A stretch of 64,000 nt of DNA from Erysipelothrix tonsillarum DSM 14972 (GTDB lineage: Bacteria > Bacillota_I > Bacilli_A > Erysipelotrichales > Erysipelotrichaceae): contig NZ_KB892377.1 in the NCBI RefSeq assembly GCF_000373785.1, positions 646,934-710,933 of the forward strand, in the 5' to 3' direction. This document shows, one piece after another, positions 1 through 64,000 of this stretch. The position numbers were made by a program, and so were the translations under genes. Each line of letters starts with the position of its first letter. The first letter of the stretch is position 1. The notes below the pieces were generated by a model that did no database searches, had not been told where the DNA came from, and saw nothing but the letters and a program-made list of their open reading frames with translations.

Positions 1-306
1 TACATAACGTCCCATGTTTTTAGCGTAATCACCAATGCGCTCTAAATCAGAAGACACTTTGATGCCCCCTACGACCATACGTAGATCTTTTGCTACCGGC
101 TGCATTAGGGATAAAATTTCGATTGCTTGATCATTAATACTTTCATCTGCATCATTTATGTAATCATCTTTCTCAATCACCGCTAAAGCAAGTGATTTAT
201 CCTCCGTTACAATCGCTTGAATCGCCATCGCCATTTGTTTGCGAACACGATCTGCCATCACTAATAAATCAGCTTCAAACATTATCATTTTATCTTCTAA
301 TCGCAT
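1..306 (-). CDS. phoU: Phosphate transport regulator PhoU (3' part missing)
   Basis: The reading frame starts with ATG at 306 and stays open to the window edge, so only about the first 102 residues are seen. The N-terminal half is typical PhoU: a helical stretch with MRLEDKMI, DLLVMADRVRKQMAMAI and the family pattern DLR(M)VVGGIKVSSDLERIGD near residue 80-100. PhoU is a cytoplasmic helical-bundle protein that links the Pst transporter to the PhoR kinase and dampens Pho signalling when phosphate is plentiful. It is the last visible gene of the pst operon, 8 nt after pstB, which is its usual place. Confidence 0.93.
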   Translation of the reverse strand, partial: MRLEDKMIMFEADLLVMADRVRKQMAMAIQAIVTEDKSLALAVIEKDDYINDADESINDQAIEILSLMQPVAKDLRMVVGGIKVSSDLERIGDYAKNMGRYV

Positions 307-314
307 ACGTCCTC

Positions 315-1067
315 CTAGCCAAATCGGCCTGTAATATAATCTTCGGTGCGTTTATCCTTCGGGGTATGAAATAAATCTCGGGTTGCTTCGTATTCCACAA
401 TGTCCCCCATCAAGAAGAAAGCAGTCATATCACTGATCCGTCCCGCCTGCTGCATGGAGTGAGTCACAATGATAATTGTGTAATCTTTTTTGAGTTCTAG
501 AATTAATTCCTCGATCTTTGCAGTTGCTATCGGATCCAACGCTGATGTAGGCTCATCCATTAAGATCACATCCGGCTTTAAAGCAATCGCCCGAGCGATA
601 CACAAGCGTTGTTGTTGCCCACCTGACAACCGGAGTGCTGATGACCCTAGCCGATCTGAAACTTCCTCATAAAGAGCAGCTTTTATTAAAGCATTTTTTA
701 CTGCATCATCAAGTATCGTCTTATCTTTGATTCCTTGGCAACGTAAACCATAGGCAACATTGTCATAAATGCTCATGGGGAAAGGATTGGGATTTTGAAA
801 GACCATGCCAACTCGCGTTCGCAAATCAACTACATCCACCTCACGATCATATATATTCGCATCATCAAACACAATGCTTCCTTCAATTTCACAATTTTCT
901 ACAAGATCATTCATCCGATTGAAACACCGTAAAAACGTTGATTTACCACAACCAGAAGGTCCGATAAAAGCAGTCACTTTTTGTTTTTTTATATCAATGG
1001 ATAAATTGTTTAAGGCTTGATGATCACCATAGAACAAGCTTAAATTTTTTACTTCAAAACAATTCAT
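315..1067 (-). CDS. pstB: Phosphate ABC transporter ATP-binding protein PstB
   Basis: 250 residues, the normal length for PstB. Walker A is [12 protein letters not shown] near residue 36-47, the ABC signature is LSGGQQQRL near 148, and Walker B is [13 protein letters not shown] near 166, followed by a switch histidine in IIIVTHSM. The sequence [16 protein letters not shown] after Walker A is characteristic of PstB among ABC ATPases. It energises phosphate uptake through PstC and PstA on the cytoplasmic face of the membrane. It sits 2 nt downstream of pstA and upstream of phoU, so translation is probably coupled. Confidence 0.97.
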
Positions 1068-1069
1068 AA

Positions 1070-2293
1070 TTAGTATCCCATCCTTTTTCTAAGTTGCTTA
1101 GAAATTTGTTTGACCGATAAATTCAAGATTAAAACTAACAAGAGAATCACAAGTGAAATCGCACTCGCCAACTCAAAGTTTGGTTGTTCTTGACTCATCA
1201 CAGACCAAATATGTACGGCGAGCGATGTAGCACCTTGATTTAACGCTGGGACGTCATTCACGAAAGTTCCCATTGTATAAATGAGTGCTGCCGATTCTCC
1301 AATAATACGGCTTACCGATAGCAGCACCGCTGATAAAATACCTGGTAATGCGCTAGGCAAGACTACTTTGAATATCGTTTGTGTTTGTGTAGCCCCAAGG
1401 GATAAGGATGCAGAACGCAAACTATCAGGCACCACTAGCAACGATTCTTTCACCGAACGAATAATGACCGGCAATAAGATAATAGACATTGTCATTCCGC
1501 CGAGCATAATGCTCATCCCCGATACATTAAACAACGCAGTAATCGGAAACAAAACGGCGATTCCCAACAACCCAAAAACAATACTCGGTACACCTGCAAG
1601 CATCTCTATACTACTTTCGAGCATGTGGGTGCCGCGATTATCTGCGGCAATTTCTGTTAAATAGAGTGCCGCGCCAATTCCTAAGGGTAATGCAAATACT
1701 AGTGAAATCACAATCAACAGCAACGTTGCAATAACAGAGCCCCAAATCCCACCACTTCGCGTCTTATAATATATAGAGTCTAGTTTTGAAGCTTTCGTAA
1801 GTTTATTATGAACCGACAGGGCATCATCACCACCGATGTGCCCCGCTACAACGCGTTTCCCATTGATATCGGTAAGTGTTATTTTTTCAACTATGTCTCC
1901 TTCTTTAATAATATGGTCCTTTTCAAAAAGAGGTCCTGCGGTTAAGTTAACTGTAGATCCAAATGGCCCATCTGTGTCCACATAGGTCACAACAACCATT
2001 TTCTTGCCTTCATGATTGGTTTCGTCTCGAAATGCTATACCGAAAGTATGATTAAAAATATCTTGATTATCCAAGTTGTCAGGTTTGGAATAATGACTCG
2101 GCTCATCCCGTCGAAACCCCAGCACATAATTTTCAGACCAATAGTTCGACCGCAACATATCCCAATTGAGCGTGTCTTTACCCCGGAATATGACAAATCC
2201 AAATACACTGATCAACACTAAAACGGATAACATGGCCGAAATATAGGTTGCTCCGTCAAGAAAAAAATCTTTTATTTTACGAGAACGTGTCAT
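1070..2293 (-). CDS. pstA: Phosphate ABC transporter permease PstA with an extra extracytoplasmic domain
   Basis: 407 residues, against roughly 280-300 for a usual PstA. Residues about 15-37 form the first membrane helix. About 183-407 carry the standard permease core, starting [15 protein letters not shown] and including the EAA-type loop ([16 protein letters not shown]) and an [10 protein letters not shown] segment. Between them lies a polar insertion (about 40-180) expected on the outer face. Its second half, about 98-178, resembles a PDZ fold in pattern (VDTDGPFGS, then KEGDIVEKI, then a short NGK turn); that is my inference. The start ATG overlaps the pstC stop as ATGA. The partner permease is PstC and the ATPase is PstB. 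Confidence 0.93.
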
Positions 2294-3243
2294 TGAGCAT
2301 CAGTCCCCACTTTCCGCTTGAAATAATGAATCAGTAAATTTGACCCAAAGATGATAATCATCAAAACAATCCCAACACTAAATCGAATATCGTAATCCAC
2401 ACCTGAGGTCTCTTTCATACCTGACAGCATGGTTGATGTTAATGTACGTGTAATATCAAATGGATTCCATGTGGGGCCTATCGGCTTGTTTCCCGCTACC
2501 ATCGATACTGCTGTTGCTTCGCCAAATGCTCGAGCAAGACCTAAGATCAACCCTGTCGTAATTCCCGATTTAGCGGAGGTTAAAACTACTTTGAAATTCG
2601 TCTGTGTTTGAGACGCACCTAAGGCTAACGACCCCAATTCAAGATTTTGGTCAACAGCCTTGATTGCTACTATCGAAAGCGATGTCATTGTAGGAAGAAC
2701 CATCATCGCAAGCAACACAACAACTGCCAACATCGAACGTCCCCCAAAAGTGGCGTATCCAAGTGAGGCTGCAAATTGATCAATAAAAGGAACAATCACT
2801 CCCGAGGCAAATACCCCATATACAATGGAAGGTATCGCCGCAAGCAGTTCAATTACAGTTGTAAGAAATTGCGCTAACTTTTTGGGTGCAATCTTAGCAA
2901 TGAAAAGCGCTGTTAGAACCGAAACAGGAAATGCAAGAATCATTGCAAAAAAAGCGGTGATAATTGTATTAATAACGATAAACAATACCCCATATATCTG
3001 TTTATTTGCATCCCATACAAATCCGGTTAAAAACTGTGCAATCGATACTTGATTTGTTCCGTAGTCGGGAAGAAAAACAGAAATACCTCGTTTGAAAATA
3101 AAAACAAAAATAATAATTACCATTGATGCTGCGAGAATCCCCATAAAACGCAATAATTGTTGTACAAAAAGATCAAGTATTTTCTTTCGCCTTTGGTACT
3201 TGGCCAAAGAATTAGAGTTAAAACGGTTTGATTTTAATCTCAT
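2290..3243 (-). CDS. pstC: Phosphate ABC transporter permease PstC
   Basis: 317 residues from the ATG at 3243. The frame is open five codons further upstream, but the chosen ATG overlaps the pstS stop codon as ATGA, matching the other junctions in this operon. A basic cytoplasmic N-terminus (residues 1-27) precedes the first helix (about 30-52). Further helices and the EAA loop (LGSLALGASQTQTNFKVVL) are in the standard order, with the PstC-typical IELLAAIPSIVYG and ARAFGEATAVSMVAGN. Unlike PstA it has no large insertion. It forms the membrane channel for phosphate with PstA. Confidence 0.95.
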   Translation of the reverse strand: MRLKSNRFNSNSLAKYQRRKKILDLFVQQLLRFMGILAASMVIIIFVFIFKRGISVFLPDYGTNQVSIAQFLTGFVWDANKQIYGVLFIVINTIITAFFAMILAFPVSVLTALFIAKIAPKKLAQFLTTVIELLAAIPSIVYGVFASGVIVPFIDQFAASLGYATFGGRSMLAVVVLLAMMVLPTMTSLSIVAIKAVDQNLELGSLALGASQTQTNFKVVLTSAKSGITTGLILGLARAFGEATAVSMVAGNKPIGPTWNPFDITRTLTSTMLSGMKETSGVDYDIRFSVGIVLMIIIFGSNLLIHYFKRKVGTDAQ

Positions 3244-4142
3244 AACAGATCCTTCCATTGTGCGATTTCACCACCAAATATTTTTTGTAGTAACTCCGGA
3301 TTTACATCATCAACTGGATTGGCTTTATGCACAACCACAATGACCGCATCCAGGCAATAAACCCCTGAATGCATGCTCGCACTGACTGATTCTTCTTTTT
3401 TAAATGACCGAGAGGCAAATCCGATATCGATACGATTCGGTCCATCTTTTTCATCGCCTAATGTTCGTTTATATCCATCACTTGAACCAGTATGGTTGGG
3501 TTCATATCCAAAACTTCCAGCCAATGGAATAAAAGACTCAACCGCTGCTTTAAGTGTTGGTTCAACAGATGTCGAACCACCCGTTTTAAGCACCAAATCC
3601 GAATTATCCCTCAACACAATTGGATGTTCTTTTTTTAATTCGTCCCATAATACCCCTTGAGATGGATCAACGATTCCTCCCGAAGCAAGCAACACTTCTT
3701 TTCCTTCAATTGAGTTCGTTAAATAATCTAAAAACGCTTCAACCAATTGACGTTTTAAATCATGCTCGTAATCATCTTCTGCTCGCGTCACAAAACTGAA
3801 TGGCCGCGCTAATTGATACGAATCATCATTAACTGAGTCAATTGAAGGCATTACCCCTAAATATTTTAAAGGCTTAATCCCGCTACCTTCAAAATCCGTC
3901 GCAAGCGAAACATATCCTATTGCATTCTTAGCTTGACCAACCTGGGTTGCCATATCACCATTGCCCGTTGTTTCCGCACTGTTATGTGTGATTGACGAGA
4001 TTCCCGCAATGGTTTCAAAGGCTTCACGTGTTCCGGAAGAGCCATCACGTGTATATACTTTGATGCGATTGTCATCAGTGGACGTCGAGCAACCAGCTAA
4101 TAATAAAGCAAAAAGCCAAACCAAAATAAAAGATTTCCTCAT
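3240..4142 (-). CDS. pstS: Phosphate-binding lipoprotein PstS, apparently circularly permuted
   Basis: 300 residues with a lipoprotein signal peptide (lipobox LLAGC, Cys18). It is a PstS by context and motifs, but the two halves are swapped. Residues about 26-160 carry what is normally the second half: RIKVYTRDGSSGTREAF, then AIGYVSL, IKPLKYLGV, and YQLARPF. After a linker (about 160-183) come motifs that normally open the mature protein: KTGGSTSVEP (187-195), TGSSDGY (218-224), RIDIGFASR (237-245), VVVHKANPV (269-277) and IFGGEIAQW (288-296), with the protein ending four residues later. In ordinary PstS the GEI..W segment runs directly into I.V..R..GSGTR. All phosphate-contact motifs (STS, the GSS loop, D239, R32, SGT) are kept. 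The stop overlaps the pstC start. See findings. Confidence 0.9.
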   Translation of the reverse strand: MRKSFILVWLFALLLAGCSTSTDDNRIKVYTRDGSSGTREAFETIAGISSITHNSAETTGNGDMATQVGQAKNAIGYVSLATDFEGSGIKPLKYLGVMPSIDSVNDDSYQLARPFSFVTRAEDDYEHDLKRQLVEAFLDYLTNSIEGKEVLLASGGIVDPSQGVLWDELKKEHPIVLRDNSDLVLKTGGSTSVEPTLKAAVESFIPLAGSFGYEPNHTGSSDGYKRTLGDEKDGPNRIDIGFASRSFKKEESVSASMHSGVYCLDAVIVVVHKANPVDDVNPELLQKIFGGEIAQWKDLL

Positions 4143-4175
4143 AATGTAAACCCCTCTTCTACTTGCTTTACTGAA

Positions 4176-4229
4176 AGTATAGATGTGTTACATTAAAAGA
4201 AAATCAATTAATTGTTAATTCTGTGTTAA
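4176..4229 (-). promoter_or_regulatory. Pho box and -10 element in front of pstS
   Basis: Read on the minus strand, three hexamers follow one another with 5-nt spacers: TTAACA (4229-4224), TTAACA (4218-4213) and TTGATT (4207-4202). This is the layout of PhoP-binding repeats in Firmicutes (TT(A/C/T)A(C/A/T)A every 11 nt). A -10-like TATACT lies 20 nt downstream at 4181-4176. The first repeats overlap the end of phoR (stop at 4215). The pst genes can thus be driven by phosphorylated PhoP independently of the phoH-phoP-phoR promoter. Confidence 0.75.
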
Positions 4230-5423
4230 TTTAACCGTAAAGGTAGTACCCTTTTCGATTTTACTTGTAACGCCAATCGTTCCACCATGAGCTTCAACGA
4301 TTGACTTAGAGATTGCAAGACCCAAACCGCTTCCACCATGTTCGCGACTGCGATCTTTTTCACCCCGATAGAAGCGTTCAAAGATATGTGGAATCAATTC
4401 CGGTTCCATTCCTTTTCCATTATCTGAAAATTTAATCGTTACAAATTCATCATCCGTGTCACAACTAATATTTATAAGTCCGTTCTCGGCATAATTAATT
4501 GCATTATTAAATAAATTCAAGAATACTTGAGAAAGTCGGAATTGATCTGCGTGCACAGTTATATTAGAGGGACAATTTAAAACCACCTTGATATTTGCCT
4601 GGTGCAATTCTTGCCGTCGTTCATAAATCAGACCATCAAAGAATTGTTTTAGGTTGAAGACTGTCTTTTCTAAATAAACCGTATTCGATTTGAGACGGGA
4701 TTGAAGCAATAAGTCTTCAACGATATGATCAAGGCGATTATTTTCCTTCTCAATTTGTTCTAAAAACTCGTGTAAGGTCTCTTGATCTTCAAATCCAGGC
4801 CGATTTAGGATTTCTACCATCCCTTTAATTGATGCAATCGGCGTTCGAAGCTCATGAGATGCATCGGCAATAAAGCGTTTCTGCATTTTTTCGCCTTCTA
4901 ACACCCGTGTCACATCTTGAAAAATCAACATGCACCCATTGTATCTTCGTTTCTCGGTTAAAAATGGAATCGATAACACCTGGAAATCGACATCGCGGTA
5001 ATTTACCTGACGTACAAATTGTTTTTCATTAAGAAACGCATCCAATAATGTCTGGCGAATAGGAGAGTCAATCTTTACATCATAGACACTCTTTGCCTCA
5101 ACATGAATGAGTTGATCAAAATATTGATTACTCACCTCGAAATCGCCTCTTTGGTTAATATAAACTAAAGGCGATGGAATCGCATTAATCAATTGCACTG
5201 TCCGATCATAAGCATAGTCTGCTTGGTCTGTCGCTTCCTTTTTAACAAGTTCTACATCTTCTTTGATCGTATCTACTTTGTTTTTTGTTTTTAAAGTGTC
5301 CAAAATAAATAAGACACCCATTCCGAGACTCAACAACAAAATTGAAATTGTTGATTTACTCCATAATGCAATCGCAGAAAGAATGATTAACACGAATAAT
5401 TGTATTTTATTCTCTTTTCGCAA
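4215..5423 (-). CDS. phoR: Pho regulon sensor histidine kinase PhoR
   Basis: 402 residues. Two closely spaced membrane helices (about 8-24 and 26-42) leave no room for an extracytoplasmic sensor domain, so this is a short PhoR like that of streptococci. A coiled region (about 45-70) leads to a PAS-like domain (about 72-165). Next come HisKA with the phospho-acceptor in ASHELRTPIASIKG, and an HATPase domain with the N box (LNLFNNAINYAENG), DNGKGM, FERFYRGEKDRSR and GGSGLGLAISKSI. It autophosphorylates and passes phosphate to PhoP. It overlaps the end of phoP by 17 nt, and pstS follows after a 72 nt gap holding the Pho box. Confidence 0.93.
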   Translation of the reverse strand: MRKENKIQLFVLIILSAIALWSKSTISILLLSLGMGVLFILDTLKTKNKVDTIKEDVELVKKEATDQADYAYDRTVQLINAIPSPLVYINQRGDFEVSNQYFDQLIHVEAKSVYDVKIDSPIRQTLLDAFLNEKQFVRQVNYRDVDFQVLSIPFLTEKRRYNGCMLIFQDVTRVLEGEKMQKRFIADASHELRTPIASIKGMVEILNRPGFEDQETLHEFLEQIEKENNRLDHIVEDLLLQSRLKSNTVYLEKTVFNLKQFFDGLIYERRQELHQANIKVVLNCPSNITVHADQFRLSQVFLNLFNNAINYAENGLINISCDTDDEFVTIKFSDNGKGMEPELIPHIFERFYRGEKDRSREHGGSGLGLAISKSIVEAHGGTIGVTSKIEKGTTFTVKLTQN

Positions 5424-6081
5424 CGTAACCCACTCCTCTCAACGAATTAATCTTAACATTCGAGCCTTCTAATTTTGCTCGTAATTTAAACACATGAACA
5501 TCCACAATACGTGTATCACCATCATAATCAAAATGCCATATTTCAGTCAATATTTGATCGCGTGTTAATACGATGTTCTCATTTTGCAATAAATAAATTA
5601 ATAAATCAAATTCTTTTTTTGTAAGTTCCACAAGATTCCCATTAACGACAACCGTATGTTGATCTAAATTGACCACAATATCTCCGACTTGAATCCGTCT
5701 TAATTCATGATTCAAATCGACTCTTCGAAGATGTGCCGTAATACGCGCTGATAACTCTCGAGGCGAAAACGGCTTCGAAAGATAATCATCTACACCCGCC
5801 TCAAACGCTTCAAGAATATCTGCTTCTTCATCTTTTGCAGTTAACATAATGAGAATCGAATCCATGCCGGATGCCCTAAATTGAGAAACGAGTTCAATCC
5901 CATCATAATACGGAAGCATCCAATCAATAATAATAACATCGTATTGCGATGATTGAGCCATTTGAAGGCCTTCACGGCCATCTTTTGCAGATTGAACATC
6001 AAAACCCATTTGTTTTAAATCATAGCGTAAAAGGCGGCGTATGCCCTCCTCATCTTCGATAATTAGAATCTTCTTGTTCAC
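5407..6081 (-). CDS. phoP: Pho regulon response regulator PhoP (OmpR family)
   Basis: I place the start at a GTG at 6081 because GGAGAA lies 5 nt upstream and the protein then begins MNKKILIIEDEEG, the normal start of an OmpR-family receiver. An ATG 21 codons upstream in the same frame has no such support. 224 residues: receiver domain with the acidic pocket (EDE), phospho-acceptor Asp in VIIIDWMLP, Thr and Lys switch residues (MLTAKD, YLSKPF). The C-terminal winged-helix domain (about 125-222) has LTKKEFDLLIYLL and RGVGYVAKRE. The start lies inside the last codons of phoH (32 nt overlap). It is expected to bind the Pho box upstream of pstS. Confidence 0.94.
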   Translation of the reverse strand: MNKKILIIEDEEGIRRLLRYDLKQMGFDVQSAKDGREGLQMAQSSQYDVIIIDWMLPYYDGIELVSQFRASGMDSILIMLTAKDEEADILEAFEAGVDDYLSKPFSPRELSARITAHLRRVDLNHELRRIQVGDIVVNLDQHTVVVNGNLVELTKKEFDLLIYLLQNENIVLTRDQILTEIWHFDYDGDTRIVDVHVFKLRAKLEGSNVKINSLRGVGYVAKRE

Positions 6082-7033
6082 GACGTTCTCCTTCCGCAAA
6101 CTTCTTGAGAATCTTAATAACCAGCGGATGTCGTACAACATCACTATGGGATAAGTTGACGAAACTTATTTCCGAAATATCTGATAGATAATCACGTGCG
6201 ACGCGTAAGCCTGACTGTTGATGACGTGGTAAATCAATTTGATCAATATCACCGGTCACAATCATTTTTGAATTCCGACCCAAGCGCGATAAAAACATCA
6301 TCATTTGAGCCTTCGTCGTATTTTGTGCCTCATCCAAGATAATCATTGCATCATCCAAAGTCCGTCCACGCATATAAGCAAGCGGTGCAATTTCAATAAC
6401 ACCTTTATCCATATACCGTTGAACGCGTTCAGGTGACAACATATCATCCAATGCATCATAGAGTGGACGCAAATAGGGATCGACCTTTTCTTTTAAATCT
6501 CCCGGAAGAAAACCGAGATTTTCACCCGCTTCTACCGCAGGACGTGTCAGAATAATTTTTTGTATCTCACCTTTTTTTAGAAGTTCCACAGCGTAACAAA
6601 CGGCTAAAAATGTTTTACCCGTTCCCGCAGGACCAATTGCAAATGTAAGATCATGTTGTTTGAAAGCATCGATAAACACTTTTTGCCCAAGTGTTTTCGG
6701 ACGAATTGGTTTCCCCGTGAAAGATCGCGTCAAAACATCATCCATCATTTCTATAAATCGTTCGGTTTTTCCCTTCGCCACGACATCAAACAAATAATCA
6801 AATTCTTGAGCATCTAAACGGTCGTATTGTTGAACCACCGAAGCAGCAAGGCGGACAAACGAAAGTGCAAGAGAAACATTGGGTTCCATTCCTGAGATTA
6901 GAACATGCTGATCGTTCGCTTTAATGCGTACATCATACTTTGCTTCAATTAAGGCTATATTTTTATTTTCAACCCCAACAAGCTGTTGGAGCGAAATTTC
7001 AAGTTCATTTAAATTGATCGATTGAGTTATCAA
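6050..7033 (-). CDS. phoH: PhoH-family ATPase
   Basis: 327 residues. The start is a TTG at 7033, placed 7 nt after AAGGAGG. An N-terminal KH-like region (about 1-75) precedes the PhoH ATPase domain. Walker A is GPAGTGKTFLA near residue 137 and Walker B is AMIILDEAQNTT near 232, with MYMRGRTLDD-type residues between. The family is thought to act in RNA metabolism as an NTPase or helicase. The name comes from the phosphate regulon of E. coli. In many Firmicutes phoH is followed by ybeY; here it is followed by phoP, whose start overlaps its end. Confidence 0.92.
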   Translation of the reverse strand: MITQSINLNELEISLQQLVGVENKNIALIEAKYDVRIKANDQHVLISGMEPNVSLALSFVRLAASVVQQYDRLDAQEFDYLFDVVAKGKTERFIEMMDDVLTRSFTGKPIRPKTLGQKVFIDAFKQHDLTFAIGPAGTGKTFLAVCYAVELLKKGEIQKIILTRPAVEAGENLGFLPGDLKEKVDPYLRPLYDALDDMLSPERVQRYMDKGVIEIAPLAYMRGRTLDDAMIILDEAQNTTKAQMMMFLSRLGRNSKMIVTGDIDQIDLPRHQQSGLRVARDYLSDISEISFVNLSHSDVVRHPLVIKILKKFAEGERREQEDSNYRR

Positions 7034-7055
7034 GAGCAGTCCTCCTTATATATTA

Positions 7056-7083
7056 ATCATATCGCAAAATAAAAAACATGCAA
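7056..7083 (-). promoter_or_regulatory. Promoter of the phoH-phoP-phoR operon
   Basis: On the minus strand TTGCAT (7083-7078) and TATGAT (7061-7056) are separated by 16 nt and lie just upstream of the AAGGAGG of phoH. It matches a sigma-A promoter well. Expression of phoH, phoP and phoR probably starts here. Confidence 0.6.
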
Positions 7084-7105
7084 TAAAAAAGAAGCGCAAT
7101 GCGCT
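7084..7105 (-). terminator. Terminator after rpsU
   Basis: On the minus strand, AGCGC-ATT-GCGCT (7105-7093) is followed by TCTTTTTT. It separates rpsU from the phoH operon and lies 9 nt after the rpsU stop. Confidence 0.8.
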
Positions 7106-7114
7106 CCTCATTTT

Positions 7115-7300
7115 TTATCTACGTTTTTTACGGCGTGCTTTTTGAGCAGCTTCCGACTTTAATTTACGTCGTACGCCAGGTTTTACATAAAACTCTCTTT
7201 TGCGAGCCTCAGCAAGGGTACCATTACGAGATACTTGACGTTTGAATCTGCGTAATGCGTCATCCAAACCTTCGTTCTCTTTTACTACAATTCTCGACAT
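7115..7300 (-). CDS. rpsU: 30S ribosomal protein S21
   Basis: 61 residues starting [20 protein letters not shown], with the basic tail [18 protein letters not shown] typical of S21. The ATG at 7300 follows GGGAGG by 6 nt; the longer open frame upstream is not used. S21 is a small-subunit protein near the anti-Shine-Dalgarno end of 16S rRNA. A -10-like TATAAT lies at 7337-7332 and a terminator follows, so it is probably a single-gene unit. Confidence 0.97.
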
Positions 7301-7331
7301 GACTAACCTCCCTTCTGATGCAAGCAAATTA

Positions 7332-7499
7332 ATTATAACACTTCATCAATCAAAATCAAGTATATAATTAGGATTTTTTCGATATATTGCTAATATATTG
7401 CTAAAACTTTTAAAACCTACTCAATAAGCACCCTCACACTCACGTTTCTGAGTCCTAACAGGCTTAATCTCGTTCTAACGTGCTTTTTTTGCTACGGAA
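7332..7499 (-). other. Folded intergenic stretch between DEAD-box gene and rpsU
   Basis: 172 nt separate the two genes. Several inverted repeats overlap: AAGCAC (7426-7431) with GTGCTT (7480-7485), ACTCA with TGAGT (7438-7453, 6-nt loop), CACGTT (7441-7446) with AACGTG (7477-7482), and CCT-AAC-AGG (7454-7462). The outer stem is followed by T residues only on the plus strand (7486-7490). A TATAAT for rpsU lies at 7337-7332. I recognise no known RNA family. Confidence 0.35.
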
Positions 7500-8927
7500 T
7501 TACGCTGTTTTTTTACGACGATTAGTTGTTTTGGTTGTGCCCTTAATCGCGTTATTTTTGGTAGCACTTGTATTTTTAGTTTTTTTCGACTGCTTTTTAT
7601 TTTTCTTAGATGGATGATTACTCCAATCATAAGGTCCATTTAATTCTTTTTCTTTTTTCTTAGGTTTACCCTTTGATTTAGAATCTTTATTTTTTACTGG
7701 ACGTTTTCGATCACTATTTTCTTCTGCTTTAATACGTTGTAATTTGGCTTTCTTCTTTTTGCTGATTTTACCATCTTTGATTGTCTTATCAAGTAATGGA
7801 TAATTATGTTTCTTCACAACTGGTACTTTCATTTGGATTACATGTTCAATATCTTTAAGCAAAGGAATTTCTTCAAAATTACAAAATGATATCGCTGCAC
7901 CACTGAAACCAGCCCGTCCGGTACGACCAATACGATGCACATACGTTTCAGGAACTTCAGGAAGTTCATAATTCACAACATATTTTAGTTCATTAATATC
8001 AATGCCTCGAGCAGCGATATCCGTTGCAACTAACACATTGATGGTTCCATCTTTAAAACCGCTCAATGCACGTTGTCTTGCCCCTTGAGACTTATCACCA
8101 TGAATCGCAACAGCATTAATATTGCTTCGTGTTAAATCACGGGCAACACGGTCTGCACCACGTTTCGTTCTCGTAAAGACAAGTACAGAATCAAATGATT
8201 TATTCTCTAAGATTTCTATTAGTAATTGTGTTTTATTTCTTTGGTCAACGTAATATACACTTTGTTCAACCGTCTCAACTGTCGAAGATACTGGTGTAAC
8301 TGCAACTGTAGTTGGGTTATTTAACAACATCTCGGCAATATTTGAAATTTCTGCCGGCATCGTCGCGGAGAAAAGGAGCGTTTGTTTCTTTTTAGGTAGT
8401 TTTTTAATTATCCGTTTTACATCATTAATAAATCCCATGTCTAACATACGATCAGCTTCATCTAATACAAAAACTTCGATATGAGACAAATCGATGTATC
8501 CTTGACTCATTAAATCTTCTAAACGACCTGGTGTCGCGATTAATGTATCTATACCATTCCGTAATGCTTTAACTTGATAACGTTGCGCAACGCCACCAAA
8601 AACAACGGTAGAACGCAAGTCCATGTATTTTCCATACATTTCAAAACTTTCTTGTATTTGAATGGCAAGCTCACGTGTTGGGGTGAGTACTAACGCTCTA
8701 ATTTTACGCTTTCCATTGCGGTCAAATTGTTTTTGACCAAGATTTTGAAGCGTAGGAACTGCGAATGCCGCAGTTTTTCCCGTACCCGTTTGTGCCAAGC
8801 CGATCAAATCATTATGTTGTAATAATGACGGGATTGCCTGTTCTTGAATGGGTGTAGGGTTTTCATAACCTTGTTCTGTAAGTGCTTGTAGTATTTTATT
8901 ATTAATACCTAAATCTTTAAATTCCAT
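7500..8927 (-). CDS. DEAD-box ATP-dependent RNA helicase (RhlE/CshA-like)
   Basis: 475 residues from the ATG at 8927, which has AAGGAG 7 nt upstream. Motifs in order: Q motif (FKDLGINNKIL to YENPTPIQEQAIP), Walker A (AQTGTGKTAAF), PTRELAIQI, GG, TPGRLEDLM, DEAD in VLDEADRMLDMGF, SAT, ARGIDI and HRIGRTGRAG. The last 100 residues are a lysine-rich, low-complexity tail, as is common in this family for RNA binding. It unwinds RNA, probably in ribosome assembly, mRNA decay or cold adaptation; which of these cannot be told from the sequence. It is divergent from the fetAB operon. Confidence 0.92.
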   Translation of the reverse strand: MEFKDLGINNKILQALTEQGYENPTPIQEQAIPSLLQHNDLIGLAQTGTGKTAAFAVPTLQNLGQKQFDRNGKRKIRALVLTPTRELAIQIQESFEMYGKYMDLRSTVVFGGVAQRYQVKALRNGIDTLIATPGRLEDLMSQGYIDLSHIEVFVLDEADRMLDMGFINDVKRIIKKLPKKKQTLLFSATMPAEISNIAEMLLNNPTTVAVTPVSSTVETVEQSVYYVDQRNKTQLLIEILENKSFDSVLVFTRTKRGADRVARDLTRSNINAVAIHGDKSQGARQRALSGFKDGTINVLVATDIAARGIDINELKYVVNYELPEVPETYVHRIGRTGRAGFSGAAISFCNFEEIPLLKDIEHVIQMKVPVVKKHNYPLLDKTIKDGKISKKKKAKLQRIKAEENSDRKRPVKNKDSKSKGKPKKKEKELNGPYDWSNHPSKKNKKQSKKTKNTSATKNNAIKGTTKTTNRRKKTA

Positions 8928-9072
8928 ATATTTACTCCTTAAATTCATCTGTTTTTATACATTTTATGTCTTTTGCAAGAACTCCAACCGTTTAATCTTA
9001 TAGTTTTACAGGACCAAAGTAAACAAAAATAAATTAAAGTGCAGTTTTACTTCAAATTTTTTAGGTTTAAGT

Positions 9073-9091
9073 TATGATAATCATATGGAGG
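9073..9091 (+). promoter_or_regulatory. Palindrome over the fetA -10 region and ribosome binding site
   Basis: TATGATAATCATA (9073-9085) is a perfect 13-nt palindrome containing the -10-like TATGAT. It directly abuts GGAGG (9087-9091), which serves the ATG at 9097. Its central 11 nt equal the centre of the classical Fur box, although the flanks do not match. A metal-responsive repressor site is plausible for a metal exporter. Confidence 0.45.
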
Positions 9092-9096
9092 CTTTT

Positions 9097-9732
9097 ATGA
9101 TTCAACTTGAAAATATAAACTATAAGAATATTCTATTCTATCCCCCCATTTTTATTCATGAGGGAAAAACAACATTTATTACCGGACCATCGGGATCTGG
9201 TAAATCGACACTGCTTAAAATCATCAATGGTACAGTTGATCCACTGGAGGGCGCAATCACATTTAATGGACGGTCAATTCATGATTACGATCGCCTTGAA
9301 CTGCGCAAAGACTATATCTTATGCGGACAATCTGTATTCCTTTTTGAGGAAAGCGTTCGTGAAAACTTTCAATCATTTGCGAAATTAAGAGGACATAAAC
9401 CTTTAACCGCTATTCAAATGCAAGAGTTTCTCACTATCGCTTGTTCTGATGCTAAACTGGATGACTTGGTTACTTCGATGTCCGGTGGTGAACGTCAACG
9501 TATCTATATCGCTCTTTGCCTCGCTCTTGTGCGTCATGGAATAATGTTGGATGAACCAACCTCTGCACTTGATGACACGACCGCTGATCAACTCATAAAC
9601 AATCTTACACAATATTGTGTCAAACATAACTTCACATTAATTATAGTAAGTCACAACGAAACGCTCAGCAAAAAATATGGCTCCGACCAAATAGAAATCG
9701 AAAATATTAAGGAGGTGACACACAATGGATAA
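9097..9732 (+). CDS. fetA: ABC transporter ATP-binding protein, FetA (YbbL) type
   Basis: 211 residues from ATG 9097, chosen because GGAGG ends 5 nt upstream; an ATG at 9085 lies upstream of that site and is unlikely. Walker A is GPSGSGKSTLLK, signature MSGGERQRI, Walker B (I)[10 protein letters not shown], switch His in IIVSHNE. It is a minimal single-domain ATPase. The next gene overlaps by 8 nt and encodes a UPF0014/FetB permease, which makes FetAB the best call. In E. coli FetAB exports iron and protects against peroxide stress. The substrate here is inferred from that family only. Confidence 0.85.
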   Translation: MIQLENINYKNILFYPPIFIHEGKTTFITGPSGSGKSTLLKIINGTVDPLEGAITFNGRSIHDYDRLELRKDYILCGQSVFLFEESVRENFQSFAKLRGHKPLTAIQMQEFLTIACSDAKLDDLVTSMSGGERQRIYIALCLALVRHGIMLDEPTSALDDTTADQLINNLTQYCVKHNFTLIIVSHNETLSKKYGSDQIEIENIKEVTHNG

Positions 9733-10507
9733 CGGTATCATTCAACTTAGCATCATACAATTTAGTATGATTTATTTACTCTTGGTTGTCGTTTTATTGA
9801 TTATGAAGCGTGCCAAAATAGAGCAGACACGACTTTTGCTTACAGCAAGTATTAAAATGTCCGTTCAGCTTTATTTATCAGGTCTTATTCTGACCTATAT
9901 ATTTGGGAATCCCCATCCCCTCTTTGTTGTTTTATATCTTCTGGCAATGGTACTTTTCTCTACATACCGAATTTTGAAGAAAAACCCTCGTTTGAATGAC
10001 CAATTTAAACGAATTATCTTCTTTTGTTTAACCGGATCTGGATTGTTCGTTGTAGCATTTTTTGTAGGAGTTATTGTACGTACAAGTATTTTTAATCCGC
10101 AATATGCCATCCCTGTTGGTGGTATGATTATCGGAAATGCAATGAATGGTTTGAGTCTTGGAATTAAGACACTTACAGACACTCTCGATCTGGAACGCAA
10201 TAAAGTTGAAACACTTCTCAATCTTGGTGTTTCTCCAAAAGATGTCTTGCTTCCTTTTGTTAATAAGTCATTAGAGATGGCACTATTACCAACCTTGAAT
10301 AATATGCTAAACATGGGAATTATATCTTTACCTGGAATGATGACTGGACAGATTCTCTCAGGTACAGCACCACTGACTGCAATTATGTATCAGACAGCAA
10401 TTATGATTGCGATAACAACCGGCGTCGCACTTACCACATTCACCACGTTAAATTTTGGGTATAAAACCTTAATTAATAAACATCAACAAATTAATTGGTA
10501 TCAATAA
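9725..10507 (+). CDS. fetB: UPF0014-family permease, FetB type
   Basis: 260 residues with about seven predicted membrane helices. The UPF0014/FetB signature region is clear: an IGNAMNGLSLGI segment, then LDLERNKVETLLNLGVS, and GIISLPGMMTGQILSG followed by AIMYQTAIM. AGGAGG at 9710-9715 precedes the ATG. It forms the membrane part of an ABC exporter with the upstream ATPase. A strong bidirectional hairpin follows directly. Confidence 0.88.
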   Translation: MDNGIIQLSIIQFSMIYLLLVVVLLIMKRAKIEQTRLLLTASIKMSVQLYLSGLILTYIFGNPHPLFVVLYLLAMVLFSTYRILKKNPRLNDQFKRIIFFCLTGSGLFVVAFFVGVIVRTSIFNPQYAIPVGGMIIGNAMNGLSLGIKTLTDTLDLERNKVETLLNLGVSPKDVLLPFVNKSLEMALLPTLNNMLNMGIISLPGMMTGQILSGTAPLTAIMYQTAIMIAITTGVALTTFTTLNFGYKTLINKHQQINWYQ

Positions 10508-10578
10508 AAAAAGGTATTTATGAGCATTTATAAAGACAGCATCTGCTGTCTTTGCATACGGCTCAAATACCTTTTTTT
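10506..10578. terminator. Bidirectional terminator between fetB and deoC
   Basis: AAAGGTATTTATGAGC on the left pairs with GCTCAAATACCTTT on the right (2-nt bulge), with A and T tracts outside both arms. The loop holds a second hairpin, AAAGACAGC-ATCT-GCTGTCTTT (10532-10553). It lies between convergent genes and can end transcription from both sides. Confidence 0.9.
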
Positions 10579-10581
10579 ATT

Positions 10582-11244
10582 TTAATAGTCGGATTGACTT
10601 ACTTCGTTTTTTACTAACGCAACCCCTGAAGAAGTTCCTATACGTGTTGCACCTGCTTGTATCATCGCTTCCATATCTTCTTGACTGCGAACACCACCTG
10701 ATGCTTTGACGCTAGCTGCATCCTTCACGGTGTCTTTCATCAGTTTTACGGCTGCTGGTGTTGCTCCACCGGTACTGAATCCAGTTGATGTCTTAACAAA
10801 ATCAGCCCCTGCAGAAACTGCAAGTTCACATACTTTTATAATTTCATCCTCTGTTAGTAAACATGTTTCAATAATAACCTTAAGGACCTTATCGCCACAT
10901 ACTTCTTTAATCGCACGGATTTCTTTTTCGATGAAATCATATTTTTTGTCCTTTAATGCACTCACATTAATAACCATATCGATTTCGTCCGCCCCATTTT
11001 CGAGTGCATCTTTTGTTTCCCATACTTTAGTTTGAGTTGTATTAGCACCTAATGGAAAACCAATAACCGTACAAACTTTAACGTCACAATCTTTAAGTAA
11101 TTCATTACAGAGTGAAACAAACCCAGGATTAATACAAACACTCATAAAATCATATTCTTTTGCTTCCTCACATAAAACACGAATTTGTGCTTCTGTAGCA
11201 TCTTGTTTTAATAAAGTATGATCAATATATTTATTTAATTTCAT
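10582..11244 (-). CDS. deoC: Deoxyribose-phosphate aldolase
   Basis: 220 residues from ATG 11244, preceded by GGAGG. It begins [13 protein letters not shown], the family start. The Schiff-base lysine lies in [10 protein letters not shown] and the relay residues in KVIIETCLL and ASGGVRS. It splits deoxyribose 5-phosphate to glyceraldehyde 3-phosphate and acetaldehyde, the last step of deoxynucleoside breakdown. It is the final gene of the long thyA operon. The pyrimidine-nucleoside phosphorylase that feeds this pathway is seven genes upstream in the same run. Confidence 0.96.
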
Positions 11245-11245
11245 T

Positions 11246-12697
11246 TTATTGTCCTCCATATAGTCTTTCTAAAATTTGTGATGCGCAAACTTCATCACCC
11301 ATCCACGGTTCTTTCGAACCATGTTCACGATAAATGAATTTTTCTTCACCTTTTCCAATTAATACAACTGTATCATCCGGCTGAGCCATTTTCAATGCTT
11401 TTTCAATAGCATCAACCCGCTTGGGTACAAATTCATAATTATCCTTCTCAATACCTGAAATAATATCCTCCGTGATATCTTCGACGCGCTCATCGCGGTT
11501 ATCATGTTCTGTAATTATTACATGATCACAATACGTCGATGCAATATGCCCCATAATCGGACGTTTTGCAGTATCGCGACCACCTGCCGCTCCAAATACA
11601 GTAATAATACGCCCCGAATCTGACTGTGTTTCACGTACAAACTCATAAACGTTTTTCATACTATCTGGTGCATGTCCGAAATCCACAACAACTCTAAAAG
11701 GTTGTCCTTGTTTAACCATTGTCTGGCGACCATCGACGTGCTCAATATCCTTTAATTCAGGGATAATACGTTCGAGTGCATAGCCACGCTCGTGAAGAAT
11801 TGCAATAACATTTAAGGTGTTGTATACATTGAAAATCGCAACAAAATTTGTGACAACAGGATACGATTTCTCTTGGTATACCAGTGTGAATTCTGTTGAA
11901 TCTTCATTTAAAACAATATTTTTTGCACGATAATCGGCACGTTCATTTTCAATACCATAGGTTACAACATTTGAATAGCCTTGTTTTGTTAAAATTTCAC
12001 CATACTCATTATCGATGTTGATTACCATATATCCTGTCGGCTTTAAACCATCGAAAAGCATTTTTTTAGCCTCAAAGTAGTTCGCCATAGTCTTATGATA
12101 ATCAAGGTGGTCATGTGTAAGGTTTGTAAAGGATGCATTATCGAAATCGATAGATTCAACACGTCTTAAGGCAAGCCCTTGGCTTGATACTTCAAGACAT
12201 ACTTCCTCGACCCCTTCTGATCGCATGTCATGCAAATATTCTTGCAGTTCTACAATATCTGGCGTTGTTAGTGACGGGGCAAACTTATGATCATTATATT
12301 CAACCGAAATAGTCCCAATATAACCCGCATTGACTCCAAATCGTTTGAGTATATTTCGCACTGTTATCATGGTAGTACTTTTACCATTTGTTCCCGTAAT
12401 ACCGTAAACATACATATCTTTTGATGGACTGTTATAGAATCGATCCGTGATTCGATGCAACTCAGTCATAACATCATCAACCCGAATAAACTCAATGCCA
12501 TCAATCGGTTCTAAATCGTCCGAATGAACAATCGCAATAGCACCATTTTCAATTGCTTGGTGAACAAAACGGTGTCCATCGACCGTTAAACCTTTTAAAC
12601 AAAAAAACATCCCATTTTTTACGCGATCACGCGAGTCTAACATTAAGTGATCAATGATATATTCAGAATCTGTTTTTACAAGTCTATTCAATTTCAT
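11246..12697 (-). CDS. murE: UDP-MurNAc-dipeptide amino-acid ligase MurE
   Basis: 483 residues with the three Mur ligase domains. The ATP loop is [10 protein letters not shown] near residue 100, followed by TTPD and a carbamylatable-Lys region ([16 protein letters not shown]), and the C-terminal domain has the [12 protein letters not shown] motif typical of MurE. The position that reads DNPR in meso-diaminopimelate ligases reads HDNRDE here, so neither that nor the common lysine-type motif is present. The third amino acid therefore cannot be called from the motif. Cytoplasmic peptidoglycan precursor synthesis. It lies 1 nt from deoC and 2 nt from the unknown gene upstream. Confidence 0.93.
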
Positions 12698-12699
12698 AC

Positions 12700-13446
12700 T
12701 TATCTCCTACTCTTCTTTTCTGCTTTAACGCGTTGTTTATTAATTTTTTTAATGCAGCGCGGTTTGATAAGTTCATTTTCAATACAATAATCCAAGATTT
12801 TTTCATCATCCATATCTAAAATCAAATTTGCTAGGTGTTGAATTTGATTTTCTTGAAGTACTATTTTTTCCTCTAGCGGATAAGCTTCACACATCGCCAA
12901 ACTATAGCGATATAAAATATTTAAATCTTTTCGATATAATATGATAACATCACCGCGTTGGTTAATATAACGCCCACTACTCATATTCGCAATGAAAGGC
13001 TTTAATCCATAAAAATCTACTGGTATGAGTCGATCTTGAAATTCTTGATATAGTTTAAAATACTGCGGTAATTCAAGGATTGCTGTTTCACGGTCATACA
13101 ACGTATTTAAGAGCACATCAAAAAATGGTATATATACTCGGTCCTCTTCAGTAACATCAAAAACCTTTAGTTTAGCTTTCATAGGTGCTATATCACATTG
13201 AATGATAAAGTTACGCTCATTAAATAATAGATTATCCCACATATCATAATGTTCATTGCGTATTCTCTCAAATTCAGATTCAAAAATTTGTTTTGTATTT
13301 AAACCGTGCTTAAAGACATCCAATTTAAATAAATCTTGGTCGCTCTTAGGATTCAAACCGAGATTATAGTTCTTATTTAAAGTCGTTAGCTCCGAGATTT
13401 CCTTCTTAGATCGTGCTTGCTTATGGTACTTATTTAGTATTTTCAC
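12700..13446 (-). CDS. Unknown soluble protein in the thyA-murE operon
   Basis: 248 residues starting with GTG at 13446, which overlaps the rsmE stop as GTGA. I do not recognise it. There is no signal peptide or clear membrane segment. Both ends are basic (KYHKQARSKKEI at the start, KKINKQRVKAEKKSRR at the end), while the centre is rich in aromatic and acidic residues. A central stretch, FIANMSSGRYINQRGDVIILYRKDLN, looks like paired beta strands. Placement between rsmE and murE with coupled starts suggests a housekeeping role, but nothing more specific can be said. Confidence 0.8.
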   Translation of the reverse strand: MKILNKYHKQARSKKEISELTTLNKNYNLGLNPKSDQDLFKLDVFKHGLNTKQIFESEFERIRNEHYDMWDNLLFNERNFIIQCDIAPMKAKLKVFDVTEEDRVYIPFFDVLLNTLYDRETAILELPQYFKLYQEFQDRLIPVDFYGLKPFIANMSSGRYINQRGDVIILYRKDLNILYRYSLAMCEAYPLEEKIVLQENQIQHLANLILDMDDEKILDYCIENELIKPRCIKKINKQRVKAEKKSRR

Positions 13447-14144
13447 TTAATCACCTCACACGCTGAAAGCATATTACAAATATAAATACTTGCTGTTTCA
13501 GCTCTAAGAACGTTATTACCCAGGCTTACTTGTTGATAGCCCATAGCCTCAAACTGTTCACGTTCAAGTGGACTGAAGCCTCCTTCAGGACCCACCAAGA
13601 CACTAATTGAAGATACCTCTTTGGTAACAGTATTAATAAGGTGTTCTTCGTCACCGATATCTGCATAAAGATTTAATTCTGATTTGAACTGTTCTAAGTC
13701 GTTCATCGTCGCAATGCCTAAAACCGGCACCTCATATTGACGATAAGACTGTTCTGATGCTTCTTTGGCAATCAAATTAAAACGTTCCATTTTTCGCTCG
13801 GAGCGCTTCCCAAAATCGCGAACTACGCCGTGTTGACTTTGATATAAAACAATTTCATCAACACCACATTCACATGCTTTTTGAATCATCCATTCTAACC
13901 GCTCAGAACGAATCAACGAAGCGATAATTCGCAGTTTAAATTTTTTCGGTTGCCACACAATCGATTCTTCAGCTTCAAGTTTTGTTAATGATTCATCAAC
14001 AAAATTTGCGATTACCCCTCTGCCCGATTGGTCTACAAGGCGAATCTTATCACCCACTTGCATCCGAAGAACTTTTCGACACTGGTGCAATTGTTCATCA
14101 CTTAACAGCAAATTTTCAATCGATTCAATGAAGAATTGTTGCAT
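13443..14144 (-). CDS. rsmE: 16S rRNA (uracil1498-N3)-methyltransferase
   Basis: 233 residues. An N-terminal PUA-like domain (about 1-70) is followed by a SPOUT methyltransferase fold. The cofactor knot shows LVGPEGGFSPLE near residue 178 and SLGNNVLRAETAS near 207, both diagnostic for RsmE. RsmE methylates U1498 of 16S rRNA in the 30S subunit. Start ATG overlaps the rluB stop by one base (TAATG). Confidence 0.95.
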   Translation of the reverse strand: MQQFFIESIENLLLSDEQLHQCRKVLRMQVGDKIRLVDQSGRGVIANFVDESLTKLEAEESIVWQPKKFKLRIIASLIRSERLEWMIQKACECGVDEIVLYQSQHGVVRDFGKRSERKMERFNLIAKEASEQSYRQYEVPVLGIATMNDLEQFKSELNLYADIGDEEHLINTVTKEVSSISVLVGPEGGFSPLEREQFEAMGYQQVSLGNNVLRAETASIYICNMLSACEVIK

Positions 14145-14884
14145 TAGATACCACCCTTAGCGGTTAGTAATAGTTTTTTGACTTCAAATGGTTTCAATTC
14201 TCTAAATTGACCAATTTTTAAATCATTGATATCTAAATATCCAATTTGGTAACGATGCAGTTTTAAGACTGGAAGTCCAAAGTGTGCAAAGATTTTACGA
14301 ATTTGACGGTTTTTCCCTTCATGAAGCGTAATTGAAAACTGAGTTCGATCTTTTGTTGCATCATATTTCACACGACTGATCTCAACACCTTTATACTCAA
14401 CACCCTCAATGGTAATACCTTCTTTTAATGAATTCGTTACTTCATAAGAAAGTCTTCCTTGCACGCTCACGCGATAAACTTTTGACATATCAAATTTCGG
14501 ATGTGTCATATAGTATGCAAAATCACCATCATTTGTCAGGATTAGTGCGCCTGTAGTTTCTCGATCTAATCGTCCTACAGGAAATACACGTATATCATTT
14601 GGAACGAGATCTACAACGCTTTCACGGTCTTTATCATCACTTACACTTGATACAACACCTCTAGGCTTATTCAAAATATAATATACTTTTTTTTCTTCGA
14701 CGTTGATCATCACGCCATTTACCATGACACGATCTTCTGATGAAACTTTGATTCCTTGTTCAGTAACTTTAATACCATTAACTTTTACTTTGCCTTCCGC
14801 AATCAATGCTTCAGCCTTACGACGAGAGCAGTAACCACTCATCGCAATAAATTTTTGTAATCTTATATTATTTAAAGAGCTCAT
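14144..14884 (-). CDS. rluB: 23S rRNA pseudouridine synthase, RluB family
   Basis: 246 residues. An S4 RNA-binding domain (about 6-65, RLQKFIAMSGYCSRRKAEALI) is followed by the catalytic domain with VGRLDRETTGALILTNDG, in which the Asp is the catalytic residue, and EGKNRQIRKIF. The architecture fits RluB/RsuA-type synthases. In Firmicutes this gene commonly follows scpB, as here, with a 17 nt overlap, which supports RluB rather than RsuA. Confidence 0.93.
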   Translation of the reverse strand: MSSLNNIRLQKFIAMSGYCSRRKAEALIAEGKVKVNGIKVTEQGIKVSSEDRVMVNGVMINVEEKKVYYILNKPRGVVSSVSDDKDRESVVDLVPNDIRVFPVGRLDRETTGALILTNDGDFAYYMTHPKFDMSKVYRVSVQGRLSYEVTNSLKEGITIEGVEYKGVEISRVKYDATKDRTQFSITLHEGKNRQIRKIFAHFGLPVLKLHRYQIGYLDINDLKIGQFRELKPFEVKKLLLTAKGGI

Positions 14885-15404
14885 TATTTTCTTCCAACAT
14901 TTCTATCTTAATTTCCGGTAATTCCTTCAAAGTCGTTAGTTTAAATACATCCATAAACGAATTTGTAACTTCATATAATATGGGACGACCCACTGAATCA
15001 GCACGGCCGCATTCTTTAATTAAATCCAGTGCTTCTAACCGACGGCACATCATATCACTATTAACACCGCGAATTTCTTCGATTTCTAAGCGTGTGATTG
15101 GCTGCTTATACGCAATAATCGCTAGCGTTTCTAAAGCAGCTTGGGATAATTGTCTGTTTTTATTGAATTCAAGCATATCTGAAATCGTTTCATGTAACTC
15201 AGATTTTGTTATTAATTTATAAATTGATCCAAATTCAACTAATTCCAAACCTCTATCTGCAGCTGTTAAACTTCGCTTGTAATTCTCAATCAACGCATCG
15301 AATTCTACAGATTCCAACCCCAGTGCAAGCATCAGTTGTTCTTTTTCAACGCCTTCTTCTCCAAAGGCAAATAATACGCCTTCTATAATTCCAAAATTCG
15401 TCAT
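14868..15404 (-). CDS. scpB: Segregation and condensation protein B
   Basis: 178 residues with two winged-helix domains. AALETLAIIAYKQPITRLEIEEIRGV is the hallmark ScpB segment, followed by VGRPILYEVT. ScpB dimers bind ScpA and the SMC ATPase to compact and separate chromosomes. AGGGGG lies 9 nt before the ATG, and the start shares one base with the scpA stop. Confidence 0.96.
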   Translation of the reverse strand: MTNFGIIEGVLFAFGEEGVEKEQLMLALGLESVEFDALIENYKRSLTAADRGLELVEFGSIYKLITKSELHETISDMLEFNKNRQLSQAALETLAIIAYKQPITRLEIEEIRGVNSDMMCRRLEALDLIKECGRADSVGRPILYEVTNSFMDVFKLTTLKELPEIKIEMLEENNELFK

Positions 15405-16129
15405 TAAATTGCCCCCTTCAAATAGACTTCTTCTCCTTGGTAACTTACTTTTAAATCACCCATTCTCAACATATCTAAAACTGCCAAAAACGAAACTAAA
15501 AGGTATTGCAGTGTTGGTGCCTGTGCTAAAACATGGTCCAGTGTCAGGACAACACCACCTTCAAAAACCTTTCTTAAATCTTCAACAACCTCGTCTACAG
15601 ATAATTCTGCACGTTCGATTGAAACATCTTGAGGATGAGCCAATTTAAATCGGCTCATCACTTTCATCATCGCGTTCATTAAATCATAAGGTGTTTGTTC
15701 ATATGTAATCGATTCTTGTAATTCAGTTTTTATTTCTTTAAATAAGCCCGATGAAATAGGCTTTGCAAATTGCTTTGACCGTTCTTCATATCGTTGTGCA
15801 AGTTCAATACTTACCTCTTTGTATCGCTGATATTCAATTAAACGTCTTACAAGGTCATTTTCATCATCTTCAACATCTTTTGCATCCAATTCGCTTTTAT
15901 CTCGCGGTAACAGGCGTTTACTTTTATATTCAATAAGACCTGCGAGTTCACTTAAGTATTCAGCAGCTACTTCAAGCTTTTGATCTCGAACACTATCTAT
16001 AAATGCAATGTATTGATCCGCCAATTCAACAATATTCAAGTCAAAAAGATCAAGTTTTTTATCTTTAATTAGAAAAAGCATTAGATCCAAGGGACCACTA
16101 AATTGATCAATAGATACTTCAAAATTCAT
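15404..16129 (-). CDS. scpA: Segregation and condensation protein A
   Basis: 241 residues from ATG 16129, which has GGAG 8 nt upstream; a longer open frame runs into the end of pdp. It starts MNFEVSIDQFSGPLDLMLFLIKDKKLDLFDL, the normal ScpA opening. The middle is acidic and ends in a winged-helix kleisin C-terminal region. It bridges SMC heads and recruits ScpB. It lies 22 nt downstream of pdp. Confidence 0.96.
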   Translation of the reverse strand: MNFEVSIDQFSGPLDLMLFLIKDKKLDLFDLNIVELADQYIAFIDSVRDQKLEVAAEYLSELAGLIEYKSKRLLPRDKSELDAKDVEDDENDLVRRLIEYQRYKEVSIELAQRYEERSKQFAKPISSGLFKEIKTELQESITYEQTPYDLMNAMMKVMSRFKLAHPQDVSIERAELSVDEVVEDLRKVFEGGVVLTLDHVLAQAPTLQYLLVSFLAVLDMLRMGDLKVSYQGEEVYLKGAI

Positions 16130-16151
16130 ATGTGTTCTCCAATCTAAACTA

Positions 16152-17450
16152 TTATAGCACGGCTGCAATTAAACTTGGTTTTTCAATTGTTTCATCATCA
16201 ATAATAAAACATTTCACCGTATCTTCGATGTGTTTATCCGTAATTGGCGTGTCACTGTATAAGGTTGCAAGTAAATCACCTGTATGGATATCTTCACCTA
16301 TGTCCTTGCGTAGGACAATCCCGGCTTTGTAATCAATGATATCTTCTTTAGTTTGGCGACCAGCACCAAGATGCATTGAGACAATTCCAAGTTCCATTGC
16401 TTTGAGGTCATGAAGGAAGCCTTCATTCTCGGCATAAACTTCTGCATGATATTGTGCTTTGGTAAAAGCTTCCAAATCATTAAATTGTGAGATATCTCCA
16501 CCTTGTGCTTCAATCCATTTCAAGAATGTTTCGTATGCAGCACCACTGCGAAGTGTTTCAAGTGCTAATTCATACCCTTTTTCAGGAGTTTCAGCAAGAT
16601 CAGCTTGGAAAAGCATATATCCCGATGCGACAAGACATAATTCTTCGAGATCTTTAGGACCTTCATTTTTGAGTGTCATAATCGCTTCTTCAACTTCTAA
16701 TGCATTCCCTATCGAGTGACCTAATGGTTGATTCATATTTGATAGCATTGCGTTAACTTCGCGACCTAAATTTCGACCAATTGTAATCATTGTATTAGCC
16801 AATTCGCGTGCATCATCAACTGTTTTCATAAATGCACCTTCGCCATACTTCACATCGAGCAGAATACAATCAGCCCCGCCTGCAAGTTTTTTTGACATAA
16901 TGGAAGACGCAATCAATGGAATAGCATTGACAGTCCCCGTAACATCGCGAAGTGCGTATAACACCTTATCAGCATAGACTAAGTTTCCTGTCTGACCGAT
17001 TACCGCAAGATTGATTTTATTAACTTGGTCGATAAAATCTTGACTCGACACTTCAATATTAAAACCTGGAATCGATTCTAACTTATCCAGTGTTCCTCCC
17101 GTATGACCCAAACCTCTTCCGCTCATCTTGGCTACTTTTGCACCCGCGGCAGCAACAATTGGACTTAAGATGATGGTCGTTTTATCGCCAACACCTCCGG
17201 TTGAGTGTTTATCAACTTTCTTCCCAACAATTGAGGATAAATCAATGACATCCCCACTACGCATCATTGCATCAGTAAGTGCTGTTGTTTCATCTAAACT
17301 CATACCTTTTAATACAATTGCCATTAAAAGTGCACTTGTCTGATAATCTTTTACAGAACCATCTGTAACCCCACTGATCCAAAAATTAATTTCTTCATTC
17401 GTTAATTCAATACCATCGCGTTTCTTTTCAATAATCTCTACAATTGTCAT
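16152..17450 (-). CDS. pdp: Pyrimidine-nucleoside phosphorylase
   Basis: 432 residues. The phosphate and nucleoside site KHSTGGVGDKTT near residue 81, MSGRGLGHTGGTLDKLESIPG near 110, and DVKYGEGAFMKT near 190 identify the thymidine/pyrimidine-nucleoside phosphorylase family. It releases base and (deoxy)ribose 1-phosphate from uridine and thymidine, supplying the DeoC pathway. It follows dfrA by 2 nt. Combining salvage with thyA and dfrA suggests joint control of thymidine pools. Confidence 0.95.
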   Translation of the reverse strand: MTIVEIIEKKRDGIELTNEEINFWISGVTDGSVKDYQTSALLMAIVLKGMSLDETTALTDAMMRSGDVIDLSSIVGKKVDKHSTGGVGDKTTIILSPIVAAAGAKVAKMSGRGLGHTGGTLDKLESIPGFNIEVSSQDFIDQVNKINLAVIGQTGNLVYADKVLYALRDVTGTVNAIPLIASSIMSKKLAGGADCILLDVKYGEGAFMKTVDDARELANTMITIGRNLGREVNAMLSNMNQPLGHSIGNALEVEEAIMTLKNEGPKDLEELCLVASGYMLFQADLAETPEKGYELALETLRSGAAYETFLKWIEAQGGDISQFNDLEAFTKAQYHAEVYAENEGFLHDLKAMELGIVSMHLGAGRQTKEDIIDYKAGIVLRKDIGEDIHTGDLLATLYSDTPITDKHIEDTVKCFIIDDETIEKPSLIAAVL

Positions 17451-17452
17451 AA

Positions 17453-17905
17453 TTATATCCTTTCGTAAGTTACTTGTTTAAAAGTACTGTATTCAACCTG
17501 ATTCTTGATCTTGAATTCTAAATCAGAAAAATCCGGAAAAAATGTATCACCAACAACATCATTCGGTATGTATGAAATGATTAGTTCGTGAGCAAAAGGC
17601 AAACTTTGAGCGTAGATTTCTCCACCCCCTGCGATAAAAATATCTTCATTTGAATGTTCGTTTTCTTTTAAAAATGCCATAAGATCTGGAATTGCATTCT
17701 CAAATGATTTACTGCGCGTTACAACATATATTTCTCTTTGATCCAATTTGGTTGGCAATCCTTCAAACGTTTTGCGTCCCATCACTACTTTTTGGTTCAA
17801 AGTCGTCGCCCTAAAGTGTTGTAAATCTTCCTTATTATGCCATGGCATTGATCCATTAAGACCAATCGTTCGATGTTGATTCATCGCTACAATAATTTTA
17901 ATCAT
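17453..17905 (-). CDS. dfrA: Dihydrofolate reductase
   Basis: 150 residues, slightly short for the family. Motifs: IVAMNQHRTIGLNGSMPWHNKEDLQHF with the catalytic acidic residue, VVMGRKTFEGLP, and FIAGGGEIYAQSLP. It regenerates tetrahydrofolate, which thymidylate synthase converts to dihydrofolate. The start shares one base with the thyA stop, a common thyA-dfr pairing. I see no feature that says whether it would be resistant to antifolates. Confidence 0.96.
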   Translation of the reverse strand: MIKIIVAMNQHRTIGLNGSMPWHNKEDLQHFRATTLNQKVVMGRKTFEGLPTKLDQREIYVVTRSKSFENAIPDLMAFLKENEHSNEDIFIAGGGEIYAQSLPFAHELIISYIPNDVVGDTFFPDFSDLEFKIKNQVEYSTFKQVTYERI

Positions 17906-18774
17906 TAAACACTTACCTTAGCCTTGATTCTTGGATGAGGATTATAGTCAACGACTTCAAAATCGTCAAACTTAAAGTCCGTTATTTCTTTTTGATCTCC
18001 ATGAATTACCAAGCGTGGTAGCGGGCGTACTTCTCTGCTCAACTGGGTTTGAATTGCATCAAAATGATCATTGTAAATGTGTAAATCTCCAAAAGTATGA
18101 ATAAATTCACCCACCTCCAAATCACAGACCTTTGCAACCATATGAAGTAACAGTGCATATGAAGCAATATTAAATGGAACACCTAGAAAAACATCCGCGC
18201 TGCGTTGATATAATTGCAATGATAACTTATTATCATTGCTTACATAAAATTGCATGAATGCATGACAAGGTGGCAGTGCCATTTGATCAACTTCTGCAGG
18301 ATTCCATGCGCTCATTATAATACGTCTTGAGAACGGATTCGTTTTGATTGTATCGATTACATTTTGTAATTGATCGACACCTCCAAAGTCGCGCCATTGT
18401 TTTCCATAAACTGGTCCCAATTCTCCGTACTTTTGAGCAAACGCATCGTCATTGATAATGCGTTCCACAAATTCATCCATGGATTCCCCCGCGAAATCTT
18501 TCGATTCTTGAAACAGTTGATAAGGCCATTCATTCCAAATACGAACCTTGTTTTCTACAAGCCACTTAATATTCGTATCCCCGCTAACAAACCATAATAA
18601 TTCTTTAGCAAGGGAAGGAAAATGAACTTTTTTAGTTGTTAGTAGAGGAAAACCCTCACTCAAATCAAAACGCATTTGATATCCAAAAACACCTTTAGTC
18701 CCTGTTCCTGTGCGGTCCTCCCTTGAAGTACCGTTATCTAATACGAACTGACACATTTCCAAATAATTTTTCAT
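17905..18774 (-). CDS. thyA: Thymidylate synthase (ThyA)
   Basis: 289 residues. Motifs: [17 protein letters not shown], the catalytic cysteine in [32 protein letters not shown] and the C-terminal [10 protein letters not shown]. It makes dTMP from dUMP using methylene-tetrahydrofolate. It heads the long minus-strand operon; a TATAAT sits at 18797-18792, although I see no good -35 element. Confidence 0.97.
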
Positions 18775-18820
18775 TTTATCACCTATGTACTATTATACAA
18801 AAAATTCGTTGTCTTTGGTA

Positions 18821-19111
18821 CTATTTCGGGTATAAGAACTCAAGATGTTCCGCAATTAAGATATATTTATCACCTTTAATTTCTAATCGTCCCTTAACTG
18901 AGATTAAACTCCCCGGTTTGCAAGACTCAGTTGTGGTTTCGCTTGCTCCACGCCACAATAAAATCGGGAATGTATCCTTACGGAAGGTTCCGCATGCATC
19001 ACGAAAATTCGATGTAACACTAACGTGCATCAAAGCATAACTCGCATTGGTGTGATTTTCGATTGGTACGGGCATCGTTTCAACATGCCCAACAAGTTGA
19101 ACAAAATTCAT
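18821..19111 (-). CDS. Short single-stranded DNA-binding-like protein
   Basis: 96 residues from ATG 19111, with AGGAGG 7 nt upstream. It opens MNFVQLVGHVETMPV and has the OB-fold pattern of SSB (VSVTSNFRD, FPILLWRGAS, GSLISVKGRLEIKGDKYILIAEHLEFL). It lacks the flexible acidic C-terminal tail that true SSB uses to recruit partners, and is well below the usual 150-180 residues. It may be a PriB-like or SsbB-like accessory protein. It precedes thyA by 46 nt. Confidence 0.75.
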   Translation of the reverse strand: MNFVQLVGHVETMPVPIENHTNASYALMHVSVTSNFRDACGTFRKDTFPILLWRGASETTTESCKPGSLISVKGRLEIKGDKYILIAEHLEFLYPK

Positions 19112-19213
19112 AAATTCCTCCTGTATAAAAAATCTTTCGTGGTTACCCACATTTCTAAATGTACTTTAAATCTTATTATCCCTACAATATTTTTTAATAA
19201 ATACAATAAAAAA

Positions 19214-19237
19214 GATTAGATTTATTAAAATCTAATC
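19214..19237 (-). terminator. Terminator after the M16 peptidase pair
   Basis: GATTAGATTT-ATTA-AAATCTAATC forms a 10-bp hairpin. On the minus strand it is followed by TTTTTT. It overlaps the last codons of the M16 peptidase gene and lies about 100 nt before the SSB-like gene. Confidence 0.85.
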
Positions 19238-20482
19238 CTTTTTCATTATTAAGAATGAATCATCACTGTTCTCAATCATTGCAGCAACCTTTTCTAGAGC
19301 TTCGAAAGGTAGGTCACGAATCATTTCCAAATATTCAAAATAAGACACGCCATCAAAATGAGCCCGGCCCAAGGTAATGGCAAGTTCATCCGTCTTGCTC
19401 AAAGACATAATCATTTCACCATAATAACGCTTGGTAAGTTGATTGAAAGAAGATTCATCGTACTGTAAATGACGCATTTTTGAATTAATCAATGTCTTAA
19501 AGGCTTCATGTTTAGACCCTTCATTTACAAAATAAACTACTCCAAACGATTCCCGAATATCAATGTCGTAACCGTAAGAGTCGGAAACAATCCCTGAATC
19601 CAACCAATCTTGGTACTCGGGTAACATTTCTGAAAAATTCATTTCTAAAAGCATACGAATCAAGAATTCATCTTTCAATTTATCGTTGTTGGTATAGGGG
19701 AATTTGAATGAATACGTCATCTTAGGTTCTTCTACATCCCCCAAAATTTCCCGTTCTTTGATTGCGACATGCATCGGCTCTTCATCAAAAACATCTTTAA
19801 CTGTTTCCACTTGTTTGCGATGATTCAGCGTCTCTTCAAGCACAATGCGTTCTACTTCATTTGGGTCTTTCGGTGTTACTATGGTCAATGACATCCGATG
19901 ATCTGCATAATTCATCTCATAAGCTCTACGTAAATCTGCTAATGTCGTTTCTGTAACACTTGCTTCTGTCCCCGCAATATCATAAATAAATGGATAATGG
20001 TGGAATAAATTAATGTATGTTTCATTTAATAAACGCATATCCGGCATTTGTTCATACATTTTTATTTCTTCGATAATGATGCCTTTTTCTTTTTCAACGC
20101 TTTCTTCTGTAACACTGAATTTGCTTACAAACTGAATCAAAAGTCGAAGTGGTGCTTCGAGGTCGCCATTATGTCCGAAGTAATACATCGTCTGCTCATA
20201 AGATGTAAAGGCATTTCCACTTGCTCCGAGTTCAGCAAATTGACTCAGAATATCTTTACTTTCGTCTTCGAAAAGTTTATGTTCAAGGAAATGGGCAACG
20301 CCAGATTTATGATTGATGAGCACACCATCTAAACTTTGTTTGAGATTCAAGGCACCAAAAGGTGTTCCGTAAACTGCGCTCGAACGTTTAAAACCTGGTC
20401 GATGAACTATGGTCACCGCTAACCCACTGGGAGTTGTAAACGTATAAACCTCTTCATTAAAATCATTCTTAACTTTAATCAT
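19232..20482 (-). CDS. ymfH: M16-family zinc peptidase (YmfH-like, active partner)
   Basis: 416 residues from ATG 20482, with AGAGG 8 nt upstream; a GTG three codons earlier overlaps that site. The inverted zinc motif HFLEH lies near residue 65 with a downstream EEIKMYEQ segment, so this partner can be catalytic. The protein is cytoplasmic by lack of a signal. It overlaps the preceding M16 homologue by 8 nt; the pair matches Bacillus YmfF-YmfH, whose exact substrate is not established. Confidence 0.88.
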   Translation of the reverse strand: MIKVKNDFNEEVYTFTTPSGLAVTIVHRPGFKRSSAVYGTPFGALNLKQSLDGVLINHKSGVAHFLEHKLFEDESKDILSQFAELGASGNAFTSYEQTMYYFGHNGDLEAPLRLLIQFVSKFSVTEESVEKEKGIIIEEIKMYEQMPDMRLLNETYINLFHHYPFIYDIAGTEASVTETTLADLRRAYEMNYADHRMSLTIVTPKDPNEVERIVLEETLNHRKQVETVKDVFDEEPMHVAIKEREILGDVEEPKMTYSFKFPYTNNDKLKDEFLIRMLLEMNFSEMLPEYQDWLDSGIVSDSYGYDIDIRESFGVVYFVNEGSKHEAFKTLINSKMRHLQYDESSFNQLTKRYYGEMIMSLSKTDELAITLGRAHFDGVSYFEYLEMIRDLPFEALEKVAAMIENSDDSFLIMKKD

Positions 20483-21695
20483 TTTTTTCACCTCTATATG
20501 CGAATATATACGGTTTTCGAATCGTGTTTAAAACTGCTTTCACATCAGCTTCAGTGACATCACGAATCTTCGCCTGCATGGATTCGATGGACTCATCAAC
20601 CTCTAACATATTATTTCTAAAAGTATGGTCCGCAATACTTTTAATTCGTTCTGAATTCCCTTCCAACGAAAGATCAAGATAATTGATTGCAGCTTGAATA
20701 TCCAAGGATTCATTGCGAATGATTTCAAACTGTTCTTCAATTAATGCCAACGTTTTATCTACATTATTATCATTGACCCCAGTTGCGATATAAAAAATCC
20801 CATCAAAAACTTGTCTTGAAGCATAAATTGAATAACACAAACTATGTTTTTCACGGATATTTTGGAAAAGTAGTGATGTTGGTAACTGACCTAAATAAGC
20901 GATAAATACCAAATAAGCATAATACAAATCATCATATGGTGTGATACTTGTTTGATATATACAGACAAGTTCACTTTGACTTCCCCTATAACGTTCTTCT
21001 TTGTATGTGTTCTCAATGGACGTTTTAAAAAGTGCATCCGCAATTGGTTTCGACATTCCTACATTAAACGCTTTAAAATCACAGGTTCGATTAATTCCCC
21101 CTACGAGATAGATTTGCTTATTGAATTCATGAATACATGCTTGATGTAGTCCTTTGATATCTTCAAGGGTGATTGATTCGAGATCATCCAAATCCCCTAA
21201 AGCATTGAGTTCAAATAATTGACCTGCTCCCGCATTTTTAAAACCTTTGATTAATGCATTTTGAGAAGCATTTTCTTTCACATGCAAATGGCTCATTCTT
21301 AAATTTTTCTTTGCTTCTTCGAGCGTCTGTTCGTTTAGAAGTGGGTATAAGTACATATCTTCAAGAAGTTTGATTTGTTCGTCGAGAAGCGGTTCATTTG
21401 TAAAGCGCTCATGAATCATTTTAATACCTAAATCAATAACTTGATAGGTCCCAAGTGTATAAGTTAAAGCACTGGTTTTCGCGCCATAAAGCATATCATG
21501 TCGTTTTGCTAGTGACGTTTTCGTGGGATTATCGATAAGGCGATCCCCCATCATGCGAGTGAGTAAATTCGCCATCGTATTTGTTTTTCTTTCAAGTTTT
21601 AATACAATTTTAAGCGAAAGATACACCTCATGAAATTTTTCTTCATTAATTAAATGAATCTGTATGCCGTTTTGTAATTTTAATTCTTCATTCAT
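20475..21695 (-). CDS. ymfF: M16-family peptidase homologue without the zinc motif (YmfF-like)
   Basis: 406 residues. It has the M16 two-domain layout (second half includes FQNIREKHSLCYSIYASR, the R/Y-containing region of the family) but no HxxEH at the N-terminus. This matches the inactive partner in bacterial M16 heterodimers such as YmfF. ATG 21695 follows GGAGG by 7 nt. Its promoter must face that of pncB across a 77 nt gap. Confidence 0.86.
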   Translation of the reverse strand: MNEELKLQNGIQIHLINEEKFHEVYLSLKIVLKLERKTNTMANLLTRMMGDRLIDNPTKTSLAKRHDMLYGAKTSALTYTLGTYQVIDLGIKMIHERFTNEPLLDEQIKLLEDMYLYPLLNEQTLEEAKKNLRMSHLHVKENASQNALIKGFKNAGAGQLFELNALGDLDDLESITLEDIKGLHQACIHEFNKQIYLVGGINRTCDFKAFNVGMSKPIADALFKTSIENTYKEERYRGSQSELVCIYQTSITPYDDLYYAYLVFIAYLGQLPTSLLFQNIREKHSLCYSIYASRQVFDGIFYIATGVNDNNVDKTLALIEEQFEIIRNESLDIQAAINYLDLSLEGNSERIKSIADHTFRNNMLEVDESIESMQAKIRDVTEADVKAVLNTIRKPYIFAYRGEKND

Positions 21696-21721
21696 GATAC
21701 ATCCTCCAAAAAATGATACAA

Positions 21722-21751
21722 TATAATAGCATTGTACATCAATATGATGTA
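21722..21751 (+). promoter_or_regulatory. -10 element and operator-like palindrome of pncB
   Basis: TATAAT (21722-21727) has no convincing -35 partner. A perfect inverted repeat TACATC-AATAT-GATGTA (21735-21751) starts where transcription should begin. A repressor bound there would block pncB. A niacin- or NAD-sensing regulator is the obvious candidate, but I cannot name it from the sequence. Confidence 0.5.
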
Positions 21752-21772
21752 AATAGAAAGAACGGTGGCAGA

Positions 21773-23221
21773 ATGATTAAACCTAATGATGCAGTCTTCT
21801 TGACTGATCTCTATGAATTCACAATGGCGTATACATATTTCAAACAAAATCGACATGAAGAAATTGTTTATTTCGATATGTTTACCCGAAAAATACCGAA
21901 CCAAGGTGGGTATCTCATCTTTAATGGTTTGAGCAAACTTATTGAAACTATAAACAATTTTAAATTTAATCAATCCCATATCGATTACCTTTATGAACAA
22001 GGCTTTACGGATCAAGCATTCTTAGATTATTTATTGAATTTAGAACTTAATCTGGATATATGGGCTGTGGAAGATGGCACGGTGGTATTCCAAAATGAAC
22101 CCCTTGTAACGGTACGCGGAACAGTTATTGAAGCTCAACTGATTGAAACACTTCTTTTACTATCCATCAATTATTCAACACTCGTAACGACGAAAGCAAG
22201 CCGCATCGTTAATGCAGCTCGCGGACGCGCAGTGTTGGAATTTGGAGCGCGTCGCGCTCACGGTTATGATTCATCCGTTGACGGTGCTCGTGCCGCAATT
22301 ATTGCTGGCTGCGTTGGAACATCACATACCCTCGCAGGTTATCAATATGGAGCCAACGTTTCTGGAACAATGGCACATTCATACATTCAACTTCACGATT
22401 CAGAATTTGAAGCTTTTATGGCGTTTGCAGAAATTAATCCTGATAATGCTATTTTCTTAGTTGATACTTATGATACTTTAGGTTCTGGAATTCCAAACGC
22501 GATCCGTGTCGCAAAGGAATACCTAATTCCTAAAGGATACCGTCTAAAAGCAATTCGTTTGGATTCGGGTGACCTTGCCTATCTCTCAAAAGAAGCACGA
22601 AAGATGCTTGATGAAGCTAACCTGCATGATTGTAAGATTATGGCATCGAATTCATTGGATGAGTATCTCATTGACGACTTAATTTATCAAGGGGCCCAGA
22701 TTGATTCATTTGGTGTTGGTGAAAACTTAATCACATCAAAATCTGAACCCGTTCTCGGTGGTGTGTATAAACTTGTTGCTCAAGAACACCCTGATGGTTC
22801 ACTCACGCCTAAAATCAAAGTTAGTGAAAATATCGAAAAAATTACAAACCCTAGCTATAAACGACTCTATCGTTTTTATGACAATCATACAAATAAAGCA
22901 CTTGCTGACTATATTGCACTAGCTGACGAAGTAATTCCGACAGATGAAATAACGATTTTTGATCCATCTGCTCCTTGGAAAAAGAAAACGCTCAAAGAAT
23001 ACCAAGTGCGTGAACTACAAGTTCCAATATATCAAAATGGAAACTGTGTCTACGAACTGCCTAATCTTGAAGAAATTGCTTTATATTCTCAAAAAGAGCT
23101 TGAAACAATTTGGGATGAAGTGAAACGGTTGCATTATCCACACCGTTATTACGTTGACCTTTCCCAAAAATTATACGATCTTAAACTTGAATTACTTCAT
23201 AATATAAGCAACAATAAATAA
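21773..23221 (+). CDS. pncB: Nicotinate phosphoribosyltransferase
   Basis: 482 residues from ATG 21773, preceded by GGTGG; the frame is open 20 codons upstream without ribosome site. Motifs: LTDLYEFTMAYTYF at the start, FGARRAHG and SGTMAHSYIQ, and IRLDSGDLAYLS near residue 265. It converts nicotinate, PRPP and ATP to nicotinate mononucleotide, the first step of NAD salvage. It stands alone on the plus strand between minus-strand operons. Confidence 0.96.
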   Translation: MIKPNDAVFLTDLYEFTMAYTYFKQNRHEEIVYFDMFTRKIPNQGGYLIFNGLSKLIETINNFKFNQSHIDYLYEQGFTDQAFLDYLLNLELNLDIWAVEDGTVVFQNEPLVTVRGTVIEAQLIETLLLLSINYSTLVTTKASRIVNAARGRAVLEFGARRAHGYDSSVDGARAAIIAGCVGTSHTLAGYQYGANVSGTMAHSYIQLHDSEFEAFMAFAEINPDNAIFLVDTYDTLGSGIPNAIRVAKEYLIPKGYRLKAIRLDSGDLAYLSKEARKMLDEANLHDCKIMASNSLDEYLIDDLIYQGAQIDSFGVGENLITSKSEPVLGGVYKLVAQEHPDGSLTPKIKVSENIEKITNPSYKRLYRFYDNHTNKALADYIALADEVIPTDEITIFDPSAPWKKKTLKEYQVRELQVPIYQNGNCVYELPNLEEIALYSQKELETIWDEVKRLHYPHRYYVDLSQKLYDLKLELLHNISNNK

Positions 23222-23233
23222 TAAAAAAGATGA

Positions 23234-23282
23234 GTTAGCCAATATATATCCCCCGTTTTTCATGGGTGAGCTAGAGGCTAAC
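23234..23282. terminator. Terminator of pncB, shared with the small minus-strand frame
   Basis: GTTAGCC (23234-23240) pairs with GGCTAAC (23276-23282), followed on the plus strand by TTTTCTTA and on the minus strand by TCATCTTTTTT. The long loop carries an imperfect copy of the repeat described in the findings. Confidence 0.7.
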
Positions 23283-23370
23283 TTTTCTTATGTTCGTGTT
23301 TCTTTAAAAAATTAAGATAAAGTAACACATCATTCATTATAGATTCTAGAAATACCTTACAAAAAAACAT
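23278..23370 (-). CDS. Possible 30-residue peptide, type I toxin-like layout
   Basis: ATG 23370 has a perfect AGGAGG 8 nt upstream and encodes 30 residues: a mostly hydrophobic first two thirds (MFFCKVFLESIMNDVLLYL) and a basic tail (FLKKHEHKKS). The ribosome site is the 3' arm of an 11-bp stem, so it would be hidden in the transcript. The frame ends inside the next hairpin. This resembles type I toxin messengers. It could equally be chance coding in an intergenic region made of two terminators. Confidence 0.35.
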   Translation of the reverse strand: MFFCKVFLESIMNDVLLYLNFLKKHEHKKS

Positions 23371-23374
23371 AATA

Positions 23375-23424
23375 AAAACCTCCTGTTTATATCATTTTAC
23401 GACGATATATATTCAAGAGGTTTT
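23375..23424. terminator. Bidirectional hairpin after nupQ
   Basis: AAAACCTCCTG (23375-23385) pairs with CAAGAGGTTTT (23414-23424; one G-U pair in RNA), with an inner TATATC/GATATA stem (23388-23393, 23404-23409). T runs follow on both strands. It lies downstream of nupQ on the minus strand and contains the ribosome site of the small frame at 23278-23370. Confidence 0.75.
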
Positions 23425-23466
23425 TTTACTATCCCGTTTTAATGGGACTATTTTATATTGAATTTT

Positions 23467-24420
23467 TTAACGTTTTCCTGCATCATAAGGCTGACCCGCA
23501 GCTTTCGGTGCAGCTGATTTTTTTGATGTAAATACTAATACCACTAATGTAGCTATGTATGGCAACATCTTAAATACTTGATCCGGAATGCCAAGGCCGT
23601 TTAAGAATGGGATTCCAGAATATACATTCGATAAGGTCAATGCAAGTGCAAAGAACAAGGAAGAGAAGAAAATAGTTTTTGGTCTCCATTGTCCAAAAAT
23701 CAGAATCGCAAGTGCAAGGAAACCATAACCATTTGCCGTTCCAGTAAATGAAGTACTAATTGGAACTGTAATAATTAAACCACCAAGACCCGCTAGAGCC
23801 CCGGAAATTAGTACACCTGCCCAGCGAATTCGTTTTACATTCCCTCCTGCGGCATCTAATGCGTGTGGATTTTCCCCTGCAGAACGCAGTCGCAATCCAA
23901 AACGTGTTTTGTAAATTACAAAAGTCGCAATAAATAAAATTGCAAGACCGATATAAGTTGAGATATAAGCATTGGTAAAGAATAACGGTCCAATAATAGG
24001 AATTTCTGATAGAAACGGAACTTTTCGAATTAAGAATTCATTTCTAAATGGAATTTCTTTTACAGAATAAAGTAAACGAGCAATATAAACTGTAAATGCA
24101 GGAGCAAACATATTGATTGCTGTCCCACTAATTGTTTGGTCCGCATTCATATTTATGGCAGCAAAGGCATGGACAGCACCCATAACGATTCCCGCAATAA
24201 TTGCTGCAAGCATTGCAACAATATATAGTAACTGTCCCGACATATAATTTTGAAGGAAAAATAAAGTAATTACTCCAAAAAATGTACCAAAAACCATAAT
24301 ACCCTCTAAAGCAATATTTACGATACCACCGCGTTCAGAGAATAGACCACCAAGCGAAACAACAAGTAACGGAATCGCTACATAAAGCATCTGTTGAACA
24401 ATAAATGCAAATGTATTCAT
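23467..24420 (-). CDS. nupQ: Nucleoside ABC transporter permease NupQ (YufQ)
   Basis: 317 residues with about nine hydrophobic helices. Family segments: IALEGIMVFGTFFGV, NADQTISGTAINMFAPA, and RFGLRLRSAGENPHALDAAGGNV. It pairs with NupP to form the channel of a BmpA-type nucleoside importer. It shares one base with the nupP stop. Confidence 0.92.
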   Translation of the reverse strand: MNTFAFIVQQMLYVAIPLLVVSLGGLFSERGGIVNIALEGIMVFGTFFGVITLFFLQNYMSGQLLYIVAMLAAIIAGIVMGAVHAFAAINMNADQTISGTAINMFAPAFTVYIARLLYSVKEIPFRNEFLIRKVPFLSEIPIIGPLFFTNAYISTYIGLAILFIATFVIYKTRFGLRLRSAGENPHALDAAGGNVKRIRWAGVLISGALAGLGGLIITVPISTSFTGTANGYGFLALAILIFGQWRPKTIFFSSLFFALALTLSNVYSGIPFLNGLGIPDQVFKMLPYIATLVVLVFTSKKSAAPKAAGQPYDAGKR

Positions 24421-25526
24421 CAGGCATCACCTCCGGAATTTTTAGTGACCTTTGCGATAAATCCTTTAAGAAGTATCGTAAGTGCACTTACATAAATAAT
24501 TGTTGCAGTTATAACTGAAATAATTTCCGGCTCAAGTCCAAATAATTGCAAGTTGTTTCCACCATACGTAATATGAGCAATAAAGAGTCCTGATAGAATA
24601 ATACCAATTGGATTACTCTGAGCCAAGAGCGCAACAGATATCCCGTCAAAACCTTCAGTTAAGAGTACATTTAATACGTCCATATATTTTCCGACATTCG
24701 CAAGGTACATCACAGCACCACCTAATCCGGCAAGGGCACCTGCTATTGTCATGGAAAGAATAATCGATTTTTTTTCATTAATTCCAGCATAACGACTTGC
24801 ATGACGATTGTACCCAACGGCTTTGAGTTCAAAACCAAACTTTGTTTTTTCTAAAATAACATATATTAGAACTGCCATAAGAATCGCAATAACGATACCA
24901 ATATTGACTGAAGATCTCGGAAATAATTTATTCAGACCCAGTACTGGTAAATAGGCATTTACCGGTGGTAAGGTACGTGAATGAACTGAATCAAATGCGG
25001 TATTTGTAATAAGATAATTCACTGCATACATACCGATATAATTTAACATAATAGAAGCAATTACCTCATTAACATTTCGATACGCCTTAAGAATCCCAAC
25101 AATGGCTCCCCACAATGCACCTGCAAGTGCACCACCAATTAAACCAACAATCCACCCGGTCCCTGCGGGCATCCATGTCCAGTTTACACCGATGTATACA
25201 GCGGTAAATGCACCTACAGTAAATTGTCCCGAAGCACCAATATTGAATAAACCTGTTTTAAAAGCAAAACCTACAGATAATCCAGTTAGAATGATTGGAG
25301 CTGCTCTAAATAAAACATTTCCCATTCCACGAAGATTATGATGGAAGCCACCTTTTAAAATAATCCAGAATGCACTAAGAGCATACTGAGGTGTTGTAAG
25401 TAAAATAACAACAAATCCAACGAGTAAACCAATAATTATCGCCAAGAATGATGCGATAACGGCATGATTACTCTCATTTGAAAAAAAGTCTTTAATTTTT
25501 TTACTAATTATATTAGTTTTTGCCAT
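24420..25526 (-). CDS. nupP: Nucleoside ABC transporter permease NupP (YufP)
   Basis: 368 residues from ATG 25526, with GAGGT 7 nt upstream; a frame open 25 codons further lies inside nupO and has no ribosome site. It has multiple helices and the segments FKTGLFNIGASGQFTVGA, NEVIASIMLNYIGMYAVNYL and KFGFELKAVGYNRHASRYAG, typical of the family. The start overlaps nupO by 14 nt. Confidence 0.92.
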   Translation of the reverse strand: MAKTNIISKKIKDFFSNESNHAVIASFLAIIIGLLVGFVVILLTTPQYALSAFWIILKGGFHHNLRGMGNVLFRAAPIILTGLSVGFAFKTGLFNIGASGQFTVGAFTAVYIGVNWTWMPAGTGWIVGLIGGALAGALWGAIVGILKAYRNVNEVIASIMLNYIGMYAVNYLITNTAFDSVHSRTLPPVNAYLPVLGLNKLFPRSSVNIGIVIAILMAVLIYVILEKTKFGFELKAVGYNRHASRYAGINEKKSIILSMTIAGALAGLGGAVMYLANVGKYMDVLNVLLTEGFDGISVALLAQSNPIGIILSGLFIAHITYGGNNLQLFGLEPEIISVITATIIYVSALTILLKGFIAKVTKNSGGDA

Positions 25527-27048
25527 TTTGAGTACCTCGCTTCGCTCCAGCCATATATAACCCAAGTTCTTGTTGCGTGATATTTTCAGGCTTGAACTCA
25601 CCTACAAACTCACCGTTATACATAACAAGGATCCGATCACTGATGTTCATAATCTCTGATAATTCATAAGAGACAAGAAGAACAGATTTTCCGGCATCAC
25701 GCTGCGCTACAAGTTGATTGTGTATGTATTCGATAGCACCAACGTCCAAACCACGCGTAGGTTGTACAGCCATCAGCACCTCTGAACCCATGTCAATTTC
25801 ACGAGCTAGAATCGCTTTTTGTTGATTCCCTCCGGACATACTACGTACAGTTGAATTTGGTCCTTTTGAGCTTCGAATATCGAATTTTTCAATCATTTTT
25901 CTTGCATAAGTTTCAATCTTATCAAAGCGAAGCATTCCGTGCTTTTGGAAGCGGTCTGTAAAGTATTGCTTAAGAACGAGATTGTAATCTAATTTGTAAT
26001 CAAGTACGAGTCCATCTTTATGTCGATCTTCGGGGATATGCGAAATCCCGTGCGTATTGCGATATCGAATTGACTTATCTTCAATACTCTCACCCTTAAG
26101 AACGATTTCTCCCTGAGTTATAGGAAGCATTCCCGCAATGGCATAAACAAGTTCGTGTTGCCCATTACCTTCGATTCCAGCGATACTTACAATTTCCCCT
26201 TCATGTAATGCAAAAGAGGCTGCTTTAACCGCATCATGATTCCCATGTGATGAAGCGACGTTAATATTCGTAACTTCTAGAACAACCTCGCCGCGTTCAA
26301 TCGGTTTCATATCAATATTTAAATCAATTTTACGACCAACCATCATTTCGGACATTTCATCAACTGAAACATCTTTAACGTTAACTGTGGCAATAAACTT
26401 TCCTTTTCGAAGGACCGATACCCGATCTGCAACTTCTTTAATCTCATTTAACTTATGTGTAATAAAAATAATCGATTTCCCTTCAGAACGCAACTGTTTC
26501 ATAATTGCCATTAACTCATGAATCTCTTGCGGTGTTAAAACAGCTGTAGGTTCATCAAAAATCATAACATCGCTTTCACGATAGAGTAATTTTAAAATCT
26601 CAACGCGCTGTTGCATCCCTACTGAAATATCAGAAATTCTAGCATCAGGATCAACGTTGAGATTGTATCGATTGCTTAATTCAATGATTGCCTTACGTGC
26701 ATCGCCAAGACGAACCATGCCGCGTTCAACCGTTTCAACACCTAAAATAATATTTTCTGTAACTGTAAAATTATCTACTAATTTAAAATGCTGGTGTACC
26801 ATACCTATTTTATGATAGGTAGCTTCATGAGGGTTATTAATTTTAGTAACTTTGTCACGAATGACAATCTCTCCAGAATCTGGTTGATACATCCCAAACA
26901 ACACTGACATCAACGTTGATTTTCCAGCACCATTCTCACCCAACAGTGCCAAAATTTCCCCTTCACGAAGTGAAATTGTGACGTCATCATTGGCTTTTAT
27001 ACCTGGAAACGTCTTGGTGATATGATTCATTTCAACAATATTTTTCAT
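25513..27048 (-). CDS. nupO: Nucleoside ABC transporter ATP-binding protein NupO (YufO)
   Basis: 511 residues, a tandem ATPase. The first half has GENGAGKSTLM and VGMQQRVEILK with MIFDEPTAVLTP. The second half has GIEGNGQHELVY, a degenerate Walker A, then MSGGNQQKAILARE and AVQPTRGLD. This is the sugar/nucleoside-importer layout, in which only one site is fully canonical. It powers nucleoside uptake with NupP and NupQ. A promoter with a cre site and a folded leader lies upstream. Confidence 0.94.
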   Translation of the reverse strand: MKNIVEMNHITKTFPGIKANDDVTISLREGEILALLGENGAGKSTLMSVLFGMYQPDSGEIVIRDKVTKINNPHEATYHKIGMVHQHFKLVDNFTVTENIILGVETVERGMVRLGDARKAIIELSNRYNLNVDPDARISDISVGMQQRVEILKLLYRESDVMIFDEPTAVLTPQEIHELMAIMKQLRSEGKSIIFITHKLNEIKEVADRVSVLRKGKFIATVNVKDVSVDEMSEMMVGRKIDLNIDMKPIERGEVVLEVTNINVASSHGNHDAVKAASFALHEGEIVSIAGIEGNGQHELVYAIAGMLPITQGEIVLKGESIEDKSIRYRNTHGISHIPEDRHKDGLVLDYKLDYNLVLKQYFTDRFQKHGMLRFDKIETYARKMIEKFDIRSSKGPNSTVRSMSGGNQQKAILAREIDMGSEVLMAVQPTRGLDVGAIEYIHNQLVAQRDAGKSVLLVSYELSEIMNISDRILVMYNGEFVGEFKPENITQQELGLYMAGAKRGTQNGKN

Positions 27049-27298
27049 ATGCCCTTACACTCCTTAAACATATCATACACAAAAATGTATTCTTAAAACA
27101 GTAAAAAATCGAATAATAAAAATATCAAGCACTCTTGATATCGAATTGTTTATCTTTGATAAGCACCATCCCCATATTTTTTTATACTTTAAACCCTCAT
27201 ATTCTATTAAATTAAAGTGCGGTTAATGATAGAATAACCCTTTGTGATGGGTTCTAACTTCAATTTGTTAAATTAGAATATGATTTATGTTCACATAA
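27049..27298 (-). promoter_or_regulatory. Folded leader of nupO with an attenuator-like terminator
   Basis: About 245 nt lie between the predicted start of transcription (near 27292) and nupO. Hairpin A is AGAATAACCC with GGGTTCT (27231-27255). Hairpin B is TATTCTAT with ATAGAATA (27200-27236). They share 27231-27236, so only one can form. Downstream, ATATCAAG-CACT-CTTGATAT (27122-27141) is followed on the minus strand by TTTTTATTATT and can terminate transcription. I looked for the purine riboswitch core and did not find it. Confidence 0.5.
27122..27141 (-). terminator. Intrinsic terminator inside the nupO leader
   Basis: An 8-bp stem (ATATCAAG / CTTGATAT, 4-nt loop) with T-rich sequence following on the minus strand. 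It lies about 75 nt before the nupO start and so would act on read-through from bmpA or as an attenuator. Confidence 0.7.
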
Positions 27299-27336
27299 AT
27301 ATTAGCATTTTTACAGTATATTAGCAAGCGCTTTCA
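27299..27336 (-). promoter_or_regulatory. nupO promoter with overlapping cre site
   Basis: On the minus strand TTGCTA (27327-27322) and TAATAT (27304-27299) are 17 nt apart. The 14-nt AGCAAGCGCTTTCA (plus strand, 27323-27336) differs from the ideal CcpA box TGAAAGCGCTTTCA at two positions and covers the -35 element. CcpA bound here would repress nucleoside uptake when a preferred sugar is present. Confidence 0.65.
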
Positions 27337-27354
27337 GTGTGTGTTTAGACATAA

Positions 27355-27380
27355 ATCGCTGAGTATATGTACTCAGCGAT
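27355..27380 (-). terminator. Hairpin at the end of the first bmpA-like gene
   Basis: ATCGCTGAGTA-TATG-TACTCAGCGAT is a perfect 11-bp stem that contains the stop codon (27375-27373). The T tract after it is weak (TTTATG), so it may also act to protect the messenger end. Confidence 0.6.
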
Positions 27381-28464
27381 AAAAATCAATTTTCAGGTTC
27401 GGATATGTGGTTGATTCTTTAAATTCCAAGCCAAATTCGTCATGTTCAGTTTCGATTTCTAAAGTTTGTTTGTTCAATCGCTCTTGCGTCGTCTCTACAA
27501 GTTCATTAAATTCTTCTTTTGTGACATGCTTCAAGCGCTCGTAACTAAGTTCAACCCCAACGCCATCGCGATTTAAATCAACGGTAAGTACCTCCCCACC
27601 TGGAAAACTTTTATTCTGAATAGCTTCAAGTAGGTCAGTAACGGTTTTACGAATCCCTTTAGTAGCGGAAAAGACAACCGTTTCGCTGATATAAGATTGA
27701 TCGACATCTACCCCTATAAATTGTTTTTGAGTATCTTCTGCAGCTTTAATGATTGATTGTCCTGCACCACCGGCTGATGCGAAAATAATTTCAGTTCCCT
27801 CATTATACCAACTTGCACCCAGCATTTGTATTTCTGTAGATGGTTCAAAACTTCCAGTGTACTTATATTTAATATGAATGGTTTGATTTTTCATTGCAGC
27901 ACCATCTTGCAAGCCTTTTAGAAAACCCATTCCATATCGCTCAACTGAAGGAATTTTGGCACCACCTACAAATCCTACTTTTGTATATCCTTCTAACGCA
28001 GCTACGTATCCAGCTAAATAAGAGGCCTGTTCTTCTTTAAAGAGAACGGGAACAAGATTTTTTTTGATTGTTTGATCTCCAGTATCGGCCCTTTTTGGCA
28101 TCGCATCTATGAGAATAAAATTGACATCTGGAAAATCATCTTGCACCTTCGCAGCCGTAGCTTCGAAATAAAATCCAGGTAAAACGACAACGCGTGCACC
28201 ACCTTCTGTGATTGCTTTCTCTATTTCGTTATAGAATGCATTATCATCTTTATTCTCTGGTCTGTAATACTTATAAGTAACATTGTTACGCGACGCAAAA
28301 TCAACAATTCCTTCCCATGATTCTTGATTAAACGAATGATCATCAATCGTCCCAATATCCGTTATAAGCGCGATTTCCGCTTTATCTTGGCTATTCGATG
28401 TCGAAGTGGAACAACCGAATAGTAAAAATAAAATCAAAACAAAAACATATTTTTTGAATTTCAT
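27373..28464 (-). CDS. BmpA-family nucleoside-binding lipoprotein (copy 1)
   Basis: 363 residues. Signal peptide with lipobox LLFGCSTS. The mature part has the family start AEIALITDIGTIDDHSFNQESW, then EKAITEGGARVVVLPGF, YLAGYVAA and GVDVDQSYI. It captures nucleosides outside the membrane for NupOPQ. GGGGGG lies 8 nt before the ATG. It is clearly a paralogue of the next gene upstream, to which it keeps near-identical motifs in the same order. Confidence 0.92.
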   Translation of the reverse strand: MKFKKYVFVLILFLLFGCSTSTSNSQDKAEIALITDIGTIDDHSFNQESWEGIVDFASRNNVTYKYYRPENKDDNAFYNEIEKAITEGGARVVVLPGFYFEATAAKVQDDFPDVNFILIDAMPKRADTGDQTIKKNLVPVLFKEEQASYLAGYVAALEGYTKVGFVGGAKIPSVERYGMGFLKGLQDGAAMKNQTIHIKYKYTGSFEPSTEIQMLGASWYNEGTEIIFASAGGAGQSIIKAAEDTQKQFIGVDVDQSYISETVVFSATKGIRKTVTDLLEAIQNKSFPGGEVLTVDLNRDGVGVELSYERLKHVTKEEFNELVETTQERLNKQTLEIETEHDEFGLEFKESTTYPNLKIDFYR

Positions 28465-28539
28465 AAATTCCCCCCTTTACACTCTAACTTTATCAATTGA
28501 ATGACCATAATTCAAACACTTATATTTCCACTTACACAA

Positions 28540-28571
28540 AAAAAACATGGCTTTTATTGGCCATGTTTTTT
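28540..28571. terminator. Terminator after the second bmpA-like gene
   Basis: CATGGC-TTTTATTG-GCCATG with A and T tracts outside both arms. It lies 20 nt after the stop of the upstream bmpA-like gene, so the two lipoprotein genes are probably separate units at least in part. Confidence 0.85.
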
Positions 28572-28590
28572 AAGTATATAATTTAATCAA

Positions 28591-29691
28591 TTATTTAACA
28601 AATGTAATATTGATATTTTTAAGTGTTGGATCACTAATTACATCTGAAAAATCATCTGCATGTTGTTTCTTAATGCTTGATGTAACCCCATCTTTATCCG
28701 CTTTCATGTCTTCAATAACTTTATCCAAGTCTTCTTGTTTGAAAGTTTTAAAACGGTCAAAGTTTTTAGGAAGTCCTACCCCATTATCATTAATGTTATA
28801 GGCATGTTGTGTTCCACCTGGGAATTTGCCATCATAATGCGCTTTAAGTCCCTCATAAACAGCTAATTGTAGTTCTTTTAAAGCTGAAGTAATGATTGTT
28901 TCACTTTCAGCCGATTGGTCAACATCAACACCAATAACCTTGGCTTCTTTATCTTCAGCGGCTTTAAATACTGAAGGTCCTGCACCACCTGCTGAAACGA
29001 AGATTACTTCTGTTCCTCCAGCATACCAGCCTGATGCCAACATTTGAACCTCTTGAGAAGCTTCAAATGTACCTGAGTATTTGTACATCATGTCGATTGT
29101 AATACCAAGTTCTTCAGCTGCGTGGTTTGCACCGTATACATAACCTAGTCCAAATTTCTCAACTGCCGGAACTTTCATACCACCGATATAACCTAGTTTT
29201 GTAAATCCATCTTTAACTGCAGCATATCCTGCTAAGAATCCAGCTTGTTGTTCTTCCCAAACCACTGAATACATATTAGGACCAATTACAGGTTCTGATT
29301 GAGGTGTCTCCGAAGGAGCTCCATCCACAAAAATAAAGTTTACATCTGGAAATTCTTGTTGTGCTCTAAAAGCAGCGTTAGCGAATAAAAATCCTGGCAT
29401 AACGACAACTTTTGCGCCCCCCTCAGTGATCGCTTTTTCGATTTCGTTAAAATACGCCTCGTCATCTTTTGCGACTGGACGATAGTATGTATGAGTAATA
29501 TTGTTTTCCTCACCATACTGTTTAACGCCTTCATAAGAACCTTGGTTAAATGAGCGGTCATCAATTGTACCAACGTCAGTAATCAAAGCGATTTCTGCGC
29601 CTTTTCCATCTTGAGCTTTTTCTCCACCTGAACAAGCGGTAAGAGTAAGAGCTAACAAGACAACTAAAACACTAGAAAATAGTTTTTTCAT
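28591..29691 (-). CDS. nupN: BmpA-family nucleoside-binding lipoprotein (copy 2)
   Basis: 366 residues from ATG 29691 with GGAGG 6 nt upstream; the open frame 34 codons longer lies in the promoter region. Lipobox LTACSGG. The mature part repeats the family motifs (AEIALITDVGTIDDRSFNQGSY, EKAITEGGAKVVVMPGF, FLAGYAAV, GVDVDQSAES). Two binding proteins for one transporter may widen its substrate range. It has its own promoter. Confidence 0.92.
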   Translation of the reverse strand: MKKLFSSVLVVLLALTLTACSGGEKAQDGKGAEIALITDVGTIDDRSFNQGSYEGVKQYGEENNITHTYYRPVAKDDEAYFNEIEKAITEGGAKVVVMPGFLFANAAFRAQQEFPDVNFIFVDGAPSETPQSEPVIGPNMYSVVWEEQQAGFLAGYAAVKDGFTKLGYIGGMKVPAVEKFGLGYVYGANHAAEELGITIDMMYKYSGTFEASQEVQMLASGWYAGGTEVIFVSAGGAGPSVFKAAEDKEAKVIGVDVDQSAESETIITSALKELQLAVYEGLKAHYDGKFPGGTQHAYNINDNGVGLPKNFDRFKTFKQEDLDKVIEDMKADKDGVTSSIKKQHADDFSDVISDPTLKNINITFVK

Positions 29692-29724
29692 CTGTTTCCT
29701 CCATACAAGTTTCCTTGTGTCTAT

Positions 29725-29753
29725 ATCGTATCTAATTTTATATTGATAATCAA
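29725..29753 (-). promoter_or_regulatory. Promoter of the second bmpA-like gene
   Basis: TTGATT (29753-29748) and TACGAT (29730-29725) on the minus strand, spaced 17 nt. The -35 element lies inside a 13-nt palindrome, ATTGATAATCAAT (29742-29754), which could be an operator. Confidence 0.55.
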
Positions 29754-29840
29754 TAGTAATGTCACAAATATATGTAACCGTTATCATTGACACCTCATTT
29801 ACCCGATGAGTTATACATATTTAAGGGTCTATCTACAAAA

Positions 29841-29873
29841 AAACTCTAGTATAAATCGCTCATACTAGAGTTT
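29841..29873. terminator. Terminator after thrS
   Basis: AAACTCTAGTAT (29841-29852) pairs with ATACTAGAGTTT (29862-29873), with an 8-nt loop. On the minus strand it is followed by TTTTTT. It lies about 50 nt after the thrS stop. Confidence 0.85.
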
Positions 29874-29923
29874 TTCTTAAATATAAAAATATTTACATCT
29901 TTTTAACGGCTATAAAACCAACT

Positions 29924-31675
29924 TTATTTTTCAATTTTGTGGATATAACGAGATTTGATTTCATGTTGTACTAAATCTAAGAAAGCATTCAATTCAAAAG
30001 GATTTTGAGCACGTTCGCCATATCGACGTACGTTCACACTACGATCTTCAATTTCCTTGTCTCCAATAATAATTTGAAGTGGAATCTTGTTTTTTTGTGC
30101 TTCGCGTAAACGATAACCGAGTTTTTCATTACGACCATCAACGTGAGCACGTACACCCATATCCAAGAGTAACTCACATACTTCGTTCGCATAATCCATA
30201 TGGAATTCTGTATTTACAGGAATAATTTCAACTTGCTTCGGTGCCATCCAAATAGGGAAACCACCCGCAAAGTGCTCAATTAATATTCCAATAAAACGTT
30301 CGATTGAACCGAAAATTGCTCGATGAAGCATGATTGGTCGTTTTTTCTTACCATCTTCCGCAACATAGGTAAGATCAAAGCGTTCTGGTAGGTTCATATC
30401 TAATTGAACTGTACCGCATTGCCATACACGATTCAGCGAATCACGCACTTTAAAGTCTAGCTTAGGACCATAGAATGCTCCGTCACCTTCATTAATCTTA
30501 AAATCAACGCCAGCAGCCACACAAGCCTCTTTAAGCGCTTGTTCAGAGCGGTCCCACACTTCGATATCTCCAATATATTTTTCCTCTGGTCGTGTCGATA
30601 ATTCGATAGAATATGAAAGTCCAAAAGTAGAATAAATTTCATCAATAAAATCTAAAATTTCAACAATTTCAGCCTGCAACTGATCTTCTCGCATAAACAA
30701 GTGCGCATCATCTTGTGTAAATGATCTTACACGGAAGAGTCCATTAAGGGCACCACTTGCTTCATGACGATGAACGTGTCCCATTTCGGCTAAGCGAATT
30801 GGAAGGTCGCGGTATGAATGGAGTCCATTTTTATAAACCAACATCCCACCTGGGCAGTTCATCGGTTTAATTGCAAATTCGCGATCATCAATTGTAGATG
30901 TATACATATTTTCACGATAATTTTCCCAGTGACCCGATACTTCCCAAAGTTCTTTATTTAACATTGTCGGAGTTTGAGTAAAGACATAACCACGCTTAAT
31001 ATGAGCATTATAATAATATTCATCCAGTGCGTGACGCAATGTCATACCATTTGGAAGCCAGAATGGAAATCCGGGTCCATATTCACTCATCATAAAGAGT
31101 TCAAGTTCTTTTCCAAGTTTCTTATGATCCCGCGCTTTAGCTGCCTCAAGCCATTCAAGATATTGATTTAAATCTGCTTCAGTTTCAAATGTGATTCCGT
31201 ATACGCGTTGAAGCATTTTATTCTTGGAATCACCTTTCCAATATGCTCCTGAAACTTTTAAAAGTTTGAAATACTTCATTTTTTTAGTTGTTTCAACGTG
31301 CGGACCACGACATAGATCAATAAATTCAGCTTGACGATATGCAGAAATCGTTGCATCCGCTTCTAGGTTATTAATAATGTCAATTTTGTAAGGATCATCC
31401 TTAAAAATTTCTAAAGCTTCCGCTTTTGTAAGCTCTTCTCGAGTGATGCGCTTATCTTCTTTTGCAATCTTACGCATCATCGATTCGATTTTAGGTAGAT
31501 CCTCTTCTGTGAGTACTTGATCTCCCAAATCAATGTCGTAGTAAAATCCATCCTCAATGACCGGTCCTACCCAGAATTTTGCTTCAGGATAAAGTCTTTT
31601 GACTGCATGAGCCAACAAATGGGCGGATGAGTGATTTAATACATTCAGTTTTTCATCTTCTCTAATATTTACCAT
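29924..31675 (-). CDS. thrS: Threonyl-tRNA synthetase lacking the TGS domain
   Basis: 583 residues from ATG 31675, with GAGGAGG 6 nt upstream. It begins at the point where the editing domain normally starts, so the N-terminal TGS domain (about 60 residues) is missing. The T-box terminator ends only 20 nt upstream, so no room for it exists. Editing motifs are intact (HSSAH and CRGPH). The catalytic core has MNCPGGM, HRHEASGALNGLFRVRSFTQDDAH and a class II motif 3 (LHRAIFGSIERF). The C-terminal anticodon domain is present. It charges tRNA-Thr. Confidence 0.95.
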   Translation of the reverse strand: MVNIREDEKLNVLNHSSAHLLAHAVKRLYPEAKFWVGPVIEDGFYYDIDLGDQVLTEEDLPKIESMMRKIAKEDKRITREELTKAEALEIFKDDPYKIDIINNLEADATISAYRQAEFIDLCRGPHVETTKKMKYFKLLKVSGAYWKGDSKNKMLQRVYGITFETEADLNQYLEWLEAAKARDHKKLGKELELFMMSEYGPGFPFWLPNGMTLRHALDEYYYNAHIKRGYVFTQTPTMLNKELWEVSGHWENYRENMYTSTIDDREFAIKPMNCPGGMLVYKNGLHSYRDLPIRLAEMGHVHRHEASGALNGLFRVRSFTQDDAHLFMREDQLQAEIVEILDFIDEIYSTFGLSYSIELSTRPEEKYIGDIEVWDRSEQALKEACVAAGVDFKINEGDGAFYGPKLDFKVRDSLNRVWQCGTVQLDMNLPERFDLTYVAEDGKKKRPIMLHRAIFGSIERFIGILIEHFAGGFPIWMAPKQVEIIPVNTEFHMDYANEVCELLLDMGVRAHVDGRNEKLGYRLREAQKNKIPLQIIIGDKEIEDRSVNVRRYGERAQNPFELNAFLDLVQHEIKSRYIHKIEK

Positions 31676-31694
31676 AATAACCTCCTCTATAAAA

Positions 31695-31925
31695 GAAAAA
31701 CGTAAATCCATCCAAAAGGACGAATTTACGCGGTACCACCTTTAATTCACAATTAAAAAATTGTGCTCTTAAACTGTTAACGCCAGAATACGGGATTTTT
31801 TCTAAAATCCAACTCTGAGGTGGTAAATACGCATATTCTACGAGAAGTTTTCACCAACCACTTCACTCTCTATTCAAAACAACGTATTTTTGTCCTCTTC
31901 ACTGTTTATATTATATTTATACATC
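31695..31925 (-). ncRNA. T-box leader of thrS
   Basis: The T-box sequence GGTGGTACCGCG (minus strand) lies at 31740-31729. It runs into a terminator, CGTAAATTCGTCC-TTTT-GGATGGATTTACG (31730-31701), followed by TTTTTC. The T-box and terminator arms overlap, as the mechanism requires. Upstream folds contain threonine codon ACC in TTTACCACC (complement of about 31819-31826), which could be the specifier; I have not modelled Stem I. Uncharged tRNA-Thr would prevent termination and switch on thrS. Confidence 0.9.
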
Positions 31926-31944
31926 AATACAACAGAAATTTCAA

Positions 31945-33174
31945 CTAAATTGCAAAATTACCGTCTTTAAATACAACAATTGATTCATTGTCATGTGTCA
32001 AACCGATAACACTCATATCTTCACTTCCGAACATAAAGTCTTCATGATTGAGAGAGTCGTTTGCATTATGGGCAAGCAATTCTTCTTCGGTCATTTCTGT
32101 TCCACCTTTAACATTCATTGGATATGCACGGCCTAATGCCATATGGCATGAAGCATTTTCATCGAATAATGTATTGTAAAATAGAATATTTAAATCAGAT
32201 ATAGGAGACTCGTGTGAAATAAGTGCAATTTCACCGATATGACGACTTCCTTCATCTGTATTTAAGAGTTGTTCTAATGTTTCACGTTCCTGTTTTGCAT
32301 CAAAATCAACAACTTTTCCATCTACAAACTTCAACCAAAATTCATCAATTAATTTACCATTATAATTCAAAGGTTTTGTGCTATAGACGATTCCATTAAC
32401 GTTTAGACGATCTGGCATTGTAAAAGATTCTTCGGTTGGCATATTTGGATTAAATGTGTAACCACGTTCAGAGATTTCTTCGCCACCTGCCCAAATATGA
32501 TCGTCAACGAGTCCAACAACGATATCAGTACCTTTATTGTTTTTAAAGTGTAATGATTTGAAGTTATAGTCATTGAGAACTTTGTTTTGGTGAGACAACT
32601 TAGCGTTATGTTGCTCCCATGCAAGTACAGGATCATCATTTTCATTAATACGCACGGCATATAGAATCGATTCGAGTAATTTATCGTATGCTTCATTAAC
32701 ATCTAAATCTGGAAATACTACATGTGCCCATTCTTTTGTGGGTAATGAAACAAGAGACCATTGACCACGATTTGCCATTGTATATTCTCTCATGCGTTTT
32801 AGTGCTTGTCCTTGTGCTTTAGCTTGAGCAGCTAATTTTTCGCCGTCAACATCCGCCATTAGTCCTGGTGATGGTGCGTAAATAGATAAACGACATAAGT
32901 CTTCATCTAAATAACTGTCATATTCATCGACAAGCCATTGAGGGATATCGGTTAGTGTTTCAATATCTTGGTTTACGACGTGCATTTTAGCAATATGGTC
33001 GTCGCCAAATTTAACGACAACTTTTTTCGCACCCGCGGCATACGCTTCTTCAACAATAAGGCGTGCAAACTCATAATGTTCTGCCTTTACATTCACTAAA
33101 ACCGTCTGTCCTTTTTGTACATTGACACCCGAACAAACAGCTAATTTCGCATATTTTTTAAGTAAATCATTCAT
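31945..33174 (-). CDS. pepS: M29-family aminopeptidase (AmpS/PepS)
   Basis: 409 residues from ATG 33174, which shares one base with the glcK stop and has AAGG upstream. The protein starts MNDLLKKYAKLAVCSGVNVQKGQ, the usual opening of thermophilic-type metallo-aminopeptidases. Metal-site segments include ISERGYTFNPNMPTEESFTMPDR, HIGEIALI and the C-terminal HANDSLNHEDFMFGSEDM. It trims amino acids from peptides in the cytoplasm. Its place after the glycolytic genes looks incidental. Confidence 0.93.
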   Translation of the reverse strand: MNDLLKKYAKLAVCSGVNVQKGQTVLVNVKAEHYEFARLIVEEAYAAGAKKVVVKFGDDHIAKMHVVNQDIETLTDIPQWLVDEYDSYLDEDLCRLSIYAPSPGLMADVDGEKLAAQAKAQGQALKRMREYTMANRGQWSLVSLPTKEWAHVVFPDLDVNEAYDKLLESILYAVRINENDDPVLAWEQHNAKLSHQNKVLNDYNFKSLHFKNNKGTDIVVGLVDDHIWAGGEEISERGYTFNPNMPTEESFTMPDRLNVNGIVYSTKPLNYNGKLIDEFWLKFVDGKVVDFDAKQERETLEQLLNTDEGSRHIGEIALISHESPISDLNILFYNTLFDENASCHMALGRAYPMNVKGGTEMTEEELLAHNANDSLNHEDFMFGSEDMSVIGLTHDNESIVVFKDGNFAI

Positions 33175-34088
33175 TATTTGTGACCTTCTTTCGAGTAACA
33201 CAACATAGCAGCACCAATTACACCGGGTTCATCAAGTTGTGCTTCAACAAATTGAGTATCTCTCATCTGTTCGTGCACTAAATCTTGATAATAACCAATC
33301 ATACGATCCCAATACAAATCTTTTGACTTCGTAACACCGCCGCCAATAACAAAAATATGAGGATCACAGACATGTGCAATCGAAGACAACATCATTGCAA
33401 AATCATAAGACATCTCATCAATGAGTTGGATCGCTTGTTCATTTCCTGCCGCCATGAGTGAGAATATTTCTTCAGCCGATTCAATTTTCGGATCGATTAA
33501 TTCTTGAGCTTTACGTATCATCGCTGAACCACTTGCTTCATTTTCAACTGCTCCAGCATTTAGAGTGTTAATATCTGAACGACGGACGCGTTCACGATCA
33601 ATTACAATATTTCCAACTTCACCAGCATATCCTTTATGACCTGAAACTACTTGTCCATTAAAAACAAGTGCTCCCCCTATTCCCGTTGAGTGAGTAAGGT
33701 AATACACAACATTATTGCCTTTTCCCGCTCCGACGAGGGCTTCAGCAAGTCCTGCAACATTAGCATCATTATCCATATATATTGGTAAGTCTATTGATTT
33801 TTTAAGATAATCAATAACTGGATACTTCGTAAACCCTTTCATATTTGTAGATAAGGTTACGCACCCAAGTTCCGTGTTGACAGGACCGGGTAAACCCAGT
33901 CCAATCCCAACACATTCGTCATATTGTTTTAAGCTTTTTATCATTTCGATAATATTATCTAAAACAATTTCCGGTCCCTCAAGTGCGTATGATTCACTCT
34001 TTACTTGCTCATGAATTTTTCCATCTTCATCAATAACAGCTACTCGTACATTTGTACCGCCTAAATCAACTCCGATATATTTATTCAT
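33174..34088 (-). CDS. glcK: ROK-family glucokinase
   Basis: 304 residues from ATG 34088 with AAGGAG 7 nt upstream. It has the ROK phosphate loop GVDLGGTNVRVAVID, the catalytic Asp in DNDANVAGLAEA, and GIGGALVFNGQVVSGHKGYAGEVGN. The usual ROK zinc cysteines (CxCGxxGC) are absent: the region reads VIDRERVRRSDINTLNAGAVE. It phosphorylates glucose, feeding the neighbouring pfkA and pyk steps. Another sugar substrate is possible. Confidence 0.85.
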   Translation of the reverse strand: MNKYIGVDLGGTNVRVAVIDEDGKIHEQVKSESYALEGPEIVLDNIIEMIKSLKQYDECVGIGLGLPGPVNTELGCVTLSTNMKGFTKYPVIDYLKKSIDLPIYMDNDANVAGLAEALVGAGKGNNVVYYLTHSTGIGGALVFNGQVVSGHKGYAGEVGNIVIDRERVRRSDINTLNAGAVENEASGSAMIRKAQELIDPKIESAEEIFSLMAAGNEQAIQLIDEMSYDFAMMLSSIAHVCDPHIFVIGGGVTKSKDLYWDRMIGYYQDLVHEQMRDTQFVEAQLDEPGVIGAAMLCYSKEGHK

Positions 34089-34098
34089 AACAATCTCC

Positions 34099-35526
34099 TT
34101 ATTTAATTTCAATAATTTTCATTGTGTTTGTATTACCTGTACCCGTAGGGTATCCAGCTGCAATAATTACCTTTTTACCTGTTTCAATTCCAAAGTTTTT
34201 GGCAATAGTATTTGCAATTTCATCATCGTTTGTCATTTCATTTCGAATATCTGAAACAACTGGTTTTACACCCCAAACGATTTCAAGACGGTTTTGTACT
34301 TCTTTTGTAAATGTAACTGCGATAACTGGAACATTAGGACGATATTTTGAAATACGTTTTGCAGTTGAACCACTTTGTGTAAATGCAATAACAGCAGCAA
34401 CATCATCAAGGTTCAATGCTGTTTCAGCAATTGAAATCCCGATTGAATCTTGGATGGTACGTTTTGAAGATTTAATTGAATGACGTAAACGATCACGGTA
34501 AGGAATGATTTCTTCCATTGCGATTGCGATTTCAGCCATTGTTCGAACTGCTTCAACTGGATAAGCTCCAACAGCAGATTCTCCAGAAAGCATGATTGCG
34601 TCTGTTCCATCAAGAATTGCATTTGCAACATCACTTGCTTCTGCACGTGTAGGACGTGGATTTTGTTGCATTGATTCAAGCATATGTGTTGCTGTAACGA
34701 CTGGTTTACCCATTCTGTTTGCAGTTTTAATAATTTGCTTTTGATAAATTGGTACTAAGTGTGTACTTACTTCAACACCTAAATCACCACGAGCGACCAT
34801 AACACCATCTGCAACTTCAAGAATGCTTTCGATATTATCGAATCCTTCTTGATTTTCAATTTTAACGATAATTTGAATATCTGGTTTTCCGGCTGCTTCA
34901 ATCACTTTACGAATATCTAAAACATCTTGTGGACGTCTTACAAATGATGCAGCAATGTAGTCAATACCGTTATTTGCACCAAACGTAATGTCAGCTGCAT
35001 CTTTTTCTGAAAGGAATGGCATACTCAATACAACATTTGGTACGTTAACCCCTTTACGTGTTTTGATAAGACCTGGATTTTCAATACGGCATACTAAATC
35101 GCCGTCTTTTTTATCAATAACAGTTAATTTCATTTTACCATCATCAATAAGTAGGTAATCATTCACTTTAACATCTTCATAGACTTCAGGAACTAATAAT
35201 GTGAAGCGTTCGTTATTACCTAAGTAATCAGCGTCAAAACCAACGCGAACAATATCACCTTCAGCAAATTCTAAAGCACCATTTTCCATATCACCACAAC
35301 GAATTTCTGGACCTTTTGTATCTAATAAGATTCCAAGGTTGATTCCGATACGGTCACTTACTTCGCGCACAACGTTCATACGACGTAAGTGGTTTTCTTG
35401 AACATCATGTGAGAAGTTAAATCGAACGATATTCATTCCCTCATTTGCGAGCTTTTCAATCATCTCAGGTGATTCGGAAGCGGGTCCGATAGTACAAATA
35501 ATCTTTGTTTTTTTCATTTCATGCAT
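34099..35526 (-). CDS. pyk: Pyruvate kinase
   Basis: 475 residues from ATG 35526, with AGGAGG 9 nt upstream. Motifs: KTKIICTIGPASESPEMIEKL, NFSHD, IVKIENQEGFDNIESIL with the catalytic lysine, VARGDLGVE and THMLESM. It lacks the extra C-terminal PEP-utiliser domain of Bacillus enzymes. It forms ATP and pyruvate in the last step of glycolysis. It follows pfkA by 13 nt in a pfkA-pyk pair that is common in Firmicutes. Confidence 0.97.
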   Translation of the reverse strand: MHEMKKTKIICTIGPASESPEMIEKLANEGMNIVRFNFSHDVQENHLRRMNVVREVSDRIGINLGILLDTKGPEIRCGDMENGALEFAEGDIVRVGFDADYLGNNERFTLLVPEVYEDVKVNDYLLIDDGKMKLTVIDKKDGDLVCRIENPGLIKTRKGVNVPNVVLSMPFLSEKDAADITFGANNGIDYIAASFVRRPQDVLDIRKVIEAAGKPDIQIIVKIENQEGFDNIESILEVADGVMVARGDLGVEVSTHLVPIYQKQIIKTANRMGKPVVTATHMLESMQQNPRPTRAEASDVANAILDGTDAIMLSGESAVGAYPVEAVRTMAEIAIAMEEIIPYRDRLRHSIKSSKRTIQDSIGISIAETALNLDDVAAVIAFTQSGSTAKRISKYRPNVPVIAVTFTKEVQNRLEIVWGVKPVVSDIRNEMTNDDEIANTIAKNFGIETGKKVIIAAGYPTGTGNTNTMKIIEIK

Positions 35527-35539
35527 ATTGTTTATCCTC

Positions 35540-36499
35540 CTATACCAATCTGTCATGTAATTCAAACAGCGCTCTACTTGATTTTTTCGGCATTTTTAAT
35601 GCGTCATCAATATCGATTGCTACTATTTCCTCATTTAAGATGCTGACGCATTTACCGCCATCACCTGCAATAAGCAGTCTTACTGCCTTATCGCCAAACT
35701 GTGTTGCTAAAATACGATCTCGAGCTGTCGGTGATCCTCCGCGTTGAATATGTCCCAATACGGTTGAACGACCGGAAAAACCAGTATGTCTTGAAATCTT
35801 CTGAGCTAAAAGTTCTACATCAGTGATTTTTTCACTGATAATTACAATAGCATGACGTTTTTTCTTAACTTCTTCAAATTTTCTTAAGCGTTCCAAAACC
35901 TCAGATTCATCATAACCAGTCTCTTTTGTAATAATTACTTCTGCACCTGTAGTTAAACCTGCATAAAGCGCTAGATCACCACATCGATTACCCATTACTT
36001 CCACGACGGAACATCGATGGTGTGAACTCGAAGTATCACGAAGTTTATCAACGTTTAGAATAACTGTATTCAAAGCAGTGTCAAAACCAATCGTGTAATC
36101 AGTTGACGCAATATCATTGTCAATGGTTCCTGGAATACCAATACAGTTAATCCCCATCTCTGTAAGTGCCATTGCACCTCGGTAACTTCCATCTCCACCT
36201 ATGACAACCAAACCTTCAATACCATGCTTCTCTAAATTCGCAACTGCTTTTTCACGAACTTCTAGAAGTTTAAAGTCTTCAAGACGTGCACTCCCTAAAA
36301 TTGTACCCCCCTGAATAATAATGTCACTAACGTCACCACGGCTTAATTTACGAATATTATCGTTAACCAATCCCTCGTATCCATCAAAAACACCAAACAC
36401 TTCAAGTCCGGCTGAAATACCGGAACGTACAACTGCACGAATTGCTGCGTTCATGCCTGGAGCATCGCCTCCTGAAGTTAATATGCCAATCTTCTTCAT
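35540..36499 (-). CDS. pfkA: ATP-dependent 6-phosphofructokinase
   Basis: 319 residues, the standard bacterial length. Motifs: ILTSGGDAPGMNAAIRAVVR, GGDGSYRGA (with Asp after GG as in ATP-dependent enzymes), PGTIDNDIASTDYTIGFDTA and LGHIQRGGSPTARDR. It commits fructose 6-phosphate to glycolysis. GAGAGG lies upstream of the ATG, and an extended -10 lies at 36522-36517. Confidence 0.97.
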   Translation of the reverse strand: MKKIGILTSGGDAPGMNAAIRAVVRSGISAGLEVFGVFDGYEGLVNDNIRKLSRGDVSDIIIQGGTILGSARLEDFKLLEVREKAVANLEKHGIEGLVVIGGDGSYRGAMALTEMGINCIGIPGTIDNDIASTDYTIGFDTALNTVILNVDKLRDTSSSHHRCSVVEVMGNRCGDLALYAGLTTGAEVIITKETGYDESEVLERLRKFEEVKKKRHAIVIISEKITDVELLAQKISRHTGFSGRSTVLGHIQRGGSPTARDRILATQFGDKAVRLLIAGDGGKCVSILNEEIVAIDIDDALKMPKKSSRALFELHDRLV

Positions 36500-36516
36500 A
36501 ATTCACCTCTCTTGTA

Positions 36517-36526
36517 ATCATACCAC
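36517..36526 (-). promoter_or_regulatory. Extended -10 promoter of pfkA-pyk-glcK-pepS
   Basis: On the minus strand TGGTATGAT (36525-36517) is an extended -10 element. No good -35 is visible, which such promoters do not need. It lies 18 nt before the pfkA start codon. Confidence 0.5.
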
Positions 36527-36562
36527 TATTTTATTGCTATTTCTCTACAAAATGTTGTTAAA

Positions 36563-37483
36563 TTACTTGTTTCGTCGATTTTGTCCTACCATTTCGTAAG
36601 GGATTGTTAAAGCGTGTATACGATCTACCAATCTTTTTGCCCGAATCTCATCTGAAGTCCCTTTATTATCCAATTTATAGAGATCAACGAGCATATCCGG
36701 ACTGTAATTACTTGTAATAATTGTCTTTTTCTTATTTTCTAACCGCTCATTTAGAATTGACAGCAAAATTTCATCCCGACTCCATGAAGTAATGGGTTCT
36801 GCCCCAAGATCATCAAGAACAAGCAAAGGTACATTTCTTAGCCTTCTTAACGTATATTCCATCTCTGACGGATGTGTAAATAATTGCTTTAAATGACTCA
36901 TTAATTTAGGAACATGAATGAACGCGACATTTCTTCCACTTTTTGCAAAATCATTAGCAACACAGGCACTCAAATAACTCTTCCCGATCCCTAAATTACC
37001 ATAGAGATAGTATCCAGGTTTATCATTTTCTACGAAATTAATCATATCTTCTAACACACCTAAATAATTAGGGTTCTCATTTTCAATTGAGATTTTTGAA
37101 AATAGAGCGTTGTGTAGACTCAACGGTAAATCAAAGATCACATATTGATTTAAATATGCATTTTCTTCTGCAATTTCGCGAACGATAGGTAATTCAAAAA
37201 ATTGTTCTGATAATATTCCTGTTGCGTCATCGTACATCAAATCAACATATTGTCCCAAGGTTGGATCTTGTTCAAGCTCTTTAGCACTGTACGATTCAGC
37301 CTTACGTTTATTAATTACCCAATTTTTAAACTGAAATGCATTCTCTTCTATGATTGATTCTGGACAATGATAGCGTTCAATAAAATCAATAATTTCTGGA
37401 AGTGTCCGTAAGCGTTCATAAGTTTCTAAGCGCTTTTGAATTTGTTCTTCCGTTAGTTCGAATTTAAGATTACGTAAACTCAT
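36563..37483 (-). CDS. dnaI: Primosomal helicase loader DnaI
   Basis: 306 residues. An N-terminal helicase-binding region (about 1-130; the zinc cysteines of some DnaI proteins are not evident beyond one Cys) precedes an AAA+ domain. Walker A is GNLGIGKSYLSACVAN, Walker B LLVLDDLGAEP, sensor 1 KTIITSNYS. It loads the replicative helicase onto DNA during initiation. It lies directly next to dnaB, as in Bacillus. Confidence 0.93.
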   Translation of the reverse strand: MSLRNLKFELTEEQIQKRLETYERLRTLPEIIDFIERYHCPESIIEENAFQFKNWVINKRKAESYSAKELEQDPTLGQYVDLMYDDATGILSEQFFELPIVREIAEENAYLNQYVIFDLPLSLHNALFSKISIENENPNYLGVLEDMINFVENDKPGYYLYGNLGIGKSYLSACVANDFAKSGRNVAFIHVPKLMSHLKQLFTHPSEMEYTLRRLRNVPLLVLDDLGAEPITSWSRDEILLSILNERLENKKKTIITSNYSPDMLVDLYKLDNKGTSDEIRAKRLVDRIHALTIPYEMVGQNRRNK

Positions 37484-38644
37484 CTAAATCTCTCCTTTAC
37501 TTAGCATCCCTTTTAATCGAGATTTCAAAGCATCAACATCTTTATCAATTGCAGTATCTGTCGAATAAGTTGGAGCAGCAACCTCAACCCTCGGTTTAGG
37601 CGAATTTTTGCTTGCAGTCTTAATTGGAGTATCACGTTCTTTAAGAGCATCTTCCAACGATTTTACACCACGGCGTTTCCAAGATGATGCAATTTTTTCA
37701 ACAAAACCCCGATTAAGATTCTTATCATTTGTTTCCAGGATATATTCAACAAGAACGTTTATCACTTTATTATCGAAACCAAAATTATGCTCCAATGATT
37801 TCAAAAGCTTACGATCTGCGTCAATGATATAAGTATGTTCTTGTTTGTAAGCCAAAAAGCTAACTGGATCTAATTCATAAGGGTCCGATACACTCTCAAC
37901 GGTTTGTGTTCCATGATTTTTTTCAATTAAATATTGAAATTTTTTCGCATCAAAGTCTCCTGTATCAAAATTCGTCGATGCCATCAAAACTGATTTCATA
38001 TCCGAGTAGTTCAAATTATAAAACGAACCAAAAACACCAACTTTTTCTTTTACATCTGCGGTGCGAAACTCATGAGGATACATTACATAACTAATGGACT
38101 TAAAGAACGCCTCAACATCAAATTTGTGTTTGCGGTCTATACTTGTGCTCTCATCACGTTCGGTATTATAGGTTGCTTCAAGCGATTCATCCCATGTCGA
38201 TAAACGACTTAAATCAAAACTTGCAGAGATTTCATTATCCGGTGTTGTAACAGTATTTTTCCGATAACGTGTACAATGCCCAATAAACTGCTCATTTCCT
38301 TTAACAATTGCAAATAAACGGCCAAATGTTGGATGTTGTAAAAAATCATGCGGACAAAGCGGCGGAACCAAAACAAGTGTCAATGCACCCGTGTCAAATG
38401 TGCGCACAAGCGCAAATCGTTCTAATTCAATACGATAATGTTTCAAATCGGTTGTGTTAATTTGAAGCATATGGGTCAAATCCCTTACTTGAATTTCAGT
38501 CTCATATCGACCATATTCATAAAGTGTCAAATATAAACTTAATGCAGGATATGAAAAGAGTGGCTGATATAAAAGCACCAAAGACTCCATTTGATCTGGA
38601 GCCATTTGAAAATTCACATCAGTTTTCAATATTACTTCTTGCAT
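37484..38644 (-). CDS. dnaB: Replication initiation and membrane attachment protein DnaB
   Basis: 386 residues. The N-terminal domain starts with FQMAPDQMESLVLLYQPLFSYPALSLYLTLYEYG, the DnaB/DnaD winged-helix opening. The C-terminal DnaD-like region has LEHNFGFDNKVINVLVEYILETNDKNLNRGFVEKIASSW in a run typical of the family. It acts with DnaD and DnaI to load helicase at oriC or restarted forks. It overlaps coaE by 13 nt and ends just before dnaI. Confidence 0.92.
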   Translation of the reverse strand: MQEVILKTDVNFQMAPDQMESLVLLYQPLFSYPALSLYLTLYEYGRYETEIQVRDLTHMLQINTTDLKHYRIELERFALVRTFDTGALTLVLVPPLCPHDFLQHPTFGRLFAIVKGNEQFIGHCTRYRKNTVTTPDNEISASFDLSRLSTWDESLEATYNTERDESTSIDRKHKFDVEAFFKSISYVMYPHEFRTADVKEKVGVFGSFYNLNYSDMKSVLMASTNFDTGDFDAKKFQYLIEKNHGTQTVESVSDPYELDPVSFLAYKQEHTYIIDADRKLLKSLEHNFGFDNKVINVLVEYILETNDKNLNRGFVEKIASSWKRRGVKSLEDALKERDTPIKTASKNSPKPRVEVAAPTYSTDTAIDKDVDALKSRLKGMLSKGEI

Positions 38645-39231
38645 TGGCTACATCCTCCTTTTTGAATTTGGATCAATAATCCATCCATCTTATTATATAA
38701 CGCATCTAACGTATCATTATTATATATGATAAAATCCGATTTTTCTTCTTTTACCTGTTCCGAATATTGTCGTTTGATTCGACGTTTTACATCATCAGGG
38801 TTCATGCCACGATTCTGAAGGCGTTTTAAACGAATATCAAGATTTGCACTTACCATAACAATTACATCAAAAAGTGATTCCATTTTTGCTTCAAAAAGAA
38901 GCGGAACTTCAAAAAAAACTAATTCATCTGGACGTGTATCTACTTTTTCAATATAAGTGGCTACTTCAGGGAATACTCGTTTTTCCAAATGAGTAAGCAA
39001 TTCTTGATTCCTAAAAAGAATATCAGACATTACTTGACGATTTAGGGTAGTATCTGCATTCAGCACTTCATCTCCCAATAAATCAATTACAAAAGAATAA
39101 AGGACGCCTTGAGGTTCATAAAAAGAATGTGTCACCTTATCCATATCGTAAACTTGATATCCACATTTGCGAAGATAGTTACTGAAACTCGATTTTCCTG
39201 CACCTATGGTTCCTGTAATTCCTATTTTCAT
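38632..39231 (-). CDS. coaE: Dephospho-CoA kinase
   Basis: 199 residues from ATG 39231, which overlaps the mutM stop as ATGA. Phosphate loop GTIGAGKSSFSNYL, then YDMDKVTHSFYEP, FFEVPLLFEAKM and a RMQNRG-like lid (KRLQNRGMNPDDVKRRIKRQ). It adds the 3' phosphate to dephospho-CoA. Bacillus has nrdR between coaE and dnaB; that gene is absent here. Confidence 0.94.
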   Translation of the reverse strand: MKIGITGTIGAGKSSFSNYLRKCGYQVYDMDKVTHSFYEPQGVLYSFVIDLLGDEVLNADTTLNRQVMSDILFRNQELLTHLEKRVFPEVATYIEKVDTRPDELVFFEVPLLFEAKMESLFDVIVMVSANLDIRLKRLQNRGMNPDDVKRRIKRQYSEQVKEEKSDFIIYNNDTLDALYNKMDGLLIQIQKGGCSQCKK

Positions 39232-40049
39232 CGCTTCACCTTCTGACATTGTTCACAAAAAACCGTACCACGTCCACCAACATTAATTCGCGTCATTGCT
39301 GTACCGCAGCGTTCACAGGGCTTGCCTGCTTGTCCGTATGCTTTTAGATTGATTTGAAAACGTCCCGTAACATTTAATGACGAGGTGTATGAACGAATGG
39401 TCGTACCCCCTGCCTCAATAGCATGCTTTAGAATAGAACGAGTAATATCAACGAGACTCTGTGCTTGCAACTTGGTGATTTTGGAACCTATTGTTAACGG
39501 ATGAATCTGGGCTTCATATAAAATTTCATCAGCATAAATATTTCCAATACCGGCTATCAGAGACTGATCCAACAAAATATTCTTTATCGCGCGTTTGGAA
39601 TGATGAATTTTCGAATAAAGGTACGCACCATTCAAATTTGAATCAAAGGGTTCGAGTCCTAATTTTTTTGTCTCAAGGTAATCGAGTGGACTTGAAACAA
39701 TCGCCATTCTTGAAAACTTTCGTGTATCCAAGTAATGAATGCAGCCGCCATCATAGGTGATCACGCAATGTGTATGTTTTGTCGGTTCAACTTCATGATC
39801 ATAGAGATAGAATTTCCCCTCCATGCGTAAATGCATAATCCAATGCAAACCACCACTCATTTCAAACCACAAATACTTCCCACGGCGGTGAAAACCTATG
39901 AATCGGTGGCCAACTAGTGATTCTAAAGGAAATTCAGACTGTGTTTCAAGCAACATGGGATAAATAAAATTAATGTTTGTAATTATCTTACCCATGAGTG
40001 ATTTTTCTAAAGTGCGTATAATCGTTTCTACTTCTGGTAATTCCGGCAT
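39228..40049 (-). CDS. mutM: Formamidopyrimidine-DNA glycosylase
   Basis: 273 residues beginning MPELPEVETIIRTL, with the catalytic Pro and Glu at the N-terminus. It has LRMEGKF, GIGNIYADEIL and a C-terminal zinc finger (CERCGTAM ... FCEQC). It removes oxidised purines such as 8-oxoguanine. It lies 3 nt after polA, its usual neighbour. Confidence 0.96.
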   Translation of the reverse strand: MPELPEVETIIRTLEKSLMGKIITNINFIYPMLLETQSEFPLESLVGHRFIGFHRRGKYLWFEMSGGLHWIMHLRMEGKFYLYDHEVEPTKHTHCVITYDGGCIHYLDTRKFSRMAIVSSPLDYLETKKLGLEPFDSNLNGAYLYSKIHHSKRAIKNILLDQSLIAGIGNIYADEILYEAQIHPLTIGSKITKLQAQSLVDITRSILKHAIEAGGTTIRSYTSSLNVTGRFQINLKAYGQAGKPCERCGTAMTRINVGGRGTVFCEQCQKVKR

Positions 40050-40052
40050 GCT

Positions 40053-42554
40053 TTAATACCAATCCTTACCTGTATCTACTGATACCTTCAAATCTATAGG
40101 CCACGAAACAATATGTTCCATAACTGAAACCATTAATTCTTGAAGTTTTTCAAGTTCATCATCATAAACATCAAACACAAGTTCATCATGTACTTGTAAA
40201 ATCATCGAAGATTTAAAATTATTTGCTTCTAGAAGTTCATCTGCTTTAAGCATCGCAATTTTTATGATATCGGCTGCAGTACCCTGGATTGGTGCATTCA
40301 TAGCAGCACGTTTTCCAAAATCTTTAACCGCTCTATTTTTATCATAAATTTCAGGAATATATCGGCGACGATTAAAAAGTGTTTTAACATAACCATCTCG
40401 TATACAATCTTCAACAACAGAGTCCATATATTTCGTAATATTGGGATAAATTTCATTATATCGATTAATAAAATGACGTGCTTCAGGAATCGTAATATCC
40501 AATTGTTTAGAAAGTCCATATTCTGACATTCCATAAACGATACCAAAATTTACACTCTTGGCTTGACGTCGCATAGTGCTGGTAATTTCATCCACCCCAA
40601 ATATAGCTTTGGCCGTTTCGGCGTGAATATCATGTCCACCATTAAATGCTTCCATCATTCGTTGTTCATCTGCAAGATAAGAAAGTACTCGAAGTTCAAT
40701 TTGAGAATAATCAATTGACATTAAGGTACAACCTTCAGATGCTACAAAAGCTTTACGGATCATTCGCGTTTCTTCATCACGAACTGATATATTTTGTAAG
40801 TTTGGATCGCTCGATGATAAACGTCCCGTTTGAGTTGCATGTTGATTAAAGGTAGTATGAATCTTTCCATCTGCATGGATATGTTTCGTCAATCCAACTG
40901 CATAGGTACTATAGAGTTTTTGATATTTTCGATATTCTAAAATCGGAGCAATAATTTCATGCTCATCAACTAAACCCTCAAGTACATCTACAGCTGTCGA
41001 CCGTTTCTTTTTCGTGGGTAATTTTAAATGGTCAAACAAGACTTCAGCGAGTTGCTTCGGTGAATTTAGATTAAAGGACATACCTGCAAGTTCATATACT
41101 TGATTACTCAAGACCTCGATTTTTTGATGTGTTGACTCAGCAATATCATCAAGCACGCTACGATCGACGTTAATCCCTTTAAATTCACACTTAGCAAGGA
41201 TGGGAACTAAAGGTTTTTCAATATCCTCATACACAGATACGACATCCAACGCTAGTGCTTGTTCTTTAAGCAAACGGAATTGAGTTAGTATATTTTGAGC
41301 GAATGCTGCACCTTTTTCTAGTCCCTCATATTCGTGAAACCACAGTGCAAATTCATCTTTAAATCGTTCCATTGTCGTAGTCGAAGAATTAACAATAAAA
41401 GCCAATAATAATAAATCATCAAACGGTTTATTGATTTTAAAATTATTTTCGAGACAAAAACGATATAAAGATTTTGAAGAATCAATTACTTTTTCTTGTG
41501 GTGATGCCATCATATCCTTAAAGATCGGATTGACTAGCATTTCAGCGTAACTTAAATAAACGTTTTCCACTCCATTTGAAATATAACATCCCACAAGAGT
41601 ACCCTTTTTATCAATATCAAGCGAAAAAGCAACTTCTTGATCTACCCATGAACGATCTAGTTCAACAAAAACAATATTTTTTTTCTCTACAAATTCGACA
41701 TCATAATCCTCAGTAATTAAAGAATTCATATCATATTTTCGATAAAAAGCATTAAGTGTATCATTTGGAATTTCATATTTTATTGAGTCTAATTCGATAT
41801 CTAAAGGAACTGAGGTGTAAATCTCAGCAAGTTGATAGGACATTCGTGCTTGATCTTCAAATTCACGAATTTTCTCCCCCATCTTTCCTTTTATCTCATC
41901 TTTGTGTGCGTAAAGATTATCAAAAGTATTGTATTGGCCTAGAAGTTTAAGCGCCGTTTTTTCGCCAATTGATGGGACACCCGGTATATTATCACTCGAA
42001 TCACCCATTAGAGCTTTCATATCAACGATTTGACTCGGAACAATTCCCATTTCTTCCATAAGCCCCGCCTTATTCATGAGCCGTAAATCCGTCAGCCCTT
42101 TCTTCATGAGAAGAACATCAACATTGTCATCAATTAGTTGTAACATATCACGATCGCTGGTAAGAATTTCAATTTTGGAGTCAGGATACATTCGTGACAT
42201 GGTTCCAATTATATCATCAGCCTCAAAACCACTTAATTCAAAGCGTTTAATTGGATAAGCGTCAAGAAACTCTCGAACTAATGAAAACTGAGAAATGAGT
42301 TCCTCGTCTACCTCTTTTCGCGTCCCCTTATAATCGTCAAACATTTTGTGTCTAAATGTTTTATCTTTTGTATCAAACGCAACCAAGATATGCGTTGGAT
42401 TAATAATTTCAATCGCTTTGTTGAGCATTGTTGAAAATCCATAGACCGCATTCGTCACTACGCCCGAATTGGACTTCATATAACCCCTGGAAAGTGTTCC
42501 GTAATATGCTCTAAATAGCATTGAGTTTCCATCTATTAATAATAATTTATTCAT
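40053..42554 (-). CDS. polA: DNA polymerase I
   Basis: 833 residues. The 5'-3' nuclease domain (about 1-290) has LLIDGNSMLFRAYY, SGFEADDIIGT and MGDSSDNIPGVPSIGEKTA. The central 3'-5' exonuclease domain (about 290-440) lacks the acidic catalytic motifs, as in Bacillus polymerase I. The polymerase domain has DPNLQNI, SIDYSQIELRVLSYLADE, RRQAKSVNFGIVYGMSEYG and QVHDELVFDV. It fills gaps in repair and processes Okazaki fragments. Confidence 0.97.
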   Translation of the reverse strand: MNKLLLIDGNSMLFRAYYGTLSRGYMKSNSGVVTNAVYGFSTMLNKAIEIINPTHILVAFDTKDKTFRHKMFDDYKGTRKEVDEELISQFSLVREFLDAYPIKRFELSGFEADDIIGTMSRMYPDSKIEILTSDRDMLQLIDDNVDVLLMKKGLTDLRLMNKAGLMEEMGIVPSQIVDMKALMGDSSDNIPGVPSIGEKTALKLLGQYNTFDNLYAHKDEIKGKMGEKIREFEDQARMSYQLAEIYTSVPLDIELDSIKYEIPNDTLNAFYRKYDMNSLITEDYDVEFVEKKNIVFVELDRSWVDQEVAFSLDIDKKGTLVGCYISNGVENVYLSYAEMLVNPIFKDMMASPQEKVIDSSKSLYRFCLENNFKINKPFDDLLLLAFIVNSSTTTMERFKDEFALWFHEYEGLEKGAAFAQNILTQFRLLKEQALALDVVSVYEDIEKPLVPILAKCEFKGINVDRSVLDDIAESTHQKIEVLSNQVYELAGMSFNLNSPKQLAEVLFDHLKLPTKKKRSTAVDVLEGLVDEHEIIAPILEYRKYQKLYSTYAVGLTKHIHADGKIHTTFNQHATQTGRLSSSDPNLQNISVRDEETRMIRKAFVASEGCTLMSIDYSQIELRVLSYLADEQRMMEAFNGGHDIHAETAKAIFGVDEITSTMRRQAKSVNFGIVYGMSEYGLSKQLDITIPEARHFINRYNEIYPNITKYMDSVVEDCIRDGYVKTLFNRRRYIPEIYDKNRAVKDFGKRAAMNAPIQGTAADIIKIAMLKADELLEANNFKSSMILQVHDELVFDVYDDELEKLQELMVSVMEHIVSWPIDLKVSVDTGKDWY

Positions 42555-42590
42555 GTCTTCCTACTTTCTAAATAAGTAAAACCCTTGGGA

Positions 42591-43553
42591 TTACTTAGCA
42601 ATCGTCTCAAGGGTTTCTAGATTAAGTCTCATTTTCGCGATGTAATCATAATTCGCTTCGATATCTTTATCCGTTAGATTATAAAGATTGCTTAATTCAA
42701 TTTGCGTTAAATTAAACTCTGTTTTTAATTGGGTAAAAAGTTTTATGTATTCTTCGGGCATATTCTCTTCATATACGATGTATTGAACCCCATCTTTGGC
42801 AATTCGAGCGCGAATTGCGTTCAGCATTTCTTCATCCGGTAACACGCCATACTTGGATAAAGTTGCTGGATAAACCCCAATATTATAACTTTTTTGCCAG
42901 TTACCAAATGATGGTGTCATTGAAACAAATTTAATCCCTTTTTCAGAATCTCTTAAAAGTTGATATTGTGCTTGGAGTCCCGTCAACTCAACCTCTAACG
43001 TCTCAAATTGTTCATCAAAATATGCTTCTTCATCAGGATAAGTTTGAACCAACCAATCTTTGATTGTACGTGCCATTGATGTCATAGCCAATGGATCCAT
43101 CCACAAGAAAGGATCCTTGTCATATTGATCCACAGCTGCAAACGCATCCGATTCATAATACTCAGACTCAATCGCATGAGATTGTCCGTCTACCACGACA
43201 TTGGTATATCGTTTAAATGGATAAAGCATCGATCGCTCTGATAAATCAATCATCTGTAATTTTGAATTTTGAAGGTCATCAAGATAGAGCTGCCAGTATG
43301 GTTGCAATTCATTAATATAAAAAATTGTATCAGCTTTTTTAATGATTTCTTGAAAGTCTTCTTTCACTGTTGCTTGTTGAGGAATCACACCTGTATCAAT
43401 GCGTTGAACATTTACACGTTCACCCGCAAGACGTTCAACTAAAAATTGAATTGGATAGTTCGTCACAATTACATTCCTACTTCTAGGAACACAGCCTGAC
43501 AAAGTACCCAGTATGATAACTAAAACTAATACTCTACTCATCCATCGTTTCAT
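42591..43553 (-). CDS. ZnuA/TroA-family lipoprotein without metal-ligand histidines
   Basis: 320 residues. Signal peptide with lipobox LSGC (Cys21). It has the cluster A-I fold pattern: VTNYPIQFLVERLAGERVNVQRI, ADTIFYINEL, and a long central helix. The three metal-site histidines of the family are all replaced: INELQPYW (about 80-87) where a His is usual, DPFLWMDP (147-154) for DPHxWLDP, and MTPSFGNW (212-219) for HxAFxYF. The only His in the mature chain is in SHAIES. No ABC permease or ATPase gene is near. It may bind something other than a divalent metal or act structurally. Confidence 0.8.
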   Translation of the reverse strand: MKRWMSRVLVLVIILGTLSGCVPRSRNVIVTNYPIQFLVERLAGERVNVQRIDTGVIPQQATVKEDFQEIIKKADTIFYINELQPYWQLYLDDLQNSKLQMIDLSERSMLYPFKRYTNVVVDGQSHAIESEYYESDAFAAVDQYDKDPFLWMDPLAMTSMARTIKDWLVQTYPDEEAYFDEQFETLEVELTGLQAQYQLLRDSEKGIKFVSMTPSFGNWQKSYNIGVYPATLSKYGVLPDEEMLNAIRARIAKDGVQYIVYEENMPEEYIKLFTQLKTEFNLTQIELSNLYNLTDKDIEANYDYIAKMRLNLETLETIAK

Positions 43554-43583
43554 ACATAACCTCTTTTCACATATTATTATACA

Positions 43584-44678
43584 CTAATTTTCTTCAGGTA
43601 TTACCCAATTATTCTTTCTTAAATTAAATAACGCTCGCATTGAGAAATATAAAGGCATCGAAATTAATATTCCTACAAAACCGAATAAAACACTTGAAGC
43701 AAAGAATGCAAACAGAGACCATAATGGCTCTATTTTATCACGCTTTGAATAAACCATCGGTGAAACAACATAACCATCCACATTGGAAAGAATAACCAAT
43801 CCTACAGTTAAGATAATAACACGTGGTAAAGGTAATGTTAGTGCCGTTAAGATACCTAAAACGTGGACAACAGTCGGCCCAATGTAAGGAATGAGCAACC
43901 CGAGTGCAGTTAGCACACCAAGAACAAAAGCATAATTATGTCCAACAGCTAAATAGAGCAAACTGTATTCAATACATGTAATGGTCATAATAACGACAAG
44001 TGTTCCAAGGTAACGACTCACTGCCTTATCAATAACAATTAACGAATTTCCTAATTTAGGTGAGACTTTATTCGCAATTCGAAGTACACTTCCTGTGAAA
44101 TTTTCGTAATCAAACACAAAATACATACCAATAATAAACGAGAAAATACCCGTAGTTACAGTTGATAAAATCTTTGACACGAATTGAGATGCAGCTGCAG
44201 GTAGGGTTGGAATCTGTCCAACTAAACCATTAAGCATCCCCATAATTTGTTTGAAAATATCATCGGCCCATGGTGCAGGATTATTATGATTGATTTCCTT
44301 ATAGTAATTATATAGCTGTTGGATTCCATCCATACTGTTTCCAATCAATTGTGAAATATCTGTATAAAGTGATGGAATTATCGAAGAAAACAACAATACA
44401 ATTAGTACTACAAATAAGACTAACGTAATCGGTACACTTATTGCACGCTTAATATTATATTTTTCAAAGAAAACTGCGATGGGTCTTACAATATATGCCA
44501 GAGCAAACCCAATAATGAATGGCAAGAGTATCCGTTTCAACAGATCAAACGCATGTTGCCAAACCGTCCATGTTTTCATCAATAAAAACACACTTAATAA
44601 AAACAATAGAAAAGGTACTAATTGTTTCCAACTAAAATGATCATCAAAAAATTTTTGAATGCGTTGAAATATATTCAT
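43584..44678 (-). CDS. AI-2E family transporter (UPF0118)
   Basis: 364 residues, about eight membrane helices. It shows family features: LLPFIIGFALAYIVRPIAVFFEK near the N-terminus, and the conserved GLLIPYIGPTVVHVLGILTAL near residue 250. Members include autoinducer-2 exporters and sodium/proton antiporters, so the substrate cannot be assigned. It lies 22 nt after mreD. Confidence 0.88.
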   Translation of the reverse strand: MNIFQRIQKFFDDHFSWKQLVPFLLFLLSVFLLMKTWTVWQHAFDLLKRILLPFIIGFALAYIVRPIAVFFEKYNIKRAISVPITLVLFVVLIVLLFSSIIPSLYTDISQLIGNSMDGIQQLYNYYKEINHNNPAPWADDIFKQIMGMLNGLVGQIPTLPAAASQFVSKILSTVTTGIFSFIIGMYFVFDYENFTGSVLRIANKVSPKLGNSLIVIDKAVSRYLGTLVVIMTITCIEYSLLYLAVGHNYAFVLGVLTALGLLIPYIGPTVVHVLGILTALTLPLPRVIILTVGLVILSNVDGYVVSPMVYSKRDKIEPLWSLFAFFASSVLFGFVGILISMPLYFSMRALFNLRKNNWVIPEEN

Positions 44679-44700
44679 TTAAATATCTCCCTCTACTTTA

Positions 44701-45231
44701 TTAACGCATATATAAATTCTGAACGCGTTGCATTATCAAGCGATGCATCCATTTATAAAGCGTCATTGCGATTGGTAGCAGAATCAAATTACCAATAATG
44801 ACCCATAATGTCCGGGTACTAATAAAAGTAATTAAACTATATGACACACCTTTAACTAAAGGTAGCATTCCAAAAATTAACATTTCTTTAATAAAAAGGC
44901 CGATTACAGCTAACACTAAGAATTCTAATGTTGATGTTCCAATATAACGATCCCACACCCTTAAAATTGCAATCGTCACAGAATAGCTTACAAAAAACAG
45001 AGGAAAGGAACCGATATGACACAAGTCCATCCAAACACCAAGCAAAACTGCCTTCACAATTGATTCTGTCGGAGAATCATTTTGCGTCAACAGCATTAGT
45101 CCGAGAAAGTGCAGACTGCTTACAAACGTTATCGATGTCAGTCCCAGTTGCATAAATATGGAATTAAAAATAGAATCTAAAACTAATAAGACCAATATGT
45201 ACAAAAAATGCATCCATCGAATCATTCTCAT
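44701..45231 (-). CDS. mreD: Rod-shape determining membrane protein MreD
   Basis: 176 residues, about five or six helices, weakly conserved as usual for MreD. The call rests on size, membrane pattern and position: its ATG overlaps the mreC stop as ATGA. It should work with MreC in the elongation complex. Confidence 0.8.
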   Translation of the reverse strand: MRMIRWMHFLYILVLLVLDSIFNSIFMQLGLTSITFVSSLHFLGLMLLTQNDSPTESIVKAVLLGVWMDLCHIGSFPLFFVSYSVTIAILRVWDRYIGTSTLEFLVLAVIGLFIKEMLIFGMLPLVKGVSYSLITFISTRTLWVIIGNLILLPIAMTLYKWMHRLIMQRVQNLYMR

Positions 45232-46067
45232 GCTTTTTTCACCACCGAAACATATTTCAGATTATTATAATCAACAGCTGGTTTTACGTAAACTAAAACA
45301 CCTACACTATCGGCAACATTTTTTACAGAATCAACCTTCCCCACAAATAAACCACTTGGATATACACTACTGATACTTGCTGTCGAAACAGGCATATCAG
45401 CCGCAATGGTTGAGGTAGACTCAAGTAATACTACAGAAAACAGTTTTCTTTCATGATCATATGAATTCAAAATCCCTTGAACATAATTCCCTTTGGAAAC
45501 CTCAATTTGAACTGTTGCATTTGAGTTCTCATCGTTTGCAATAAGCAACGCAACCAATGACTGATTTTTATCAACGCTAAGCACTTTGCCCACAATACCT
45601 TTTGGTGCTACTACACCATCACCAACTTCGATGCCATCATCACTACCTTTATCAATTGTAATAACAGAATCCCATTTTTCAGAAGAACGATTTTTGACCG
45701 TAGCATTCACTTGTGTATACTCAGAATACACAGAATTTAATTCATTTAAGGCTTTTAATTCCGCTACTTCACTTTCAAGCTCATTCATGCGTGTTTGCCA
45801 GTGATGAGATGTTTCAAGTTGAGTGCGAAGTTTATCATTTTCATGTCTTACATCCCACATAGTGGATGTGTCTTTAACTACGTTACTTACCGTTTCAATT
45901 GGATAATCGATAAGTCCATAACGTACCATCGAAACGAAACTAAAGAAATTACGATCTGACGATTCATAGAAAGACGATTTTTTAATAAAACCCATTCCAA
46001 AAAGACAAACAATAACTGCTGTTAATAAATATATAAGTACACGTCTAAAACTATTCTTTCGTTTCAT
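45228..46067 (-). CDS. mreC: Rod-shape determining protein MreC
   Basis: 279 residues. A short cytoplasmic N-terminus, one membrane helix (about 9-27), a coiled coil (about 70-105: NDKLRTQLETSHHWQTRMNE and following), then the two beta-barrel domains with VTIDKGSDDGIEVGDGVVAPKGIVGKVLSVDKNQS. It scaffolds the elongation machinery outside the membrane. mreB, which normally precedes it, is not here. Confidence 0.93.
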   Translation of the reverse strand: MKRKNSFRRVLIYLLTAVIVCLFGMGFIKKSSFYESSDRNFFSFVSMVRYGLIDYPIETVSNVVKDTSTMWDVRHENDKLRTQLETSHHWQTRMNELESEVAELKALNELNSVYSEYTQVNATVKNRSSEKWDSVITIDKGSDDGIEVGDGVVAPKGIVGKVLSVDKNQSLVALLIANDENSNATVQIEVSKGNYVQGILNSYDHERKLFSVVLLESTSTIAADMPVSTASISSVYPSGLFVGKVDSVKNVADSVGVLVYVKPAVDYNNLKYVSVVKKA

Positions 46068-46135
46068 TTAATCACCTTCTTTATTATACTTACAAATTGA
46101 ACTTTTTACAAATAAAAGAATAAGGGTTTTACCCC

Positions 46136-46807
46136 CTATTCTCCGAATAAAACCGGTTGCAGTTGGCGCAAAGAAATCGAATTCGTCGCAGTAACGATGA
46201 TATGATCAATGACTTCAATTCCAATCAATAATCCAGCCTCTATTAATGCTCCGGTTATTTGCAAATCAGCACTGCTTGGAGTGAGCGATTGTCCTGGATG
46301 GTTGTGAACCAAAACAATGCGTGAAGCATTACAACGGACTGCTTCTCTAAATACATCTCTTGGGTGTACCAGACTTTTATCTACGGTACCTTTAAATAAT
46401 CGTTGGTGCGTAATCAGCTTATTTTGGTTGGATAGAAAAAGAACCATAAATAATTCTTGTTCTTCAAATCCAATTTCAAGATTTAACCACCGCAAAACTT
46501 TTTCAAATGAGTGGAGTTGGATTTTCTCACCAGGCTGTGGTGTTAAGATTCTACACAACAATTCATGGACCGCTAACAAAGTACTACATTTCGCTTGTTT
46601 CATACCTTTTATTTCAGCTAATTGATCGTAATTAATTTGCGTCAATTGATGAATGCCTCCAATAAGATTCAGGACCTCCGTTGCCAAATCAACCACATTT
46701 TTATTACAGGTTCCGGTCCGTAGTAAAATTGCAACCAGTTCCGCATCGCTTAATTTTTCTGGTCCAAACGCCAACATTTTTTCACGCGGTAGATAGATGT
46801 CATTCAT
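46136..46807 (-). CDS. radC: RadC/JAB-domain protein
   Basis: 223 residues. An N-terminal helix-hairpin-helix region (DAELVAILLRTGTCNKNVVDLATEVL) precedes the JAMM metal-binding domain with VLVHNHPGQSLTPSSADLQIT. The family's cellular role is uncertain despite the historical DNA-repair name. It lies upstream of mreC, as in Bacillus, but without mreB between. Confidence 0.93.
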   Translation of the reverse strand: MNDIYLPREKMLAFGPEKLSDAELVAILLRTGTCNKNVVDLATEVLNLIGGIHQLTQINYDQLAEIKGMKQAKCSTLLAVHELLCRILTPQPGEKIQLHSFEKVLRWLNLEIGFEEQELFMVLFLSNQNKLITHQRLFKGTVDKSLVHPRDVFREAVRCNASRIVLVHNHPGQSLTPSSADLQITGALIEAGLLIGIEVIDHIIVTATNSISLRQLQPVLFGE

Positions 46808-46812
46808 TCAAA

Positions 46813-46935
46813 TTAACGACCCCATTGAACCTTTGCTTTACCATAGGACAAACTACCACTACGACTTGTCAGTATTTTATAAACTGCCGCAATCCCGATT
46901 GCCACAATCAATCCAGCTAGATATAACGAAAGCAT
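46813..46935 (-). CDS. Small single-helix membrane protein, 40 residues
   Basis: ATG 46935 follows GGGGGTG by 4-5 nt. The product has one membrane helix (LYLAGLIVAIGIAAVYKIL, residues 4-22) and a basic, polar tail (SRSGSLSYGKAKVQWGR). The gene ends 5 nt before radC, which suggests translation coupling. I recognise no family. The ribosome site, the composition and the tight spacing favour a real gene. Confidence 0.6.
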   Translation of the reverse strand: MLSLYLAGLIVAIGIAAVYKILTSRSGSLSYGKAKVQWGR

Positions 46936-46983
46936 AAATCACCCCCGCTACTAGTTATGTATCTCGCGTTTATCTTCATAAAA

Positions 46984-47008
46984 AAAGAAAGAACAAAGTT
47001 CTTTCTTT
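46984..47008 (-). terminator. Terminator after ftsZ
   Basis: AAAGAAAGAAC-AAA-GTTCTTTCTTT is a perfect 11-bp stem, followed on the minus strand by TTTTATG. It separates ftsZ from the small membrane protein and radC. Confidence 0.85.
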
Positions 47009-47046
47009 GGATAATTTTATGTTTGATAAATATTTATAAATTAGAT

Positions 47047-48126
47047 CTATCGCGTTTTAAAGAATTCTGGAATATCATTATTGTTCTCTGAGCGACGTTC
47101 TTCTTGATTGTTATGGGATGTTTGATAAGCTGGTCTTGCTTCTGCTGCTGCACGGGTCACATGAACCTCAGGTGCAGGTTCCTCTGCGCCATCAAATCCT
47201 GTCGCAATAACTGTTACAATGATGGAATCTCCTATATTTTCATTAATAGCAACTCCAAAAATGATATCAATATCATTTCCTGCTGCATCACGAATATAGT
47301 CAACCGCTTCTGACGCATCTTGGATTGAAATAGAGTCGCCCCCTGTAACGTTAACAATCGCATTACGAGCACCATCAATTTGAGCTTCAAGCAATGGAGA
47401 TGTAATTGCTTTTTGAGCCGCTTCAATTGATTTGTTTTCGCCTTGTGACATACCAATACCAATCAACGCACTCCCTTGGCCTGCCATTACCGAACGTACG
47501 TCCGCAAAGTCAAGGTTAATCATTGCAGGGACTGCAATCAGATCTGTAATGGTTTGAACACCTTGTCTCAACACATTATCAGCCTCTTTAAATGCTTCCT
47601 GGAATGGAATTCGGCCAATAACCTCAAGCAATTGGTTGTTGCTTACGATAATTAGTGAATCAACATACGATTTCAATTCCTCTAAACCAGCCATCGCTTG
47701 ATTTGAACGGCGACGACCTTCAAATGTAAATGGCTTCGTTACAATACCAACTACCAATGCACCTTCTTCTTGCGCAATTTTCGCTACAAGTGGAGATGCC
47801 CCAGTACCAGTACCACCGCCTAGACCTGCTGTAACGAATACCATGTCGGCGTCTTTAACCGCTTCACGAATTTCATTTTCACTTTCAACGGCAGCTTTAC
47901 GTCCCATTTCAGGATTCGCTCCAGCGCCCAACCCTTTTGTTACTTCACGACCTAATTCAATTCTGTTTACTACAGGTGAGCAATTTAGGACTTGTAAATC
48001 TGTATTTGCTACGTAAAATTCGACACCCTTCATGCCTTCATCAACCATGCGGTTTACAGCATTACATCCTGCACCACCAACACCAATTACTTTAATTCTT
48101 GCTACTTGTTCAAAATTCGCATCCAT
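47047..48126 (-). CDS. ftsZ: Cell division protein FtsZ
   Basis: 359 residues. GTP-binding motifs: [15 protein letters not shown], the tubulin signature [12 protein letters not shown], and the synergy-loop residues in [19 protein letters not shown] short variable linker leads to the C-terminal peptide DIPEFFKTR, which binds FtsA and other partners. It polymerises into the division ring. GGAGG precedes the ATG, and ftsA lies 18 nt upstream. Confidence 0.97.
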
Positions 48127-48144
48127 ATTTGTTCACTCCTCCAT

Positions 48145-49380
48145 TTAACGTTCAAAGAACATGCTCTTTAGTTTTTGAGTTATCGAGTCATCTTCATCTT
48201 TTTCATATTGTAACACAACTCGTTTAAACTCATCTTCATCAACGCTTGAGAGTGTTACATCACGGAATATACTTTGGTCTTTGTAAAAGTAAAACGCACC
48301 TACAAGCGATGTTAAACCGTAGTCTTTCACACCAAATGTTGTAGAACGGTATGTAACCGCCTCCGCTTCTGTTATATTTGTAATAATATCTGTTATTCCT
48401 ACTATCTCAGCGGCTTCGCCACTTAGAATAAAACGTGGTGACCCCAAATTTTCGAAAATAGGTTCACAACTGTTACATATTTCGATCACAAATTTATTGA
48501 TATCATCTGCAACTAAAGTCATAAGATCTACCTGTGATAAGGTATGGGATGTTGATTTAGTTGACCAAATAAATATGGGATCATCTTTTGGATTTTCGTT
48601 ATTTAAATCGATATTAAAGTATAACAATCGATGTACAACATCCGTTGGAACTTTTAAAGTTCGTTCGATTTTTTTCATAAAGACATCAAATCCACGATCA
48701 ATATAATCATTGGAAAGTAAAATCCCTTTATCAAATAACGAAAGTTTAGTTAATTTTTCACCTAAAGTTAAAGCAACAATCGGTTTATCAATCGATGCTT
48801 CAAATAACGAAGCTTCTTTTGCGTAACCGATATCGTCTAAAACAATATCAATAATCTTTAATCCTGATTTTTCAACACATGACACATATGGGAAAATGAT
48901 GGATTGTTTACCAAAGTAGCAATCTGCTTCAATTGTTAAACTCTCACATCGTTCATTTAATGGTAATTTACGTGTAGAACTTCCATTCACAAAATACTTA
49001 CTCATTAAAACATTAGTTAATATATGCCCTTCAGGAGCTTTTACGTTTAATAATTCTTTATATGCTCTTTTTACATCATTCTCAGAAATACGCCCAGTGA
49101 TTGGTACGCGCAATTGTTTATTGATTCGCTTCATATGGACGCCTGGAACAAGTAATAATACTTGCTTAATTACAACCCCCAAATTACGCGACGCATTTTC
49201 AATTGCTTTTTTAATTGAATCTACCACATGAGTTTCACTCATGATAGAGTAGCCTGCCACACCTAGATGTGGAACGCGTTCAACCTTTAAAATATTTAAT
49301 CGGCCATTGAAAAATTGCCCAACTAATAAGCGCACTTCATGATCCGCGATTTCTAAAGCTGCAATTATTTGTTTCTCCAT
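48145..49380 (-). CDS. ftsA: FtsA-like division protein with degenerate nucleotide motifs
   Basis: 411 residues from ATG 49380, with AAGGAGG 7 nt upstream. It is FtsA by position directly before ftsZ, by length, by the 1C-domain start NILKVERVPHLGVAGY, by the SHS2-like fragment VPITGRISENDVKRAYK, and by a C-terminal amphipathic tail (TQKLKSMFFER) suited to membrane binding. The actin-fold nucleotide motifs are not normal. Phosphate 1, usually DIGT, reads EIADHE (10-15); phosphate 2, usually D.G.G.TD, reads ALTLGEKLTKLSLF (203-216); and the GG(S/A) adenine motif reads LSGEAAEI. It may not bind ATP. Confidence 0.85.
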   Translation of the reverse strand: MEKQIIAALEIADHEVRLLVGQFFNGRLNILKVERVPHLGVAGYSIMSETHVVDSIKKAIENASRNLGVVIKQVLLLVPGVHMKRINKQLRVPITGRISENDVKRAYKELLNVKAPEGHILTNVLMSKYFVNGSSTRKLPLNERCESLTIEADCYFGKQSIIFPYVSCVEKSGLKIIDIVLDDIGYAKEASLFEASIDKPIVALTLGEKLTKLSLFDKGILLSNDYIDRGFDVFMKKIERTLKVPTDVVHRLLYFNIDLNNENPKDDPIFIWSTKSTSHTLSQVDLMTLVADDINKFVIEICNSCEPIFENLGSPRFILSGEAAEIVGITDIITNITEAEAVTYRSTTFGVKDYGLTSLVGAFYFYKDQSIFRDVTLSSVDEDEFKRVVLQYEKDEDDSITQKLKSMFFER

Positions 49381-49399
49381 CTGCGAACCTCCTTGTGCT

Positions 49400-49427
49400 A
49401 TTATCATAATATCATAATAAAGTCCAA
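49400..49427 (-). promoter_or_regulatory. Promoter of ftsA-ftsZ
   Basis: TTGGAC (49427-49422) and GATAAT (49405-49400) on the minus strand, with a 16 nt spacer. It lies about 20 nt before the ftsA start codon. Confidence 0.55.
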
Positions 49428-49513
49428 TAGCAAAGTGATAGATGGTGTGTTAAGTGCATTTTTACTTGTTATTTCACACAAGAATTTTTGGTGATAATTT
49501 TTCTCTGAGATAC

Positions 49514-49542
49514 TTGATTAAACAAAATCTATATGATATTAT
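49514..49542 (+). promoter_or_regulatory. Promoter of rpmB
   Basis: TTGATT (49514-49519) and TATTAT (49537-49542) with a 17 nt spacer, about 40 nt upstream of the rpmB start. Confidence 0.6.
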
Positions 49543-49582
49543 AGTCAAGCGTTATGAAATAGATAAGAAAGGGGGTTACGGT

Positions 49583-49774
49583 ATGCCTAGAGTATGTTCC
49601 GTATCCGGTAAAAAAACACTATCAGGAAACAAACGTTCACATTCACTTCGTGCAACACGTCGTAAATGGAATGTAAACTTGCAAAATGCAACAATTATGG
49701 TGGATGGAAAACCAACTCGTGTCCGTATTTCCGCCCGTGCACTAAAATCATTGAAAGCACAACAAGCAAAATAA
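49583..49774 (+). CDS. rpmB: 50S ribosomal protein L28
   Basis: 63 residues from ATG 49583, with AAAGGGGG upstream; the open frame 43 codons longer covers the promoter and is not used. It starts [21 protein letters not shown] and has RRKWNVNLQ, typical of L28. The C-terminus [14 protein letters not shown] also fits. A single-gene unit, divergent from ftsA. Confidence 0.96.
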
Positions 49775-49782
49775 TAAAAAAT

Positions 49783-49804
49783 ACGGTTCACACCGTTTTT
49801 TTTA
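49783..49804 (+). terminator. Terminator after rpmB
   Basis: ACGGT-TCAC-ACCGT followed by eight T residues, on the plus strand. It lies 8 nt after the rpmB stop and faces the end of thiN. Confidence 0.85.
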
Positions 49805-49807
49805 TTA

Positions 49808-50398
49808 TTAATCGCATGCTTGAATAACGATAACACTTGCATCTTCGAGAATCATTTCCCCTTTGTCACCAATAATTTCATTTGAAGTTAGATAATCATC
49901 GTAAGGAAATATTTCTCGTCGCGTAAGTGGATACTTAAATCCGTTCAGGGTTATAGTTCCTTTAGCAAGTACAATCACTGAAAAATACTTATAGTTTAAT
50001 TTATCTACGATATGGCTCCCCGAGTCATATCGTTTTATTTTGTTTAAATCATCATACAGTTCAATACGGTCATCTTTCATCGCTTTCATGATATTGATAA
50101 ACTCATGGTCTTTACGTCTCCCTAAACCGCCTAAAACACGAATTATGTCATAATCATCGCATTGACGATAAGCATGCGTAAAATCTGTTTCATCCTTGAT
50201 TGGATTTAGCTTCTGAATATGCGAACAGTGCAACTCAATTTCCTTGAGCTGCACTGCCGTTACAGAATCAAAATCGCCACAAGCATACATCATTGGAACG
50301 CGATCACGAGTACAAACATATGCACCATAATCCACCCCAATAACATCCCCTACTATTGCTTCGCTGTGTTCACCTAAAACGATTGTTACAGTTTTCAT
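49808..50398 (-). CDS. thiN: Thiamine pyrophosphokinase
   Basis: 196 residues. Motifs: GVDYGAYVCTRDRVPMMYACGDFDS (the Asp-rich substrate site), NPIKDETDFTHAY, and VLGGLGRRKDHEFINI. It converts thiamine to thiamine diphosphate. Its start overlaps the rpe stop as ATGA. The order rpe-thiN matches Bacillus. Confidence 0.92.
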   Translation of the reverse strand: MKTVTIVLGEHSEAIVGDVIGVDYGAYVCTRDRVPMMYACGDFDSVTAVQLKEIELHCSHIQKLNPIKDETDFTHAYRQCDDYDIIRVLGGLGRRKDHEFINIMKAMKDDRIELYDDLNKIKRYDSGSHIVDKLNYKYFSVIVLAKGTITLNGFKYPLTRREIFPYDDYLTSNEIIGDKGEMILEDASVIVIQACD

Positions 50399-51045
50399 AA
50401 TAACGATGAAACTGCCTTTTCAATATCATCCCCGAAAACATAACTACCCGCTACTAAAATATCTGCACCAGCTGCGCGTGCACGTGGTCCTGTTTCGCCA
50501 TTTACTCCACCGTCAACAGAAATTAAGAATTCATAATTATTTAATTGACGCATCTCATCAAGCAGTTTAATGCGTTCTAACATTTCTGGTATAAATGCTT
50601 GACCACCAAATCCTGGCTCAACGCTCATAACTAATACAAGATCAACATGTTTAAGATAGGGAACAATTTTATCTAAATTCGTCCCTGGGCGCAATGTTAT
50701 CCCAGCTTTAATCCCTTTTTTCTTAAGTTGCTTAACCGCTTCAATACCTTGCGTTGGATCGCCATAACATTCTGTATGGAAAGTGATCGCATCGGCACCG
50801 TTTTCAATAAACATATTAAAATATTTTTCCGGATTCACAATCATTAAGTGAACATCCATAAATAAATCCGAAACTTGACCAATTTGTTTCATAATTGATG
50901 GACCAAAACTAATATTATCTACAAAAACACCATCCATAACATCATAGTGCAACCATGTTGCCCCTGCTACTTCTACGCGTTTCAATTGGGTTTTCATATC
51001 TTTAAAATCTAAGGATAATAAAGATGGTGATACGATTTTATTCAT
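50395..51045 (-). CDS. rpe: Ribulose-phosphate 3-epimerase
   Basis: 216 residues, a TIM barrel. Motifs: SPSLLSLDF, WLHYDVMDGVFV, DVHLMIVNPE, MSVEPGFGGQAF and SVDGGVN. It links ribulose 5-phosphate and xylulose 5-phosphate in the pentose phosphate pathway. Its start overlaps the rsgA stop as ATGA. Confidence 0.97.
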   Translation of the reverse strand: MNKIVSPSLLSLDFKDMKTQLKRVEVAGATWLHYDVMDGVFVDNISFGPSIMKQIGQVSDLFMDVHLMIVNPEKYFNMFIENGADAITFHTECYGDPTQGIEAVKQLKKKGIKAGITLRPGTNLDKIVPYLKHVDLVLVMSVEPGFGGQAFIPEMLERIKLLDEMRQLNNYEFLISVDGGVNGETGPRARAAGADILVAGSYVFGDDIEKAVSSLL

Positions 51046-51896
51046 CGTGTTTCCTCCTTAATTAATGTTAAACAATCAAGATAATCTTGATGTCGTTGTT
51101 TTGAGATCTCGCCAGACTCCACCTTTTCTTTGATGATGCATCCAGGTTCTTGAATATGCATACAATCGCGATACTTGCACCCTCCAATATAAGGTACAAA
51201 ATCAGGAACAGATTGCGATAACTCCATCGGATCTACCGTACTAAAATCCAACGATGAAAATCCAGGTGTATCTGCAATCCATCCGCCACACAACGGATAT
51301 ATTTGATTGTGCCGTGTCGTATGACGACCACGACCTAATGCTTTTGATATTTCTTGCGTATTTAGCTCTAGATCGTCACTAATTCGATTTAAGATACTTG
51401 ATTTTCCCACTCCACTTTGTCCAGCCAAGACTGAAATTTTATTTTTCATAAGAGCTTCTAATGGTTCGGTAGAAATATCCTGTCCGCTCATTATCACGGT
51501 ATATCCGTGATTTTCATATTCTGCTGTGATTGCTTTTTTTAAATCAGCGTCAGCAAGATCACCCTTTGAAACGATAATAATCGGATTTATATTTTGAAGT
51601 GCCACAAGAAATATTAATCGATTTACAAGTGTGAATGAGAAATCCGGTTCCTTAGCTGACATCACAATGAGTGCTTGATCGACATTCGCAACAAGTGGAC
51701 GAATCAATTGATTCCGTCGTTCAAGTACCTTTTGAATAACCCATTTTCCGTCCAATTCCTCAACATGTACATGGTCGCCAACAATCGGTTTATCGCCTAA
51801 TCTCAGTTTACCCATTGCGGTCGCTATAATGAATTCGCCGTCAAAATAAACTGAGTATCGATTTGATACAATTCGTGTAATTACTGCTTCTTTCAT
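51042..51896 (-). CDS. rsgA: Ribosome biogenesis GTPase RsgA
   Basis: 284 residues. An N-terminal OB fold (about 1-65) precedes a GTPase domain whose motifs are circularly permuted, as is normal for this family: IIVSKGDLAD (G4) comes before GQSGVGKSSILN (G1) and DTPGFSSLD (G3). A zinc domain follows with C.YRDCMHIQEPGC. It matures the 30S subunit. Neighbouring prkC and prpC are the same as in Bacillus. Confidence 0.96.
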   Translation of the reverse strand: MKEAVITRIVSNRYSVYFDGEFIIATAMGKLRLGDKPIVGDHVHVEELDGKWVIQKVLERRNQLIRPLVANVDQALIVMSAKEPDFSFTLVNRLIFLVALQNINPIIIVSKGDLADADLKKAITAEYENHGYTVIMSGQDISTEPLEALMKNKISVLAGQSGVGKSSILNRISDDLELNTQEISKALGRGRHTTRHNQIYPLCGGWIADTPGFSSLDFSTVDPMELSQSVPDFVPYIGGCKYRDCMHIQEPGCIIKEKVESGEISKQRHQDYLDCLTLIKEETR

Positions 51897-53677
51897 TAAG
51901 CCTCCCTGTCGTGATTTCCAATAAATGCTTCATCGGAGTCACTTGGTTTTTCTTCCTTTGGTTTATCTTCCTTTGGTTTTTCTTCTTCGTCTTCTTCATC
52001 TTTAGGACGACTGTTTTCATTGTAGTAGTATAAGGTCACTGAACTTCCAGAATTTTGAATATAATAACTTTCTGGCATTGGGTTTGTACGAATAACCGTT
52101 CCATAACTTAAACTATTTAATTCTGAAATACTCAGGCCTTGTGTAGGTAATTCAGATGTAGAAACTTCGACACCTAGACTCTCAAGTTGGGTTTGAGCAT
52201 CTGCTATCGATTTACCAATAAGATCCCCTGGTAAAACAAGCTCCTTATCTGAACTAACAACTAAAATTATATCATACCGTTGTTCAGGTTTTATCTTATC
52301 ACCTGGCATCAATCCCTCTTGACGGATAATATGTCCAGTAGGGACGGTGGAAGAATATTCAGAAGATGTCTTAACATTGATATTCTTATCTGAAAGAATC
52401 GCTTTAACATCATTGACTGATTTTCCCGAAAAGTCCTCAACCGTGTATATTTTCCCTTGAGATACGATTAATTTAATCTGATCGCCCTTAAGAACTTTGG
52501 TTCCTTTTTCAGGCTTTGTCCCGATTAATTTACCGTCTTCATACTTATCGGAAATCTCATAGATATAAGCGGGTGAATAGTTTAGACCGAGGTTTGCTAA
52601 TTTATCCTTTGCTTCAGCCACTGTTAACCCTGCAACATCCGGAATTTCTACATCACTAGGTTTCTTCGGTGCAAAAATCATCCAAATACTGAAAGCAACA
52701 ATTAAAACAGCGAGAATCGAAGCACCTATTATCATTCCCTTTTTCTTTTTGGAAGTGGGTTGGTGGTTCGGTTTTGATTCTGTTACACCGTTAAGTTTTT
52801 CAATGAGTTTTGTTCCATCGTCACTTTCCATTGCTGGTTCCCATAGAGGTTCTTCTTGACGTGACTCTAACAAACAAGTATCTAAGTCATCAACAAATTC
52901 TTTCATATTTGAATAACGATGAGTACGATTTTTATGGGTCGCACGTGCAATAATATTGGCTATTGAATTTGGTAAAGTTGGATTGAATTTTTTTACTGAA
53001 GGAAATGGTTCGCGCATATGCTTCATCGCAATTTCAACAGGTGTTTCACCACGGTAAGGCACATCACCAGTCAAGAGTTCATAAAATACAACCCCTAATG
53101 AGTAAACATCCGATTGCTCACTCGCTCCTTCACCACGAGAACACTCTGGCGCCATATAATGAACCGAACCAAGAACAGAGTCCGATTTGGTCAATTGAAT
53201 GGCATCACCCGCTAACGCAATTCCAAAATCAGTGATTTTAACCGTTCCATCATCCTTCACAAGAATATTTTGTGGTTTAATATCACGATGAATCACATGA
53301 GCACTATGAGCGTGTTGTAATGCAGATGCAAGTTGCTGCATAATGGCAACAGATTCATATTTATCCAAGGCACCACGACGATGAACAAGTTGCTTTAATG
53401 TCGTCCCTCGAATCATTTCCATAACAATATAATGTTGACCTTCGTCTTCACCAACATCGTAAACTTCTACAATACTTGGATGATTTAAGCCGGAGGCAGC
53501 ATTTGCTTCGCGTTGGAATCGTAATAAGGCTACAGGATCATGTGATAAATCACCTCGCAAAATTTTAAGCGCAACTTCACGATTTAAAACGGTATCTAAC
53601 GCTAAATAGACATCCGCCATCCCTCCGGTACCAATTTTCTTAACAATCCGATAGCGCTGTCCGATGATGCTATTCAT
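51896..53677 (-). CDS. prkC: PASTA-domain serine/threonine kinase (PrkC/StkP)
   Basis: 593 residues from ATG 53677, with AGGCGG 6 nt upstream. The kinase domain (about 7-265) has GTGGMADVYLALD, VALKILR, HRDIKPQNILV and DFGIAL. A juxtamembrane linker leads to one membrane helix (about 315-337) and three PASTA repeats outside (starting IPDVAGLTVAEAK, VEDFSGKSVNDVK and LPGDLIGKSIADA). An acidic-basic tail rich in E, K and P ends the protein. It senses cell wall fragments and phosphorylates division, wall and translation proteins. It overlaps prpC by 8 nt. Confidence 0.96.
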   Translation of the reverse strand: MNSIIGQRYRIVKKIGTGGMADVYLALDTVLNREVALKILRGDLSHDPVALLRFQREANAASGLNHPSIVEVYDVGEDEGQHYIVMEMIRGTTLKQLVHRRGALDKYESVAIMQQLASALQHAHSAHVIHRDIKPQNILVKDDGTVKITDFGIALAGDAIQLTKSDSVLGSVHYMAPECSRGEGASEQSDVYSLGVVFYELLTGDVPYRGETPVEIAMKHMREPFPSVKKFNPTLPNSIANIIARATHKNRTHRYSNMKEFVDDLDTCLLESRQEEPLWEPAMESDDGTKLIEKLNGVTESKPNHQPTSKKKKGMIIGASILAVLIVAFSIWMIFAPKKPSDVEIPDVAGLTVAEAKDKLANLGLNYSPAYIYEISDKYEDGKLIGTKPEKGTKVLKGDQIKLIVSQGKIYTVEDFSGKSVNDVKAILSDKNINVKTSSEYSSTVPTGHIIRQEGLMPGDKIKPEQRYDIILVVSSDKELVLPGDLIGKSIADAQTQLESLGVEVSTSELPTQGLSISELNSLSYGTVIRTNPMPESYYIQNSGSSVTLYYYNENSRPKDEEDEEEKPKEDKPKEEKPSDSDEAFIGNHDREA

Positions 53678-54401
53678 GGCGGTCCGCCTCAAGCAAAATT
53701 ATTGATACATTATCGTATCCACCTGCTTTATAGGCCATTTCCATTAAATGATTACGTTGCGCAAGTAATCCTTGGATTTCAAATGTTGCTTCAATATGCT
53801 TTTGTGGCACATAACCATGCAAACCGTCTGAACAAAGCAATAAATAATCCCATTTAGGAGCAATCTCCACCACTTCAAAATCAACCGTTTCATCAATTCC
53901 TACTGCATTCATTAAAATATTCCGTTTTGGATGACTGTATATTTCTTCTTTAGAAATCTCATTCCGCTTATACATTTCATAAGCGTAAGTTTGGTCATGG
54001 CTTAAACATTGTAATTGGTTTTCTTGAACACTATAGATTCGACTATCACCAATGTTAAAGCCAATTACCTCCTCACCGAGCACGACAACCGCTACAAGTG
54101 TCGTTCCCATGCCGGAATATTCGCGCACCACAAGCGACTCATGATATGTTGTCCGATTGATCGCAGTGATTGATTTATCAAACCATGCACGGATATCTTT
54201 TAAATTTGAAAATTCACGTTTATCCATAAAAGCTTCACGGAGCAGCTTCACTACCATTTGACTCGCTACAGATCCTGCGTTAGCTCCACCAATACCATCA
54301 CAGACAACAGCTAAAAGTGCATTATCGTTCTCAACTACAGCAACATAGTCTTGATTTTCTTTACGGATTAATCCGATTTCACTGATACTTGTATACTTCA
54401 C
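53670..54401 (-). CDS. prpC: PP2C-family serine/threonine phosphatase (PrpC/Stp)
   Basis: 243 residues. Metal-site motifs: RKENQDYVAV, VVCDGIGGANAG, GDSRIYSV, LLCSDGLHGYV and GGYDNVSIILLEA. It reverses phosphorylation by the neighbouring kinase. The kinase start lies inside its last codons, so the two are made together. Confidence 0.96.
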   Translation of the reverse strand: MKYTSISEIGLIRKENQDYVAVVENDNALLAVVCDGIGGANAGSVASQMVVKLLREAFMDKREFSNLKDIRAWFDKSITAINRTTYHESLVVREYSGMGTTLVAVVVLGEEVIGFNIGDSRIYSVQENQLQCLSHDQTYAYEMYKRNEISKEEIYSHPKRNILMNAVGIDETVDFEVVEIAPKWDYLLLCSDGLHGYVPQKHIEATFEIQGLLAQRNHLMEMAYKAGGYDNVSIILLEADRHE

Positions 54402-54432
54402 GCGAAAACCTCACTTATTCTATCTATTTATT

Positions 54433-55647
54433 TTAACATGTTCTTATTAATTTAGCGATATAAAACCCATCACCTTGCGTCTCTACGGGATCCAAGGTAA
54501 TGTCTTGCATTAACTTGAAATTAGCGTGTTCTTCTAAAAAGGTTTGAATTTGTTTCTCATTTTCTTTACGGTTTAAAGTACATGTTGAATAAACGAGAAT
54601 ACCTTCTTTTTTAATGAATTGTGCGGTATGACGAAGCATGGCTTGCTGAATCTGAACCAGTTCATCAAGGTCGCTGGGTAAAATATGGTATCGCAAGTCG
54701 TGCTTATGTGAAAGCACACCCAGGCCTGAGCACGGTGCATCTACTAAAATACGATCGTACTCTTGTTTTGGGAAGAATTCTAAAACATCGCTGGTAATTA
54801 TTTGTGCATTCGTAACATTACAGCGTTCTAAAAGTTCTTTGGTAGCTTCCGCTCTGGATTCATGCAATTCGACCCCGGTAATGGAACCGGTATTCTCTAG
54901 TCCATTTGCAATTTGAACTGTTTTCGTCCCTGGACCACAACAACAATCCAAAACAGAAAGGGATGGTTCAAGATCCATCCAACGAACAACTTCTTGACTG
55001 TTTATATCCTGTACCAAAACGTATCCTTCTTGAAGGTATTTACTTTTAAAAAGCGAAGGTTTCGCTTGCTCATTTGTTTCTCCAAATGTAATATAATCTG
55101 ACAAATCATCATGTGTAGCTTTTAATTTGTTGCGACGGATATATGTCGGTTTAATTTCTTGACAATATTGTGCATATTGCATAGCAAACGTTGGACTATA
55201 CTGTTTTGCTAAAAGTCTCATAATCCAAAGTGGCATGCTGTACTGAATAGATGCAACCTCAAGGTCATCGCCTTCAATTGCGCGCTCGCCGCGTTCAATG
55301 ATTTTTTTTAATACCGCATTTACAACACCTGCATAACGATGTTTTCCAATTGCCTTACAAAGATCAACCGTCTCACTCACCAATGCATAGTCTGGAATTT
55401 GATCCATTTTAAAGTATTGAGCACACCCCATCTTAATAACAAGTCTTACTTCCTTGGGTAGCTTTGTATCCACTAAATCTTCAAATTGATAATCTAAAAA
55501 CAGACTGTTTTGTAATGTTGCATAAACAAATGCACTTACAAATGCTTGGTCTTGCGGTTGTAAATCCAACTCTTTAAGCACCAAGTGCGCATGACGCCCT
55601 TTAAAATAGACTTCATTCAGTACTTTATAACTTTCTAATCTTCTCAT
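54433..55647 (-). CDS. rsmB: 16S rRNA (cytosine967-C5)-methyltransferase
   Basis: 404 residues. A NusB-like RNA-binding domain (about 1-130) precedes the methyltransferase domain with VLDCCCGPGTKTVQIA, ILVDAPCSGLGVLSHKHDLRY and LVYSTCTLNRKENE, which hold the two catalytic cysteines. It lies 1 nt from priA. In Bacillus, def and fmt lie between these two genes; they are absent here. Confidence 0.94.
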   Translation of the reverse strand: MRRLESYKVLNEVYFKGRHAHLVLKELDLQPQDQAFVSAFVYATLQNSLFLDYQFEDLVDTKLPKEVRLVIKMGCAQYFKMDQIPDYALVSETVDLCKAIGKHRYAGVVNAVLKKIIERGERAIEGDDLEVASIQYSMPLWIMRLLAKQYSPTFAMQYAQYCQEIKPTYIRRNKLKATHDDLSDYITFGETNEQAKPSLFKSKYLQEGYVLVQDINSQEVVRWMDLEPSLSVLDCCCGPGTKTVQIANGLENTGSITGVELHESRAEATKELLERCNVTNAQIITSDVLEFFPKQEYDRILVDAPCSGLGVLSHKHDLRYHILPSDLDELVQIQQAMLRHTAQFIKKEGILVYSTCTLNRKENEKQIQTFLEEHANFKLMQDITLDPVETQGDGFYIAKLIRTC

Positions 55648-55648
55648 A

Positions 55649-57790
55649 TTATTCTAATGTTATGGGATTAACATCCACAACAACTCCTGTTCCATTCATT
55701 TTTCGATATATCTGTAATGTTTGATTACAAATGTTAATCATCGATTCAATATCTTTCCCTTTTAGGATAATGCGTGTTCGATACTTACGATGTAGTTTTC
55801 GAAGTTCAGTAGGACCTAGTATTTGAAAACGCTGTTGGTCCATTAATTTGTAAAAGTCTTCTGCTGCCTGCCAAGATTTGACAGGGTCTTCATCCTGAAA
55901 AACCAACGATATTAAGTAATTATAGGGTGGATATCCCGCACACTTGCGGTAAGCCATCTCTTGTTTAAAGAAATGCTTATATTTTTGGTTCACTGCACAC
56001 ACAATTGCATAGTGGTCAGGATTACTTGTTTGAATCAAAACTTCTCCTGGATATTGTCCTCGTCCACTTCTTCCCGCTGCTTGAAGGATCATATTAAAGG
56101 TTAATTCAACAGAGCGAAAATCGGAATATGCTAATGTTGAGTCCGCATTAACGATCCCTACAAGTGTAACATTCTCAACATCCAACCCCTTAGCAATCAT
56201 TTGTGTACCTACAAGAATGTCGGATCGATGTTCGATAAAATCGTTGAGTATTTTTTTATGGGCATTTTTTTTTGACGTCGTATCCGCATCCATTCGCGCA
56301 ATCCGTGCAGCAGGAAAAATTGATTCAAGTTGCTCCACAAGTCGTTGCGTTCCTACGCCGCTCCCAATAATTTTAGGTCGTTTACCATCAACTAAAGGTA
56401 ACTGACGGTAAATTTCGCCACACATGTGGCATCGTATTGTCTGATCATCTTTATGATAATTTAGAGCAACATCACAATGTTTACAAAGTAGGACTTCATC
56501 TGTCACAGCATTTTTTAAGAGGGTGTTATATCCCCTTCGATTCAACAACAACATCGTTTGTTCGCCACAATCCAATCGTTTTTGAATTGCTTGAATTAAA
56601 TCTTGTGTAAGATATGGAGATTGTTGGTCATAAAGTGCCGTTCGGGTATCTACCAACGTTACATCTGGGAAACGATGATTGATTCGGTCTCGTAATTCTA
56701 ACAGTTGATAATTACCACGTAAGCCACGCGCATAACTCTCAAGTGATGGGGAAGCACTTCCCAACAAAAGCGGACATTGATGGGTGTGACTCCGCTTCAG
56801 TGCGACATCGCGCGTATGATACATTGGGACATTATCTTGTTTATAACTGCTATCGTGTTCCTCATCCATTACGATTAAACCGAGATCGTCAAACGGCATA
56901 AAAATAGAAGATCGCGTACCAACCACAATTTTAACGTGATGCTTTTGAACACGAACATATTGCTCATACTTCTCCTGATCATTAAGCGCTGAGTGATAAA
57001 TAGCCACATCTTCGCCAAAACGCTGAGAGACACGATGAATCATTTGAGGCGTCAACGATATCTCGGGGACCATAATTAAAACTTGTTTTCCTTGTGCGAG
57101 CACTTGCGCTGCGGCATGTAGATATATCTCGGTTTTCCCACTTCCCGTTACACCGTGCAAAAGATATGTGTTTGATTTTCCGAAAGAAATTTGCTTCATA
57201 ACATCAATTTGATCCTGTGTTAATACTGGTTGTATATAACGTTCATGAATTATTCGTTCTTTATATGAAACTTCACGTTCATATTCAAGGACATACCCTT
57301 TATCAATAAGCTTTCGAAAATCAGTATAATACGCTCTTGCATCCTTCAACGAAAGAATACCCTCTTTTTGTAAATGTTCTAAGAAAGACTGTTGTTTCAC
57401 TGTAAGATCTGACCATTCCTTCAGCGAACTCAGCGTTACAACCCGCTCCATTTTTATTGAACCCGCTGTACTTTTAGGTTTCAGTTTATTAGGAAGTATC
57501 GTTTGTAAACACCGAATCATCGGTGTCATGTAATAATAACTCATCCATGCTGCAAGATCTTTTAATTCGCGATTGAGAATTGGTACCTCATCAAGAACAG
57601 AATCGATTGGAGCAACTTTAAAATCCGTCTCATAGGGTTCGTGAATCGAATCAACAAATGCAACCATAAGCCGATTACGGACACGAACCAACACACGAAC
57701 ACCCGGTGTTACATCGAATCCATTGTTAGAGTACGTAAGTGTTTGATTATTTAAAAAACTTTCTTCAATAAATACTTCTAAGTACTTCAA
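55649..57790 (-). CDS. priA: Primosomal replication-restart helicase PriA with one zinc site lost
   Basis: 713 residues. The start is a TTG at 57790, 8 nt after GGGAGG; a GTG three codons upstream overlaps that site. Motifs: LHGVTGSGKTEIYL, VPEISLTPQM, VGTRSSIFMPFDDLGLIVMDEEHD, and the C-terminal GTQMIAKGLD and AGRSGRG. The zinc region (about 425-480) keeps CKHC and CHMC but has no CxxC before and none after: the usual last pair reads LVDGKRPKI. In E. coli PriA those four lost cysteines form one of the two zinc sites. It reloads the replisome at stalled forks. Confidence 0.95.
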   Translation of the reverse strand: MKYLEVFIEESFLNNQTLTYSNNGFDVTPGVRVLVRVRNRLMVAFVDSIHEPYETDFKVAPIDSVLDEVPILNRELKDLAAWMSYYYMTPMIRCLQTILPNKLKPKSTAGSIKMERVVTLSSLKEWSDLTVKQQSFLEHLQKEGILSLKDARAYYTDFRKLIDKGYVLEYEREVSYKERIIHERYIQPVLTQDQIDVMKQISFGKSNTYLLHGVTGSGKTEIYLHAAAQVLAQGKQVLIMVPEISLTPQMIHRVSQRFGEDVAIYHSALNDQEKYEQYVRVQKHHVKIVVGTRSSIFMPFDDLGLIVMDEEHDSSYKQDNVPMYHTRDVALKRSHTHQCPLLLGSASPSLESYARGLRGNYQLLELRDRINHRFPDVTLVDTRTALYDQQSPYLTQDLIQAIQKRLDCGEQTMLLLNRRGYNTLLKNAVTDEVLLCKHCDVALNYHKDDQTIRCHMCGEIYRQLPLVDGKRPKIIGSGVGTQRLVEQLESIFPAARIARMDADTTSKKNAHKKILNDFIEHRSDILVGTQMIAKGLDVENVTLVGIVNADSTLAYSDFRSVELTFNMILQAAGRSGRGQYPGEVLIQTSNPDHYAIVCAVNQKYKHFFKQEMAYRKCAGYPPYNYLISLVFQDEDPVKSWQAAEDFYKLMDQQRFQILGPTELRKLHRKYRTRIILKGKDIESMINICNQTLQIYRKMNGTGVVVDVNPITLE

Positions 57791-57822
57791 TGCAAACACC
57801 TCCCTTAGACTGAAAACAACTC

Positions 57823-58395
57823 TTAAAGAGTTGTTTCAATATTTCTTTTAATAATCAAAGCCACGGAATCCGCAGCCTTCTGTGGATCTTCATTACATAT
57901 TACATAACGATAGTGATTCATTAATTCCATTTCTTTCGCAGCTTTTTCAAGACGTTCATTAATAACATCTTGCGATTCCGTTTGACGCCCCTCAATCCGT
58001 CGTTTCAGTTCATCCATACTTGGTGGAACTAAAAAGATACTCAACGAATCAGGAACCCTATCGATAACTTGAAGTGCCCCTTGAACTTCAATTTCTAGCA
58101 ATACATTTTTACCTAAGTCTCGGAGGCGATCAACTTCTTCCAAAAGCGTTCCATAATGATTCCCTACAAATTCAGCATGCTCAAGTAATTCATCGTTTGC
58201 GAGTGCTTCCTCAAATCGTTCTTGAGTTACAAAATAATAATCTTGACCATCAATTTCGCCATTTCTTGGTTTGCGTGTTGTCATTGAAATAGAAAACGCT
58301 AAGTTCAACTCTTCACGATCAAAAAACAACTTACGAACTGTTCCTTTTCCTACCCCACTAGGACCTGAAAATATAATTAATAATCCTCGTTTCAT
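57823..58395 (-). CDS. gmk: Guanylate kinase
   Basis: 190 residues from ATG 58395; an in-frame ATG three codons upstream lies too close to the AAGGGATGG ribosome site. Phosphate loop FSGPSGVGKGTVRK, then SMTTRKPRNGEIDGQDYYFV and LLEIEVQGALQV. It phosphorylates GMP. In Bacillus rpoZ and coaBC follow gmk; here priA comes next. Confidence 0.96.
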   Translation of the reverse strand: MKRGLLIIFSGPSGVGKGTVRKLFFDREELNLAFSISMTTRKPRNGEIDGQDYYFVTQERFEEALANDELLEHAEFVGNHYGTLLEEVDRLRDLGKNVLLEIEVQGALQVIDRVPDSLSIFLVPPSMDELKRRIEGRQTESQDVINERLEKAAKEMELMNHYRYVICNEDPQKAADSVALIIKRNIETTL

Positions 58396-58471
58396 AAACA
58401 CCATCCCTTTTAATAATTTTACTTATTATAACATAACAAGTCAAACAATTTTATAAACCGTCATGACTTAA

Positions 58472-58480
58472 TGGTATAAT
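58472..58480 (+). promoter_or_regulatory. Extended -10 promoter of rqcH
   Basis: TGGTATAAT (58472-58480) is an extended -10 with no strong -35. It lies about 30 nt before the rqcH start, which has GAGGT upstream. Confidence 0.55.
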
Positions 58481-58510
58481 ACCCTTGATAAGTATTGAGA
58501 GGTAGATAAT

Positions 58511-60133
58511 ATGGCTATTGATGGCGTACTATTAAATCGTATTGTAACGATGATGAATGATGATTGTCCTGTAAAAATAAATAAAATAACTCAACCTTCA
58601 AATCATGAATTTATGCTTCATTGTTTTGCAGGTAAAAAAATGAATATGTTCATTTCAACACACCCCGTCTTCAGTCGAGTGCAATGGACAAAAGAAAAAC
58701 CCACAGCACATCTCGATCAAACACACCTGTTGACATTGATGAGAAAACATCTCGAAGGGGGTATTATTACCCAAATAAGCCAGTATGGTTATGATCGGGT
58801 TATCGAAATACATATTGAGCATCGAGATAATATGGGTGTTATCCGCCCTTATCGTTTGATTGTAGAATTACTTGGTAAATACGCAAATATTATTATCGTT
58901 AATGACGAAAACATCATTATCGATGCACTCAAACGTATTTCTCCATTTGAAAATACATCACGAGCTATCGTAAGTGGTGGACTCTATGAATATCCACCCC
59001 AGTTTGATAAAAAGTCTTTCTTAGAGTTAGCGACGTATCAATCTGACGAAGCCCTTAAAAATCAGTTCAATGGAATATCCCCCTTGCTCGAACGCGAAAT
59101 CATGTTTCGCCTTAAATCACAAGAACCCCATGAAATCATATCGTTATTGACCGAATCAAAAACGGTTTATCTCTATGAACATGACTTTCATATCATTGAA
59201 TTGACACATCTTAATCAATCCTATAAAGAAATGCCCATTATGGAAGGTCTTGATGCATATTTTAGAGATCTTCAACAAAAAGATCGAATCAAAGCACACA
59301 CCGGTGACTTACTAAAACTCATTAAGCGTGAATTAAAACGCAGTCGCGCTAAATTACCAAAATTATACGATGATTATGACAAAGCTCAAGATAGCGACCA
59401 CTTACGTGAAAAAGGCGATCTCCTCTTTGCATTTGCGAGCGCCCTTCCTAACGGACACCATGAAATAACGATTCAAGACTTTGAAGGTAATGATGTAACG
59501 ATTGACTTGGATCCACGATTTACGGGAAAAGACAATGCAAGACGTTATTTTAAACGTTATCAGAAAGCAAAAACAAGTCTTCATTATCTCGAAGAACAAA
59601 TTGAAAAAACTGAGGCACGCATACACTATTTTGAACAACTTCAAACGCAAGCAGAACAAGCAACCGTCGAAGATGCTCAAGAAATCAGTGATGAGCTGAT
59701 TTCTCACGGAATTATCAATCAAAAACGTCTTCGTAAGCAAACTCTTAAGAAAAAGAAAAAACCGAATTATTTAACGATTAATTACGATGAAGATACAACT
59801 ATTTTTGTTGGTAAGAACAATTTACAAAACGACTATCTAACATTTAAACTTGCCCGTAAAGAAGATATGTGGTTTCATGCTGCCAATACTTTTGGGGCTC
59901 ATGTCATCATTAAAACACCGGAATTAGATGAACCTAAGATTCGTCTATGCGCCCATCTTGCAGCCTATTATTCGAAAGCACGACATGGTAGCAGTGTTGA
60001 AGTTTATTATACACAAGCAAAAAACATAAAAAAAATCCCAGGGGCAAACCCAGGACTTGTAAGTCTTTCGACCCAAAAAAGTATTTTTATAGATCCTGAT
60101 GAAAATCTTGTCTTAACTTATTTGAGCGAATGA
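58511..60133 (+). CDS. rqcH: NFACT-family ribosome quality control protein RqcH (FbpA/YloA)
   Basis: 540 residues. The NFACT-N domain starts MAIDGVLLNRIV. Coiled coils occupy about 270-310 and 345-390. The NFACT-R domain near the C-terminus has YDEDTTIFVGKNNLQNDYLTFKLARKEDMWFHA, in which the DMWFHA motif is typical. It adds alanine tails to nascent chains on stalled 50S subunits; homologues were first named fibronectin-binding proteins. It overlaps the convergent next gene by 47 nt at the 3' ends. Confidence 0.93.
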   Translation: MAIDGVLLNRIVTMMNDDCPVKINKITQPSNHEFMLHCFAGKKMNMFISTHPVFSRVQWTKEKPTAHLDQTHLLTLMRKHLEGGIITQISQYGYDRVIEIHIEHRDNMGVIRPYRLIVELLGKYANIIIVNDENIIIDALKRISPFENTSRAIVSGGLYEYPPQFDKKSFLELATYQSDEALKNQFNGISPLLEREIMFRLKSQEPHEIISLLTESKTVYLYEHDFHIIELTHLNQSYKEMPIMEGLDAYFRDLQQKDRIKAHTGDLLKLIKRELKRSRAKLPKLYDDYDKAQDSDHLREKGDLLFAFASALPNGHHEITIQDFEGNDVTIDLDPRFTGKDNARRYFKRYQKAKTSLHYLEEQIEKTEARIHYFEQLQTQAEQATVEDAQEISDELISHGIINQKRLRKQTLKKKKKPNYLTINYDEDTTIFVGKNNLQNDYLTFKLARKEDMWFHAANTFGAHVIIKTPELDEPKIRLCAHLAAYYSKARHGSSVEVYYTQAKNIKKIPGANPGLVSLSTQKSIFIDPDENLVLTYLSE

Positions 60134-60746
60134 TTGCTTTATACGAAGGCATTACAGATTCCACAACTTCATAGAAACGCGCACTGTGATTAAATTCGAT
60201 GATATGAGCACATTCGTGTAATACCACATAATGAATAAAAGGGATGCTTTCATGGTATAAATAAGTATTGAAAGCAAGTTCATGTTGTTGATTACAACGT
60301 CCATACAGTCGCTTATAACGCCTCACCTTAAACGGAGGCGTTTTTAATTTCAAACGCCAAGCGTAAAAACACACCAACGATTGCAATCTTAATTCAAGTT
60401 GATTTTTAAAAAACTGATCTACGCGGTCATTGATTTTATCAAATGCTAAGGTTTGAGGAATGCTAAGATGAATTAAATTGGGATATTCGGTGATTGCAAA
60501 TTTTGCTCCTTCTTCAAAAGTAATATCTTTATAGACACCAAAAACACGCAGTTTTTTTGTTTCGCCATGATGGTACCCCATCGGCTCATAGGTTTCTAGG
60601 TGTTTATGAATCCATGCTTGCTTCTTATCTACAAAATCCATAATGACGCGATCTGAAACACCTAAAGGTGCTTTAACAATGACCTTCCCATCACGAACAT
60701 GGATTGCCATCGTTTTTCGTTTACTTCTTATGATTTCTATATTCAT
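60087..60746 (-). CDS. YgjP-like metallopeptidase-domain protein (DUF45)
   Basis: 219 residues from ATG 60746. It has the zincin motif HECAH (VVLHECAHIIEFNH), followed by NHSARFYEVVESVMP with the likely third ligand, and RYKRLYGRCN. The family is widespread but its role is unclear. The -10 element TATGAT (60758-60753) lies 6 nt before the ATG and there is no ribosome site, so the message may be leaderless. Confidence 0.88.
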   Translation of the reverse strand: MNIEIIRSKRKTMAIHVRDGKVIVKAPLGVSDRVIMDFVDKKQAWIHKHLETYEPMGYHHGETKKLRVFGVYKDITFEEGAKFAITEYPNLIHLSIPQTLAFDKINDRVDQFFKNQLELRLQSLVCFYAWRLKLKTPPFKVRRYKRLYGRCNQQHELAFNTYLYHESIPFIHYVVLHECAHIIEFNHSARFYEVVESVMPSYKAIIRSNKLRQDFHQDL

Positions 60747-60752
60747 AAAAGT

Positions 60753-60776
60753 ATCATAGCACATTCATGCTATAAT
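60753..60776. promoter_or_regulatory. Overlapping divergent promoters with inverted repeat
   Basis: The minus -10 TATGAT (60758-60753) and plus -10 TATAAT (60771-60776) flank an inverted repeat ATAGCA-CATTCA-TGCTAT (60756-60773). The two transcription units therefore share about 20 nt of control DNA. Confidence 0.5.
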
Positions 60777-60791
60777 ATTTAAGGTGATAAA

Positions 60792-61562
60792 ATGAAAAAC
60801 AATGAAATATTCTATTTTGATGTAGATGGAACACTTTTGGATAATACCACACATACAGTTCCTCAAAGCACAATCGATGCTCTGTATCAATTAAAATCGA
60901 AAGGATACTTAGTCGCTCTGTGTACGGGAAGAAGTTTATTAGGTGTGCATGAAGCTGGTGTTGATGATATCTTCCCTTGGGATGGTTATGTTTTATCCAA
61001 TGGATCGCTCATTTTAGATTCGGAACAAAATATCATTTCTGAGGTATATTTCGAACCGGAATTTATACATGAATTAATCCGTGTAAATCAAGGTCCGTTG
61101 CTCCTTGAGGGTGATGAAAACACACTTACCAGTAAAGCAAATGATCGCTTATTGGCATCCCTTAAACATTTTGGCATACCAACAATGTATCCGGTAGTCC
61201 CTTATCAAAACCAAAAAATATATAATTTAATCAGTTATGATATCGACACATTATCGAAAGATGACTATAATAGACTTATCGGTGATAAAAAAACCGCTTT
61301 TGATCAATTAGGCAACCTTGAGGTTATTCCCTCACAAGGTGGAAAATACAACGGATTAATGACATTGAATAATCATCTAAACGTTACACATTATGTCGGC
61401 TTCGGCGATGGAGATAACGATGTGGATTTTCTTAGAAATGCGAATTTCTCAGTTGCCCTTGGAAATGCATGTGAATCGGCGAAACAAGTCGCTGATTACA
61501 TTACTCGAGATGTTGATCAAGATGGTATTATGTACGCCTTAAAAAAACACGGTGTACTTTAG
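60792..61562 (+). CDS. HAD-superfamily Cof-type phosphatase
   Basis: 256 residues. Motif I FDVDGTLLDN, motif II LCTGRSLLG, and motif IV GFGDGDNDVDFLRNANFSVALGNA; a C2-type cap lies between (about 85-185). The family removes phosphate from sugar phosphates, nucleotides and cofactors; the substrate is not predictable. AAGGTG lies 5 nt before the ATG. The membrane protein gene follows by 13 nt. Confidence 0.92.
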   Translation: MKNNEIFYFDVDGTLLDNTTHTVPQSTIDALYQLKSKGYLVALCTGRSLLGVHEAGVDDIFPWDGYVLSNGSLILDSEQNIISEVYFEPEFIHELIRVNQGPLLLEGDENTLTSKANDRLLASLKHFGIPTMYPVVPYQNQKIYNLISYDIDTLSKDDYNRLIGDKKTAFDQLGNLEVIPSQGGKYNGLMTLNNHLNVTHYVGFGDGDNDVDFLRNANFSVALGNACESAKQVADYITRDVDQDGIMYALKKHGVL

Positions 61563-61575
61563 GTAGGAGCGAATT

Positions 61576-62136
61576 ATGAACTTTACAGATGAAGAATTAT
61601 TTAAAATGGATATGATTAAAGATAAACGTCGTCGTTTACTTTATTTAATCAAAGGCAAACAAGAAGGTTATCATATTCAAGAACGAGAAATGAAAATCAT
61701 GAATATTATTACAGGCCGAAATCTTTGGGTACTCTTAGGCTTTGTTATGTCCTATGGATTACTAAGACAGTCCCTTCTTGTTTCTGTCGTTGTCGCAATT
61801 GTAATTTTTATTGCTTTCTATGTTTATGAAAAGTATTTTTTCTTAAAAGAACGTAATATTATCAAAATATCAGATCAAGATTATGCAAAACTTACTTCTC
61901 TAAGCGCCTTAAAGTCTAAAAAATCAGACGTCGGTTCGTATGTTGTCGTTCCCTTACTTGTAATCCTCATACTCGTCACACGTAATATGGACGGACGCTT
62001 TACTCCCACAGAATATGATCTTGGGTTGATGTATATCGGAATTGCAGTCCTACTCGTCATAAGCATCTATTATGCAATTCAATTCCTTAAATTACGAAAA
62101 CAAATTAAAGAAGTTGAAACAAGTCAAAAACAGTAG
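61576..62136 (+). CDS. Unknown four-helix membrane protein
   Basis: 186 residues, not recognised. A basic N-terminus (DKRRRLLYLIKGKQEGYHIQ within about 15-35) precedes two helices (about 49-82), a loop with KKSDVG, and two more helices (about 118-132 and 148-168), ending in a basic, coiled tail. GGAG precedes the ATG. It follows the HAD gene closely, so they may be one transcript. Confidence 0.75.
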   Translation: MNFTDEELFKMDMIKDKRRRLLYLIKGKQEGYHIQEREMKIMNIITGRNLWVLLGFVMSYGLLRQSLLVSVVVAIVIFIAFYVYEKYFFLKERNIIKISDQDYAKLTSLSALKSKKSDVGSYVVVPLLVILILVTRNMDGRFTPTEYDLGLMYIGIAVLLVISIYYAIQFLKLRKQIKEVETSQKQ

Positions 62137-62151
62137 ATATCTACTGTTTTT
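62126..62151 (+). terminator. Terminator after the four-helix protein
   Basis: AAAAACAGTAGATATCTACTGTTTTT is a perfect 26-nt palindrome that includes the stop codon and is followed by CTTTG. It can form a hairpin with a small loop. Confidence 0.65.
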
Positions 62152-62235
62152 CTTTGAAATCTCATTGGTTATTCACTTGCCTTGTTACAGAGGTATAGGG
62201 TAAACTTAAAGTAGTTATAAAGAGAGGGTGTTTAA

Positions 62236-63138
62236 ATGAAAAAAAGAAATATATTACCAACATTTTTTATATTAATTGGACTTGGTTGTCTCGGTGGCGC
62301 TTATATTCTTAACCAAGAAGGGTATCGCCTCTATGCAGCTTTGGCGTGTGGAACATCCCTATTTTTTGTGATAATGAGCATCATTGTCATTTCGATTCAT
62401 AAGGGTCGTGATTACGATGAATTAATTGATGAAGCACCTGAATCTAAAGAGCAAAACACACAGCAAGCTTCAAGTGAACTTGAAGAAGATGAAGATTTTA
62501 TATTTGAAGATGAAGATGATGACGAAGCAATCGAAATGGATCATCCTGCTGACTTATTTGAAGAAACGAATTCAACTCGCATTTTTAATCCGACAAACTT
62601 TGATGATCCGCTTAGATCAACTCAGATAAATCCATCCAAACAAACAGATATCAAAACAGAAAAATCTGTGAACCTTCCCGAAGAAAAGACGTCTCGGATC
62701 ACGCTTACGCTTGTACGTAGTGATGAAAACCAACAAAATATTTATCAGCTACTGCATAAAATGAATGCACTTGGCTTATTAAAAGAATCTGTTGCATATA
62801 AGATGAATCAAGAACAAATCACGAATCATAAATTAACTAATAAATATATATTTGAAAACATTTTCAATGATATTCCTTCAATTAGCCTCGTTAAAGAGCG
62901 AAATCGCAAAGAAACACTTACCCACATCAAAGTGATGGCAGGCGTTTCTGATAGTGATCTTGTTCTCATAGGCTATATTCCAACTAAATACCTCGTCGAT
63001 GTACATAAATCATTTGATTCGATTTATCATATCCGCGGTAAAATAACTGGTGGTAACTTTAAGAACTGGAAATCAGATGGTAGTTGCAATCAAGGTGAAT
63101 TACCTTATATCGCTTCGATCACAATTTTTTCAAAATAA
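62236..63138 (+). CDS. Unknown membrane-anchored protein with acidic linker
   Basis: 300 residues, not recognised. Two membrane helices near the N-terminus (about 6-24 and 30-52) are followed by a strongly acidic, low-complexity linker (about 58-110, EDEDFIFEDEDDDEAIEMD and similar). The C-terminal 150 residues are folded by appearance, with a central GKITGGNFKNWKSDG loop. It would be mostly cytoplasmic if both helices are a hairpin. AGAGAGGGTG precedes the ATG. Confidence 0.75.
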   Translation: MKKRNILPTFFILIGLGCLGGAYILNQEGYRLYAALACGTSLFFVIMSIIVISIHKGRDYDELIDEAPESKEQNTQQASSELEEDEDFIFEDEDDDEAIEMDHPADLFEETNSTRIFNPTNFDDPLRSTQINPSKQTDIKTEKSVNLPEEKTSRITLTLVRSDENQQNIYQLLHKMNALGLLKESVAYKMNQEQITNHKLTNKYIFENIFNDIPSISLVKERNRKETLTHIKVMAGVSDSDLVLIGYIPTKYLVDVHKSFDSIYHIRGKITGGNFKNWKSDGSCNQGELPYIASITIFSK

Positions 63139-63160
63139 AAGAGCTTATGCTCTTTTTTTT
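63137..63160 (+). terminator. Terminator after the acidic-linker protein
   Basis: AAAAGAGC-TTAT-GCTCTTTT followed by TTTT. It overlaps the stop codon and ends transcription 32 nt before the prepilin peptidase gene. Confidence 0.85.
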
Positions 63161-63191
63161 AGGATATTTTTTTTGAGAGTTTATTTAAACA

Positions 63192-63602
63192 ATGGTGGTC
63201 ATAATCGAAACGACAAACATACTTCTTATCATAAATCTTCTACTCTTATCTTATATAGACTATAAATTGTTATGCATTCCAAACTGTTTAATCTACCTGA
63301 TTTACATTCTAAGGTTGGTTGCTTCCGTCGATATCACAACCGATAATATTGCGAGTATGATTTTATTTTCAGCGCCGTTTTATTTTTTCGAAGCAAAACG
63401 TAAAAGTATTGGTATGGGTGACGTCTTACTAATTCAAGCACTATGCTTTTATCTAGGCTTTGAAAAAAGCCTTGTAGGGCTCTATTACACCGGCATAGCA
63501 TCCGGTTGCATGTTAGTTCTCTTATTGATTCAATACGGCAACAGAACCCGTAAGTATCCCTTTGTGCCGATTATAAGTATCGGTTTTATGCTCGCACTTT
63601 AA
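63192..63602 (+). CDS. Minimal A24-family prepilin peptidase
   Basis: 136 residues with four or five helices. The two aspartate motifs of the aspartic prepilin peptidases are present: LSYIDYKLLCIPN (Asp near residue 22) and KSIGMGDVLLIQ (GxGD near residue 75). The N-terminal methylase region and zinc cysteines of full-length PilD/ComC are missing, as in archaeal and TadV-type enzymes. The ribosome site is weak (GAGAG, 15 nt upstream), so the start is uncertain. No pilin gene is near; competence or Tad-like pili are possible. Confidence 0.8.
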   Translation: MVVIIETTNILLIINLLLLSYIDYKLLCIPNCLIYLIYILRLVASVDITTDNIASMILFSAPFYFFEAKRKSIGMGDVLLIQALCFYLGFEKSLVGLYYTGIASGCMLVLLLIQYGNRTRKYPFVPIISIGFMLAL

Positions 63603-63604
63603 AA

Positions 63605-63628
63605 AAAAGACAGTAGCAACTGTCTTTT
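63605..63628. terminator. Bidirectional terminator between convergent genes
   Basis: AAAAGACAG-TAGCAA-CTGTCTTTT with A and T runs on both sides. It fills the 25 nt gap between the prepilin peptidase and the HD protein. Confidence 0.85.
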
Positions 63629-64000
63629 CACATATCCGATTCATTCATTTCATCATAAAAATTACGATAATAGTCCTTGAGTCTTTGATGTCTTACTTTC
63701 CCAATAGCCCTCGCTTTTTCTGTTTCGAGTGAATCATAAAGTTTTAATAACTTTTCATCAAAATGATCGATGGCATTACGTTCCGCATTACGATATGTAT
63801 CCAGCGAATCAATAGAAATCCGCTCCAAGTTAGGATTATATAAATTTGAACCCTTGCTTCCTGCATAATAGAACGTTCTAGCAATTCCAATAGCCCCCAT
63901 AGAATCAAGGTAATCAGCATCCGACACAATTTGAGCTGGACGAATTTTATGTTTAATTCCAAATCCACCTTTATATCCGATTTGAGATACGCCTTGAATT
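63628..64000 (-). CDS. HD-superfamily phosphohydrolase (5' part outside the window)
   Basis: The frame is open to the window edge and continues beyond; about 124 C-terminal residues are seen. QIVSDADYLDSMGAIGIARTFYYAG is the second half of the HD domain found in YedJ/YpgQ-type nucleotide phosphohydrolases, with Asp in SDADYLD as the metal ligand. The remainder is helical and charged. The first HD residues must lie upstream of the window. Confidence 0.85.
   Translation of the reverse strand, partial: IQGVSQIGYKGGFGIKHKIRPAQIVSDADYLDSMGAIGIARTFYYAGSKGSNLYNPNLERISIDSLDTYRNAERNAIDHFDEKLLKLYDSLETEKARAIGKVRHQRLKDYYRNFYDEMNESDM

Follow-up and report, generated by a model that had tools for sequence, protein, structure and literature searches.

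FtsA binds ATP in the best-studied species, and many E. coli mutants with changes near its pocket lose function. The structures of S. aureus FtsA (3wqt, 3wqu and 3wt0) hold ATP or AMPPNP, while in the FtsA described here, which shares their fold with the IC (SHS2) domain and the C-terminal tail, all three nucleotide motifs are replaced. PilM also has an FtsA-like fold, but it is clearly more distant; its solved form binds nucleotide, and it has no link with ftsZ, unlike the FtsA of this study.

The ftsA gene and its product

The window, that is the whole stretch of 64,000 nucleotides from Erysipelothrix tonsillarum that was analysed, contains the following features, each given with its evidence.

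48145..49380, minus strand: ftsA, variant without nucleotide motifs, 411 aa (profile, phmmer, AF2 model, fold match, ribosome-binding site)
49330..49353, minus strand: phosphate-1 site EIADHEVR (residues 19-26), in place of D-I-G-[ST] (alignment, conservation)
48748..48768, minus strand: phosphate-2 site TLGEKLT (residues 214-220), in place of D-I-G-x-x-x-[TS] (alignment)
48406..48423, minus strand: adenosine site SGEAAE (residues 329-334), in place of x-G-G-[GAS] (alignment)
48148..48189, minus strand: predicted C-terminal helix DSITQKLKSMFFER, putative membrane-targeting tail (tail pattern, helix in model)
47047..48126, minus strand: ftsZ, 359 aa, with C-terminal peptide (ORF, profile, peptide)

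The reading frame of ftsA is intact, and a ribosome-binding site (AAGGAGG) stands immediately 5' of its ATG at 49380. An alternative in-frame ATG further upstream gives a 420-aa FtsA; residue numbers refer to this form, and those of the 411-aa form are lower by 9. The gene lies directly upstream of ftsZ with 18 bases between them, and the family loci found via FtsZ likewise carry an ftsA-type ORF just before ftsZ. The closest named FtsZ to that of the window comes from E. urinaevulpis (86%).

The product of 48145-49380 is an FtsA orthologue by profile, phmmer, fold, gene position and trees. It matches TIGR01174 (FtsA) with 82 bits (E 4e-23), below the curated cut-off of 175.85 bits, which is also missed by one third of the canonical FtsAs of the sister family. 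By phmmer it matches S. aureus FtsA 3wt0 with an E-value of 6e-16, and the SHS2_FTSA profile gives 8.7e-5, just under its cut-off. The protein is not matched by the PF14450 FtsA domain. Moreover, the AlphaFold (AF2) model, with a pLDDT of 90.3, has the full FtsA fold with an SHS2-type IC domain, and its best PDB matches by Foldseek are FtsA structures. Those of S. aureus rank at the top, and their best chains reach a TM score of about 0.77–0.79 (query) and 0.84–0.85 (target).

A search for a second ftsA or a sepF had been proposed in the first-pass annotation. With profile searches, only one ftsA-type gene was found in the Erysipelothrix genome, and sepF is present. The other match to PF14450 (the only one to this profile) and to TIGR01174 in the genome is MreB, and further FtsA-profile matches in the family genomes are MreB-sized or belong to other proteins that share the ATPase half only.

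Replacement of the nucleotide motifs

Compared with S. aureus FtsA, DIGSSSVK has become EIADHEVR at phosphate-1, DIGEDVT has become TLGEKLT at phosphate-2 and TGGSAN has become SGEAAE in the adenosine motif, so that by alignment the window FtsA fails the motif test of actin-type ATPases at all three sites. Judged from the sequence, the decisive changes are G21 to A and S22 to D in phosphate-1, D214 to T in phosphate-2 and G331 to E in the adenosine motif. G216 of phosphate-2 is still present. E. coli FtsA carries a glutamate, Glu14, at the first position of phosphate-1 (PMC10213515), and therefore the change from D to E at this position alone is no loss.

Conservation in the family

Relatives were drawn from a genome search, named genomes and a class-wide survey. 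They were counted as 96 FtsAs of the family Erysipelotrichaceae (with one lineage, L028, set apart), 17 of a sister family of the same order and 44 others including L028. A phylum-wide search for more FtsAs returned matches from the same class only and added nothing new. The family with altered FtsA includes Erysipelothrix, Holdemania, Dielma and Solobacterium. In two genomes (G028 and G273) neither ftsA nor ftsZ had a match, but PolA had none either, which makes them uninformative.

Three pocket glycines separate these groups. None is kept in 90 of the 96 family FtsAs and one in the other 6, while all three are kept in 17 of 17 sister-family sequences; among the others, three are kept in 33 of 44 and two in 7. 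The family consensus of the phosphate-1 loop is E-x-[AST]-D-H-E-[VI]-R (in a narrower form, x is I, V or L), and the replacing residues are E19 (89/96), D22 (87/96), H23 (77/96), E24 (95/96) and R26 (93/96). In the adenosine motif, E331 is found in 82 of 96. The phosphate-2 glycine is gone in most of the family although the window FtsA has it, K214 and R217 are common in this loop, and an aspartate at 214 persists in 18 of 96. Other canonical-like positions also remain, namely T220 (87/96), G330 (94/96) and G332 (76/96). Within Erysipelothrix the ADHEVR loop is constant down to about 40% overall identity, unlike the phosphate-2 loop, which is variable.

Since the same replacement occurs in 96 family sequences, the motif change is not chance. 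The claim that the nucleotide motifs are absent or badly altered is thus borne out by alignment and conservation, and the motifs did not turn out to be conserved by chemistry. For EIADHE in place of DIGT, the loss of the glycine and serine stands, while the D-to-E change should no longer be read as a loss. The reading frame is open in nearly all family members found, and ftsA is under purifying selection, with a dN/dS of 0.06 and 0.07 against the two closest congeners used (dS is saturated at larger distances).

Origin of the change

L028 (genome G022) belongs to Erysipelotrichaceae and has canonical FtsA motifs (DIGSYEVK, INLGYQTS and GGGGAE). A glutamate already stands in its FtsA at the position of E24. 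FtsA trees were built without the motif columns, one of 120 rows and a careful one of 40 rows. L028 is sister of all other family FtsAs with an SH-aLRT of 95 in the former and support of 97/93 in the latter, and the family clade including L028 has support of 100/99 in the 40-row tree. Being canonical and sister to the rest, L028 indicates an ATP-type motif in the ancestor and a single loss of it. These trees put one origin of the replacement near the root of Erysipelotrichaceae, just after the divergence of the L028 lineage, and the new phosphate-1 loop has stayed conserved ever since. An FtsZ tree, used as a species check, is weakly resolved, and one clade of the altered lineages is not rejected (p-AU 0.69).

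Outside the family, the motifs were lost independently on the tree in two long branches, the Spiroplasma-like L186 (G179), in which TGA is used as a sense codon, and L184 (G087, family f10). They are lost as well in the FtsA of L094 (Clostridia), whose adenosine motif is GEG. One assembly of another family (L173; G299, contigs C15 and C236; family f22) has two ftsA-type genes of 416 aa, which group with L128 of Erysipelotrichaceae and may be contamination (8%).

Putative membrane tail, FtsZ peptide and other division proteins

The C-terminal tail pattern is found in 95 of 96 family FtsAs. In the AF2 model the tail of the window FtsA is a helix, and its hydrophobic moment is no higher than that of shuffled sequences. 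Almost every family member keeps the C-terminal FtsA/SepF-binding peptide of FtsZ, usually in the form IPxFF. At this C-terminus (47047-47080 in the window), most of the sister family has PxFL where the family mostly has IPxFF.

SepF (134 aa) and EzrA are present in the window genome. Both proteins are found almost throughout the family and equally in the sister family with canonical FtsA; EzrA was found in all readable genomes among 60 relatives of both families. ZapA had no match in the window genome or in any of the 60 relatives' genomes. Because the status of SepF, EzrA and ZapA is alike in both families, the change lies in FtsA and is not a swap of known anchors. The gain of a known replacement anchor was rejected on the same distribution. 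The suggested alternative anchoring of the division ring found no backing here: the tail pattern and the FtsZ peptide are kept, and canonical relatives have SepF and EzrA to the same extent.

One genome of Erysipelotrichaceae, G018 (a single contig of 3.9 Mb; locus L189, G018:C1:2438000-2448000), has the altered ftsA together with ftsZ and ezrA, and SepF was not found in it with the Pfam profile or with the SepF of a near relative as query. If G018 truly has no SepF, the altered FtsA is the only known peripheral tether there.

Proposed function of the altered FtsA

The reading that we favour, on balance, is an FtsA that has become a pseudo-ATPase, is uncoupled from ATP and continues to tether FtsZ. 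Its parts differ in strength. Canonical ATP binding has very probably been lost in the family FtsA; it is likely that the altered protein is still an FtsZ tether, and somewhat less so, though still more probable than not, that it tethers without ATP. The pocket would no longer hold Mg-ATP in the manner of actin, and the protein would be locked in one conformation with no ATP switch; it would serve as a tether that uses the C-terminal peptide of FtsZ and the amphipathic tail of FtsA, and act alongside SepF and EzrA. Cell division in Erysipelotrichaceae beyond the L028 branch would then probably rely on an ATP-independent FtsA. A pseudo-ATPase that keeps the membrane tail had been proposed in the first-pass annotation; alignment, conservation, tree and model agree with a pseudo-ATPase FtsA of kept fold and tail, and for ATP binding itself we infer the loss from them. 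Counterpoints are the G216 kept in the window FtsA, the family members with Asp214 and the tail moment at the level of shuffles. A precedent for the favoured reading is E. coli FtsA with E14R or S84L, changes beside the nucleotide, which stays on lipid with or without ATP (PMC10213515). Against it, division fails in the E. coli mutants that bind lipid without ATP (PMC10213515), so that a locked state is not known as functional.

Several other explanations were weighed against an FtsA that tethers FtsZ free of ATP. It is unlikely that the altered FtsA still binds nucleotide and is switched by it, e.g. without Mg or with K/R of phosphate-2 meeting the phosphates. In its favour, the hydroxyl at 220, G330 and G332 remain and K214 and R217 are common; against it, the acids D22, E331 and often E216 occupy the would-be phosphate positions, almost the whole family has lost the glycines from both phosphate loops, and the phosphate-2 sequence varies freely among Erysipelothrix. 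Hardly more probable is that anchoring was given up, with SepF and EzrA holding the ring and FtsA left only to scaffold or recruit the division proteins that arrive later. Both SepF and EzrA are indeed present in the window genome and almost throughout the family, and an active Z-ring can be formed by FtsZ and SepF in a minimised B. subtilis, according to PMC11790237. The near-universal tail pattern speaks against it, as do the same two proteins in relatives with canonical FtsA, where nothing known was gained in compensation, and G018 without detectable SepF. Decay of ftsA, to which the low family-model scores could point, has practically no probability, because the replacement motif is conserved with dN/dS of 0.06–0.07 and the frame is open in nearly all members.

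A more specific form of the ATP-free tether, which we put forward tentatively as a minor possibility, is an internal lock. The acids of the ADHE loop and Glu331 would replace the phosphates and pair with K214 and R217, and FtsA would be permanently ATP-like, membrane-bound and polymerising. As a sign of such a filled pocket, co-variation of H23, E216 and E331 was considered, and there were too few independent changes. If the lock exists, the actin filament with which an entire bacterial family divides would contain no nucleotide.

Comparison with known systems

No description of a motif-less FtsA from Erysipelothrix or Erysipelotrichia was found in the open-access literature (subscription journals lay outside the search), and the Erysipelotrichaceae FtsA that fails the motif test of the actin ATPase superfamily is apparently undescribed in the literature searched. 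Annotation based on PF14450 can overlook ftsA in Erysipelotrichaceae. The MPN316 family of Mycoplasma (NF045748), which we take to be a divergent FtsA, is FtsA-like and is matched only weakly by the window FtsA (14.5 bits, E 0.014; the cut-off of 500 bits is not reached). The degenerate Spiroplasma-type FtsA of L186 has also lost the motifs, but its residues are KNYSFSF, DWDYD and GEI, and it is a separate lineage.

The closest comparison is offered by the FtsAs of the sister family (L112-L127 and L131) and of L028, which are orthologous to the window FtsA by tree. Their motifs are canonical (DIGS; DIGY or INLGY; GGGG), unlike those of the window FtsA, while in the sister-family genomes, as in the window genome, SepF and EzrA are present and ZapA is without a match. 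A family without the canonical site beside a canonical sister lineage is a natural experiment on the ATP of FtsA, and their comparison could separate tethering, polymerisation and divisome activation from the nucleotide state.
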